The translations under genes and the position numbers were made by a program. Source: a virus. Taken from it: DNA of 38,228 nucleotides. Positions 1-38,228 of the stretch are shown in pieces. The notes below the pieces were generated by a model. That model worked only from the letters and a program-made list of their open reading frames with translations. It searched no databases and was not told where the DNA came from. The number at the start of each line of letters is the position of its first letter. The stretch's first letter is position 1. Where the stretch lies: the IMG/VR virus record IMGVR_UViG_3300034198_020126, positions 1-38,228 of that record; one strand, given 5' to 3'.

Positions 1-2
1 AT

Positions 3-146
3 CTCGTGCGCGTGCAGGGCAGTCCTGAATGGAACGAGCATACCTGCGATCTGCCGATCAGCGATGCGCCGAGTGGACTCGGCTCGCGTGAAGTGGACGA
101 GGACGATGGACTCGAATCGCGCACCGAGGCCAAAAATCCACTTTGA
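3..146 (+). CDS. Partial CDS, C-terminal 47 codons, unknown (flanking DNA)
   Basis: The third frame is open from the window edge to a TGA at 144-146. It encodes an acidic tail that ends TEAKNPL. It lies outside the terminal inverted repeat, so it is probably host DNA next to the phage and not a phage gene. Its stop codon coincides with the first TGATCCAACT terminal motif, so the phage end may supply the stop. The family is not recognised. The region around 49-70 also weakly resembles adapter sequence, so even its identity as a natural gene is uncertain. Confidence 0.3.
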   Translation, partial: LVRVQGSPEWNEHTCDLPISDAPSGLGSREVDEDDGLESRTEAKNPL

Positions 147-175
147 TCCAACTTCCCAGGCAGTTTGATCCAACT
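142..175. repeat. Left phage end: two transposase-type motifs plus terminal inverted repeat
   Basis: The 12-mer TTTGATCCAACT occurs at 142-153 and again at 164-175, exactly 22 bp apart, which is the spacing expected of paired MuA-type end sites. Positions 157-175 (CAGGCAGTTTGATCCAACT) are the perfect reverse complement of 38053-38071. The exact cleavage point is not fixed. A Mu-type 5'-TG end could be at 144 or 166, but the inverted repeat extends outward to 157. Confidence 0.8.
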
Positions 176-179
176 CCGC

Positions 180-1361
180 CTATTCCAGCGCGCGGGGAAT
201 CGTCCGCAGCGTGCCCATTTTGCGACGGGCAAAAGTCAGCATCAGGCTGATGATCGAGGTCGCATCGAGCGCTGCGGACGCACCTAGCTCCAGCGTGGCG
301 TTCTCGGCGATCAGGTCTAGGCGCACCTCTTGCACCGTCGCTTGCATCGTCGCCCAGGCGGCCACACCGCTGGTGATATTGAGTGACGAGCCAGGCCTTG
401 CAGCGCTGTTGAAACAGCTTTGCAACGGCATGGCAACGCTCCCCTCCCAGATGGGAGTGCGGAGCACATTGTAGCCTGCTTGTTCATAGATGTTGCTCCA
501 CACCATGATGCCCGTGTCAGTGTTTTGGTTGAGCCAGTTAATGGCCGTGCCTCGGCCTGTTGAAGCCGGGCTAAAGGGGTAATGGCTCAGGTCGATAGAG
601 TAACGGTTGTTGCCTAGCATCAGCCCAATCTCGGAGGGAAGGTCTCCCGGCGAGTCAGCCACCGCTCGCGTCCGCAGCTCCGTAGGCCACAGGTCATCGC
701 GCAGTCGGACGCTACCGCCCGTAATATCGCCCGCCGCTACCGACACCACATCATCACCCCGATGCGCGATGCTCAGCGTCGGCGGAGTCGTGGTGTAATC
801 CACCCGCGTGCACGCCGTGATGTAGCCGCCCAGCACCGCCCGAATGTTCTGCATGATGCTGCCGGAAAAGAGATGCGAGGAGTCCGGGGCATGCAGGATC
901 AGCGACGATGGCCAGGACGCTAGTTGCAGCTCGCCGTCCACCAGGTTGCTGCTCCGTTCGCACCACTCCTTAATCAGTCCCCACTCGTATCGAGTGTTGA
1001 TGCCCCAATTCGGCTCGCCAAGATCAAAGATCGGCGGTGATACGGGCGCATTGGCGGTGAGAAAAAAGTTCTGCCGCTCCAAGATTTCAGCCGCCCCGCG
1101 CCAGGTCTGCCGCCAGCCTTGGGCGTCGAAATCAAACTCTGCCGAGTCCGCTGTTCCAGCGAAGATGTTGACCCCATTCCGACTAACCACCACCGCGTCA
1201 TTCGTCGCACACAGCGGAGCCGTGGTGAAGCTCTTTGCAGGCAGGAAAGTCTGTAGTGTATCGTGCGCTAGGCTGCGCAATGTCAGCGCCTGCAATTGCA
1301 CGCCCGCCGTCTCCGCATTGACCGGGTCCGCATCGTTGATGTTGATGAGGTATTCGCACAT
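180..1361 (-). CDS. Putative tail/baseplate hub protein
   Basis: This 393-aa protein is the last gene of the leftward structural arm and its TAG lies 5 bp inside the left terminal repeat. It is rich in beta-prone sequence without a signal peptide. The N-terminal 100 residues (dynamic of LQALTLRSLAHD...VVVSRNGVNIFAG) look like the first beta-barrel of hub-type tail proteins. It directly follows the tape-measure candidate with a 5-bp gap, the usual place for distal tail or hub proteins. No specific family motif was recognised, so the role rests mainly on position. Confidence 0.5.
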   Translation of the reverse strand: MCEYLININDADPVNAETAGVQLQALTLRSLAHDTLQTFLPAKSFTTAPLCATNDAVVVSRNGVNIFAGTADSAEFDFDAQGWRQTWRGAAEILERQNFFLTANAPVSPPIFDLGEPNWGINTRYEWGLIKEWCERSSNLVDGELQLASWPSSLILHAPDSSHLFSGSIMQNIRAVLGGYITACTRVDYTTTPPTLSIAHRGDDVVSVAAGDITGGSVRLRDDLWPTELRTRAVADSPGDLPSEIGLMLGNNRYSIDLSHYPFSPASTGRGTAINWLNQNTDTGIMVWSNIYEQAGYNVLRTPIWEGSVAMPLQSCFNSAARPGSSLNITSGVAAWATMQATVQEVRLDLIAENATLELGASAALDATSIISLMLTFARRKMGTLRTIPRALE

Positions 1362-1366
1362 CGGAT

Positions 1367-3184
1367 TTAGCCGTTATCCAGGTTCATTTGATTGCGATCA
1401 ACGCGCCTGTTCAGCCCCCTTACCATGCCCCGATTGGTGCTCAGTGCAGAGTTCAGTCTGGCCACCATCTGCTGCGTCTGATTGTTCGCCCTCGCCACGG
1501 CGTTCGCCATCGCCGCCGCCGCCTGCGCCGTGCCCGTCACAGCGGTGCCCGTGGCGTTGCTAGCGTTGGTGCTTGAGGACCCTGCTTGCAACGCCGATTG
1601 CAGCAGGTTGCGAATGTCTTCCAACACGGCCACCGCCCGTCCGTCACATACCCCTCCACCGCCCTGTCCACCGCCCTGTCCACCGCCCTGTCCACCGCCC
1701 TGTCCACCGCCCTGTCCGCCGCCCTGCCCGCTGCCCTGCCCGCTGCCCTGATTGATGGCCCCAGAGCCAGGCCTCGCCGCACCGCGTTCAGGCGTCGGGG
1801 ACCGGGCACGATCAGCAGCGCTTGCAGGGCCGCTGGTGGCCCCTGGTGAAGCCTCGCCGGTGGGCTGCGTTGGGTCCGCTGTGACGGACTCCGTTGCAGG
1901 CTCGGCCGTCACCTGCTTTTCACGCTCCGCTTGGGCCTTTTTGGAAGCCTCTTCGATAGCTCGATCCTCAGCTCGCTGCGCGTCCATTTCGCGGCTATCG
2001 AGAGCCTGGTCTTCGCCCTGCTTTTTCAGCAGCGCCTCGCGCAGTTTCGCCTGTTGATCACGGGTGTTTTTGCGGGCGGCTTCCAGTGCCTTTTTCTCGG
2101 CTTCTGGATCGTTGTAAGGATTGTCATTGGACTCGGCTGCATTGGTCTTCGCCGCCTCCAGTCTTTGCCGTGCTTTTTCAGAGTTCGGATTGTTGGCAAA
2201 GTCAGCCTTCGCGTTGGCTAGTTCGTTGTGTCTTGCCACGCGGTCAGCCTGGGCTGCTTCCGCTGCTTTAGCATCCTCCACCGCCTTCAGCGCAGCCGCC
2301 TGTTTGGCATCGCTGCGCAGGCGATCACGATCAATGTCTTCCCGCGTCCGCGTGCCCTTAATGATGGCATCCTCGCCGGTCATGTCCGCCAGCTTCTGCT
2401 TGCGCTCATCATCGCTCAGTTTCGGGTCGTTGGCGATGGCATCCCGGCGTTGCTTGCGAGCATAGTCTTCATCCTCGCGAGTGCGCTTCGTCGCGGCATC
2501 TTCAGCGGCGTTGATATTGGTCGTTTCCTGCGCGGCCAGCTTGGCCATCTCGGCCTGGTTTTTGAAGGCCTCCGCTAGCTTCTCGGCGGTGTCCTTGGCC
2601 TTCTCGCCCATAGGCACATAGTCAGCCATCGCCGCCGTGTTCAGCTTCTGCGCTTCCGTCATGCCACCGAGCGCCGTCGTGATCGTATCCAGGATGCCCT
2701 TGAGTGAGGCCCCTTCGCCCACCACTTCACGCACCAGTTCACTCCACGCACTGCCTGCCGTGTCCTTCAGATTCTCCCATGACTTGGCGAGGTTTTCGTT
2801 GTCCTTCATCATGGTGTTCACCACCCCGACGAAGGCCGTCGCCGCAGCCCCTGCTACCCCCAGCGCCATGCCCAGTTTCGGCAGTGCCCCAGCGGCCATG
2901 CTTTCCGTTGCCGTCGCCGCCGCTGCGGTCTCCGCCTTCACCCCTTTCACCGCCGCCTGATGGGCCTCCACTTGCTTCAGAAAGCCCGGCGTGCCCAGTC
3001 CCATATCAGCAGCACCAGAACCCGACGATTTCGCCTTCGCCTGGTCTGCCTGCTTCGCTGCCACTGCCTGCTCCTTCAGCGCCGCCGTTTCCTTGCGGAT
3101 CGCCTCCGCCTGCGCGTCAATCGCCGCCGTCCCGCCCGGCCCAGGACGAGAGGCAACGATGAGGGTGAGCTTGTTGTTTTCCAT
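1367..3184 (-). CDS. Putative tape measure protein
   Basis: This 605-aa protein is rich in Ala, Lys and Glu, with long predicted coiled coils (about 20-50 and 190-430). One hydrophobic segment (about 99-125, GALPKLGMALGVAGAAATAF) fits the membrane-insertion stretch of tape measures. It carries a Gly-Gln repeat near residue 480-515, followed by a C-terminal Ala/Asn-rich helix region. It lies between fibre-like genes and the terminal tail gene. It is short for a siphophage tape measure, so a short tail or a tail-internal scaffold are alternatives. The start at 3184 follows the preceding stop by 5 bp. Confidence 0.55.
   Translation of the reverse strand: MENNKLTLIVASRPGPGGTAAIDAQAEAIRKETAALKEQAVAAKQADQAKAKSSGSGAADMGLGTPGFLKQVEAHQAAVKGVKAETAAAATATESMAAGALPKLGMALGVAGAAATAFVGVVNTMMKDNENLAKSWENLKDTAGSAWSELVREVVGEGASLKGILDTITTALGGMTEAQKLNTAAMADYVPMGEKAKDTAEKLAEAFKNQAEMAKLAAQETTNINAAEDAATKRTREDEDYARKQRRDAIANDPKLSDDERKQKLADMTGEDAIIKGTRTREDIDRDRLRSDAKQAAALKAVEDAKAAEAAQADRVARHNELANAKADFANNPNSEKARQRLEAAKTNAAESNDNPYNDPEAEKKALEAARKNTRDQQAKLREALLKKQGEDQALDSREMDAQRAEDRAIEEASKKAQAEREKQVTAEPATESVTADPTQPTGEASPGATSGPASAADRARSPTPERGAARPGSGAINQGSGQGSGQGGGQGGGQGGGQGGGQGGGQGGGGVCDGRAVAVLEDIRNLLQSALQAGSSSTNASNATGTAVTGTAQAAAAMANAVARANNQTQQMVARLNSALSTNRGMVRGLNRRVDRNQMNLDNG
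1656..1751 (-). repeat. Eight tandem 12-bp units inside the tape measure gene
   Basis: CCACCGCCCTGT on the plus strand is repeated from 1656. The first five units (1656-1715) are identical; the last three carry 2-3 substitutions and end at 1751. On the coding strand each unit encodes GQGG or GQGS. The identical units suggest recent slippage expansion, and copy number probably varies between phages. Confidence 0.95.
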
Positions 3185-3189
3185 GGCAG

Positions 3190-4095
3190 TTACTCCAGAA
3201 TCACGGTGCTGCTAAATTTCGTTGCCTTGAGCCCACTCGGCCCGGTGGCCGTGACAATGCACTGATAGGCACCATAGGTATCGTCCACGGTTGTGTAAGT
3301 GGCCGAGGTCGCGCTGCCAATATTCACATAGCCAGAGGTCAGGCCTTGCCATTGATACGTCCTTGTTGCTGAGCCCGAGGACAGCACCACCGTTCCCGCT
3401 GGTGACAGTGAAAGAACATTCGGATGACTGCCCGCAACGATTAACCCCGGCGTTGCGGTAGGGTCCGCCGTCCACTGCACCGAGTCCACCAGCGCGCTGA
3501 TCTTGAACTCCATCTCATAGACGAACGGCCCGCTGTTCGTGTTCCCGCTCACCCCCAGCAATTGATAGTATTGGTAGGCCGTCGTGTTGCCACTCAGTTC
3601 GGTCATGGTCTGCGTTGCCGATGACCCCAGCGTGAGGCTTGATCCAATGTCAACCCACGTCGTCCCGTTAATGCTGCCCTGCCACTTCCAGGTCCCTTGT
3701 GAGGTGCTCGATTGTTGATAGAATTTCGCCTCGTTGATCACGTAGCTCTTGGCGTAGCCCGTGGTGCCAAGGTTGAAGCGGATAACCTTGCCCGAGACAG
3801 CCTGGACGTTGTTCAGATACAAATCCGTGGCTGCGCTAGTGACCCCATCCACCAGCTTCGTGATGTTGCCGGGCTGGGTCACATTGAGGTCCGTCGTCAC
3901 CGTGATGGAGCCCGTCCGGCTCCCGGTGCCGCCGCTGTTCGCGTAGCTGGTGCTCACCGTTGCAGCCGGTGGAGTGGCACGCGCCAGACTGGCCACATTG
4001 CGCAGCGTCAGCCCCGTAGGCGTGCCTGCGTGTGTCAGCATGGCCGCAAGGCAAAGAGTGATGGTAAGTGTGAGATACTTCATGGCTTCAGTCAT
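3190..4095 (-). CDS. Exported-type protein with discoidin-like and Ig-like regions
   Basis: About 301 aa from ATG 4093-4095, which overlaps the upstream stop as TGATG. An in-frame TTG at 4098 and an ATG at 4080 are alternative starts. The N-terminus MKYLTLTITLCLAAMLTHAG is a clear Sec signal peptide. Residues about 80-200 (VIRFNLGTTGYAKSYVINEAK, WKWQGSINGTTWVDIG, YQYYQLLGVSGN) resemble an F5/8 type C carbohydrate-binding fold. The C-terminal about 90 residues (YQWQGLTSGYVNIGSATSAT, AYQCIVTAT) look like an Ig-like domain. The likely role is a receptor- or glycan-binding tail accessory. A Sec signal on such a protein is unusual. Confidence 0.6.
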   Translation of the reverse strand: MTEAMKYLTLTITLCLAAMLTHAGTPTGLTLRNVASLARATPPAATVSTSYANSGGTGSRTGSITVTTDLNVTQPGNITKLVDGVTSAATDLYLNNVQAVSGKVIRFNLGTTGYAKSYVINEAKFYQQSSTSQGTWKWQGSINGTTWVDIGSSLTLGSSATQTMTELSGNTTAYQYYQLLGVSGNTNSGPFVYEMEFKISALVDSVQWTADPTATPGLIVAGSHPNVLSLSPAGTVVLSSGSATRTYQWQGLTSGYVNIGSATSATYTTVDDTYGAYQCIVTATGPSGLKATKFSSTVILE

Positions 4096-5993
4096 CAAGG
4101 TTCCACTGCATACGCAGCCACGGCATCAGAGTCTGCCGTGCCAAAGAAAGTCACCGTAAGCACAGCCACCTTGTTTGCCGCCAAAGTCGAAGGCGCTGCC
4201 GCTCCGATCCACTTCCACCCCGCTGGCCAGGTCAGGGTTCGCGATGAGCTATCACCCACGATGCGAATCGTCACGCTACGGCCCGCCGCACGGTTGCTTG
4301 AGGCAAAAGTGATGTTGCCCGTCAGCGTCACCGTTTTAAAGCCATCGCCATCGCAGTCAAACGTCGTCGTTGCCGCATAGGTCAGCGTGCTTGCCGTGGG
4401 CTTCAGATTGGCAAAGCTGGCGCGGTCGGTCGTGGTCAGGCCGCTCACTTGGGATTGCGTGATGCCGGTCAATGCAGAGCCGTCGCCGCTGGTGGTCAGG
4501 ATCAAGCCACTGCCGCTTTCATCGGTCAATGCGCCGCGCAGATTGGCGCTTGAAGGCGTGCCAAGAAAAGTGGCTACACCCGCCCCTATACTGCTAATTC
4601 CCGTGCCCCCATTGGCTACGGGAAGAATGCCTGTGACCTTGGTGGTGAGGTCAATACTACCGGCGAGCATGGCGTTCGTCACACTGGCGCTGGCAATGGT
4701 AATCGTGTTGACGGAACGACTGAGTGCACCGCTAAAAGTGAGAGGCACCTCATAGGCTGAAGAGGCCGTGTAGGCTGCTGTCCCCAGTGTGCCGCCGCCG
4801 CCAATTGCCAGCGTGCTGCCATCGGTCGCCGTCAGCGTGATGGTGTTGCTCGCCGTCAGCGTCTTGGTGCTCGCCACTGCCAGCGTTCCGGCTGAGAAAA
4901 TAGCCTTGCCAGTGCCATTCTCATCGCTCAGCACGCCTGCGAGTTGAGCTGATGTGGTCGAGGCAAATTGTGCCAGTGTGTTGGTCGTCAGAGCATCGCC
5001 GCCGCCGCTGATTGTCTGCCAGGTGCCATCTCCTCGCAGATACTTCGTTGTGATGCTCGTGCCCGTGCCCAGGTTCGCCGGGGGAATCACGCCGTTGATT
5101 GCTCCCGCATTGAGACTTGTCAGTGATCCGCCATTTCCATTTGCCATAAGCACGGTTCCGCCTGCACTTGGCCAGTTGTATTGGTAATCGGCTCCATCGC
5201 CGTGGGGAAAGACAAAGGTCATTTTGCTTTGCACTGCCCAGCCCGTCTGTTTGTTGTAAAAATAGATGACTCCGTTTGAGGTTATCCTCGTCTCGGTTGC
5301 GTTGGTGCTGTTCATCTCATTGATCAGCGAGATATAGCCCGTGTTGAGGTCAGGCACGGCATTGGTGAAGATGCCATTGTTACCGCTGTCAACCCATGTG
5401 GCCGTCAGCTCGGCTAGAGTCCGTAGTGCCGTTGCATCTGCCACGTTGAGCACCGAGCGCCCGAAGCTTGTCGAGTCCACCGTGCTGAAGGTATCGCTGC
5501 CCGATCCATACGGCACCTTGCCGCTAGTGATCGTCAGCCCTGCCAGAGAGGCTAGCGTGCTGTCATAAGCCTGCACATTGGTGCCGATCACTGAGCCCGC
5601 CAGCGTGCGCAGCGCCGCCGCATCCGCTGCATTGAGCAGCGACCGACCAAAGCTCGTAGAATCCACGGTGCCGAAGGTATCGCTGCCCGTGCCATAGGCG
5701 ATTTTGCCGCTCGCGATTGTGAGCCCTGCGAGCGCCGAAAGCGTGGCATCCTTGCCCTGGAACGCATCGGTGAACGCCGCCGCAGCGGCTAGCTCAGTCT
5801 CCAGTGAGCTGGCCTTGATGTGCCGCCCGCGATAGGTGCCGCTGTCGCTCCATTCCAGGTAGAACACATCGTTAGCGCCGAGCGTGGTGCGCTCAGTCAG
5901 GAGGTTGGCAGGCGTGGCCGCGAAGGCCACGTTGCCAAGGGTTAGCAAAGCCATTGCAATGGCGGTGATGAGGGTCGGTGTTTTCATGATCAT
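4095..5993 (-). CDS. Tail fibre-like protein with signal peptide
   Basis: This 632-aa protein begins with a Sec-like leader (MIMKTPTLITAIAMALLTLG, cleavage likely after NVAFA at about 25). Two near-identical repeats of about 50 residues follow at 82-132 and 144-193 (SALAGLTIASGKIAYGTGSD and DSTSFGRSLLNAADAAALRT), a pattern common in phage fibres. The middle is low-complexity Thr/Ser/Gly beta structure. The C-terminal 90 residues (FDCDGDGFKTVTLTGNITF to AAYAVEP) form a compact tip-like domain. The start overlaps the previous stop as ATGA. Fibre function is well supported by composition; the export signal is the oddity. Confidence 0.7.
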   Translation of the reverse strand: MIMKTPTLITAIAMALLTLGNVAFAATPANLLTERTTLGANDVFYLEWSDSGTYRGRHIKASSLETELAAAAAFTDAFQGKDATLSALAGLTIASGKIAYGTGSDTFGTVDSTSFGRSLLNAADAAALRTLAGSVIGTNVQAYDSTLASLAGLTITSGKVPYGSGSDTFSTVDSTSFGRSVLNVADATALRTLAELTATWVDSGNNGIFTNAVPDLNTGYISLINEMNSTNATETRITSNGVIYFYNKQTGWAVQSKMTFVFPHGDGADYQYNWPSAGGTVLMANGNGGSLTSLNAGAINGVIPPANLGTGTSITTKYLRGDGTWQTISGGGDALTTNTLAQFASTTSAQLAGVLSDENGTGKAIFSAGTLAVASTKTLTASNTITLTATDGSTLAIGGGGTLGTAAYTASSAYEVPLTFSGALSRSVNTITIASASVTNAMLAGSIDLTTKVTGILPVANGGTGISSIGAGVATFLGTPSSANLRGALTDESGSGLILTTSGDGSALTGITQSQVSGLTTTDRASFANLKPTASTLTYAATTTFDCDGDGFKTVTLTGNITFASSNRAAGRSVTIRIVGDSSSRTLTWPAGWKWIGAAAPSTLAANKVAVLTVTFFGTADSDAVAAYAVEP

Positions 5994-6556
5994 GCGGTGA
6001 CGGGTGGGATGGCGATCTCCTCGCCTTCGGGTGTGGTAAGCGTGTCGCCTTCAGGTGTGCCGAGCAGGCCCGTGTCTGGCGCGTTGCCATCTGCATCCAC
6101 GGTGCCGATGCTGGTCTCCGCTCCCCATTTGACTTCATAGACCTGCGTCCAGTGCAGCCCCACGCGGCTCGCAGCCAGCATCTGGACAGCGCCATCACTG
6201 CCCTCCCATCGGGTGTAGGTTCGGGTTGCAAGCGGCTCGGCGTAGGAATCCGGCAAGTCGATGATGATCGTGCCCGCCCATGCGTGGAGAGTTCGCATTT
6301 CAAAGAGGAAGGCATCCGCTTCCTCCATCGTGGCAAATTGCCGTTGAACGGTAAACTGCCACACGGTGGCAGCATTCCCCGTGTCTCGGAATTTCGCATT
6401 GGCAGCACAGGGCATTGCAAGCATATCCTGTTGCCGTGGGAGTCCCACATCCGTCCCCTGCGCCCGGCTCCACTCGTCCCAGCCATAGCCCTCCGAATGC
6501 GGCGGCTGGCTGATCCAGGTCACCACGTCCTCGCTGTCTCTGATCCACACTCTCAT
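5990..6556 (-). CDS. Putative minor tail protein, unknown family
   Basis: This 188-aa protein has no signal or membrane segment. It contains a central alpha/beta stretch (TVWQFTVQRQFATMEEADAF, LHAWAGTIIIDLPDSYA) and an acidic C-terminus ending EEIAIPPVTA. That ending is closely echoed by the C-terminal DEIAVPAVVVTSL of the preceding gene product. It overlaps both neighbours by ATGA junctions, so the four genes here are translationally coupled. The position before the fibre gene suggests a tail-tip or fibre-attachment role; this is inference. Confidence 0.5.
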   Translation of the reverse strand: MRVWIRDSEDVVTWISQPPHSEGYGWDEWSRAQGTDVGLPRQQDMLAMPCAANAKFRDTGNAATVWQFTVQRQFATMEEADAFLFEMRTLHAWAGTIIIDLPDSYAEPLATRTYTRWEGSDGAVQMLAASRVGLHWTQVYEVKWGAETSIGTVDADGNAPDTGLLGTPEGDTLTTPEGEEIAIPPVTA

Positions 6557-7557
6557 GCTGCGATCCTCCCCATGGTGAAACGGCTAAAGCTCACCTGCAT
6601 GGCCGCTGCTTTCATCCGCGCCAGGCTCGTCACTACCACAGCGGGCACGGCTATCTCGTCACCGTTGGGCTTGCGATAAACGCGATAGTTCTCCGTGCCT
6701 GTGAAGGCATCACTGCGCCCGCCATCGGCACGCTGTTGCAGCACCTGATTCGTGCCCGCCTGCCTGCCGGCGCTAGCGCTATCCATTGCCCTGCGGAAGC
6801 CTGCGCTTGCCGCATCGCTCGTCTTGCGAAAGCCCGCGCTTGCCGCATCGCTCGTCTTGCGGAAGGCAGACGAAACGCCTGCGTTGTTGTCGCGGAAAGC
6901 CTTGATCACGCGGTCATTGTTCTGCTTCAGCGTCGGCGTCGTGCGATAGCCCCGATAGCTCCGCGTGCCCGCAAAGGCATCACTGCGCCCATTCGCTGCG
7001 AACTGCCGGAGCACCTGATTCGTGCCCCGCTGCCTGCCCGCGCTCGCCGCATCCATGTTGTTGCGGAAAGCTCGCGACACCCGCGCCCCGTTATCACGGA
7101 GGGCCTTCAGCACGCGGTCGTTGTTCTGCTTCAGCGTCGGCGTCGTCCTGTATCCGCGATAGCTCCGCGTGCCCGCAAAAGCATCACTGCGACCATTCGC
7201 CGCGAACTGCTTTAGCACCTGATTCGTGCCCCGCTGCCTGCCCGCGCTCGCCGCGTCCATGTTGTTGCGGAAGGCACGGGAAGCCCCGTCGCTGTTCGAC
7301 CGATAGGCCCCACTCACCCGCGCATTGTTCGCCCTGAATCGACCACTCGTTTCCGCCACCGCGCCGCTCAGCGTCCGCGAGTTCCCACCACCACCGCCGC
7401 CGCTCTTGGTTGACGTGCCCGTCCCCGCATAGCTGCCGCCTGGATGCGACGCAAACAAGTAAGCCGCATACGACTGAGACGCCTGAATTTCGTTACCCTT
7501 CGGACTGAGTTGGTCCTTGTAACGGAAGTTCGTGGTGATGTCGTAGCTGAGGGCCAT
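6553..7557 (-). CDS. Repeat-containing putative tail protein
   Basis: This 334-aa protein uses ATG 7555-7557. The frame stays open upstream, but that stretch only translates a pyrimidine-rich leader repeat. A short N-terminal region (MALSYDITTNFRYKDQL) and a Gly/Ser linker precede three 68-residue repeats (93-160, 161-228 and about 229-298). Each repeat contains AGRQRGTNQVL, GRSDAF and RGYRTTPTLKQNNDRV-type segments. Two extra 11-residue copies of AFRKTSDAASAG lie at the start of the third. The repeats are basic and Asn/Arg rich. Function is unknown; the position suggests a tail or virion protein. Confidence 0.5.
   Translation of the reverse strand: MALSYDITTNFRYKDQLSPKGNEIQASQSYAAYLFASHPGGSYAGTGTSTKSGGGGGGNSRTLSGAVAETSGRFRANNARVSGAYRSNSDGASRAFRNNMDAASAGRQRGTNQVLKQFAANGRSDAFAGTRSYRGYRTTPTLKQNNDRVLKALRDNGARVSRAFRNNMDAASAGRQRGTNQVLRQFAANGRSDAFAGTRSYRGYRTTPTLKQNNDRVIKAFRDNNAGVSSAFRKTSDAASAGFRKTSDAASAGFRRAMDSASAGRQAGTNQVLQQRADGGRSDAFTGTENYRVYRKPNGDEIAVPAVVVTSLARMKAAAMQVSFSRFTMGRIAA
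6658..7281 (-). repeat. Three tandem 204-bp coding repeats
   Basis: Units are at about 7078-7281, 6874-7077 and 6658-6873. The first two encode 68 residues and are almost identical even at the DNA level (for example the shared stretch around GTCGTTGTTCTGCTTCAGCG), which indicates recent duplication. The third is more diverged and contains a small internal 33-bp duplication at 6816-6882. Confidence 0.85.
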
Positions 7558-7683
7558 GGGCAGGCGGGGAGTGAAAAGGGGGAAGTGGAAAGTAAAAAGG
7601 GCGGGAGCGGCTGCTGACCTGCGCTTGCGTCTGGCTATCAGCAATCAGCCATCAGCTATTAGCCATCAGCCCCTCCCTCGCCC
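7558..7683. repeat. Spacer made of two dispersed repeat families
   Basis: Positions 7560-7600 are purine-rich on the plus strand (GGGGAAGTGGAAAGTAAAAA). They therefore form a TTTCCACTT-type pyrimidine leader in front of the leftward gene starting at 7557. Positions 7633-7671 are an array of CTATCAGC/CCATCAGC units preceded by GCGCTTGCGTCTGG. The same two families recur in other gaps of this phage. Confidence 0.85.
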
Positions 7684-8583
7684 TTAGTTATCATTAATCA
7701 CCAACCTCGGCGTCAGCAGCCCACTGCTCAGCACCGGCTGTGCCCGGAAGGTGATCGGCTGCATGGTCTGATCGCTGGCGCTCATCGATTCAGACGCCTC
7801 CACGATCACCGCATTCGTGAGCTGGATGAAGAGGTCGTTGCAATACAGGTAGAGCGGCTCAGGATTCGCCAGCGGCCCACCGAGCACACGATCCTCGTGG
7901 CTCATCCGATCACACACCTGCGCGACCGTTGGTCCCACGGGGGTGAAGGTCGCTTCAAAGGTGATGTTCGTCAGCGTCTGGTTCGCCAGGCCGACCGAAT
8001 CGTCCTCGTAGTTCTTGAGGTCCGCCCGCATCCGCAGTTCGACCCCATTCTGCGCGAAGAAGGTATCCCATGGCGTTGTCGGCTCGTCGCCATACGTGGC
8101 CGTCAGGAGTCGGCCATAGGCCTTAGCGAAGTTGTAGCCACTGTGCCCCGGATACGTGTCGCTCGTGATGGTGCGGATCGCGGTGGCCGCATCCGGCTTC
8201 ACGCACATGATCGTGATCGTGTTCCACGCCTGCCGCTGCGTGCTGATATTCATGCTGAAGTTCGGCACGATCCATGCCTTCGCATACGTCACCTTGCGCC
8301 CGTCCTGCGTGTGAATGACACAGCCGCCGTCATCATCCCAGATGAAAGCACCTTGGGCTTTGTTGACGGCTGCGAAGAGCAAGGCCAGCCGCCCCGCCGT
8401 CACTTGTCCATCGGGCACGAAGGTGATCGTGTGCGTGATCGCGTTGATGAGGTCATGCTTGCCGGTCACGTCGTTGCCGCCGTCAAACAGGCCTAGACCT
8501 TTGTCGATCTTGAAGCCCGTTTTGCTGAAGAACGTCTGTCCGCCAATGGTGAGCAGACCCGGTGATGATGCGTTGTAAATCAT
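7684..8583 (-). CDS. Putative major tail tube protein
   Basis: This 299-aa, soluble, beta-rich protein has no signal. Segments such as HTITFVPDGQVTAGRLALLF, TYAKAWIVPNFSMNISTQR and LTNITFEATFTPVGPTVAQV suit a tail-tube fold. It lies between the tail-terminator-like gene and the fibre/tape-measure block, where siphophages encode the tube. No diagnostic motif is visible. The leader ends CCCCACACGACC before the ATG and has no Shine-Dalgarno sequence. Confidence 0.5.
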   Translation of the reverse strand: MIYNASSPGLLTIGGQTFFSKTGFKIDKGLGLFDGGNDVTGKHDLINAITHTITFVPDGQVTAGRLALLFAAVNKAQGAFIWDDDGGCVIHTQDGRKVTYAKAWIVPNFSMNISTQRQAWNTITIMCVKPDAATAIRTITSDTYPGHSGYNFAKAYGRLLTATYGDEPTTPWDTFFAQNGVELRMRADLKNYEDDSVGLANQTLTNITFEATFTPVGPTVAQVCDRMSHEDRVLGGPLANPEPLYLYCNDLFIQLTNAVIVEASESMSASDQTMQPITFRAQPVLSSGLLTPRLVINDN

Positions 8584-8616
8584 GGTCGTGTGGGGTGGGT
8601 GGGTTTGCTTGGCTGG

Positions 8617-8793
8617 TTACTTTTTCTTGGCAGGATTCTCGGCAGCGGGCTCAACGGGTGGCGTGGCACTCGCTGCTGCTTCCGCTTCCAGTTTGGCTTT
8701 GGCCGCAGCAAAGCTGATGCTGCCGTTCTTTCTCAGGTAGTCGTTCACCTGGCGCGTGGTGATGGTGACGGTGGGTGTAGTCTCGGGTGGCAT
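8617..8793 (-). CDS. Small basic/Ala-rich protein, 58 aa
   Basis: A clean small gene fills the gap between two tail genes. It starts at ATG 8791-8793 and stops at TAA 8617-8619. The product begins MPPETTPTVTITTRQVNDYL, continues with a helical Ala/Lys stretch (SFAAAKAKLEAEAAAS) and ends in AENPAKKK. It has the same non-SD leader type (CGACCAACACC before the ATG) as its neighbours. Its size, position and helical nature would fit a tail-assembly accessory, but no family is recognised. Confidence 0.7.
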   Translation of the reverse strand: MPPETTPTVTITTRQVNDYLRKNGSISFAAAKAKLEAEAAASATPPVEPAAENPAKKK

Positions 8794-8830
8794 GGTGTTG
8801 GTCGTTGATGGTTACTTTGAAAATCGTGCG

Positions 8831-10117
8831 TTAATCCGCCGCGTAGAAGGTGGCGCTCACGGAGCCCGTGCGTTGCCCGTTGGACCACGTCACCACGATG
8901 GTATTGTCCACCGTCAGCGTGAGCCCTGTCACCACCTTCGGCCAGGTGTTCTGGTTCGTGTAGATTTGCACGCCATTGCGGAAGACGTTGAAGGTAGCCG
9001 CGGCTGCATAGCCGCTCGCGTTGAAGTCCGGACCATTGATCTGGCAGCTGCCCACGCCGGGAATAGGCGCATCATATTCCAGCATCAGCGACTCATTGAA
9101 GCCGGTGAACAACTCCGTGGCCACGGTCCAGTCCGTTGCACCCACGGCACGAATGCGAACATCAAAACTCTCATTCCCACCCGGTCCCTGCTGCGCATCC
9201 GCGTTGATGCTGTAGCTGGTCTCGAGACTCGTCTGCCTCTCGCCAATGATGTCCGTCGCCCAGTTGCCACCGTGCGGCATGACCTCAATCTCCCAGCCAT
9301 CGGCCCACGGTTCACTGGTCCACTCAAGATCGAGCGTGTTGTGGTTCGCGGTCGGTGCTGTGATGTTCGTCACCTCCGGAGGCAGTCCCAGCGCTAGCGT
9401 GGCCATGCCCAGGTCACTAGCGAGATGCCCGTCCTTGAACGCCACGGCGAGAATCCTCATTCCCTCCTCAGTCGGCCCATCAAACGGACTTTCATACAGC
9501 AGCGCGTCGGCGTTGCCCTGCGCGGGGTAATCGTCCAGCTCATCAGCGCCCTTAATGAGGTAGTAGATCGACGCGCCTGCTGTCTCACACGTCAGCGTCA
9601 CCACCTTCGTCTCGCCGTCTTGAGCAAAGCTCACCTGGCTGCACTGCGGCCCTGGATTGATGGAACCAATCGCTGTCATGCTCACCACGTAGTTCAGCGC
9701 CTCGTCCGTGGTCTCCACGGCCACGGGTGTCTTGGTGGCCGTGAGCGTCAAGCCCAGCGGCCCGACGAACCAGTCATGCAGCAGATTGAAGACCTCCACC
9801 GCCAGCGCATCCTTGCCCCAGCCCGTGGCATTGAGCGATGCGTTCTCGTGACACTCCACCTGCACGAGGAAGGTGAGCAGTCCGCCAGGGGCCTCGCTGG
9901 TATTCTCGCGAATGACGGGCGCACGCACCACGAGTGCAATGCCAAGATCAGCCAGCGAAGCATTAACGAGCGCCCCAATCGCCGCCGCCGTATCGCTCGC
10001 CGTTTCGCCCTTGCGCGGGGCCTCATTGAAGACACTGGCTTGGACGTCGATCAGCGGTGTGTGCGCTGTGATGCGAGCGTGCACCAGATGGCCAAGGGTG
10101 GAGAGGAGGGGGTTCAT
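8831..10117 (-). CDS. Tail-terminator-like protein fused to chitobiase-C-like and FN3-like domains
   Basis: This is a 428-aa protein. The first about 165 residues (MNPLLSTLGHLVHARI, VFNEAPRKGE, VEVFNLLHDWFVGPLGLTLT, NYVVSMTAIG) look like a tail completion/terminator module. Residues about 175-245 (ASIYYLIKGADELDDY, LYESPFDGPTEEGMRILAVA) match the chitobiase/hexosaminidase C-terminal beta domain. Residues about 248-345 (PPEVTNITAPT to IRAVGATD) look like FN3. A final beta domain follows. The leader is a run of seven GTGGAAA-type units. The extra domains could decorate the tail or bind surface glycans. Confidence 0.55.
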   Translation of the reverse strand: MNPLLSTLGHLVHARITAHTPLIDVQASVFNEAPRKGETASDTAAAIGALVNASLADLGIALVVRAPVIRENTSEAPGGLLTFLVQVECHENASLNATGWGKDALAVEVFNLLHDWFVGPLGLTLTATKTPVAVETTDEALNYVVSMTAIGSINPGPQCSQVSFAQDGETKVVTLTCETAGASIYYLIKGADELDDYPAQGNADALLYESPFDGPTEEGMRILAVAFKDGHLASDLGMATLALGLPPEVTNITAPTANHNTLDLEWTSEPWADGWEIEVMPHGGNWATDIIGERQTSLETSYSINADAQQGPGGNESFDVRIRAVGATDWTVATELFTGFNESLMLEYDAPIPGVGSCQINGPDFNASGYAAAATFNVFRNGVQIYTNQNTWPKVVTGLTLTVDNTIVVTWSNGQRTGSVSATFYAAD

Positions 10118-10124
10118 TTGAAAA

Positions 10125-10173
10125 GCGGAAAGTGGAAAGTGGAAAGTGGAAAGTGGAAAGTGGAAAGTGGAAA
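10125..10173. repeat. Seven tandem 7-bp units (GTGGAAA) in a leader
   Basis: GCGGAAA followed by six exact GTGGAAA units fills most of the gap between two leftward genes. It reads as repeated TTTCCAC on the coding strand directly upstream of the ATG at 10117. It belongs to the dispersed pyrimidine-leader family. Confidence 0.95.
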
Positions 10174-10185
10174 GGGAGGGAGGGG

Positions 10186-10908
10186 TCAGGCGATCATGGC
10201 CTTTTCTAGCTCGGCTATTTCGTGATCGATCTGAGCTTGGGCACCTTCGGCGGCGAGTTGGATCAGGTCCCAGTCAGCAGGCAATAGCCCCTCGTCCTTG
10301 GGTAGAGTGACCTCATGCTTGCCCCAGAAATAGACCACGCGCTTGGGCTTGGTGGTCGTGGTCTCCGCCTTGCGGGCGCGGGTTGCGGTGATGGGTTTAC
10401 GCGGGCCGATGAGGGCGGCACGGCCCGTGTCGGTCTTGGGTTTGTCGCGCAGGAACCATGCGGCCAGGCCTTCCTTCAGCTTCACAAAGTCCAGCATCCC
10501 AGGGAAGTTCAGCGGGCTCTTGTTGTAGCTGTTCTTGTGGCATGGAATCGCCAGCCAAGTGCCACGCTGCACCCGCACGCGCACGGGTCCCCACGTCCGC
10601 GCAAAGATGCCGCTGCTGTTGTTGATCGTCACCTCTGCCCCGCGCCGCGTGCCAGTCGCTTCGATGTTCTGCGCCGCCTGTTCTAGGTAGCCACTGCGCT
10701 GCGCTCCCAGCCTGTCCGCCGTCTTGTGGCGCGTCCGGCTGGCGTTCGTGATATGCTTCTGAATGCCGATTACACTACCACCGTTCACCATCACCTGCGC
10801 CATGGACTCATGCAGTTGCGAAGGATCATCCACCAGCTCACGAGCACGCTCAAGCAGAGCGAGGAACTGCGCATCGTTCTCCATCAAAAGCTCAACAATC
10901 GCAGGCAT
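10186..10908 (-). CDS. Putative tail completion / virion morphogenesis protein
   Basis: This 240-aa protein has a helical N-terminus (MPAIVELLMENDAQFLALLE) and a basic middle (SRTRHKTADRLGAQRSGYLE). The segment VTINNSSGIFARTWGPVRVR resembles the beta region of gpG/HK97-gp10-type proteins. The C-terminus is Lys/Thr-rich, then acidic helical. It overlaps the upstream gene at its start and is followed by the tail terminator, the expected order head-connector, neck, tail terminator. The family assignment is tentative. Confidence 0.5.
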   Translation of the reverse strand: MPAIVELLMENDAQFLALLERARELVDDPSQLHESMAQVMVNGGSVIGIQKHITNASRTRHKTADRLGAQRSGYLEQAAQNIEATGTRRGAEVTINNSSGIFARTWGPVRVRVQRGTWLAIPCHKNSYNKSPLNFPGMLDFVKLKEGLAAWFLRDKPKTDTGRAALIGPRKPITATRARKAETTTTKPKRVVYFWGKHEVTLPKDEGLLPADWDLIQLAAEGAQAQIDHEIAELEKAMIA

Positions 10909-11852
10909 CAGTTCTGCCCTCCTTGCTTGTCGCGTTTGATGAACTTGCCCAGGTCCGCACTGAGTGCGCGCAGCTTGTTGAGCTTAATCAGCATCGCCTG
11001 CTTCACCTGCGGGTCCAGCGTCTTGATACCCTTCACATCCGGCAACGGCGCAGCCCTCCACTCCCCCTTACCCCTTTTCTCTTTTCCCTTTTCTCTTCCC
11101 CCAATTTCCACTTTCAACTTCAACGCTTCCGCCTTGCTCACCGCCACCCACCCAAAGCCCGAGCGAATGCAGAACGGCGGATAATCCACGCCAAGAGCCA
11201 AGTCATTGATGCCCAGCCGCTCCAGCTCCGCCTGGCTGCCGAGCTTCCCCCAAATCTCATCATCCAGCCCCGCGATCATCCGCAGCTTGCCTGCGTCATC
11301 CGTGAGCTTCGCGCCCATCTTGATCCAGCGCTCCGCCCAGCCCGGCGAGCCGCTGTCAATGCTGCCGCGTGGCTGCTGCCGTGTCTCCAGCCGCACCAGT
11401 TCCCGAGCGGGGAAGAGCCGACGTGCCACCGGCGTTTCGCTGTTCAGCTTCTGCGCCTGCCCATTGGCCAAAGCGCGCTCAGTGTTGAAGACCAGCTCCA
11501 GCCGCTTCCACGAGCTGAGGTCTTGGAGCGAGCCCGCTTCCGCTGATGGCACACCCTTCGCCGCATCCCCTGGAAAGCCCGTTTCAGGCGTGTATCCAAG
11601 CCGTTGCAACGTCTCTTTCAAGAACGCGATGCCCTGCGCCTTTGACCGCCCCAGTTCGCCCGCCATGAAGCCCTCTACTGCCCGCTTCACCTCCGAAAGG
11701 AAGCGCGCATTCGTCACCCGCGCCAGCACCAGCACGCGGCGGCGAAGCTCCCCGACAAACCGCTCCTGCAACGCCGCCGACCCCAACGCACTCGGGATCA
11801 TCCCGCGTTCGCGGGCGATCTTCAGAGCGGTGGTGAATTGGGTGGGGGTCAT
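10908..11852 (-). CDS. Putative minor head (gpF/SPP1 gp7-like) protein
   Basis: About 314 aa from ATG 11850-11852. The frame runs further upstream, but only through a TTTCCAC leader repeat. The helical N-terminus (MTPTQFTTALKIARERGMIP, RVTNARFLSEVKRAVEGFM) and the segment WKRLELVFNTERALANGQAQ resemble head-morphogenesis proteins. A downstream stretch (DYPPFCIRSGFGWVAVSKAE) is also compatible. Residues around 250-270 (KVEIGGREKGKEKRGKGEW) are translated from the dispersed leader repeat, so non-coding repeat has been captured in frame. It precedes the gp10-like gene with a one-codon overlap. Confidence 0.45.
   Translation of the reverse strand: MTPTQFTTALKIARERGMIPSALGSAALQERFVGELRRRVLVLARVTNARFLSEVKRAVEGFMAGELGRSKAQGIAFLKETLQRLGYTPETGFPGDAAKGVPSAEAGSLQDLSSWKRLELVFNTERALANGQAQKLNSETPVARRLFPARELVRLETRQQPRGSIDSGSPGWAERWIKMGAKLTDDAGKLRMIAGLDDEIWGKLGSQAELERLGINDLALGVDYPPFCIRSGFGWVAVSKAEALKLKVEIGGREKGKEKRGKGEWRAAPLPDVKGIKTLDPQVKQAMLIKLNKLRALSADLGKFIKRDKQGGQN
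11062..11122. repeat. Dispersed pyrimidine leader repeat embedded inside a gene
   Basis: The plus strand reads CTTACCCCTTTTCTCTTTTC and then CCCAATTTCCACTTTCAACT, the same composition and words found in intergenic leaders at 23450-23485, 30490-30525 and 31100-31137. Here it lies entirely within the coding region of 10908-11852, read on the other strand without a stop. Confidence 0.8.
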
Positions 11853-11892
11853 GGGGGAAAAGCGGAAAGTGGAAAGCGGAAAGTGGAAAAGG
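11853..11892. repeat. GCGGAAAGTGGAAA leader repeat
   Basis: GGAAAAGCGGAAAGTGGAAA and the following GCGGAAAGTGGAAAAGG lie between two leftward genes. On the coding strand this is a TTTCCACTTTCCGC leader immediately before the ATG at 11852. Confidence 0.9.
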
Positions 11893-11896
11893 TGAC

Positions 11897-12106
11897 TCAG
11901 GCGATGCGCTCGCAAAGCACGAGGTGCTCGTCTCGAATGGGTGTGATGCGTTTCACCAGCCAGCGGCCTGGCAAGACGCTCTGTTCGCTCTCGCCACGAA
12001 TCGGCGTCCAGTCGGTGATGATCTTGCCCACGGCATAGAGGCTGCGGAAGACCGTCTTAAACTCGCGCAGCGTGCCAATGGGAAAGGTGTCAGCGGATGG
12101 GATCAT
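11897..12106 (-). CDS. Small conserved-position head-tail gene, 69 aa
   Basis: The product is compact and beta-rich (MIPSADTFPIGTLREFKTVF, GRWLVKRITPIRDEHLVLCE). The start overlaps the previous stop as ATGA, which argues that it is a real gene coupled to the gp36-like gene. The length and sequence (an early FPIGTL, a late DEHLVLCERI) would suit a small head-tail joining barrel protein. No firm family match. Confidence 0.6.
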   Translation of the reverse strand: MIPSADTFPIGTLREFKTVFRSLYAVGKIITDWTPIRGESEQSVLPGRWLVKRITPIRDEHLVLCERIA

Positions 12107-12561
12107 ACGAGGCCGTCAAAGCGGTTGGTTCTTTTGGCTCCGAGGTCTTTGCCTGCGGAGCCAGGTTGTTGATCAGCGGGGGCGGGTGTTTCGGGAGGCA
12201 CGATGCCGCCCGTGGTTTCACTCCAGCGTTTGAGGGCTTCCACGGCTTCAAGTGCGGCCTGTTGACGCGCCGCATTGAAGAACTTCTTGCTCACCGAATC
12301 GGGCAAGCGGGTAAAGACCTCACGGCGAAGAAGCGCCGTGTAAGTCAGAAACACTTCAGTGGGGATCGTGCCCTCAGCTCCGAGCGTTCTGCCCTTCATC
12401 CCAATCCAGCCGCGCACATGATCCACCATCGCCGTGATCTGCTCTTGCAGCACCTCGGAGCCCGTCATGCCATCGGGCAATGAGACTTCAGTAATGGCAT
12501 CAAACTCGGCCTTCAGCAGGCCGGTGGTTTGGAACTTGGCAATGGTGGGGGTGAACCACAT
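12103..12561 (-). CDS. Putative head-tail adaptor (gp36-like)
   Basis: This 152-aa protein is helical at the N-terminus (MWFTPTIAKFQTTGLLKAEF, VLQEQITAMVDHVRGWIGMK), the layout of adaptor proteins that bind below the portal. The C-terminal 35 residues are a Pro-rich, disordered tail. It directly follows the major capsid gene, where Mu-like phages place gp35/gp36. A pyrimidine-rich leader precedes the start. Confidence 0.5.
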   Translation of the reverse strand: MWFTPTIAKFQTTGLLKAEFDAITEVSLPDGMTGSEVLQEQITAMVDHVRGWIGMKGRTLGAEGTIPTEVFLTYTALLRREVFTRLPDSVSKKFFNAARQQAALEAVEALKRWSETTGGIVPPETPAPADQQPGSAGKDLGAKRTNRFDGLV

Positions 12562-12731
12562 GGAGGCGAAGAGAAAAGGGGGAAGAGAAAAGGGAAAAGG
12601 GAGGGAGCCCGAGAAGTGGCTTGCGTCTGTCTATCAGCTATCAGCCATCAGCTATCAGCTTGCTCATCAGCCTCCCCACCAGCTCCGCGCCGCGCTCTTG
12701 GAGCACGACGCGAAGCGAAGGGTTGAGCGGC
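12562..12731. repeat. Spacer of leader repeat plus GCTGATAG array
   Basis: Positions 12570-12600 are purine-rich (GAAGAGAAAAGGGGGAAGAG). Positions 12619-12670 form a CTATCAGC/CCATCAGC array headed by GCTTGCGTCTGT. The 31 bases 12619-12649 are the exact reverse complement of 32832-32862 in the early arm. No gene is seen in the gap. Confidence 0.9.
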
Positions 12732-13811
12732 TTAGTTGGTGTAAGTGACCGGCAGCTTGAAGATGCCCAGCGAGCTGGTCTTCACGATGCGGCTGGCGTG
12801 CCACACGGTGATCTCGGTGTAGCGGGCCTTTTCTTCCACGAACACGACAAACGAGGAACCGGCGCTCACATCGACGAAGCGCTTGATGTTGCTCGGGTCT
12901 TCCGGCGTCGTGCCTGCGGCATAGTAGCCATAGACCACATCCGTGATGATCTTGGCCTTGGCCGATGCAGTGGACTGGCGGCGAAGGTTGACGTTCAGCA
13001 CGGTGTCCACCTCATACTCGGCGGCCAGGTCTTCCGGCGAGACGATGTAGTCCAGCGTGCTGCCCGCGTTCTTCATTGCACGGTAAGCCTTCTTGCGCTT
13101 CAGCGATGCACCACCACCGAAGACGACGAGGTTGCTGTTGATGCCGCGCAGGTCACCCTTGGAATCAAGCAAGGTGATGATGCTTCCATCAGGATCACGC
13201 GCTGTGTTGGCTGCGCCCCAGTTCTCCGAGGTCTCAGCACTCAGCCCGTCATCCAGCGTGTTGAACACACGGCGGATTTCCGTGCGCAGCAGGATGTTCT
13301 TGGCGCGCTGCACCTGAGCCTGGCGCACGGCTGGCAGGTTGCCACCCATGCGATGATCAATGCAGATGGTCACGCCCTTCTCATCCACCGAGCCATCGGC
13401 CCTGGTCTTGCCCGTGCCCAGTTTGGGGAAGTCGCCACCCGTGGCACGGATGTCGGCATCGCCATTGAGCAGGTCAATCCATTCTTCCTTCTCGTTGTGG
13501 ATGAAGTATTGGAAGCTCATTGCCCCAGGCACCACAGGGGCCAGGGTATCGAGCACCTGTTGCAGATTGCCCTCGCCAGGGTAGCCCACGGCGAAGTTGG
13601 TCAGCGGTTGGTCCAGGGTGACCAGCCCCGCTTCGTTGTCGCGGCTGGTGATCTTGTTGCCCGCATCATCGACAATCTCGTTGTCGATATTGCGGATGGC
13701 GTTGAACCCACTGGCCCGGCTCTCGCCGCGCTGCGGCTGAAGGTTGGGGTTGGCACGGGTGATGGTGATGCCGCCTTCAAAGCGGCCCGTGTAGATTGGT
13801 AGCTCTTTCAT
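12732..13811 (-). CDS. Major capsid protein
   Basis: This 359-aa soluble protein lies between the decoration-protein gene and the connector genes. It is of typical size for an HK97-fold capsid. The N-terminal arm (MKELPIYTGRFEGGITITRA) is followed by alpha/beta sequence with GLVTLDQPLTNFAVGYPGEG, a helical DHRMGGNLPAVRQAQVQRAK segment and a C-terminal VVYGYYAAGTTPEDPSNIKR region. There is no signal peptide, in contrast with several neighbours. Position and composition make this the best capsid candidate. Confidence 0.7.
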   Translation of the reverse strand: MKELPIYTGRFEGGITITRANPNLQPQRGESRASGFNAIRNIDNEIVDDAGNKITSRDNEAGLVTLDQPLTNFAVGYPGEGNLQQVLDTLAPVVPGAMSFQYFIHNEKEEWIDLLNGDADIRATGGDFPKLGTGKTRADGSVDEKGVTICIDHRMGGNLPAVRQAQVQRAKNILLRTEIRRVFNTLDDGLSAETSENWGAANTARDPDGSIITLLDSKGDLRGINSNLVVFGGGASLKRKKAYRAMKNAGSTLDYIVSPEDLAAEYEVDTVLNVNLRRQSTASAKAKIITDVVYGYYAAGTTPEDPSNIKRFVDVSAGSSFVVFVEEKARYTEITVWHASRIVKTSSLGIFKLPVTYTN

Positions 13812-13855
13812 GATGTTGATGGTCTGAGTTGTTGTGAAATGGTGTTCAGTGGGGA

Positions 13856-14491
13856 TTAGAGGACCTTGACGATGCCGCCGGTCATGCCGCCCTGCGTGGT
13901 GCTGAGCGTGGACCCATTGGCCACGGTCTTGAACTCAATCGGCGCATGGGTAAGCAGCTGGATGATGTCCCCATCCGCAGCAGCTACGCCTAGGCTCTGA
14001 CCGATGAGATAGGTGGTTCCCGCAGCCGTTGGTTCAGGAGCCACCTTGCCGCTCGCAGCGGTGTGCACCTGGTCACCCAGGCCGATGGCATCACTTGCCG
14101 CCACCTTGATGATGTCGCCAAAGAAGTGCACCGTTGCATACTGCTCCGCTGCCACGGCACCGCCGCCTTCGTTGTAGACCACACCGATGGGTTTATCCGC
14201 TGCACCGCACACGGCGACGTGGTTGTTGTCACTGCCTTTCTTGACCAGGAAGACCAGCGTGCCAGCGGTGACCGCTGCATCCAGCTTGAAGGCCTTGTGT
14301 TCAGTGATGCCCACTTCCTCAAAGAAGGCGTTATTGCAAACGCGCAGGCGAGAGGTGCGGTAGGCGATGGTGGCCACGCCGCCAAGGATGGCAACAGCGA
14401 GGACGGTGGTGGGAAGAGCCTGCGGGGCTGTGAAGGCCACGCAAGCCAGAGCGGCGATGCTCATCGCCATGATGGTGTGTTTCGTTTTCAT
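13856..14491 (-). CDS. Head decoration (DUF2190-like) protein with N-terminal membrane leader
   Basis: The ATG at 14489-14491 gives 211 aa. An upstream in-frame start at 14578 is possible but overlaps the leader. Residues 1-25 (MKTKHTIMAMSIAALACVAF, then TAPQA) are a Sec-like leader. A second hydrophobic segment (LPTTVLAVAILGGVATIAY) follows. The C-terminal 150 residues (DAAVTAGTLVFLVKKG, KPIGVVYNEG, GDIIKVAASDAIGLGDQVHT) match small capsid-stabilising proteins of the DUF2190 type. An N-terminal membrane extension on such a protein is odd. Confidence 0.6.
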   Translation of the reverse strand: MKTKHTIMAMSIAALACVAFTAPQALPTTVLAVAILGGVATIAYRTSRLRVCNNAFFEEVGITEHKAFKLDAAVTAGTLVFLVKKGSDNNHVAVCGAADKPIGVVYNEGGGAVAAEQYATVHFFGDIIKVAASDAIGLGDQVHTAASGKVAPEPTAAGTTYLIGQSLGVAAADGDIIQLLTHAPIEFKTVANGSTLSTTQGGMTGGIVKVL

Positions 14492-14561
14492 GTGTGTTTG
14501 TTCTGGTTCTGGTTCGCGCAGGCCAATCACGGTCTGGATTGATCTGCGAAAGGGTTGGGGG

Positions 14562-15872
14562 TTATAGGCCTGTGGCACTCATGCCGAAGGTTTCGTTGTA
14601 GGCCTGAGTGAAGGCCAAATCCGTGCGCATTCCTTGTGCTTCCAGCTCACGCTGGCGCTTGGCTACGGCGGCGTGTTTGGCACTGCGGCTGCGCTGATCA
14701 CCCACGATCTCATTGTGGATAGTGTGCAGGCGCATCTGCGCAGCGGCACCGCTCATGATGGAGGTGGTCTTGTAGCGCTGCGGGCGGGCCATCAGCTTGG
14801 CGAAGGCGGCATCGACGGCCTCCGCTGTCTCTGCGGCCATGATCGCGGCGGCTTCATTCTCCCTCTCCGCGAGTGTAATGCGGCCCGTCACCACGGCTGC
14901 ATGGACGGCATGAGTGGCCAGGGCCTTGGCGCGAGCGCTGTGCTTTCCCCGCTCCGCTTCCAGCGTGCTGGTGTGTTCGTTGTCAGCCTCGCGCAGCGTG
15001 GTGATGGTCGCTTCGTTATTGGCAATGGTGGTCGTGAGCGATAGCACCTTCGCCTGTTCATCGGCCAGCTGCTGGCGATACGCTGCCACATCGGCGCGCA
15101 TCCGGTTAATCTCTGCCTCCCGGCTGGCAATCGCAGCGGTGACCTGGTCCATCGTGGCATCAGGCTCCAGGTAGAGCTTGCTGCGCAAGTCACGCATCCA
15201 CTGTTTGGCTTCGTTGTCCTGGTCAATGACCGGCTCACCGTCGTTCTCTTCTGGAAGTGTCTCCGCACTGCGCTGCTGGTCTTCGTTGTGCAGCTCCACG
15301 CCGGGAATGTTCGGCATGTTGGTCAGGCCAAAGGAAGTCAGCGCAAAGGGGAAACTCTCGTTGTCCTTGTCCCGTGCAATCCATGAAGGCGAGCCGCTGA
15401 TGAAAGCGCCGTCTTCGATCAGCTTGCGGCCATCGGGTGTGGGCTCCATGACAAACTCGGCCTCGTTGTCGCGCACATTGACGTCCGTGATCCATCCGTA
15501 GCTGCGTTTGTCAGCGCTTTTGTCCTTGGAGCTGGCGGCATAGGGGTGGCCGATGAAGACCGGGCGCTTGCCAAGGGCGCGGTGCAGGCCGTGGTTCATC
15601 ACGCTCTTGACCCAGGCCGTGGGGCTTCCTTGAATGAGGCCTTTCATCATCGTGGCCGCTTCGCGGTTGAAGACCTGCATCACCTTCGGGCTCTGCGCGT
15701 CGGGGTATCGGCCATAGGGCACGGTGAAGGATGCAGGCTTCACGGTGGCAATGCCTTCATTCTCCACATCGCGCAGCAGGGCCTCATTGTGCCGGGTGAG
15801 CAGCCGTGGCGTGCGGAACATCGTTTGCATGGCGCTGATGAGGGCGAAGAGGATCAGTTTCAGGGGCTTCAT
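14562..15872 (-). CDS. Mu I-like prohead protease/scaffold
   Basis: The ATG at 15870-15872 gives 436 aa. Residues about 35-190 match the Mu-like I protease (FTVPYGRYPDAQSPKVMQVF, RPVFIGHPYA, SYGWITDVNVRDNEAEFVME, ISGSPSWIAR, FGLTNMPNIPGVEL). The rest is a long coiled-coil scaffold (LYLEPDATMDQVTAAIASRE onward) with a basic C-terminus. It should process and template the prohead. The first 16 residues (MKPLKLILFALISAMQ) form a hydrophobic leader not expected in this family. It directly precedes the decoration and capsid genes, as in Mu. Confidence 0.75.
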   Translation of the reverse strand: MKPLKLILFALISAMQTMFRTPRLLTRHNEALLRDVENEGIATVKPASFTVPYGRYPDAQSPKVMQVFNREAATMMKGLIQGSPTAWVKSVMNHGLHRALGKRPVFIGHPYAASSKDKSADKRSYGWITDVNVRDNEAEFVMEPTPDGRKLIEDGAFISGSPSWIARDKDNESFPFALTSFGLTNMPNIPGVELHNEDQQRSAETLPEENDGEPVIDQDNEAKQWMRDLRSKLYLEPDATMDQVTAAIASREAEINRMRADVAAYRQQLADEQAKVLSLTTTIANNEATITTLREADNEHTSTLEAERGKHSARAKALATHAVHAAVVTGRITLAERENEAAAIMAAETAEAVDAAFAKLMARPQRYKTTSIMSGAAAQMRLHTIHNEIVGDQRSRSAKHAAVAKRQRELEAQGMRTDLAFTQAYNETFGMSATGL

Positions 15873-15903
15873 GGGATCGTGTTGGGTGGGTGTGCTTGGT
15901 GAA

Positions 15904-16332
15904 TCAGTTACTGGGCTCAGTCGTGGCAATGGCTTCGGTGAGCAGCTCGCTGACTTGCTCTTGGGTCATGCCCAGCCCCTCAAAGAAGCTGGCGGCATAG
16001 GCCTGCATCAGGGCGGCCTCCAGGTTGCCGCCGTTGTTCAATGTCGTTTCAATGACGGCGGGCCAGTCGATTTCAATGACTTCGCCACCGCGTTGCAAGG
16101 CCGTTTCAAAGGCATTGATAACGGGCTTTAAATCCATCTGCACCGCCGTGCGAACGCTGGATGTGCTGGGTTGCATTGAGGCATTGCTCGCAGCTTTGGT
16201 GTCCACATCTGCTTCATCATCAGGCGTCTCGTGATGCAATGACTGCCAGTCGGGTGCGCTGCTGAAGGTCACGTCATCAAAGATGGTGGAAGCCATGCGC
16301 TCCTCATCGGTGATTTCAAAGTCGTCTTTCAT
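15904..16332 (-). CDS. Small acidic protein downstream of portal, unknown
   Basis: This 142-aa protein has an acidic, disordered N-terminal half (MKDDFEITDEERMASTIFDD) and a helical C-terminal half (LKPVINAFETALQRGGEVIE, LGMTQEQVSELLTEAIATTE). The C-terminal half resembles the helical tail that ends DUF935-type portals. It overlaps the portal-fusion stop with ATGA. Because the portal's own C-terminus is occupied by a topoisomerase domain, this may be the displaced portal tail or a partner protein; this is inference. Confidence 0.5.
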   Translation of the reverse strand: MKDDFEITDEERMASTIFDDVTFSSAPDWQSLHHETPDDEADVDTKAASNASMQPSTSSVRTAVQMDLKPVINAFETALQRGGEVIEIDWPAVIETTLNNGGNLEAALMQAYAASFFEGLGMTQEQVSELLTEAIATTEPSN

Positions 16333-18497
16333 CGTGCCGCCTCCTTTGCCCTGCTCATCACGCCGCGCTCCACATCGGCGAAGACGAGCGGGTGAATGTA
16401 GTTGTTGAGCGCCATGCTCGCGCCGTTGCCCAGGTCACGCGCCACGATGCCCGCCACTCGCTTCTTAAAGCTCTTGAGTTCCTTCTCGGTCTTGGGCCGC
16501 TCACCGCGCTCAATGAGCTTCTTGGTAATCACATCGGCGTTCGTAGTGCCATACCAGGTGCGCATGTCGTGAACCTTGAATTTGTCGCCGCTGATCTTCT
16601 TCATGTAGCCGAGCGTTTCATCCGCACTGCCATCGAAGATCGTCTCGTTGCCCATGCGCTGCCGCATCGCGATGTGCTTCGCTAGAATCTTGTCGTTGAA
16701 GCTGTGCCGCTGGCGAATGCCTTCCTTGCCGACGAAATCGAGATGCACCTTGTCTCCGTCCACGCGGGCGTGACTGCTGAGCAGCGATGAGGCCCCATAG
16801 GCTTTCACATCACCGCCGCCGCCTTCGCCGCCATTGCGCAGGCCGGTTTTGCTGATCAGCCGCAGTGTGAGTGCCTGGTGCAGGTCATCACCAGCGAGCG
16901 CGATGTCTTCATTGATCTGCTCGCGCAGTTTGGGCATCGCTTTATGGAGCGCGCCGATGCGGGCAAACTTCGCGGCGGCCTGTGATTCCGAATAGGCATC
17001 GCTGTAACCATACTTGCGGCGGCCCTTGTCATCGCGCGCCGTCCACAAAAGATCAGCGCTCGGATCGTCGGTGACTTCAATGTCTTTGAAGGCTGGGGCG
17101 ATGCCGAACTTCTTGCGATCTTCATCGGTGCCTTTGCGCATCGTGCCGCGCTTCGCGTCCGTGCCTTTGCCGCTGCTGCCCTTCTCGGCAAACTTGCCGG
17201 TGATGTCACGCGGGTGAAGGTCTGGATCAAACGCGTTATTATGCTCCACGGTTGGCTTCGTTTGCTTCACATCAGGCTCTTTAGCGGTCGCCTCAATGAG
17301 TGTCTCGGCCTTTGATGGCAACGAATGGGCATATTTCTCAGCCAGACCTTCCTGGGAGAACGGCACACCCTGCCCAATCAGGAAGGTGTCCTTTTGAATT
17401 TCGATCACATCATCTCGGCGCGCTGGCACCTTCAGCTTGAACCAAGCTTGCGGTTGCACGCCTTCCCCGAAAATCTGCGCAATGGCATTTCGCACTAGGC
17501 GGCGGTTGATCGTGTCTTCCACGAAGCGGGCGCTGTTCTCGACGCGGTCGGCGGTGTCGTTGGCTTGCAGGCTTGCGCCCTGCTGATTGTGCTCGGAGCT
17601 GGTGCCGAGATTGCTACCCAGCGCGAGGATGTAGATGGCTTTGCGCATGTCATCGCGCAACGGCTGGAACATGGCGTTGCCCGTCGCGTGCGCGCCAATC
17701 TCGTTAATCTTGGAGCCTGGGCCGGTGATGATGCGGAACCGTGCAGGCAGGTAGGCAAGAGCGGATTCAATCGCGTTCCATTCTTCCGTTCCGGTGCCTT
17801 GGGCTGACTCGGCATGAATGCCCGGCAGACCGAAGCCGCTGTTGTATTCCAGAAGATCCTTGAGGGTGAGGCTGGCAATCATGTGCGCCACTGCCATGCC
17901 CACGCCCAGCGTGCCACCGACCGCGATCAGCCAGTTCTCTTCATCTAGTGGCACACCGCCAACGCCGCCCGAGGGACCGCAGTAGCGCAGCGGCCCGCTG
18001 GCGTTTTCAAAGCAGGCAATCGGCGCGTGCCAGAGCTGGCAAGTCAGCCCGCCATCACCCGGCTGCCAGACGATTTCATGCACATCATAACGCAGCACTT
18101 CAGCGCGCAGGATGTTGTTCACCAGGGCGCGCACCTCGCCGCGATCTTCGGGGATCACTGCATTGCGCACCGTGAGATTCTCGAACAGGAATTGCAGCGC
18201 GGCCTGGTGCCGTTTGGCTTCATTGTCATCCAGGGCCGTCTTGCTGCGGACAATTTCATAGTCTAGGGCGGAAACCGAAGCCCGGCGCTTGGGCACTACA
18301 GCGGCAATGTCCATGTTCGCGCCTTCTTCCAAGCGATCAAAGATCAACGCAAACCGGCGCAGGTAGCCCAGCTCAAACTCATTGATCGCTTGCGTCATGC
18401 CCGAGGGCACCAGACCCGCCAGCGGGTTGCCGCGAGTGATGCGCCACGCTTGCGCGATGGAGGCCTTAGCAATGGAAGGTATCTCGGTGAGTGTCAT
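16329..18497 (-). CDS. Portal (DUF935/gp29-like) fused to type IB topoisomerase domain
   Basis: This 722-aa protein has two parts. Residues 1-410 are a Mu gp29-type portal (YLRRFALIFDRLEEGANMDI, EVLRYDVHEIVWQPGDGG, LTLKDLLEYNSGFGLPG). A linker carries LHPRDITGKFAEKG (about 427-440), a motif typical of fused phage virion proteins. Residues about 465-715 are a type IB topoisomerase catalytic domain: RDDKGRRKYGYSDAY, R554 in SKTGLRNGG, K591 in DFVGKEG, R646 in HDMRTWYGT, N691 and nucleophile Y700 in NNYIHPLVF. Spacings R-K 37, K-R 55 and N-Y 9 fit viral and bacterial TopIB enzymes. It overlaps its downstream neighbour by ATGA. The domain may relieve torsion during packaging or ejection; this is inference. 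Confidence 0.85.
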   Translation of the reverse strand: MTLTEIPSIAKASIAQAWRITRGNPLAGLVPSGMTQAINEFELGYLRRFALIFDRLEEGANMDIAAVVPKRRASVSALDYEIVRSKTALDDNEAKRHQAALQFLFENLTVRNAVIPEDRGEVRALVNNILRAEVLRYDVHEIVWQPGDGGLTCQLWHAPIACFENASGPLRYCGPSGGVGGVPLDEENWLIAVGGTLGVGMAVAHMIASLTLKDLLEYNSGFGLPGIHAESAQGTGTEEWNAIESALAYLPARFRIITGPGSKINEIGAHATGNAMFQPLRDDMRKAIYILALGSNLGTSSEHNQQGASLQANDTADRVENSARFVEDTINRRLVRNAIAQIFGEGVQPQAWFKLKVPARRDDVIEIQKDTFLIGQGVPFSQEGLAEKYAHSLPSKAETLIEATAKEPDVKQTKPTVEHNNAFDPDLHPRDITGKFAEKGSSGKGTDAKRGTMRKGTDEDRKKFGIAPAFKDIEVTDDPSADLLWTARDDKGRRKYGYSDAYSESQAAAKFARIGALHKAMPKLREQINEDIALAGDDLHQALTLRLISKTGLRNGGEGGGGDVKAYGASSLLSSHARVDGDKVHLDFVGKEGIRQRHSFNDKILAKHIAMRQRMGNETIFDGSADETLGYMKKISGDKFKVHDMRTWYGTTNADVITKKLIERGERPKTEKELKSFKKRVAGIVARDLGNGASMALNNYIHPLVFADVERGVMSRAKEAAR

Positions 18498-18503
18498 ATC
18501 TCG

Positions 18504-20222
18504 TTAGGCTCCCATTGAAAAACCCATCCGCTCCGCCAGCCGCCCGAACATGCCGCCCTGCGCAGCGCGCTGCTTCGGTGCCGTGGCATGAATGATCTTG
18601 CAGCCGCCTTGCAAGGCCGTGCCCGCCGCCCGCACCATCAGCGCGGCACTGGTGCAGCCATCACTATGGCCTTCGTCGGAGCGTGGGGCCTTGTAGTTGT
18701 ATTGGCCATTGGTGATCACTTGGGCCATCGAATGAAGATCCTCGCGGAACCATTGGCTGATGGGCACGCGGATGTTGCGCTTATCGAAAGCAAGGCGAAG
18801 CGCGGGGAAGATTTCGCGCTTCAATGGAAGCGTGAAGGTGCACAGTTCCACCTTGCCAAAGAGATGCTTCACCGGGTCATGCTCGCCATAGAGCCTGGCC
18901 AGCTCGTCACCAAAGCCGATGCCGGGGCCGGTGTAGTCCACCACGATGCGGTCGCAAAGATCGAGGTGGGGCTTGAGCGTGCGGACCTGGTCCGGTGTGC
19001 TCATGCCTTTGAGCCGCGTCACGTTGCGCACGATATTGATGCCCAGGCCATTGAGTGCCAGAGTCATCACCGTGGGATCGCTCACGCGACCGAAGTCGAT
19101 GCCTGCCACCTTGCGCAGGGGCGACTGCGCGAGCATCTCGGGCGTGTCGTGCTCGCTGGCTTCCATGCTCTCGCAGCTGGCAATCAGCTCATAGGGCAGC
19201 AGCACGTTGTAACCGTCCAGCCACTCGCAGAGGAACTCTTGCGCCCAGCCTTCGGGATCATCGAGCAAGGCTTCCAGCTTGAGCGGGTTCTGCTTGATGC
19301 CCATCAGCACCGCCTGCCAGATGTTGATAACGCGGGAAGACCAGAGCCCGCTGGTGTCATGCACATACTTATAAGAGGGCGCATTTTTGCCGTTGGGCGT
19401 GGTGATGTAGCGCACCACTTTCTTGCCTGCCTCTTCATTGGCGACCAGGCCGAGCACGGCCTTCATGAACTCCTTGGGATTGTCCACATGGTCACCCTCA
19501 TCAATCACGAGGTTGGCCGTATCGCCGCGCAGTGTCTGCGGCAGGCCGGGCACACCGCGAATGATCGAGCGGTTGCGCAGGGTGATCTTGGTGGAGGTGA
19601 TGAGCGCCTGGGGATGACTGCCATCACGTTCGGTCTCGACTTCGGCGAACTCTTCATCCCAGGCCTCGACCACGTCCTTCACCTTATCGAGCGTGAGCAG
19701 GCTTTGGCGTTCAGAGGGCGAGGTGATCGTCCATCGCGTGAGCGGATGGGCATAGCACTCGGTGCCTACTTTGAGACCAATGACAAAGCCCTTGCCGGTC
19801 TGCCGACTCTGCACATCGCAGATAGCCTCGTGCGGATCGTGATAGCTGACGAACTGATATTGCTTCATCAGCGAGCGCACATCGCTCTCAGGATACGGGT
19901 TCACCCAGCCGTTGACGTTCTCGCCATACTTCGCCGTCGCGTGCAGGGCGATGAGGTCAGCCACCGCCATGCGCAGCAGTGAGTTCGGTGCATCCAGCGC
20001 GGCAGTGATGCGGCTCTTGAGCACTGCCCATTTGGCGCTGGCTTCCTTCATCACCTCAGCCGAGGCGCGGGCCTGCTCCGGCGTCACGGGGTTGCCCCGT
20101 AGCCGTTCCATGGCATCCTTCTGGCGGGTGGTCTTCTTCATGGGTTCAGCGGCAGCCGTGGTCATCACCACCGCCATGAGGGTGGTGAGGAGCAGAGCAA
20201 GGGGATGACGGGTGCATGGCAT
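18504..20222 (-). CDS. Terminase large subunit (gp28-like)
   Basis: The motifs are clear, numbered here from an upstream possible start at 20270: Walker A SRQTGKGF at 155-162, Walker B NLVIDEGD at 253-260, a coupling TTP at about 290-292, and nuclease acidic residues in GIDFGRVSDPT (D392), IVVDYTGPG (D445) and the late DEGHSDG. The preferred start is ATG 20220-20222, giving 572 aa beginning MPCTRHPLALLLTTLMAVVM, again a signal-like hydrophobic segment. If that segment is not translated, ATG 20139-20141 (MKKTTRQKD) would be the start. It lies 6 bp before the portal gene. Confidence 0.85.
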   Translation of the reverse strand: MPCTRHPLALLLTTLMAVVMTTAAAEPMKKTTRQKDAMERLRGNPVTPEQARASAEVMKEASAKWAVLKSRITAALDAPNSLLRMAVADLIALHATAKYGENVNGWVNPYPESDVRSLMKQYQFVSYHDPHEAICDVQSRQTGKGFVIGLKVGTECYAHPLTRWTITSPSERQSLLTLDKVKDVVEAWDEEFAEVETERDGSHPQALITSTKITLRNRSIIRGVPGLPQTLRGDTANLVIDEGDHVDNPKEFMKAVLGLVANEEAGKKVVRYITTPNGKNAPSYKYVHDTSGLWSSRVINIWQAVLMGIKQNPLKLEALLDDPEGWAQEFLCEWLDGYNVLLPYELIASCESMEASEHDTPEMLAQSPLRKVAGIDFGRVSDPTVMTLALNGLGINIVRNVTRLKGMSTPDQVRTLKPHLDLCDRIVVDYTGPGIGFGDELARLYGEHDPVKHLFGKVELCTFTLPLKREIFPALRLAFDKRNIRVPISQWFREDLHSMAQVITNGQYNYKAPRSDEGHSDGCTSAALMVRAAGTALQGGCKIIHATAPKQRAAQGGMFGRLAERMGFSMGA

Positions 20223-20374
20223 GGGGGTCGATTGGCAGGGTGGGGGCGGATTCGTTGCAACGTTTTGCAACGGCTTTGCAAGGGGGTAGAAGGGGCCAGG
20301 GGGGCGTTTCGGGTGTCTTGAGTGCGGGAAGGGGGTCTAGGCGCTTCAAATCGGGTTTTCAGTTTTCGGCGTTA
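20223..20374. other. Gap with GTTGCAACG palindrome
   Basis: Between the small and large terminase genes, 20253-20262 is the perfect palindrome CGTTGCAACG. It is followed closely by TTTTGCAACG and CTTTGCAAG. It could be an operator, a pac-related site or chance; nothing else is recognised here. Confidence 0.3.
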
Positions 20375-20926
20375 TCACACGCCAAAACGGGCTCGCATCC
20401 GGGCGGCTCGCTGCTCTTCGGAAAGGGTCTTGTCTTTGAGGTCGGCGACGGTCTCAGACTTCAGCTTGGTGAGTTCCTTGCGCAGCTCGCGGTCATCTTT
20501 GCGGAGCTGGCTCAACATACGGACCAGACCTTCGAGCTTGCCGAGCTTCTTCACGATCTCATCGCCCTCGGCTGTTGACGGGTCGATGTCGTCGCGGCAG
20601 CGAGTCACATAGTCATTGATGACGAAGCCCAGCTCTGCCGCGCTGTCTTCGTTGATGAAGTTCTCGTCAAAGTCACCGCCTTCTTCCTTAGCCTTGCGGT
20701 AGGCCTCGGCCCGTTCGCGGCGGGCTTTGAGCCGGGCCATGTGATCGGCGAGCGGACCGTTAAGCAGGGTGTAAACGGCGTTCTTGCTCACGGTGACCTC
20801 GTAGTCCTTGGCGAGTAGGTTCTGGATGAACTCCCAGTTGCGCTCGGCTTTCGTCAGTCCGGCAAGGCGGTCGCACAGCTCGTTGAGCTGGTCGTCAGTG
20901 AGGGCGCGTTCGATGGCTCCTCTCAT
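20375..20926 (-). CDS. Small terminase-like protein (gp27/DUF3486-like)
   Basis: This 183-aa protein is all helical. It has an N-terminal HTH-like region (MRGAIERALTDDQLNELCDR, YEVTVSKNAVYTLLNGPLAD) followed by coiled coils (LKARRERAEAYRKAKEE, KLGKLEGLVRMLSQLRKDDR). It sits directly before the large terminase, as gp27 does before gp28 in Mu. The likely role is recognising the phage end for packaging. The start overlaps the upstream gene as ATGA. Confidence 0.65.
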   Translation of the reverse strand: MRGAIERALTDDQLNELCDRLAGLTKAERNWEFIQNLLAKDYEVTVSKNAVYTLLNGPLADHMARLKARRERAEAYRKAKEEGGDFDENFINEDSAAELGFVINDYVTRCRDDIDPSTAEGDEIVKKLGKLEGLVRMLSQLRKDDRELRKELTKLKSETVADLKDKTLSEEQRAARMRARFGV

Positions 20927-21315
20927 GGTCGATCGGCCTCCTGGGGTTCGGCGTAGTGCTGCGAGCGTGCGCCTGCGAACTCCGATGTGCGACGCTTGGT
21001 CTCTGGTGGTTCGGTGATGGTGAACTGCACACCCTTGGGTTCATCCGCTGCGGGCACTGCCTGCGGTGATAGGAAGAGCGCCTCGGCTTTGCTGGTGCGG
21101 TGATAGACCGCGTCTTCATCCTTCCAGCAAAAGCCATCCTTGAGAAGCTCAGCCATTCGGTTCTGCCTGGTAGCGCCGACCTGCCTCTCTATCGCGATGG
21201 GAGTAGCTGGCAGGTGTGCCAGCGTTTGCACGTCGTTGGCGGTTAGCCCGTTGAGGCGCGCCCGATTGATGATCGTGCGGAGCACTCGGCAGATGCTGGC
21301 GACTTCCGCACTCAT
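20923..21315 (-). CDS. Putative winged-helix protein upstream of terminase
   Basis: This 130-aa protein has residues about 15-80 (IINRARLNGLTANDVQTLAH, QVGATRQNRMAELLKDGFCW, DEDAVYHRTSKAEAL) that look like a winged helix. The tail is disordered and rich in Pro, Glu and Arg. It overlaps both neighbours by ATGA. It corresponds in position to the Mu gp26 region; the function is unknown. Confidence 0.5.
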   Translation of the reverse strand: MSAEVASICRVLRTIINRARLNGLTANDVQTLAHLPATPIAIERQVGATRQNRMAELLKDGFCWKDEDAVYHRTSKAEALFLSPQAVPAADEPKGVQFTITEPPETKRRTSEFAGARSQHYAEPQEADRP

Positions 21316-21593
21316 GCGATCAGCCCCGCCTCCACGAGAAGCACGCGCCCTGTCTCGGTGCGTGCATAGGTCTTCGCTGCTTTGTTGAAAGGCAGGTGCC
21401 CCTCAGTCGCATAGCCCTCGGCGACCAGGCAGGCTAGCTCGGGCCGTAGATCGTCCAGCGTGAGCGCGCTGAACCCGCGCAGAATCGCGCCTTGCAAAAG
21501 CATGTCGGCCACCATGCCACCTGGATAGACCTGGTGCATGTCATGCAGGAGCTGCCCGCGTAGCTGCGTGCGTTGGAATTCGGTGAGCTTCAT
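21312..21593 (-). CDS. Small winged-helix-like protein, 93 aa
   Basis: The sequence MKLTEFQRTQLRGQLLHDMH, then ALTLDDLRPELACLVAEGYA and ARTETGRVLLVEAGLIA fits a compact winged-helix fold (two helices, recognition helix, wing, last helix). It forms a coupled pair with the next gene (ATGA overlap). Comparable small genes precede the terminase in other Mu-like phages. The target is unknown. Confidence 0.5.
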   Translation of the reverse strand: MKLTEFQRTQLRGQLLHDMHQVYPGGMVADMLLQGAILRGFSALTLDDLRPELACLVAEGYATEGHLPFNKAAKTYARTETGRVLLVEAGLIA

Positions 21594-22309
21594 TTTGTGG
21601 GCTTGAGAGTGTTGATGAGGTGGTCGATCCGTTGCGTGAGAGCGGCCATCTGCGTGGTCCGCTGCATGTCGTCGCGGCTCACGTCATCCTTGAGTGAGTG
21701 CACCGTGGTCTTGATGTCTGTGATGCTGGCGGTGTTGCCCGCCTGGCCTTCGCGCAATCGGCTAAGCGTCTCGCTGATCTCGCGCACCGAATGGAAGAGG
21801 GCTTGTGTTCGCGAGCGTAGATCCTTCACTTGATCCTTGAGCAGCTCCACCTCGCCGGAATCTGCGAACTGTTCGGCGCGGACTTTGTTCTCCGCCAGCT
21901 CCGTATCCACTGAGGGCCTGCGCCGTCCGGCCACATAGCTGCCGAGCCCCACGGCTCCCACACCGAAGGCAATGCCCAGCCACTTAGCGGTGATGAGGAA
22001 GTTCGTCACGAAGAGCGGGTCCACGCTGTTTGTGTCCACCCGCTGCATCACCACGCCGCTCTGCATGGTGGCCGCGCTGCCTTCTTCGGCATGGATCACC
22101 GCGAAGATCAGCGCCGCAGCAATGGAGATGATGGCCAGCATGATGCGCCCGACCAATTGACGAGACGCAGCGCGGCGGCTGATCACGTAGTCCTTTGGGC
22201 TCATCGCCTCGCGCTCGCCGTCCAATTCATCCCAGCCGTCCATCTGCACATCGCCAGGGCGTGGCGGTGCGTTGTCGCGGTCAGGATGGAGTGGCGGAAG
22301 ATTGGGCAT
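21590..22309 (-). CDS. Mu gp25-like membrane coiled-coil protein
   Basis: This 239-aa protein has a charged N-terminus, then two membrane segments (about 54-73, GRIMLAIISIAAALIFAVI; about 103-126, FLITAKWLGIAFGVGAVGLG). A long periplasmic or cytoplasmic coiled coil follows (ELAENKVRAEQFADSGEVEL to QRIDHLINTLKPTK). The architecture resembles Mu gp25/DUF2730, though that family has one membrane segment. An i-spanin role is an alternative. The upstream leader is pyrimidine-rich. Confidence 0.5.
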   Translation of the reverse strand: MPNLPPLHPDRDNAPPRPGDVQMDGWDELDGEREAMSPKDYVISRRAASRQLVGRIMLAIISIAAALIFAVIHAEEGSAATMQSGVVMQRVDTNSVDPLFVTNFLITAKWLGIAFGVGAVGLGSYVAGRRRPSVDTELAENKVRAEQFADSGEVELLKDQVKDLRSRTQALFHSVREISETLSRLREGQAGNTASITDIKTTVHSLKDDVSRDDMQRTTQMAALTQRIDHLINTLKPTK

Positions 22310-22361
22310 GGGATGAGAGAGAAAAGGGGGAAGCGAAAAGAGAAAAGACGGACGGGCGCGG

Positions 22362-23042
22362 TTAGCGGGTGAAGGCGCTGGTAATGTCCTTCACGCCGCC
22401 TGATAAAATGAAGGTGTTCGCGGCTGTGGCTTCATCGCTGCCCGTCTTGTGGTAGGCTAGGCGCGTGCCGTTGGCGGTCGTGGCCTCGGCGCTTTCTTCG
22501 GTGGACTTGGTCAGGATCGAGCCGCCGAGACTCACGTATTCACCGCCGCCATTGCCGCGCTGGAAGGCAAAGGGATGAATGGTGCAGGCCGTCAGTGTGC
22601 TGGCACAGGCCATCAGTGTGATGATCAGCGGGAGCTTCAGCTTGTTGCCACTCTTGGCTTCGCTGTGGGCATCGGGCTTGTTGAGGCCGGAGGCGGTCAC
22701 TTGCATGGTCATGAGCAGGGCTTGCTCGGCATTCATATCGCCGGTCACGGTGATGCCCTTGGCGCGTAGCCAGCCGAGCACCGCAGGCAGGGCGAAGGAA
22801 GCGAGCGCATGGCTGGCATCGGCCAGCTTGTCTTTCATCTCATCGCTGGGCTTCGCCTTGGCCACGATGGACCAGATGATGACCACCAGGCCGAGCATCA
22901 GTGAGGCCGCGAAGGTGAACAGACTATCCGTCTCCAGTGTGACGCCGGACGCGCCCAGGTAGCCCGCCAGCCAGGCCAATGCGGAGCGAATGATCTTGGA
23001 GCCGAAGAGGCTGACGAAAGTTTTAATGAGCGTCGTGTTCAT
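22362..23042 (-). CDS. Holin-like protein fused to a lipoprotein-like domain
   Basis: The ATG at 23040-23042 gives 226 aa. The N-terminal part has two membrane helices (SKIIRSALAWLAGYLGASGV and LFTFAASLMLGLVVIIWSIV) with a short loop, as in small phage holins. An amphipathic region follows. Around residue 140-155 a third hydrophobic stretch, KLPLIITLMACASTLTAC, has the form of a lipobox with the Cys following LTA. A Gly/Ser/Thr-rich tail comes next. It may be one chimeric lysis protein, or a holin with an internal start (MACAST...) yielding an Rz1-like lipoprotein. Confidence 0.55.
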   Translation of the reverse strand: MNTTLIKTFVSLFGSKIIRSALAWLAGYLGASGVTLETDSLFTFAASLMLGLVVIIWSIVAKAKPSDEMKDKLADASHALASFALPAVLGWLRAKGITVTGDMNAEQALLMTMQVTASGLNKPDAHSEAKSGNKLKLPLIITLMACASTLTACTIHPFAFQRGNGGGEYVSLGGSILTKSTEESAEATTANGTRLAYHKTGSDEATAANTFILSGGVKDITSAFTR

Positions 23043-23160
23043 GAGGTGCGTTGTCTGCTTTCCGCTTTCCATTTTCCGCTTTGGGGAAGGTTGCCGGGCG
23101 AGGCACTGCCTCCCCGCCCGGCTCTCTCAACCTCCTGCTAGCACCGGCGAGCATCTGCAC

Positions 23161-23249
23161 TCACAGCGTCGTCGGCTTGTCGTTGCGGCGGTTCTTTCGG
23201 CGAGCGCCAAGCGAAAGCAAACGCACCACTTTTGTGGTGCACGCTGTGA
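23161..23249 (+). ncRNA. Candidate structured element
   Basis: TCACAGCGT (23161-23169) and ACGCTGTGA (23241-23249) are perfectly complementary and enclose two further hairpins. One is CTTTC-GGC-GAGC-GCC with GAAAG (23194-23217). The other is GCACCAC-TTTT-GTGGTGC (23223-23240). The nested, multi-branched design is more than expected by chance in an 89-bp stretch. It could be a folded RNA, a protein-binding site, or part of a recombination site related to the nearby integron module. The strand is arbitrary. Confidence 0.4.
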
Positions 23250-23330
23250 ACCTTAGCGGGCTCTTTAACCTGTTTTCAGGTGTTAGCGGTAGGCTAGTAT
23301 GACGCCGGGAAACGCTGGATGTCAATGAAA

Positions 23331-23390
23331 CGGCTGATAGCTGATAGTTGATAGCTGATTGTCGGAAGCTGATGGCTGATAGCGGATAGA
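23331..23390. repeat. GCTGATAG array
   Basis: The array contains CGGCTGATAGCTGATAGTTG, then ATAGCTGATT, AGCTGATGGCTGATAG and CGGATAG. It belongs to the same family as the arrays at 7633, 12631, 26788, 29190 and 32819. Confidence 0.9.
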
Positions 23391-23486
23391 CCGAAACAAG
23401 AACGCACAAACCGACCAACCGAAGAACCAAGCGCCCGCCGCCTCCCTTTTCACTTTTCACTTACCCCTTTTCACTTCCCCGCCCCC

Positions 23487-23948
23487 ATGACTACTTCCCC
23501 CTCCGGCATCGCCTTTATTAAAGAGTTCGAAGGCCTCTATCTCAGAGCCTACCAGTGCTCCGCCAACGTGTGGACCATCGGCTACGGCCACACCGGTCTT
23601 CAACACGAGGACGGCACGGTGTATCCAGGCCGCAAGATCACCAAGGCCCAGGCTGACCAGTTACTCGCCTATGACCTGCATCAATACGAGGCCCGCGTGA
23701 ACACCTTCGTGAAAGTGCCACTGAAACAACACGAGTTCGACGCGCTAGTGAGCTTCGATTTCAATACGAACGGCCTCAAAACCAGCACCCTCCTGCGTAA
23801 GCTGAACGCAGGCGACAAAGCCGGGGCGGCTGAACAGTTCGGCGGGTGGAATAAGGTGGACGGCAAACCCATCGCAGGCCTCACCCGCCGCCGAATGTGC
23901 GAGCGCCGCCTCTTCCTCGGCATCACGCCTGCGGTGGTGGAGTTGTAA
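23487..23948 (+). CDS. GH24 lysozyme (endolysin)
   Basis: This 153-aa T4/P21-type muramidase shows the catalytic signature E15-x8-C24-x5-T30 in EGLYLRAYQCSANVWTIGYG, with Cys at the position usually held by Asp or Cys. It has KITKAQADQLLAYDLHQYEA, FDALVSFDFNTNGLKTSTLL and the terminal GLTRRRMCERRLFLGI. There is no signal peptide, so release needs the holin. It is transcribed opposite to the holin-like gene. The stop codon TAA lies inside the R'' box of the attC-like site that follows, the usual arrangement for integron cassettes. Confidence 0.92.
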   Translation: MTTSPSGIAFIKEFEGLYLRAYQCSANVWTIGYGHTGLQHEDGTVYPGRKITKAQADQLLAYDLHQYEARVNTFVKVPLKQHEFDALVSFDFNTNGLKTSTLLRKLNAGDKAGAAEQFGGWNKVDGKPIAGLTRRRMCERRLFLGITPAVVEL

Positions 23949-24034
23949 CGCTGGGGCTCTGCCGACGGCGAGCACAGAGCATAGCTGACACGACAGACGC
24001 CATACGAGCCGTTGGCAGCAGCCCATGGTTAGGG
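23943..24034 (+). repeat. attC: attC-like integron recombination site 1
   Basis: R'' TTGTAAC is at 23943-23949 and R' GTTAGGG is at 24028-24034. The arms form a long imperfect inverted repeat with unpaired bases: left CTGGGGCTCTGCCGACGGC (from 23951) against right GCCGTTGGCAGCAGCCCATG (24009-24028). The centre is a variable 30-40 bp loop region. Overlap of the lysozyme stop with R'' is typical. No matching start box (GTTACAA) was found upstream, so the 5' limit of a lysozyme cassette is unknown. Confidence 0.8.
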
Positions 24035-24085
24035 CTGCGTTGCGTGGCCCGTCACAGTAGCGCCAGCCGACGACCACCGAATAAA

Positions 24086-24131
24086 TATAATTAAATCCGC
24101 TTGCGAAATCAACTGGAGTGTGTAAGCTCCA
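24086..24131 (+). promoter_or_regulatory. AT-rich promoter-like region of cassette A
   Basis: TATAAT at 24086-24091 lies in the only strongly AT-rich patch nearby (AATAAATATAATTAAATCC). It is followed by the small hairpin TGGAG/CTCCA around 24114-24131. A recognisable -35 at the right distance is missing, so this is a weak prediction. Confidence 0.35.
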
Positions 24132-24184
24132 AATGTAGTCAGTAAATCAACCCGCCCCAGCGGCTAATCTGGGACTCACAAAAA

Positions 24185-24646
24185 ATGAAATACAGAATCA
24201 GCGAAGACAGTGGTGCCTCAGAAATCATCGAAGCAGATGACCTCGAATCAGCCGTGGAGGCTGCCAAAGAATGGGCCTCAGAAGGCTCCTACGATGAGCG
24301 AGTGATGGTGTCGGTCTATGTCCAAGGCATCGACGACGATGGCGAGGACACAGACGAATATGAGTCGGCAGAAGTCGAAGCTGGGCCAGAGCCCGAGGCT
24401 CCTGAGTGCGCCGATGGCGAGGAGCACGAGTGGGAATCTCCGCATGAAATCGTCGGCGGACTCAAAGAGAACCCTGGCGTCTGGAGCAAAGGCGGCACCA
24501 CGATGACCTTCCATTCCGTGTGCTGCCACTGCGGCGCACACAAACACGAAACGAGCTACGGCTCGCAGCGTAATCCAGGTCAAGTCGATACTGTGACTTA
24601 TGAGAAAGCGGACGAGGCAACTCTGGAATGGGTAGCAAACCAATGA
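24185..24646 (+). CDS. Cassette A acidic protein, unknown
   Basis: This 153-aa protein is strongly acidic in the first half (SVYVQGIDDDGEDTDEYESA). The second half has HEWESPHEIVGGLKENPGVW and a CCHCGAHKHETSYGS segment that could bind a metal through Cys/His. It begins MKYRISEDSGASEIIEADDL, which resembles small phage or mobile-element proteins with an N-terminal beta hairpin. The leader is AACAAAAAA-like without Shine-Dalgarno. Function is unknown. Confidence 0.75.
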   Translation: MKYRISEDSGASEIIEADDLESAVEAAKEWASEGSYDERVMVSVYVQGIDDDGEDTDEYESAEVEAGPEPEAPECADGEEHEWESPHEIVGGLKENPGVWSKGGTTMTFHSVCCHCGAHKHETSYGSQRNPGQVDTVTYEKADEATLEWVANQ

Positions 24647-24837
24647 GCGCTCCCGAAGGAAACAAGAACGCCAAAAAGCCTGCCGCTGAAAAGCGGCAGG
24701 CTCCGGCCATCTACCTTCGCCCGACTCCAGCCGAGCGGAAGGAAATCATGAAATGGGCACGCGGGCAAAAGCTCTCCCGTGTGTGCATCGCAGCGGTGCT
24801 CTCGGTAGTCCGGGGGACGCCATTCGAGCAGCCCTAA
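24643..24837 (+). CDS. Cassette A small basic protein
   Basis: The ATG at 24643-24645 overlaps the previous stop (ATGA). The 64-aa product starts MSAPEGNKNAKKPAAEKRQ, has a helical region (PTPAERKEIMKWARGQKLSR) and ends in RGTPFEQP. It may be a small DNA-binding protein. Its stop TAA at 24835-24837 falls inside the R'' box CCCTAAC of the second attC. No family is recognised. The coupling suggests it acts with the acidic partner. Confidence 0.7.
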   Translation: MSAPEGNKNAKKPAAEKRQAPAIYLRPTPAERKEIMKWARGQKLSRVCIAAVLSVVRGTPFEQP

Positions 24838-24918
24838 CGCTGAGCTATGACAGCGCCGCGCAAATCTCCGCTTCGTGACAAGACGCTTCCGGCGCTTGTC
24901 ATCAGCGTCTTGTTCATG
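24832..24918 (+). repeat. attC: attC-like integron recombination site 2
   Basis: R'' CCCTAAC is at 24832-24838 and R' GTTCATG at 24912-24918 (cleavage expected after G24912). The left arm GCTGAGCTATGACAGCGCC (24839-24857) is answered by GGCGCTTGTCATCAGCGTC (24891-24909): GCTGA/TCAGC, TGACA/TGTCA and GCGCC/GGCGC pair, with bulged bases as in real attC sites. Alternative stems CAAGACGCT/AGCGTCTTG also exist. Confidence 0.82.
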
Positions 24919-24943
24919 GCCGAATTTCGACGTGTGAAAAATA

Positions 24944-24986
24944 GTTACATTTTCTTCTTGCGCTTGTGTAACGAAAGGTTACTTTC
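24944..24986 (+). promoter_or_regulatory. Operator-like repeats upstream of cassette B genes
   Basis: GTTACA (24944-24949) and TGTAAC (24966-24971) are inverted to each other. GAAAG-GTTA-CTTTC follows at 24973-24986. The stretch is AT-rich compared with its neighbours. This fits an autoregulated promoter bound by the cassette's own HTH protein; this is inference. Confidence 0.35.
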
Positions 24987-25037
24987 CGTGCGTTGCCACT
25001 GAGCGACACCAACACCAACACCAACCAAAATACGAAA

Positions 25038-25358
25038 ATGAAAACACCGACCACATTCGAAATCACCGCCGACCTTGAAGCATTCATGGAACGCGACGGA
25101 GCCAACTACACCGGCAACCTAGTAGTCCGCAGCGAGAAACTCGACGACTACGACATCTACCGCATCAACCTCGAAGGGTATTGGGGTCTCGACTTCGACT
25201 CCCTGACCAACAAGTCGGACAAGCTCGAACTTCCGGAAGCTGCCAACGAAAACAGCGGCGGCTGGACTGGCTGGCTTTGGGAGGAAGTTGAAGGCTTCGC
25301 CGCATGGGCCGAAGAAATGAAGTCACTGGTTCCCGCCACTGAGGAGGAAGAAGAATGA
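25038..25358 (+). CDS. Cassette B acidic protein, possible addiction partner
   Basis: The ATG at 25038 follows an A/C-rich leader (CCAACCAAAATACGAAA). The product is 106 aa. It has beta-rich sequence (TFEITADLEAFMERDGANYT, GNLVVRSEKLDDYDIYRINL), aromatic DFDSLTNKSD and GGWTGWLWEEVEGFAAWA segments and an acidic C-terminus (PATEEEEE). No known toxin family is recognised. It is coupled by ATGA to a small HTH protein, the usual order of cassette-borne toxin-antitoxin or regulator pairs. Confidence 0.7.
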   Translation: MKTPTTFEITADLEAFMERDGANYTGNLVVRSEKLDDYDIYRINLEGYWGLDFDSLTNKSDKLELPEAANENSGGWTGWLWEEVEGFAAWAEEMKSLVPATEEEEE

Positions 25359-25531
25359 GCCCCGAGGAATACAAAGCGATCCGCGAAAAGCTCGCCCTCA
25401 CGCAGGGCGGGCTTGCCGCCGTCCTCGGCGTCTCGCGGAAAACCGTGAACGCTAGGGAGAACGGCCAAACGCCAATCACGCACGAAGCGGCGCTTGCGAT
25501 CCGCGCACTCAAACCAAAACGCGCCAATTGA
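25355..25531 (+). CDS. Small XRE/Cro-type HTH protein
   Basis: This 58-aa protein reads MSPEEYKAIREKLALTQGGL, then AAVLGVSRKTVNARENGQTP and ITHEAALAIRALKPKRAN: a canonical five-helix HTH (LTQGGLAAVLGVSRKTVNARE). It has a real Shine-Dalgarno-like GAGGAGGAAG 4 bp before the ATG, unusual for this phage and consistent with foreign origin. It probably autoregulates the cassette pair; an antitoxin role is possible. Confidence 0.85.
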   Translation: MSPEEYKAIREKLALTQGGLAAVLGVSRKTVNARENGQTPITHEAALAIRALKPKRAN

Positions 25532-25532
25532 A

Positions 25533-25580
25533 GGCCATGAACAGTGTATTGAACAACCAGCCTTCGTCTAATTCATGAAC
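25533..25580 (+). repeat. Half attC / attI-like region before the integrase
   Basis: GGCCATGAAC (25533-25542) is the R'' of cassette B. A second CATGAAC follows 38 bp later at 25574-25580, spanning the integrase start codon and followed by GCTCAGC, which resembles the GCTGAGC after the R'' of attC2. No partner R' (GTTRRRY) arm is visible. It may be a truncated attC or an unusual attI. Confidence 0.45.
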
Positions 25581-26582
25581 GCTCAGCAGGTCCAACCGCA
25601 CCAGAAACCCGGCCTCGTTGCGGCATTCCGGCGCGTGGCAGCAACGGGCAAGCATGGCGTGCGACCACTGGCGAAGAAGACCGTGGAGACCTACCTCTTT
25701 TGGCTGCACCGCTTTGCCACGTCCACGGGCAAGGGAGCACGGCAGTGGATGGGCGACGATGTGGAGGCGTTCCTGTGGCAGCTGCACCGCGAGCGCTATG
25801 CGCCGAAGTCACGCAAGCAGGCGCTGTGCGCCTTGGTGTTCGTGTTCAAGAACGTCCTCGGCGTCGATGTGGGCACGCTGAACTTGCCCGCTATGCCAAA
25901 GGAACAACCCACGATTAAGATCATCCCGTCACGCGGTGAGATCGCTCGCATTTTTGCCGGGCTGCGCGGGCAGGCGCGAGTGATGGCGGGGCTGCTGTAT
26001 GGCTCGGGCCTGCGCGTCAATGAATGCTGTATGCTGCGGGTGAAGGATGTTGACTTTGAGTCGATGACCATCCGCGTGCATGAGGGCAAGGGGAACAAAG
26101 ATCGCCTGTGCCTGTTGCCGGTGAATCTGGTGGATGCCTTGCAGCGGCAGATTGGCTGGAGGGCGGCACTGCATGAGACGGACCTCAACCAAGGCGCTGG
26201 GTATGTGGAGATACCGGGCCGCATGGCGATCAAGGATAAGGGCGCAGCGCGGGATCTGCGCTGGCAGTTCCTCTTTGCCTCTGCTGCGGTGCGTGGGGTC
26301 TATCGCTGGCACACCACGCCCGAAATGATTCAGGGCTCGCTACGCAAAGCCGTGAAGGCGGCGGGCATTCTGAAGCGAGTAACCCCGCACACTCTGCGGC
26401 ACGCCTACTGCACGCACTCCATCCAGGCCGGTGTGGACGTGCCCACCGTGCAGGCCTTGATGGGACACGATGACATGGAGACAACCCAAGGCTATGCCCA
26501 CGCTGATAAGGCGCGGGGGTTCTCGCCTCTGGATGTGACTGAGCGTGTTGTCGTTCACTCACCCTTGGCCTGGGCCTCATGA
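25575..26582 (+). CDS. intI: Integron-type tyrosine recombinase (IntI-like)
   Basis: This 335-aa protein has all the catalytic residues: R147 in YGSGLRVNE, K172 in HEGKGNKDR, H272 and R275 in TPHTLRHAY, H298 in LMGHDD and Y307 in TTQGYAHAD. The extra segment between about 208 and 250 (GYVEIPGRMAIKDKGAARDL, RWQFLFASA, YRWHTTPEM) is the feature that separates integron integrases from XerC/D. The C-terminus FSPLDVT also matches IntI proteins. It reads in the same direction as the cassettes and lies at their far end, unlike classical integrons. Confidence 0.9.
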   Translation: MNAQQVQPHQKPGLVAAFRRVAATGKHGVRPLAKKTVETYLFWLHRFATSTGKGARQWMGDDVEAFLWQLHRERYAPKSRKQALCALVFVFKNVLGVDVGTLNLPAMPKEQPTIKIIPSRGEIARIFAGLRGQARVMAGLLYGSGLRVNECCMLRVKDVDFESMTIRVHEGKGNKDRLCLLPVNLVDALQRQIGWRAALHETDLNQGAGYVEIPGRMAIKDKGAARDLRWQFLFASAAVRGVYRWHTTPEMIQGSLRKAVKAAGILKRVTPHTLRHAYCTHSIQAGVDVPTVQALMGHDDMETTQGYAHADKARGFSPLDVTERVVVHSPLAWAS

Positions 26583-26791
26583 AGCCCAAGCCCAAACCGC
26601 CAGCCAAGAAGTGGCCGAAGATCGTGCCGGTAATCGTGCCTGCTCCGCCGCCGTGTGAGCCGGTGCTGTTGTCAAAGCCTTTGCCATGCCGTTGCAAAGG
26701 AACGGTCGCCGTTCGTGGTGGCGGCTCGGATCTGTGGAGCTGCCCCTGCGGGAAGACTTACACAACGAAGCAGCTGGCGGCTTATCGGTGA
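26579..26791 (+). CDS. Small zinc-ribbon protein coupled to the integrase
   Basis: This 70-aa protein overlaps the integrase stop by ATGA. It has a Lys/Pro-rich N-terminus (MKPKPKPPAKKWPKIVPVIV), then CRCKGTVAVRGGGSDLWSCP with CGK, a four-cysteine zinc-ribbon pattern (C-x-C ... C-x-C). It ends KQLAAYR. It could bind DNA or be a small partner of the integrase; this is inference from coupling alone. Confidence 0.65.
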   Translation: MKPKPKPPAKKWPKIVPVIVPAPPPCEPVLLSKPLPCRCKGTVAVRGGGSDLWSCPCGKTYTTKQLAAYR

Positions 26792-26836
26792 TAGCTGATA
26801 GCTGATGGCTGATGGCTGATAGTGGAAAGAGGAAAG
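26788..26836. repeat. GCTGATAG array plus GGAAAG
   Basis: GGTGATAGCTGATAGCTGAT is followed by GGCTGATGGCTGATAG, then GTGGAAAGAGGAAAGC. The segment separates the integron module from the leftward accessory genes. Confidence 0.9.
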
Positions 26837-26840
26837 CTGA

Positions 26841-27329
26841 TCACTGGACGGGCTTGGCCCGCAGGATGGCGGTCAGGATGCACAGCACGCCGATGAAAGC
26901 GATGAAGGCGGCAAGGGCATAGACCATGGTCTGCTCATGCAGCAGGCCCACGTTGTGCACGCGGTGGCCTGTGCTGGCTACCATCAGCGTGGTGTCCATT
27001 CCCGTGGCGAAGTAGCCCACCACGCCACCCAGGAAGATGATCAGCACGCCGATGGCGGTCAGGTTGCGCCGGGTGGTGTCCACGGGCTGCTGTCTCAACG
27101 CAGGGGCCGCGACTGATGCCCGTGCAATGAAGCCAGCGCGCCATGCTAGCACTCCAACGGCCAGCCATCCCATAGCCATGGCAAACGTAATGCTCCCCGT
27201 GCCGCCCATCACCACCATGCCGATGGCGATGGCAATGCCGATGATGATCAACCCTTCGCGATTGCTCGGCTCGTTACGAACGGGCTCTTCACTCGGTAGC
27301 GTTTCAGTGCGTGAGGTCTCGGAGTTCAT
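26841..27329 (-). CDS. Four-helix membrane protein, unknown
   Basis: This 162-aa protein has an acidic N-terminus (MNSETSRTETLPSEEPVRNE) and four membrane helices: LIIIGIAIAIGMVVMGG, ITFAMAMGWLAVGVLAW, LTAIGVLIIFLGGVVGYF and MVYALAAFIAFIGVLCILTA. It is one of only three leftward genes between two rightward blocks and upstream of the repressor, which suits a lysogeny-expressed function such as superinfection exclusion; this is inference. Confidence 0.65.
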   Translation of the reverse strand: MNSETSRTETLPSEEPVRNEPSNREGLIIIGIAIAIGMVVMGGTGSITFAMAMGWLAVGVLAWRAGFIARASVAAPALRQQPVDTTRRNLTAIGVLIIFLGGVVGYFATGMDTTLMVASTGHRVHNVGLLHEQTMVYALAAFIAFIGVLCILTAILRAKPVQ

Positions 27330-27359
27330 GGCTTGTCTTCTTGGAGTTTCGGTTACCGA

Positions 27360-27554
27360 CTAAATTTCTTCCGCGCAGTGCCGCACGCAGGCAGCGCAGC
27401 AGTTGCACAGTGTCTCGCTGTCATCCCTTACCTCTTCGGCATAGGGGCAGGTGTGGGGCTCTGCTGCTGGTTCCTTGCCGCACTCCTGGCAGAGACCAGT
27501 GGGGCTGTTTCTGTTCGCCTCTTCATGGCAAGCTGGGCAAGCGTCGGGTTTCAT
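27360..27554 (-). CDS. Small Cys-rich protein
   Basis: The ATG at 27552-27554 gives 64 aa; a TTG seven codons upstream is less likely. Cysteines are in CPACHEEANRNSPTGLCQEC, then HTCPYAEE and LCNCCAACVRHCAEEI, a multi-zinc pattern. It lies directly downstream of the repressor in one transcription unit. Function is not recognised. Confidence 0.6.
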   Translation of the reverse strand: MKPDACPACHEEANRNSPTGLCQECGKEPAAEPHTCPYAEEVRDDSETLCNCCAACVRHCAEEI

Positions 27555-27571
27555 GGCTCGGTTGTCTGTGG

Positions 27572-27913
27572 TCAAGGTTCGGAAAGCCCGTCTTCCTGCT
27601 CAGTGCGCTTGTGCTTGTGCCGCTTGTTGGTGCTGCGGTAAGTCACGCTTTTGGGCTTGGGGAGCTTGGTCTTGGTGGGCGCATCGTTTAGCATGGTCAC
27701 GCTGCTTGCACGCGGCCTGCCTCCCTTGCCTTTACGGTCGGGAGCGATCACGGATTCAGAGGGCAAATCAATGCCTAGTTCCTTGAGCTTTTCGGCCACT
27801 GCTTCACGCAGGAACTGCGAGCGCGACACCTGTCCGCGACCAAGGTCTAGCTGCTCCACGAAGGTGGCATCGGCTTTGAATCCGAGGAAGGCACTGTCGG
27901 TGGGGGCGGGCAT
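27572..27913 (-). CDS. RHH-family repressor candidate
   Basis: This 113-aa protein has an N-terminal ribbon-helix-helix (AFLGFKADATFVEQLDLGRG, QVSRSQFLREAVAEKLKELG) followed by a long basic, Lys/Arg-rich tail (RKGKGGRPRAS, STNKRHKHKRTEQEDG). It diverges from another RHH-like gene across an operator-rich gap, the position of the immunity repressor in transposable phages. It is transcribed with two leftward genes, probably the lysogenic operon. Confidence 0.7.
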   Translation of the reverse strand: MPAPTDSAFLGFKADATFVEQLDLGRGQVSRSQFLREAVAEKLKELGIDLPSESVIAPDRKGKGGRPRASSVTMLNDAPTKTKLPKPKSVTYRSTNKRHKHKRTEQEDGLSEP

Positions 27914-27931
27914 CTGAAGGCCAATTGAACC

Positions 27932-27996
27932 GAGTTTAAACTTTTTTCAAACTCATTGTTGACGCGCGTTTTAACTCAGTTAAACTCAGTTACAAT
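27932..27996. promoter_or_regulatory. Divergent operator/promoter region of the early switch
   Basis: GAGTTT (27932-27937), AAACTC (27949-27954), AACTCAGTT (27973-27981) and AAACTCAGTT (27982-27991) are repeated half-sites in direct and inverted order. TTGACG (27959-27964) and TACAAT (27991-27996) look like promoter boxes, but they are 26 bp apart, so at least one is not in use. The half-sites overlap the region where the early promoter should be. Confidence 0.65.
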
Positions 27997-28011
27997 CCCA
28001 AACGATTCAAC

Positions 28012-28209
28012 ATGAGAACCCGAAGCGCAAACAAAAAGCCCATGCAACGCGGCAAAGTCCGCAAGGCCGAGAGCACTCTGATCGGTGCCTACTTTCCCCA
28101 CGCTGAGGCAGACGTCATCACTCGCACGGTGCAGCGCCTGGACACTGACACCTCCAAGTTTCTGCGCGCTGCTGTGCGGGAGAAGCTGCAACGCGAATCC
28201 GCTGCCTAA
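28012..28209 (+). CDS. Small RHH-like regulator, first early gene
   Basis: This 65-aa basic protein has an N-terminus (MRTRSANKKPMQRGKVRKAE) followed by TLIGAYFPHAEADVITRTVQ and DTDTSKFLRAAVREKLQRES. The last part parallels SRSQFLREAVAEKLKEL of the divergent repressor. It occupies the position of Ner/Cro in Mu-like phages but has an RHH and not an HTH fold. The two may compete for the same AACTC sites. Confidence 0.65.
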   Translation: MRTRSANKKPMQRGKVRKAESTLIGAYFPHAEADVITRTVQRLDTDTSKFLRAAVREKLQRESAA

Positions 28210-28212
28210 CCC

Positions 28213-28308
28213 ATGACTGATCCACCACCTGCTGCGCTGATCCTGATCACCGTGCTCTGCCTCGCCTTCTTCCTCGCTGTCTTCTCCACCTTCCACCCTC
28301 GCCGCTGA
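28213..28308 (+). CDS. 31-aa single-membrane-span peptide
   Basis: It begins at an ATG 3 bp after the previous stop and ends at TGA 28306-28308. The sequence MTDPPPAALILITVLCLAFF continues with LAVFSTFHPRR: one hydrophobic helix with a positive C-terminus. It is packed tightly between two early genes, so it is probably expressed. Function unknown. Confidence 0.45.
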   Translation: MTDPPPAALILITVLCLAFFLAVFSTFHPRR

Positions 28309-28315
28309 TTCTGTT

Positions 28316-28660
28316 ATGACCCTCTCCCTCTCTGATGACCTGCTCTATGATGTGGGCGAGCTACTGGCCCGCAAGGTCCATGGCCTCGCGCAGTCGCGCC
28401 GCCTCGCCACGGTCTGCTCGTGCCGTCCGCCAGTAGCGACGGACTACCGCACCCACGCAAGTATCCGCGCCACGCTGCGGCAGCTGGAGCGCGGCACTTG
28501 GCAGCGGGCCACGGTGCTGGGTGCCATGAAGCGGGCGATCCGTGCCGAGCGCCTGCTCCACGGCTACGCGAATTGGCTGGAGGCCGTGCGCGCCACCGAC
28601 CGCGAGCAAGGCGTGGCCACGATCTACCGCCCCAATCAACCCGGCCAGTTCCTCCCATGA
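28316..28660 (+). CDS. Early protein, unknown (114 aa)
   Basis: The helical, basic sequence is MTLSLSDDLLYDVGELLARK, then TDYRTHASIRATLRQLERGT and ATVLGAMKRAIRAERLLHGY. There is no signal or membrane segment. It is coupled by ATGA to the next small membrane protein. No family recognised. Confidence 0.6.
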   Translation: MTLSLSDDLLYDVGELLARKVHGLAQSRRLATVCSCRPPVATDYRTHASIRATLRQLERGTWQRATVLGAMKRAIRAERLLHGYANWLEAVRATDREQGVATIYRPNQPGQFLP

Positions 28661-28812
28661 TCGCCTCCCTTGTCACCCTCTCCCTGGCTGCTGCTGCGCC
28701 TGCGGTTTCGCCGGAGCCCTTCACGCTGAACGATGGCCTCTGGTTCCTGTTCATCTGGGTCTGTTTTGCCGGTGGTCTGTTCTTCGGCATGTGGCTCACC
28801 AGCCGCACCTAA
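28657..28812 (+). CDS. 51-aa membrane peptide
   Basis: The ATG overlaps the previous stop (ATGA); the TAA is at 28810-28812. The product MIASLVTLSLAAAAPAVSPE, then GLWFLFIWVCFAGGLFFGMW and LTSRT has a signal-like N-terminus and a membrane helix. It may be an early membrane effector of the phage. Family unknown. Confidence 0.55.
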   Translation: MIASLVTLSLAAAAPAVSPEPFTLNDGLWFLFIWVCFAGGLFFGMWLTSRT

Positions 28813-28821
28813 CCCACCCCA

Positions 28822-28839
28822 GCGGGCAAGAGTGCCCGC
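28822..28839 (+). terminator. GCGGGCA hairpin (terminator-like, dispersed)
   Basis: GCGGGCA-AGAG-TGCCCGC forms a perfect 7-bp stem with a 4-nt loop, followed by ACTCCTTTCCC. The same segment with ACCCCCAGCGGGC context recurs at 30467-30484, both times just after a TAA. There is no strong U-run, so termination is uncertain and a dispersed palindromic repeat is the alternative. Confidence 0.5.
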
Positions 28840-28885
28840 ACTCCTTTCCCTTCAACCTCAACCCTCAACCTCAACTCTGCTCTCC

Positions 28886-29176
28886 ATGACTGCCCTCGCC
28901 CTGCCCTTCCCTCTTGCCCCTGCCCGTGATTCCCTGCCTGCGCTCAAGCTGCTGCCACCGCCTGCGGTGAGTCGCTTCGAAACGGAGTTGCAACGCTTCC
29001 GCGAAACCTTGGCAACGATCAAGGCCCGCACTGGCCCCGATGTGCTGGCGCGGTTACGCCCCTGCACCCTCCGCGAATCGGGCGCACTGCCCGGCTACAC
29101 GCCCGAGGTGCACAGCATCTCCACCCCCAGCGCGCTGATCGTGCGTGGCCACTTGTCCGGCGTCTGCCTCTTCTGA
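28886..29176 (+). CDS. Early protein, unknown (96 aa)
   Basis: The ATG at 28886-28888 follows a CTCAACCTCAACTCTGCTCTCC leader-type repeat, here split as CTCAACCTCAACTCTG. The product has a Pro-rich N-terminus (MTALALPFPLAPARDSLPAL), a helical middle (FETELQRFRETLATIKARTG) and ends SALIVRGHLSGVCLF. The frame remains open further upstream, but only through the leader repeat, so the ATG is preferred. Not recognised. Confidence 0.55.
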   Translation: MTALALPFPLAPARDSLPALKLLPPPAVSRFETELQRFRETLATIKARTGPDVLARLRPCTLRESGALPGYTPEVHSISTPSALIVRGHLSGVCLF

Positions 29177-29189
29177 TCTACCTCCCCTC

Positions 29190-29217
29190 TATCAGCTATC
29201 GACCATCAGCTATCAGC
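29190..29217. repeat. Short CTATCAGC array
   Basis: TATCAGCTATCGACCATCAG then CTATCAGC lies immediately upstream of the HTH gene. It is the opposite orientation of the GCTGATAG family. Confidence 0.85.
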
Positions 29218-29222
29218 CCTTC

Positions 29223-29789
29223 ATGAAGCCCCCACGCACCCAAAAAGGCACCAAGCGCAGCCGTCCGGCCTTGCTGCCGAAGCTGGTGCTAGAGCCTGGG
29301 CATGAGACGCTCAAGCCGCTGCTGCTCCACATGCTGAAGAAGCCCCGCAGCTATGTCAAGACACCGGACGCGGCACGGTTTATCGGCTGCACACATTCCC
29401 AGGTCATTGAGGCCATCACCATGGGCCTATTAGATGCTCACCGCAATGGCCTGGAAACGGGGTCGGGCGGGCATTGGCAAATCTACCCGGCCTCGCTCCT
29501 TCGCTTCGTGATCGAGCGCCGGGCGCAGGCGGTGACCGCGCCGAACGCGAGTTACCTACTCTGTCATGTGCTGGCCCATCACCTCACCACCGAAGGCAAG
29601 GCCGCGCTGCTGCAACTGCTCACCGAGCTGCTGAGCCGCGATGCCAAAGCCGCCACCGCCCTGGGCCTGCCACCGGCGGATCACGAGAGGACCGCGCAAC
29701 TCTTTGCCCTGGGCCGGGAGCAGGGGACGGCGAAGCCGGAGCGCGGCAAGAGCGCGGCGCAGCGCGAGACGCAGGCGGCGCTGCTGTAG
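29223..29789 (+). CDS. HTH (excisionase/MerR-like) DNA-binding protein
   Basis: The ATG at 29223 gives 188 aa. The basic N-terminus is followed by an HTH-17-type domain (SYVKTPDAARFIGCTHSQVI, EAITMGLLDAHRNG, GGHWQIYPASLLRFV), as in excisionases and Mer-type regulators. The C-terminal helical part ends in a charged tail. It precedes the Gam-like gene and may help regulate the early operon or the transposition complex. Confidence 0.65.
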   Translation: MKPPRTQKGTKRSRPALLPKLVLEPGHETLKPLLLHMLKKPRSYVKTPDAARFIGCTHSQVIEAITMGLLDAHRNGLETGSGGHWQIYPASLLRFVIERRAQAVTAPNASYLLCHVLAHHLTTEGKAALLQLLTELLSRDAKAATALGLPPADHERTAQLFALGREQGTAKPERGKSAAQRETQAALL

Positions 29790-29860
29790 AACGGCAGAAC
29801 GGTAGAACCGAACAACGAATCTCAGTCAACATTCAACCTCAACTTCAACCTCAACTCACC

Positions 29861-30457
29861 ATGCCACCTCCATCGAAGAAAAGAGCCATCACCATCCCCC
29901 AAAGCTCCGCGCAACTGGTCGCGCTTGTCAGCGAACTGAACCTCGCCCATGTGCAGAAAGCCAAGATCGAAGCCGAGGCCGAGGAGGCCAAGATCAAAGC
30001 TGAGCAGGCTTTTGCTGAGCGCCTGGAAGTCACCAAGAAGACGATCAACGAAGGCCTGCGCCTGCTGAAAGCCTGGGCTCTGGCTAATCGCCAAACAGAG
30101 TTCAAAGACGAGGCGAAGAGCCTGGAGGTTCTCGGGTGTCGCTTTGGCTGGAAGACCGGGAACCCGGCCACGGATGTGGCAGACGGGACCGAGTGGGAAG
30201 ATGTGACCACCATGCTGCTGAGCCTGCGCACGCATGGCGAAATGGCAGACTCCTCACCGGCAGAGCAGGAGCTGGGCGCGCTCGCCGCCAGTCTGCTGCG
30301 CGATGTAGTGGAACCGAACAAGGCCGAGATGATCGCCCGCCGCGTAGACACCGCTGTGATGAGCCTGCTGAAATCCATCGGCGTGACGATCAGCGCCAAG
30401 GAACGCTTCTTCTTTGAGCCCTCTCTAGAACCCACGGCACGCACGCTGAACGCCTAA
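29861..30457 (+). CDS. gam: Mu Gam-like host-nuclease inhibitor
   Basis: The ATG at 29861 gives 198 aa after an ACCTCAACTTCAACCTCAAC leader. The N-terminal long helix (LNLAHVQKAKIEAEAEEAKI) continues to AWALANRQTEFKDEAKSLEV. The beta segment LGCRFGWKTGNPATDVAD and the C-terminal VTISAKERFFFEPSLEP match the Mu Gam fold (helical hairpin plus beta). It should bind free DNA ends and protect them from RecBCD-type nucleases. Position in the early operon agrees with Mu. Confidence 0.75.
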   Translation: MPPPSKKRAITIPQSSAQLVALVSELNLAHVQKAKIEAEAEEAKIKAEQAFAERLEVTKKTINEGLRLLKAWALANRQTEFKDEAKSLEVLGCRFGWKTGNPATDVADGTEWEDVTTMLLSLRTHGEMADSSPAEQELGALAASLLRDVVEPNKAEMIARRVDTAVMSLLKSIGVTISAKERFFFEPSLEPTARTLNA

Positions 30458-30466
30458 CTACCCCCA

Positions 30467-30484
30467 GCGGGCAAGAGTGCCCGC
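30467..30484 (+). terminator. Second GCGGGCA hairpin
   Basis: GCGGGCA-AGAG-TGCCCGC follows the Gam stop, identical in stem and loop to 28822-28839 and flanked by near-identical CCCAGC and GCTCC bases. A pyrimidine leader then precedes the next gene. Confidence 0.5.
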
Positions 30485-30525
30485 GCTCCCCTCCACTTTC
30501 AACTTTCCACTTTCCTCTTTTTCCC

Positions 30526-31089
30526 ATGCCTCCCCTCACTCCCAACGAAGCCGCCCGTCTGCTCAAGATGGCAACGATGACGGACGAACAAATCGCCGAT
30601 CTGGACCGCAGCACTCGTGCCGTGCCGCCCGGTTTCGAGCTGCTCAAAAACGCCGTTGCAACGGTGATGCAAAGCCCGCCATCGTCGCCGCCTGTCCGTG
30701 TGGCTCGCTATAGCAACGCAGGCGCGGCACTGGTGGCCTTTAGCCTGCTGCTGAGTAGCTGCCGCAGTGTGAGTGACAGCGTGGGCCATGCGGCGCATGA
30801 TGCGGAGCATGAGGGCGATGCCTCGCTGCTGATGCTGATCAAGGTGCAAGCGCTCAATGCGCTGGACACGGCCCACGCGGCCCTCACGGCGGCGCACCCG
30901 TTCAGCTTCGTGCTGCTGCTCTTGGTGCTGGGGCTCATCATCGGCTTTGCCCTGCGACAGGTGTGGCTGCTGGCCTATGAGTTCGGCTCTGCCGATGGTC
31001 GGCAAGCCTACCTGCGCGGCCATGAAGCCGGACCAGATGTGACGGGCTTTGAGCCCGGATGGTTCGCAAGGCGCTCGCCCGATGAATAG
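30526..31089 (+). CDS. Membrane protein with lipobox-like segment, unknown
   Basis: This 187-aa protein is helical in its first 60 residues. A hydrophobic stretch follows (NAGAALVAFSLLLSSCRSV), with Cys placed as in a lipobox but far from the N-terminus. A second membrane helix (FSFVLLLLVLGLIIGFALRQ) and a hydrophilic C-terminus follow. It is preceded by a CTTTCAACTTTCCACTTTCC leader. Function unknown. Confidence 0.55.
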   Translation: MPPLTPNEAARLLKMATMTDEQIADLDRSTRAVPPGFELLKNAVATVMQSPPSSPPVRVARYSNAGAALVAFSLLLSSCRSVSDSVGHAAHDAEHEGDASLLMLIKVQALNALDTAHAALTAAHPFSFVLLLLVLGLIIGFALRQVWLLAYEFGSADGRQAYLRGHEAGPDVTGFEPGWFARRSPDE

Positions 31090-31137
31090 CCCCTCTGTCT
31101 CTCCTCCTTTCCAATTTCCAATTTCCACTTTTTCCTT

Positions 31138-31386
31138 ATGCCCCCTCAACCTGGCCATACCTGCCCTTGCGGCTGCGGGCGTCCGCTGCCGATGATCAGC
31201 GGCAAACGCCGCCTCGTCTGTGACGCCTTCTGGCGTGATCTGCCGGTGGCCGTGAAGAGCGATTTCACCAGCCCGGCCAGTGACCCAATCAAGCGCCGGA
31301 CTGCCCTGCGCACCATCCTCAAGCAGGCCGAGCAAATGAAGGCCTCCCGCGTGGCTAACAGCGGCGAACAGCTTTCCCTTCTCTGA
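31138..31386 (+). CDS. Small zinc-finger-like protein, 82 aa
   Basis: The N-terminus GHTCPCGCGRPLPMISGKRR with LVCDAFW gives four cysteines in a ribbon pattern. The C-terminal half is helical and basic (DPIKRRTALRTILKQAEQM). The leader is CCAATTTCCAATTTCCACTT. No family is recognised. Confidence 0.6.
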   Translation: MPPQPGHTCPCGCGRPLPMISGKRRLVCDAFWRDLPVAVKSDFTSPASDPIKRRTALRTILKQAEQMKASRVANSGEQLSLL

Positions 31387-31389
31387 TCT

Positions 31390-31614
31390 ATGCACGCCAT
31401 TCTCATCATTGACCTCAGCACCGGCACCGTGGCGGCGACGATCCACACGGACACCAGCGGCCAGGCAACGACCACACTGCACCCGAGCGCGCAGCCTGCA
31501 CGACTGCTGCGGGTGCTGGCAGAGGCCGAGCTGCCGCTGGAAGAGATGATCCGGGGCTCCCTCATCACTTCACCCGTGAGCACTCCACCCACTACGCCGG
31601 AGGTGGCGCTATGA
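31390..31614 (+). CDS. Small early protein, 74 aa, unknown
   Basis: The sequence MHAILIIDLSTGTVAATIHT, then TTTLHPSAQPARLLRVLAEA and LPLEEMIRGSLITSP is a compact beta-then-helix protein. It starts 4 bp after the previous stop and its own stop overlaps the DnaA-like gene by ATGA. Confidence 0.55.
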   Translation: MHAILIIDLSTGTVAATIHTDTSGQATTTLHPSAQPARLLRVLAEAELPLEEMIRGSLITSPVSTPPTTPEVAL

Positions 31615-32054
31615 AGAATGTGCCGCGCAAACTGCTCCTGCTGGCACAGGCAGCGGCGAATGAAGTGGCGGAGGCTACCGGCGTCTCTGTGGTGGAGATT
31701 GTCTCTACCTCGCGCATTCAGCATGTGGTTATAGCGCGCATGATGGTGATGGCGCTGCTTCGCCGCTGCGGGCTCACGCTTGAGACGGTGGGGCTGCTGA
31801 CCTGCCGTGACCACGGCACTGTGATTCACGCCGTGAAGCGGATCGAGTCCATAGAGACCGACGACCGGGGCTTTGAAAGGCTAATGGTGTCACTCCTCAT
31901 CAGTCTGAAATCCACGCATCCCAACTTGCTGCCACGCCACTGGTCCACCCAGGTGGATGCCATCACTCACAGCATCGAGCGGCTGCGCCGCCACCCGGAG
32001 GCGCTGGCGAAGATCACCCAATTCACCAAAGACCTCGCCGCTCAGGCCTCTTAA
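31611..32054 (+). CDS. DnaA domain IV-like HTH protein
   Basis: This 147-aa protein has a region (VVEIVSTSRIQHVVIARMMV, LLRRCGLTLETVGLLTCRDH, GTVIHAVKRIESIE) that matches DnaA domain IV, including the signature RDHGTVIHAV (RDHTTVIHA in DnaA). There is no AAA+ part, so it is an isolated DnaA-box-type DNA-binding module. It may bind phage end or promoter sites or interfere with host replication initiation. It lies in the early operon upstream of the transposase. Confidence 0.8.
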   Translation: MKNVPRKLLLLAQAAANEVAEATGVSVVEIVSTSRIQHVVIARMMVMALLRRCGLTLETVGLLTCRDHGTVIHAVKRIESIETDDRGFERLMVSLLISLKSTHPNLLPRHWSTQVDAITHSIERLRRHPEALAKITQFTKDLAAQAS

Positions 32055-32078
32055 CCCTTCACTCCTAGACCTCTTTTT

Positions 32079-32816
32079 ATGTCCTCCTCTACCTCCATCG
32101 TTCCCCTCTCGTCCGGTCCTCAAAAAGGCAACGTTGCACAATTGCAACACGTTGCACTTTTGGACTTCGGCAACGCCTCTGATCAGCAGCTCGCCGATGC
32201 GGTGAATGCGCAGCTCGGGGCCGCAAGTGCAGCGTTGCACAAATGGGGCGTCATTAAGGCGCAGACCGGCATCGTGCTGGTGATGATTCGCGAGAGCCGT
32301 CCGCATGGTGAGTTCGGCAAGTTCATGGACACGCACTTCAGCGACAAGAGCCGCCGCACGCTGCGCAACTGGATCAGCGCTGCCGAGCGGTTCTGCGATG
32401 AAGAGGGCATCGTGCTCAATGCCAAGGCGGTGAAGCGTCTGGCCCCCATCGCGGAGACTCAGCTGGAACTCTTTGCCGACCCGGAGGCGAAGATCAACGG
32501 GCTGGCTGCGAAGTTCGCCAAATGGACGCGGGGCAAGAGCCTGCGCGAGATGATGAAGGGCGAGCCGGACGATGAGGACGAGGTGAAGACCAAGGGCCGC
32601 ACTCTCCCGCCATCGCCAAACAACGCAGGCCGGAAAAAGCAACAGGCCGATGCGGCCACCGCTGCCGCTGATGCGCTGGCGTGGAAGAAGAGCCTGATGG
32701 AACTGATCGCCACGCCTCTCTGGAACGATCTGCCGAAGGCCGAGCTGCACGATGTGGCCACCCGCGTGACGGCCTTCTCTGACGTGCTGATCACGGCTGC
32801 CAAGGGGATGAGGTAA
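32079..32816 (+). CDS. DUF3102-like protein
   Basis: This 245-aa protein contains KWGVIKAQTGIVLVMIRESR and GEFGKFMDTHFSDKSRRTLR, then NWISAAERFCDEEG, the pattern of DUF3102 proteins found in phages and mobile elements. It continues with a basic middle and a helical C-terminus. The sequence encoding residues 18-27 contains a dense set of TTGCAAC/GTTGCAC words (32131-32157) that could be an internal operator. Function is unknown. Confidence 0.65.
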   Translation: MSSSTSIVPLSSGPQKGNVAQLQHVALLDFGNASDQQLADAVNAQLGAASAALHKWGVIKAQTGIVLVMIRESRPHGEFGKFMDTHFSDKSRRTLRNWISAAERFCDEEGIVLNAKAVKRLAPIAETQLELFADPEAKINGLAAKFAKWTRGKSLREMMKGEPDDEDEVKTKGRTLPPSPNNAGRKKQQADAATAAADALAWKKSLMELIATPLWNDLPKAELHDVATRVTAFSDVLITAAKGMR

Positions 32817-32818
32817 GC

Positions 32819-32862
32819 ATGGCTGATAGTCGATGGCTGATAGCTGATAGACAGACGCAAGC
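32819..32862. repeat. GCTGATAG array with 31-bp match to the late arm
   Basis: ATGGCTGATAGTCGATGGCT then GATAGCTGATAGACAGACGC. Positions 32832-32862 are the exact reverse complement of 12619-12649. A CAACCTCAACC leader follows before the next gene. Confidence 0.95.
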
Positions 32863-32925
32863 GCCCCTCATTCCGACCTCTCCACTTCAACCTCAACCTG
32901 CACCTTCAACTTTTCTCTCCACTCT

Positions 32926-33201
32926 ATGAAATTTGGCTCCCGACAAACCCACACCATCACGCTGGAGTTCCTCATTGAGGGCCGTGCCCGCGTGACTCTA
33001 GAAGCTCGCTGCGTGGCGGGTGGTCATCTCCAATACCGCTGGATGTCTGGCTTTAACGAGCTGGCACAGGCCGAAGAGATGCTGGAACTGGCGGCTGAGA
33101 TTCTCCAGTCGATGCCCACACGCGGCACGCTGAATGATGCCTGGCTAGCGGCTTCTGACTTCGTTCGTGCGCAAACAGCGATGGAGGTGGCAAACGCATG
33201 A
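32926..33201 (+). CDS. Early protein, 91 aa, unknown
   Basis: It has a beta N-terminus (SRQTHTITLEFLIEGRARVT) and a helical C-terminus (ELAQAEEMLELAAEILQSMP). There is no signal or membrane segment. It is preceded by a CAACCTCAACCTGCACC leader and overlaps the next gene at ATGA. Not recognised. Confidence 0.6.
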   Translation: MKFGSRQTHTITLEFLIEGRARVTLEARCVAGGHLQYRWMSGFNELAQAEEMLELAAEILQSMPTRGTLNDAWLAASDFVRAQTAMEVANA

Positions 33202-33635
33202 AAACGAGCACCGTGTGCAATCTGGCCGTGATGGCGATTGAGGCCGTGCTGCGCCTGGAGCTACCGCAGGTCGATGCCAAGCAGCGCCGCCTGATGCTGC
33301 GCGCTGGGCAGCGCCTGATGGGGGTGCAACTGCGGGCGGCGGAGCGGGAGAAGCAAGGCAAAGTGGCGATGCAGGCGGCGTCCGATCCCGAGGCTTTTGA
33401 AGCGCTGGAAATGTATTCGCTTAACGAAAAGCAGCTAGCCCACCTGGACCTGGGGCTTGACCGCAATTTTGATTGTCACCTGGAGCGGCGCGGCCCCTTC
33501 CTGTGGCTGATCTGGATGCCGGAGCCTGCGGCGGGGCAGCTGTGCAACATTCTCATACAACCCGGCATGACAGTCGGCCAAGTCTGGACGTGGGCGAAGA
33601 TCACCAGCGAAGCCCCCAATGCCTCGACCAAATGA
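33198..33635 (+). CDS. Early protein, 145 aa, unknown
   Basis: The N-terminal helix bundle (MKTSTVCNLAVMAIEAVLRL, MLRAGQRLMGVQLRAAEREK) and the C-terminal part (CHLERRGPFLWLIWMPEPAA, MTVGQVWTWAKITSEAP) are compact and soluble. It is coupled by ATGA at both ends, so it is part of one operon with its neighbours. Function unknown. Confidence 0.6.
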   Translation: MKTSTVCNLAVMAIEAVLRLELPQVDAKQRRLMLRAGQRLMGVQLRAAEREKQGKVAMQAASDPEAFEALEMYSLNEKQLAHLDLGLDRNFDCHLERRGPFLWLIWMPEPAAGQLCNILIQPGMTVGQVWTWAKITSEAPNASTK

Positions 33636-34309
33636 GCACTAAAACACGAATCAACCGCGATGCCCGCAAGCCTCGCTTCCCTGGCAAGGAAGTGGTGAAG
33701 GTGCGGCGTGATAAGAAACTGACACGTCCGCAGCATCAGCTCATTTTTGGCGTGATCCTCGCGGCCTATGAGGCGGCGCAGCGGCACCATGACGACCGGG
33801 ATGCGGATACCTTCCGCCGTGAGGAGTGTGTGATTGCTTGCGGGGCTCGGCTTAGCCAGGCGATGGACTCGCACTTCGAACTGCTGATGGCGCACTTCTG
33901 CGCGCTGGCTGGGCGGGCAAAAGAGGCCTTTGAATGGGAGCTGAAGGCGGACCCGGAAGCCATCGCTCAACGCCGCAAGCTGCACCTGCTGCGCGAGTGG
34001 CTCATGAAGAACGTGCCCGAGGCCACCCGCGAGAGCGCGGAGGCCTATGGGGACAAGGTGTGCCGTGATCTGTGGGGATGCCCGATGGAACGCGCCACGG
34101 CGCTGCAACTGGACCTCGTCTATCGTAAGCTCAAAAGCCCCATGACGCCGGAGAGCAAGGCGAAGGCCCGTGACCGCTGGGCGACTGAATCGTCCGCTGA
34201 GATGGAGCCCACGCCCGAGGCTGACTTCCCGAGCTCCGCCGAATTTGAGCAAGACCTGCCTGTGCTGCCACCTCGCGGCGAGCCCGCACTGCCTGCCTTT
34301 GCTAACTAA
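33632..34309 (+). CDS. Early protein, about 225 aa, unknown
   Basis: The ATG at 33632-33634 overlaps the previous stop. The sequence is helical (KLTRPQHQLIFGVILAAYEA, ALAGRAKEAFEWELKADPEA), ends in an acidic Pro-rich tail and lacks Cys clusters. The frame continues upstream of this ATG, but the coupled start is preferred. No family is recognised. Confidence 0.55.
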   Translation: MSTKTRINRDARKPRFPGKEVVKVRRDKKLTRPQHQLIFGVILAAYEAAQRHHDDRDADTFRREECVIACGARLSQAMDSHFELLMAHFCALAGRAKEAFEWELKADPEAIAQRRKLHLLREWLMKNVPEATRESAEAYGDKVCRDLWGCPMERATALQLDLVYRKLKSPMTPESKAKARDRWATESSAEMEPTPEADFPSSAEFEQDLPVLPPRGEPALPAFAN

Positions 34310-34326
34310 CCACCACTGACACCATC

Positions 34327-34800
34327 ATGATCACCTACTTCAAGATTACCTCCGGTCCCGTGTTTGAATTTCTCCAGGCCTTCGTGGCGGAACGCCATGC
34401 GGCTGATGATGCCATGCGGCAATGGATCAAGGCGAACGATCTACCTGTTGATTCCTTCCGTGGCAAGGCGGTGAAGTTCCTGGCTGTGATCACGCCTAAC
34501 CCCAAGTTGTGGCGGCGAGTCAAAGGCGGATTCTATAAGCCCAGCCGCCGCACGAAAAAGGGCATGGCCCTTGCTGATGAGCTGGACAAGCTGCCCGTGA
34601 GCAAGGGGGCCGTGGATCTGCTGATCGGCCTCTCTGATCTGGTGGGCGGGAGTGATCTGATGATGATCAATAGCCTGGGCCGTGTGGCCCTGCGCAGCAC
34701 GGATGAATGCACGGCGTTCAAGCTCTCGATTGACCCCTACTGGCTCCCCGAGAGCCGGGAAGGAATGACCGAAATCACTGCCACCGAGTTCGCTGCCTGA
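34327..34800 (+). CDS. Early protein before the transposase, 157 aa, unknown
   Basis: The leader is CACCACTGACACCATC before the ATG. The protein MITYFKITSGPVFEFLQAFV, then VKFLAVITPNPKLWRRVKGG and YKPSRRTKKGMALADELDKL is soluble and mixed alpha/beta. It lies 15 bp upstream of the transposase gene. It may act in transposition control, but this is position-based only. Confidence 0.6.
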   Translation: MITYFKITSGPVFEFLQAFVAERHAADDAMRQWIKANDLPVDSFRGKAVKFLAVITPNPKLWRRVKGGFYKPSRRTKKGMALADELDKLPVSKGAVDLLIGLSDLVGGSDLMMINSLGRVALRSTDECTAFKLSIDPYWLPESREGMTEITATEFAA

Positions 34801-34815
34801 TTTGCGCTCCTCGCC

Positions 34816-36996
34816 ATGACCAAAGCCCTCGCCATCACCTCTGACTTGCCCCTGCCTCTCACGGACGACGAACGCCGTGCATTGAGTAATCGCCAGCGCA
34901 CGAAGTTGGCTCGCGACGTGGCGATGTGTAAGGCGGTGGCGGAGCTGCTGCGCACTGGGGCGGTGAAGTCGAAAGAAATGGCCTTCTCCAAGGTGTGGAG
35001 TGATACGGGCGTGGGCTCGTTCATGTCGCTGAAACGGAAGTTCAACGCCTGGGCAAAGGGCGGCGAGCGGGCGATCATAGATCACGCGATGTGCGGGACG
35101 GTGAGCTGTGGCTTTCCTGAGTGTGGCAACCGCGACCGGGCCTCGCTCCTGCCCACGGAAGTGCTGTCCTACTGGGTGCAGCTGGTGGCGAGCAACACGT
35201 CTCTGCAACGCAAGGGTGTGCGCTCGCAGCGATGGGGCTATAATGAGCTGTGGAACCGGCTGGCAAAGGGGGAAATCATCCCCGGCTATGGCGATTGGCG
35301 GCGGGTCTGGCGGGACTCGCATCACGGCGACGAACGCACGCCGGAGACGTGCACGATGAGTGCCGCGCTGCCGCCTCGCGGGTGGACCTTTGGCAATTTC
35401 CTGGCGCAGCGTGATCGTGTGGCTTCGCTGGCGGAAATCGAGGCCGCGCAGCGGGGCCTGGGACAGGTGATCAAATCGCTGCCGATGGTGCGCCGTGACT
35501 GGGGCGCGCTACGCATCGGCGAGGCACTGTTCATTGATGACTGGCAGCCGGATGTTGAAACGTGGCTGGAGGTGGATGGTGTGCCGCAACTGGTGCGTGC
35601 TGCGGCCCTGGTGATGATGGACGCGGCAACTCGCCGCATCGTGGGCTTTCGCCTGTATCCGCAGTTCCTCCGCAAGGATGGCACGCGGCAGGGAATCGAG
35701 CGCCGCCATGTGCAGCATTTGATCGCTCACTACCTGGCCACCGTGGGCGTGCCGCGTGGCTATGAGTGCGAGCTGGTGTGTGAGAACGCAACGGCGGCGA
35801 TCACGGATGAATTTGAGACGATTTTGACGCGGCGTTTCCCGAATCTGAACATCCGCCGGCAGGGGCTGCACATTGGCGACGGTGGGGTGATTTCCCGCAT
35901 CGACCACACGGCCAGCAACTCGAACGCGAAGAGCCTCATTGAAGGGTGGTTTAATCGGGTGAATAAAGAGCTGGGTCATGTGCGTGGTCAGCTGGGCAGC
36001 AACTACCTGCTGAAGGCTGCGGATCAGGAGGCTCGTGAACGTCGCGGCGAGCTGGTGATTCGCGCTGTGGGGAGTGTGCTCACGGAGTCGCAATTGACGA
36101 CGCTGATGCCGCTCGATCACTTCGAAGAAACCGTGCAGCACATCGCCGCCGCCGTGCATCGTTTGGAGACGAATTCAGACCATGAAATGCAGGGCTTCCG
36201 CCGCGTGATGAAATGGCGCTACGGGCCGGGGGATTCGGAGTGGAAAAGCATGGGCCACGGGGATCTTCTTTCGATGCGTGAAGAGCTGGGCATGGATGCG
36301 GTGAATAAGTTCCTCCGTGGGGACGGTCGCAGCACCTCGGAAATGGAGACGGTGCGGGAGCGCTGGGCCTCGCTCTATCAGGCGGAAAATTTCGAGCGCC
36401 TGGGGCCTGCGGACTTCTGGTCGATCTGGTGTGATGTGGCCACGGCGAAGGTGTCCGGTGACGGCACGCTGACGGCGAAACTTTCGCGGGGAAGGTCGTT
36501 CGAATTTCACCAGTTCCAAGGCCTGCGCCGACTGGTCACAGGCGAGAAAATCGCGGTGCGTTTCGATGCGGATCATCCGGCGAACGGCTGTGCGCTGCAA
36601 GATGCCGATGGCCGCGTGATTGGCTCGATGAAACTGCGCGAACGCTGGCAGACTGCTGACGAGCTGAACGAGCAACTCGGCGAGAAGATGGCGGCAGAGA
36701 AAACGATGCTGGAACGCCTGGCCCGCGCCCATGGAAATGGTCGCCTCGCTGCCGCTGAACTGAGCGCTGTGCAGTCTCGTGTGAAGACGCTGGAAATGGT
36801 CGGCGAAATTGCCTTGCCACCCGTGGCCGCTGCGAGCGCCGAGGCGGCTGATCTTGAGGCCGAAATGGAGAGCCAAGAAGTGACCCGCCGCGCCTCTCAA
36901 AAGAAGGCCACCACTGCCGCCGAACGCGAGGCCAAAGCCGCCGCCGCTCGCGCTGATTTTCTCGCCGCCCGTAAACTCCAAATCCAACCTGTATGA
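34816..36996 (+). CDS. MuA-like DDE transposase
   Basis: This 726-aa protein has an N-terminal DNA-binding region (residues 1-200, HTH-like, with a Cys cluster CGTVSCGFPECG at about 93-104). The catalytic domain at about 225-400 has D241/D242 in LFIDDWQPDVETW, E323 in LVCENATAAI and E376 in SLIEGWFNRVNKEL. The MuA-type beta barrel follows and then a basic, Ala-rich C-terminal helix for ATPase contact. Spacing 323-376 (53) fits MuA 336-392 (56). Glu at the second position, normally Asp, is unusual. It overlaps the ATPase gene by 4 bp. Confidence 0.9.
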   Translation: MTKALAITSDLPLPLTDDERRALSNRQRTKLARDVAMCKAVAELLRTGAVKSKEMAFSKVWSDTGVGSFMSLKRKFNAWAKGGERAIIDHAMCGTVSCGFPECGNRDRASLLPTEVLSYWVQLVASNTSLQRKGVRSQRWGYNELWNRLAKGEIIPGYGDWRRVWRDSHHGDERTPETCTMSAALPPRGWTFGNFLAQRDRVASLAEIEAAQRGLGQVIKSLPMVRRDWGALRIGEALFIDDWQPDVETWLEVDGVPQLVRAAALVMMDAATRRIVGFRLYPQFLRKDGTRQGIERRHVQHLIAHYLATVGVPRGYECELVCENATAAITDEFETILTRRFPNLNIRRQGLHIGDGGVISRIDHTASNSNAKSLIEGWFNRVNKELGHVRGQLGSNYLLKAADQEARERRGELVIRAVGSVLTESQLTTLMPLDHFEETVQHIAAAVHRLETNSDHEMQGFRRVMKWRYGPGDSEWKSMGHGDLLSMREELGMDAVNKFLRGDGRSTSEMETVRERWASLYQAENFERLGPADFWSIWCDVATAKVSGDGTLTAKLSRGRSFEFHQFQGLRRLVTGEKIAVRFDADHPANGCALQDADGRVIGSMKLRERWQTADELNEQLGEKMAAEKTMLERLARAHGNGRLAAAELSAVQSRVKTLEMVGEIALPPVAAASAEAADLEAEMESQEVTRRASQKKATTAAEREAKAAAARADFLAARKLQIQPV

Positions 36997-38051
36997 CTAC
37001 CTCCACAAAGCAAGGATACACCCCCATGACAGACGCGCAGAAAGCGCGTTGTAAGGCCGTTGAAACGGGTTACAAAGCCCTCGATTTTTCACAGGCTCGC
37101 TTCGCTACATTTTCGAAGCTCACCGTGTGGCCGCGCCTGAACGCTGGCACTTACCGTGCCAACGGGATCGAGGGCAAGGTGCTAGAGGCCGAGCTGGCAC
37201 TTGCCACCCTGCAACGCAATCACAAACGGCGCACGATGGTGGCGGACGCTGAGGCGCGGGTGAAGGCCGTGACGCCGCCCGTGATTCATGAGCTGCCCAC
37301 GTATCGGAATCTGCTGAACGCGGTGGACCAGCTGATCGAGCGCCGGGCCTCGCACCCGCACTCAGAGGAGCGTGGTATCATCGTGACGGCGAGAGCAGGC
37401 CGAGGCAAGACAACCATGGCTCATTTGCTCGTGAAGGACCGGCAGGCGGTGCTCGTCCAGACAGGCCCGTCATGCGGCACCAACTACCGCGCCCCGCTGG
37501 TCGGACTGTGCACCGCCCTCGGCCTGGAAACAACCGGCACGAACTTGGAGCTAGAGCTGCGCATCCGCGCCGAGCTGGTCGAGAATGAGCACGTCATTGT
37601 CTTCCACCAGGGTCTCGACCAGGTCATGAGCAGGCGACTGGTCGGCTTCCTTCTGACCGGTCTTCTGGAGAACACCAAGGCCATCGTGGTGCTGCTAGCC
37701 GTGCCGCATTTCATGGCCCGCCTGCGCAATCAGGCCCGCGCTGCCGCCCATCGCCACGACAAGTCATTCGAGGAGCTGCTAGAGCAGTTCGACCGGCGTT
37801 TCGACCCGCTCGACGCTGGCGACGTGACCCGCGCTGAGGTGGCGCTGTTCCTGCCCGGCCTGCCCGACCCCACGCCCGTGGTCGCCGCCGCCAATGAGTT
37901 CGGAGGCCTTGCCCTGGTCGCGTCCGTGGCCGATGCCCGGCAAGTCGCCGCCACGCTGAGCAAGCCGTTCGATGTGGAGGATTCAATCTCGACGTTCCGC
38001 AGTCGCGAAGAGGGCTATCGCGCCGCCTTGTCCATGCAGTCTGCGGCCTAA
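36993..38051 (+). CDS. MuB-like transposition target ATPase
   Basis: This 352-aa AAA+ protein has a Walker A at residues 133-140 (ARAGRGKT) preceded by EERGIIV. The Walker B region at 201-206 reads VIVFHQ where family members have hhhhDE. The sensor strand is AIVVLLAVPHF. The C-terminal segment FDRRFDPLDAGDVTRAEVAL fits MuB. It should bind target DNA and stimulate the transposase. Its stop is 1 bp from the right terminal repeat. The degenerate Walker B may mean ATP binding with little hydrolysis. Confidence 0.85.
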   Translation: MTTSTKQGYTPMTDAQKARCKAVETGYKALDFSQARFATFSKLTVWPRLNAGTYRANGIEGKVLEAELALATLQRNHKRRTMVADAEARVKAVTPPVIHELPTYRNLLNAVDQLIERRASHPHSEERGIIVTARAGRGKTTMAHLLVKDRQAVLVQTGPSCGTNYRAPLVGLCTALGLETTGTNLELELRIRAELVENEHVIVFHQGLDQVMSRRLVGFLLTGLLENTKAIVVLLAVPHFMARLRNQARAAAHRHDKSFEELLEQFDRRFDPLDAGDVTRAEVALFLPGLPDPTPVVAAANEFGGLALVASVADARQVAATLSKPFDVEDSISTFRSREEGYRAALSMQSAA

Positions 38052-38052
38052 A

Positions 38053-38071
38053 AGTTGGATCAAACTGCCTG
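38053..38071. repeat. Right phage end, terminal inverted repeat
   Basis: AGTTGGATCAAACTGCCTG is the perfect reverse complement of 157-175. The second, outer copy seen on the left (TTTGATCCAACT) is absent here; only CTAGTTTC remains at the equivalent distance. A Mu-type CA could end at 38062, but symmetry argues for 38071. Confidence 0.85.
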
Positions 38072-38205
38072 AAACTAGGCGCGCTGGCGTCCCGTTTGGC
38101 TCACTCCGCCGCTGTTTTTCCCGCCTATTCCGGCTCAATCCTGATTGTTCCTTTCGCCGGTGTTGCAGTCGCGGTGAGAGCAAGCACGGGATGCAACTTC
38201 AACTT

Positions 38206-38228
38206 AGATCGGAAGTGCGTCGTGAAGG
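38206..38228. other. Likely sequencing-adapter remnant at contig end
   Basis: The final 23 bases begin AGATCGGAAG and continue GCGTCGTG with single substitutions at two positions relative to the standard Illumina TruSeq read-2-side adapter (21 of 23 identical by eye). This suggests the window ends at an untrimmed contig edge and not at a natural boundary. Confidence 0.75.

Follow-up and report, generated by a model that had tools for sequence, protein, structure and literature searches.

Sequence analysis of a 38,228-nucleotide stretch of viral DNA (IMG/VR record IMGVR_UViG_3300034198_020126; the whole stretch is hereafter called the window) revealed one intact ORF that carries a Mu/B3-type portal, then a linker and then a type IB topoisomerase (TopIB), that is, a virion structural domain and an enzymatic domain in a single polypeptide within a packaging gene context. 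We consider it fairly probable that this Mu/B3-type portal bears at its C-terminus a TopIB of a phage-specific family, which is mounted on, or encoded beside, head-vertex proteins, would be carried inside the head as cargo and would act on phage DNA. Effectors fused to portal or MuF proteins are already known; TopIB as the cargo appears to be new, and it is widespread in uncultured phages.

Organisation of the fusion ORF

The features of the window on which the analysis is based were located as follows.

12732-13811, minus strand: major head protein (phrog_1005, E 8.6e-8)
14562-15929, minus strand: Mu I-type protease/scaffold homologue, downstream of the fusion (L102 protein, E 1.8e-10; B23 'I protein', E 8.9e-5)
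15904-16332, minus strand: 142-aa gene whose ATG overlaps the fusion stop (ATGA), with a homologue after the fusion of contig L005
16329-18497, minus strand: portal-TopIB fusion ORF, 722 aa, ATG start, no internal stop
16329-17117, minus strand: bilobal type IB topoisomerase, residues 461-722 approximately, with the pentad R554, K591, R646, N691 and Y700
17160-17318, minus strand: linker, predicted disordered, residues 394-446, HPRDITGKF at 428-436, pLDDT below 50
17331-18314, minus strand: portal domain, residues 62-389, PF06074 (Portal_Mu)
18504-20270, minus strand: TerL, immediately upstream of the fusion (phrog_2, E 3.4e-25)
36993-38051, plus strand: MuB-like DNA transposition protein (phrog_296, E 1.6e-5), at the right end of the window

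The fusion frame lies on the minus strand, the plus strand of 16329-18497 being broken by stops, and the GC contents of the portal and TopIB parts were 0.596 and 0.597, respectively. Pfam identified Portal_Mu at residues 62-389 (E 3.4e-32, 112.5 bits against a cut-off of 23.9) and Topoisom_I (PF01028) at residues 505-689 (E 8.4e-17, 61.7 bits against a cut-off of 23.7); with two domains above their cut-offs in one ORF, the fusion of a portal to a complete TopIB, first proposed in a sequence-only reading of this DNA, was borne out. The window protein had no match among the NCBIfam models, nor was MuF (PF04233) detected in it at E up to 1. The model of the full-length fusion had a mean pLDDT of 77.9, with residues 394-446 between the domains disordered, and a pTM of 0.45, so low that the placement of portal and TopIB relative to each other is not predicted. 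In the PDB it matched the portal of phage JBD30 (8rka_A, E 6.9e-13) and the neck of phage Mu (9knu_A, 6.0e-10; 9khx_M) as well as TopIB structures, although parts of its portal region were modelled with low confidence. Prediction on the full length and on the 287 C-terminal residues thus recovered both the portal and the TopIB folds.

Because the source is a single metagenomic contig, it might be suspected that two adjacent genes had been wrongly joined in assembly or annotation. However, L005, an independent contig, has the identical portal-linker-TopIB order with a TopIB 60% identical to that of the window, comparable fusions to other portal families recur, and the frame runs unbroken through a type of linker that occurs in other ORFs too. 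Since the fusion recurs, this explanation is refuted in substance, and we assign it next to no probability. Met453 was also considered as an internal start giving a free TopIB; it is kept in L005, but without a Shine-Dalgarno-like sequence upstream, and such a start is unsupported.

Active site and fold of the TopIB domain

The top phmmer match among PDB sequences was the TopIB of D. radiodurans (E 5.9e-19, residues 463-707 of the fusion). In this alignment, R554, K591, R646, N691 and Y700 fell on the active-site positions of the D. radiodurans enzyme, R137, K174, R239, N280 and Y289, whose R-K spacing of 37 and N-Y spacing of 9 are equal to those of the window. The five catalytic residues and their spacing, as originally noted from the letters, were therefore confirmed by alignment.

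An AlphaFold2 model of the domain, built for the C-terminal 287 residues from an alignment of 68 sequences, that of the window among them, had a mean pLDDT of 93.8 and a pTM of 0.88. Its best Foldseek matches in the PDB were the TopIBs of D. radiodurans, variola and human, and VIA-align gave Z scores of 22.7 (3m4a), 21.2 (2f4q) and 20.8 (2h7f). The alignment with 2h7f extended over 258 residues (model residues 16 to 282) and included the N-terminal clamp domain, which indicates a bilobal fold. A tyrosine recombinase would belong to the same catalytic superfamily, and Xer and Cre gave Z scores of up to 15.0, the value of the best Xer recombinase. However, TopIB structures reached 17-23, the alignments with the poxvirus and human TopIBs also covered the N-terminal clamp domain, and PF01028 matched whereas PF00589 (Phage_integrase) was absent at E up to 1, so that a recombinase is very improbable. 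The domain is a full-length type IB topoisomerase with an intact catalytic set, and it is probably active.

Genomic surroundings and phage type

As judged by comparison with the gene order of B3 and B23, the fusion gene occupies the position of Mu/B3-type portals, directly after TerL in the head operon; downstream, a phrog_673 head protein is listed between the I-type protease/scaffold homologue and the major head protein. Relatives of the TerL among isolates, with 24-34% identity, included Pseudomonas phage B3, Alteromonadaceae phage B23 and others. The window probably represents a transposable B3/Mu-like phage. Packing from an integrated copy, as the sequence-only reading had supposed, is plausible since the phage looks transposable, with a MuB-like gene (E 1.6e-5) and with B3 among the kin of its TerL. 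It was also noticed that a 726-aa gene (34816-36996) before the MuB-like gene is MuA-like, by eye only.

In B3 and B23 a Mu gp30/F gene comes directly after the portal, whereas the window and L005 have a small, unrelated gene there instead. This 142-aa gene and its L005 counterpart in the same position were 26.8% identical over 97 aa (E 6e-9), and no homologue was found in any other locus collected at that stage. The idea that it represents the displaced native C-tail of the portal was dropped, the profile comparison giving a probability of 0.23 of 100. For the ORF at 10908-11915, MuF-like by eye, Pfam gave no MuF match and the B3/B23 gp30/F profile did not hit it either, and no claim is made for it.

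Recurrence in other phages

A first alignment, of the window and D. radiodurans TopIBs, found two viral contigs, namely L005, with a Mu-type portal, and L006, in which a portal of another family (Phage_portal_3) is joined to a TopIB 35% identical to that of the window. Wider alignments yielded 19 loci first and then 176 relatives in viral contigs. The best 80 of these 176 were examined, the remaining 96 being outside the counts; together with nine others (earlier extra loci and L096) they made 89 loci, or 81 after removal of domains at least 95% identical, and L007-L009 are likewise outside the counts. Portal-TopIB fusions thus recur in viral contigs, with several portal families.

No stop codon interrupted the TopIB domain in any of the 89 loci (best 80 of 176 plus nine). 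In the 81 loci plus the window, R554, R646 and Y700 were kept in 82 of 82 and K591 and N691 in 81 of 82 each (exceptions, L082 and L029), so that relatives had not lost the catalytic set: all five residues stood together in 80 of the 82 (81 loci from the best 80 of 176 plus nine, plus the window).

When 50,697 phage records were searched by tblastn, the TopIB and portal of the window had no match, and the TopIBs of L006, L017 and L070 matched 3, 2 and 6 records, respectively, all at low identity; no portal fusion was seen in the three isolate records inspected (L007-L009). A profile search of 369 genomes gave 18 with a match, a prophage-like one scoring 357 bits and the best hits in each of the other 17 scoring 91-181 bits. 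Of two TopIB alignments used to search genome contigs, one found nothing and the other a single prophage-like locus, L096. In this locus, from a Gammaproteobacteria MAG, TopIB is encoded by a gene of its own and carries the linker N-terminally. By eye, the gene before it appeared to be a MuF with an intein.

The linker

The earlier statement that the RDITGKF linker is one used by virion-fused enzymes was upheld by its recurrence. Of the 80 ORFs with enough sequence (from the best 80 of 176 relatives plus others), 40 had the strict motif [HQKE]PR-x(2,8)-G-x(0,3)-[KREQ]-[FW] within the 110 aa preceding TopIB, compared with 0.26 on average and 3 at most in 200 shuffles of those stretches and with 7 of 219 control 110-aa windows farther N-terminal in the same ORFs. 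A looser form occurred in 57 of the 80 (shuffled mean, 2.7); both forms describe rather than predict, because they were written after some sequences had been seen. The motif was found three times in L020.

Carriers and accompanying domains

An N-terminal part of at least 150 aa preceded TopIB in 59 of the 81 loci, and 58 were scanned (L071 was omitted, the part remaining after its first Met being too short). Portals of four Pfam families were matched in 28 of these 58 N-parts (Pfam E 1e-3; loci from the best 80 of 176 plus nine). By carrier there were Phage_portal_3 (22), MuF (Phage_Mu_F, 8), Portal_Mu (3), Phage_portal (2), Phage_portal_2 (1) and DUF2213 (1), these counts being sums of Pfam rows with overlap unchecked per member; P23-45_portal, which overlapped Portal_Mu in L058, was not added. 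Further domains were InPase in five and 2H in two N-parts, and Zeta toxin, ADPrib_exo_Tox, ART-PolyVal, NUDIX, rubrerythrin, GNAT and DUF3626 once each; predicted effectors (InPase, ART, Zeta, NUDIX) stand N-terminal to TopIB in some ORFs. PHROGs names for the N-parts were portal, minor head, head morphogenesis and head maturation protease.

TopIB was the last domain, with at most 20 aa after it, in 70 of 82. Fusion is not obligatory, since TopIB was preceded by fewer than 150 aa in 22 of the 81 loci (a contig end truncates two of these); according to local profiles, a portal- or MuF-like ORF was nearby in 11 of the 22, among them L051, where MuF is C-terminal to TopIB in one ORF. The Mu-type portals closest to that of the window and lacking TopIB were those of L002, L003, L101 and L102, from which it follows that TopIB is dispensable in this lineage. 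The portal of L004, a locus related through TerL, has a PBECR2 RNase domain (E 5.9e-8) in the slot of TopIB. The TopIBs carried on many different head proteins suggest a widespread, overlooked way of carrying this enzyme in particles.

Phylogeny and selection

A tree with 94 rows separated 82 phage TopIBs from 12 cellular ones at 100/100 (bootstrap not settled), the branch to the phage members measuring 0.91; the cellular rows are D. radiodurans and, from a single class, 11 of the 16 loci L103-L118 (the other five were not recovered on the plus strand), and a tight phage group was favoured because retrieval used phage-derived profiles. The window and L005 paired at 100/100, and portal and other carriers were interleaved within the phage part.

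TopIB is under purifying selection. Pairwise dN/dS values were 0.057/1.06 for L074/L081, 0.114/1.36 for L089/L096 and 0.328/1.6 for the window and L005, with further values of 0.197/1.41 and 0.14/0.49, the ratio being well below 1 wherever dS was measurable. Constraint was weaker in L094/L095 (dN/dS about 0.29), and L019/L021 and L015/L022 had too few differences for a judgement.

Possible role in the virion

In portals generally, the C-terminus faces the head lumen. We infer that the enzyme would be incorporated into the virion in a lumenal position and be active there, with phage DNA as its target. Members of the family are joined via predicted flexible 'HPRxxxGKF...GGG' linkers to portals of several families, to MuF or to DUF2213, or are encoded beside them; up to twelve TopIB copies would project from the portal into the head lumen and face the packaged DNA, where Y700 would cut one strand, the duplex would swivel and the strand would be resealed, with no ATP. 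Among solved portals, the closest one found was that of JBD30; according to passages of PMC11445458 it is dodecameric, its crown and wing lie within the capsid, and the DNA winds on or above the wing.

Three modes of action can be envisaged. In the one we favour, albeit tentatively, the domain is carried along as cargo and acts on incoming (or host) DNA once it has been delivered or released by proteolysis. Portals are not known to be ejected, so delivery of TopIB would need a putative processing step. This mode is favoured because the carriers vary and other predicted effectors keep company with TopIB, as passages of Iyer et al. 2017 (PMC5512222) also indicate; in most relatives TopIB sits on other portals, on MuF, on a DUF2213 protein or in a gene of its own, and elsewhere the slot is occupied by unrelated effectors, which speaks for cargo of the virion in general rather than for a portal-specific part of packaging.

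Alternatively, TopIB may stay tethered and, as a working packaging part anchored to the portal, relieve torsional stress in DNA passing the vertex during packaging or exit. Such a swivel, proposed in the sequence-only reading, is possible, and more of the scanned N-parts (28 of 58) matched portals than any other carrier; in addition, the DNA within the JBD30 head is in contact with the portal (passages of PMC11445458), and topoisomerase II deficiency impairs formation of DNA-full heads in T4 (PMC10893049, in a passage citing Zachary and Black). However, it is neither favoured nor specifically supported, as TopIB is also found on MuF, on DUF2213 and in separate genes, close portals are without TopIB, and the slot is shared with unrelated effectors elsewhere, and we regard it as rather unlikely. 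Something else, such as action before assembly or mainly DNA binding, appears a little less likely again.

It could also be supposed that a released or delivered TopIB alters the supercoiling of the host chromosome or interferes with host DNA in some other way, in the manner of the toxins found in the same slot. Fusion partners do include Zeta toxin, ART, PBECR2 and InPase, and injection has been predicted for PBECR, 2H and InPase fused to portal or MuF (passages of Iyer et al. 2017, PMC5512222). However, TopIB acts on any duplex and its nearest substrate would be phage DNA, and its resealing residues show no loss that would give a DNA-breaking toxin; a host-directed effector is therefore considered improbable. 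Returning to an enzyme acting on phage DNA, it is conceivable, if doubtful, that many uncultured tailed phages have a phage-specific TopIB in the virion at the DNA gate, as an undescribed virion component controlling genome torsion in packaging, storage or ejection.

Relation to known systems

Portal fusions to PBECR, 2H and InPase have been reported by Iyer et al. 2017 (PMC5512222, in passages of the text), whose polyvalent fusions likewise consist of portal or MuF with C-terminal enzymatic domains, several of which occur in the present loci; TopIB cargo is absent from the searchable main text of that paper, where 'topoisomerase' appears in a reference title only. Passages of PMC5576092 describe MuF polymorphic toxins, which are alike in having a head-vertex protein with a variable C-terminal domain and a gene next to the portal, whereas in the window the portal itself serves as carrier, with a DNA swivel as cargo; that text nowhere uses the term topoisomerase. 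Jumbo phages (NCTB, PaBG, Lu11 and others) also have a TopIB, a divergent topoisomerase I of the tyrosine-recombinase type, according to passages of PMC7824862, which report no virion fusion for them, and the NCTB protein had PF01028 only and no portal domain. The TopIBs of D. radiodurans (2f4q/3m4a) and variola (2h7f) have the fold, bilobal clamp, catalytic pentad and spacing in common with that of the window, which differs in belonging to a phage-specific clade and in being fused to a virion protein. The portals of JBD30 (gp32, 8rka) and Mu (9knu) share the portal fold and the position after TerL but are without TopIB. Among the matches listed by full-text searches of open PMC papers, none names a portal-TopIB or MuF-TopIB protein, which is not proof of absence.

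Torsion build-up in packaged DNA, and its relief, is a long-standing question about phage motors, and a portal-mounted TopIB would provide a simple handle, as one tyrosine mutation would remove the swivel and leave the portal untouched. DNA topology would thereby join the functions that phages seem to transport inside their heads. It was also noticed that phrog_23460, whose entry carries no description, matches 67 of 68 of these TopIB domains, so that a family listed without function gains a likely one as TopIB.

Genes associated with the portal-topoisomerase fusion

A small conserved gene was located at the end of the fusion of portal and type IB topoisomerase (TopIB) in the window and in L005, an independent contig, as follows:

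Window 15904-16332 and L005:5780-6142, in translational overlap with the end of the portal-TopIB fusion

It was present in both phages having a fusion of this kind, and its product may work as a partner of the TopIB or regulate it. The window phage was also noticed to carry an unusual combination of genes for integration and transposition:

Window 25575-26582, tyrosine integrase (PF00589, E 2.2e-33)
Window 34816-38051, MuA/MuB-like pair, with the MuA-like member assigned by eye

Other domains and linkers in virion proteins

In L004, from a terminase relative of the window phage, a Mu-type portal (L004:9383-11167) carried a PBECR2 RNase-like domain at the position of the window's TopIB, and in L006:3099-5756 a rubrerythrin/ferritin-like segment (PF02915, E 2.6e-8) was located between a Phage_portal_3 portal and TopIB. 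Two multi-domain virion ORFs, L020:1950-5747 and L026:3519-7694, contained a repeated HPRxxxGxF linker, with 3 strict matches each; this looks like a reusable motif for cargo-mounting or processing.

TopIB was also joined to MuF and DUF3626 in a single ORF (L025:2280-6092) of at least 1271 aa, which extended past the contig end. An intein signal (PF14890, under that model's cut-off) was found in the MuF-TopIB ORF of L080, and a MuF-like gene (L096:3920-5725) preceding TopIB in a prophage-like locus appeared by eye to be intein-interrupted.

Annotation of phage TopIB

Phrog_23460, a PHROG without description, was matched by 67 of 68 phage TopIB domains, with no match for the window's own TopIB, and could receive the annotation type IB topoisomerase. 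Divergent TopIB-like proteins were noticed in the jumbo phages L008 (GenBank:LR745208.1) and L009 (phage NCTB), having His at the fourth catalytic position, whereas the virion-fused TopIB family has Asn.

Follow-up and report, generated by a model that had tools for sequence, protein, structure and literature searches.

Integron with cassette genes inverted against their attC sites in a Mu-like transposable phage

Introduction

Integrons are usually viewed as platforms of bacteria, acquired by a phage only now and then. In class 1, class 2 and sedentary chromosomal integrons, attI lies by the start of intI, intI is divergent from the polarity of the array, and the cassette genes run with their attC sites and away from intI. 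In the Treponema-type reverse integrons (PMC3607928) and in phage Rctr41k, intI and the cassette genes are co-directional, intI points to attI and the genes are in sense with attC. Integrons and attC clusters have also been reported in phages by Qi et al. (2023; PMC9892861), who described IntI, attI and attC in phage genomes and found phage attCs that recombine with attI1; however, the complete integrons of that study are host-derived, being class 1 or located in a cryptic prophage, and the study reports neither inverted cassettes nor an integron in an intact transposable phage.

In this article, I discuss an integron found in a lone virus contig of 38,228 bases that makes up an entire IMG/VR record and is referred to in full as the window. 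The locus shares with class 1, class 2 and chromosomal integrons the IntI family, the fold and polarity of attC and the divergence of intI from the array, and has a putative attI by the start of intI; in contrast to these, its cassette genes run against attC and into intI. It also shares co-directional intI and cassette genes with the Treponema-type integrons and Rctr41k, yet it is not of that type, as here intI is transcribed away from the attI-like junction and each gene is turned round within its cassette. A preliminary description of this DNA held that no phage-borne integron of this kind was established, a claim contradicted by Qi et al. (2023; PMC9892861) and by at least 249 IntI matches in IMG/VR; what is new here is the inversion of the cassette genes and not a phage-borne integron as such. 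A literature search, with preprints and many subscription journals outside its coverage, returned no report of inverted cassettes in phages.

The phage and its integrase

The following features define the phage and the place of the integron in it.

142 to 175, plus strand: left terminal repeat, TTTGATCCAACTT; CAGGCAGTTTGATCCAACT
16329 to 18497, minus strand: Mu-type portal carrying a fused topoisomerase IB domain (PF06074, 3e-32; PF01028, 8e-17)
18504 to 20270, minus strand: terminase large subunit, nearest to those of B3-like transposable phages (transposable siphophages)
23487 to 23948, plus strand: phage lysozyme (PF00959, 1.5e-43), with its stop inside the attC1 R' box at the array edge
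25575 to 26582, plus strand: intI, integron integrase of 335 aa (TIGR02249, PDB 2a3v, aligned residues, tree)
34816 to 36996, plus strand: probable transposase A, without a family match, with a relative in the IntI-bearing contig L015/G005
36993 to 38051, plus strand: MuB-like transposition ATPase (phrog_296, 1.6e-5, a weak match)
38052 to 38071, minus strand: right terminal inverted repeat

Terminal inverted repeats bound the phage, with CAGGCAGTTTGATCCAACT at 157-175 and 38053-38071, and these, together with the Mu portal and a terminase near those of transposable siphophages, bear out the earlier placement of the module inside a Mu-like transposable phage. The integron sits 12 kb in from the right end, adjoins the lysozyme gene and has phage genes on both sides. 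In its terminase, portal, candidate transposition genes and length of about 38 kb the phage resembles the Mu/B3-like transposable siphophages B3, RhkS_P1, ThpS-P1 and AFS-2018a, whereas its probable transposase is too divergent for family models, and a profile search for a MuA-type transposase gave no match to the rve family; I know of no integron in any of these four phages. The terminases of contigs L002-L004 are 39-60% identical to that of the present phage and the parts of these contigs that were examined contain no IntI, which makes it probable that the integron was acquired as an accessory element. A search of viral contigs returned no relative of the phage carrying other cassettes.

The intI product was described at the outset as an IntI-type recombinase with all catalytic residues, and this is what the comparisons return. 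It scores 259.7 bits against TIGR02249, the integron integrase family (curated cut-off 265; XerA next, 154), which is 5 bits below the cut-off and about 90 bits over the next non-integron family, and the closest solved structure is VchIntIA (PDB 2a3v, E 7e-47), with a XerC-like structure second (3e-27). Alignment with IntI1, IntI2 and Vibrio IntIA shows that the catalytic residues R147, K172, H272, R275, H298 and Y307 are kept and that the IntI-specific insert with W230 is also conserved. While a scan of viral contigs with this single protein found no relatives, an IntI alignment used as query found at least 249 in IMG/VR, the best 80 of which were taken further. The tree holds, besides the present IntI, 37 IntIs of bacterial origin or from named phages and plasmids, and a further 80 taken from IMG/VR contigs, with 38 bacterial rows lacking a clean integrase frame left out. 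In it the protein groups with IntI, including other phage-contig IntIs, and not with Xer, the grouping that the preliminary description had named as refuting. Together with the IntIs of IMG/VR contigs L014 and L015 it forms a supported lineage (SH-aLRT 98).

attC sites and cassettes

The array consists of two cassettes with their attC sites and a junction next to intI.

25541 to 25574, minus strand: attI-like junction directly upstream of intI, crossover G|TT at 25542|25541
24838 to 25541, polarity minus, genes plus: cassette 1, 704 bp, with G|TT at 25542|25541 and 24838|24837
25355 to 25531, plus strand: gene b of cassette 1, encoding an XRE-type HTH protein of 58 aa (HTH families) and overlapping gene a
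24993 to 25358, plus strand: gene a of cassette 1, an ORF of no family encoding an acidic protein of 106-121 aa (likely start, the ATG at 25038)
24832 to 24922, minus strand: attC2, the attC of cassette 1 (covariance model 19.9 bits; rank 2 in the grammar scan; 3 extra bases in the left arm)
23949 to 24837, polarity minus, genes plus: cassette 2, 889 bp, with G|TT at 24838|24837 and 23949|23948
24628 to 24837, plus strand: cassette 2 gene b, 69 aa, an ORF overlapping gene a
24185 to 24646, plus strand: gene a of cassette 2, encoding 153 aa, with a Cys/His-rich C-terminal part and plasmid homologues
23946 to 24040 (end approximate), minus strand: attC1, the attC of cassette 2 and array end (covariance model 19.4 bits; rank 1 in the grammar scan)

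The attC sites were sought with a grammar (AAC, a bulged stem and GTT, plus complementarity of R'' to the cassette's own start) applied blind to both strands of the whole window. Its top two hits are attC1 and attC2 on the minus strand (23.6 and 23.4), followed by the plus-strand mirror reading of attC2, and the best score in 60 dinucleotide shuffles was 22.6, with 0/60 reaching 23; an independent repeat search yielded the same boundary pairs. A covariance model made from 22 bacterial attC sites only recovers just these two sites in 38 kb, both on the minus strand (24832-24919 and 23946-24031), and the next best match has 9.3 bits, so the two sites do not score as background. Both have the R''-L''-L'-R' structure with extrahelical bases. 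The two attC-like sites of the preliminary description are thus real, with corrections to their polarity, which is minus, and to their extent, as attC1 runs to about 24040 and attC2 to 24922; the folding of the attC strands proposed there gave weak single-strand energies (z -1.3 to -1.8) and would not settle the question. The scores of about 20 bits compare with 25-56 in many phage relatives, the R'' box of attC2 (CATGAAC) and the R' box of attC1 (GTTACAA) are off-consensus, and an Rfam search of the window gave no match.

The direction of these sites follows from control arrays (class 2, Shewanella and Vibrio), in which sense cassettes have extra bases in the left arm; by this rule and the covariance model, both attCs are of minus polarity and point, like those of bacteria, away from intI. 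The control pattern of GC before GTT is also present at both sites on the minus strand. At the intI-proximal junction, some 33 nt upstream of intI, there is no attC hairpin; the site is simple and attI-like, and would serve as attI.

Both cassettes are bounded by G|TT and each has a start whose reverse complement matches its own R'' exactly, over 10 nt in cassette 1 (GTTCATGGCC at 25542-25533 on the minus strand and GGCCATGAAC) and 11 nt in cassette 2 (GTTAGGGCTGC and GCAGCCCTAAC). This is required if a cassette was once closed into a circle, and the simulated chance of seven post-GTT bases agreeing is about 5e-5 per pair; the two cassette-sized units had been noted earlier. The lysozyme gene was considered as a third cassette, given its stop in the R' box, and rejected as there is no attC on its far side.

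All four cassette genes (4/4) lie opposite to their attC and read towards attI and into intI, and are not oriented for reading from a Pc promoter at attI, a usual although not definitional property of integrons. The genes are taken as real from the same-strand plasmid homologues of one, the HTH protein encoded by another and codon statistics, which for cassette 1 gene a are strongly plus (44.5 vs -18), and since the attCs are minus and the genes plus, the genes are flipped inside the cassettes. In cassette 2 gene a, the C-terminal half has homologues in Thioalkalivibrio and Pelobacter plasmids; the predicted fold of the cassette 2 protein is confident only for residues 1-70, and the stop TAA of gene b is the TTA of the minus-strand GTTA. 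The cassette 1 protein has no relatives in IMG/VR or plasmids. The orientation of the cassette genes is a property absent from the preliminary, sequence-only description.

Inversion and cassette exchange in other contigs

The same layout recurs elsewhere. The same code, with a GC-matched codon model and Pfam, served to count orientation in bacteria and IMG/VR alike, as longest-ORF calls are unreliable in GC-rich cassettes. Among the bacterial integrons, taken from 20 GTDB genomes, all Pseudomonadota, and from the reference arrays L005 and L006, there were 46 sense cassettes to 1 inverted at minus-polarity sites, and 3 more inverted at plus-polarity sites (4 inverted in total), whereas the IntI-bearing IMG/VR contigs among the best 80 of at least 249, with the present phage counted, gave 87 inverted to 9 sense, numbers that represent cassettes and not independent events, include near-duplicates (e.g., L035/L039 and L038/L040) and draw in part on contigs without a detected terminase that may be fragments or non-viral. 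A terminase or Mu portal is present in 28/50 of the IMG/VR contigs, and in this subset 51 cassettes are inverted and 6 sense; at the contig level, 34 have an inverted majority and 4 a sense majority. Four contigs annotated gene by gene include terminases, major head proteins, tail proteins, primases and endolysins among their genes.

In these IMG/VR relatives the attC arrays lie upstream of intI with polarity as in bacteria, and in 21 phage loci 75/77 covariance model matches are on the strand opposite intI. Plus-strand ORFs in several cassettes have Pfam domains (MethyltransfD12, DUF5131 at 2e-75 and N6_N4_Mtase), which confirms the gene strand independently of codon statistics. Phage Rctr41k (L008) reaches co-direction by another route, with the array downstream of intI and the genes in sense. 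From the CALINs of phages TJE1 and P12002L, a scanner designed for compact attCs that match the cassette's own start recovered no clean arrays. The same layout in diverse phage contigs points to a phage integron type, not to a stray integron of bacterial origin in a single phage; with controls from Pseudomonadota only, the inversion could in part follow host lineage.

Near-identical contigs also differ by whole cassettes. L031 and L032 have identical intI genes and 99.985% identity over a 6.5 kb flank, and contain 414 and 1300 bp of cassette DNA, respectively, between the same two G|TT points (AAG|TT at attI and TGCG|TT at the array end); similarly, L035 and L036 have flanks and cassettes in common and differ by whole-cassette blocks. 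Such cassette-exact replacement, which is what integrase-mediated exchange predicts, argues that arrays of this kind recombine in nature.

Discussion

I consider it very probable that this is a complete integron of a phage type within a transposable phage, with inverted cassette genes that, together with intI, would be read from a phage promoter. An ordinary sense array, with attCs that are truly plus, normal genes and intI merely at the far end, deserves attention since R' and R'' are mutual reverse complements, making boundaries readable both ways, and the plus reading of attC2 scores too; it is nevertheless very unlikely, as the bacterial attC model matches the minus strand only, the extra left-arm bases are on the minus strand like those of sense control sites, GC precedes GTT on that strand at both sites, and the hairpin-free junction next to intI behaves as attI. 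It is more improbable still that a bacterial integron was juxtaposed with phage DNA through an assembly error or a host flank beside a prophage: this is known from the Vibrio 'phage' integrons p16/p42, which are pieces of a host superintegron, and several IMG/VR IntIs do sit at contig ends, but the present integron is flanked on either side by phage genes and lies 12 kb inward of the terminal repeats, intI is internal in G017, G022 and G044 as well, and gene inversion sets phage arrays apart from bacterial ones.

Phages often employ tyrosine recombinases, and the contigs annotated gene by gene carry further integrase matches, so IntI might be taken for the phage's own integration and excision enzyme with the attC-like sites as its att sites or remnants; I give this hardly any credence, since the phage has probable transposition genes and terminal repeats, the attC pairs bound gene-bearing units and related contigs change cassette by cassette. 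A genuine integron that has decayed and lost recombination is doubtful, though less so than any of these. It would fit an array of only two cassettes with off-consensus R'' and R' boxes and modest model scores; however, intI is intact with all catalytic residues, and both cassettes pass the R''/own-start comparison, a match expected to erode without selection or recent insertion.

Returning to the complete phage-type integron, I infer function and expression as follows. Judging from anatomy, IntI would act on the folded attC strand and recombine it with attI at G|TT, thereby capturing and excising cassettes, with capture placed at the attI-like junction. The region from the lysozyme side through the cassettes to intI would form a single expression unit, read from a phage promoter located upstream among the lysis genes and not from Pc at attI (a sigma-70 scan found no promoter on the plus strand), and new cassettes would join at its downstream end, thereby bringing integrase and cargo under common phage control. 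Pc would not read a gene lying inverted in a bacterial integron, and in the phage a cassette of sense orientation would run antisense to the operon, a mismatch through which selection on expression would keep the two pools apart.

These observations suggest a pool of shuffled genes that belongs to phages themselves. Whether phages possess a long-standing integron class of their own, with genes inverted against attC and a separate, actively shuffled gene pool, I would put at even chances. If true, phage and bacterial cassettes have a common recombination chemistry and are not readily expressed from each other's platforms, and the phage pool includes DNA methylases and many small proteins without an assigned role. 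A recurrent phage type would mean that recombination polarity and expression polarity can be uncoupled, that gene sets are assembled in phages by site-specific capture, and that the direction of expression, not recombination, divides the phage and bacterial cassette pools. The class 1 integrase may descend from a phage-associated IntI clade, and the origin of cassettes and mobile IntIs would become a directly testable question. Also, annotation pipelines that presume sense genes will misread inverted arrays.

Integron integrases and array layouts

In the IntI tree, the class 1 IntI1 falls within a clade holding 55 IMG/VR IntIs (support 99), and its closest neighbors are the IntI of a Mu-like phage (L016/G006; 95) and a single bacterial sequence, both placements being read against a thin bacterial sampling. 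Among IntI phages, Rctr41k (L008, KX853513) and the contig L070 both carry the attC array downstream of intI with plus polarity, a Treponema-like layout.

A DNA methylase cassette gene contains tandem 42-bp repeats, in unequal copy number in two contigs:

L063 1552-1756
L066 6649-6895

One in-frame TGA or TAA interrupts the terminase frame of each of the IntI-bearing phage contigs G018, G049, G010, G461, G038 and G029, and seven stops interrupt that of G028; introns, recoding or decay may each account for them.

Other features of the window

16329-18497 (-), portal protein of Mu type with a fused topoisomerase IB domain (PF01028, 8e-17; PDB 2f4q, 6e-19)
7635-7670, 12631-12659, 23333-23389, 26787-26822, 29189-29217, 32836-32850, tandem heptamer repeats GCTGATA/GCTGATG

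The topoisomerase domain occupies residues about 463-707, and the terminase-sharing relatives L002 and L003 match the portal part alone. The heptamers are dispersed through the window (19 matches, 0.02 expected), and two tracts border the lysozyme-integron block. At the contig end, 38206-38228 (AGATCGGAAGTGCGTCGTGAAGG) resembles an Illumina adapter and is probably an assembly artefact beyond the phage end.
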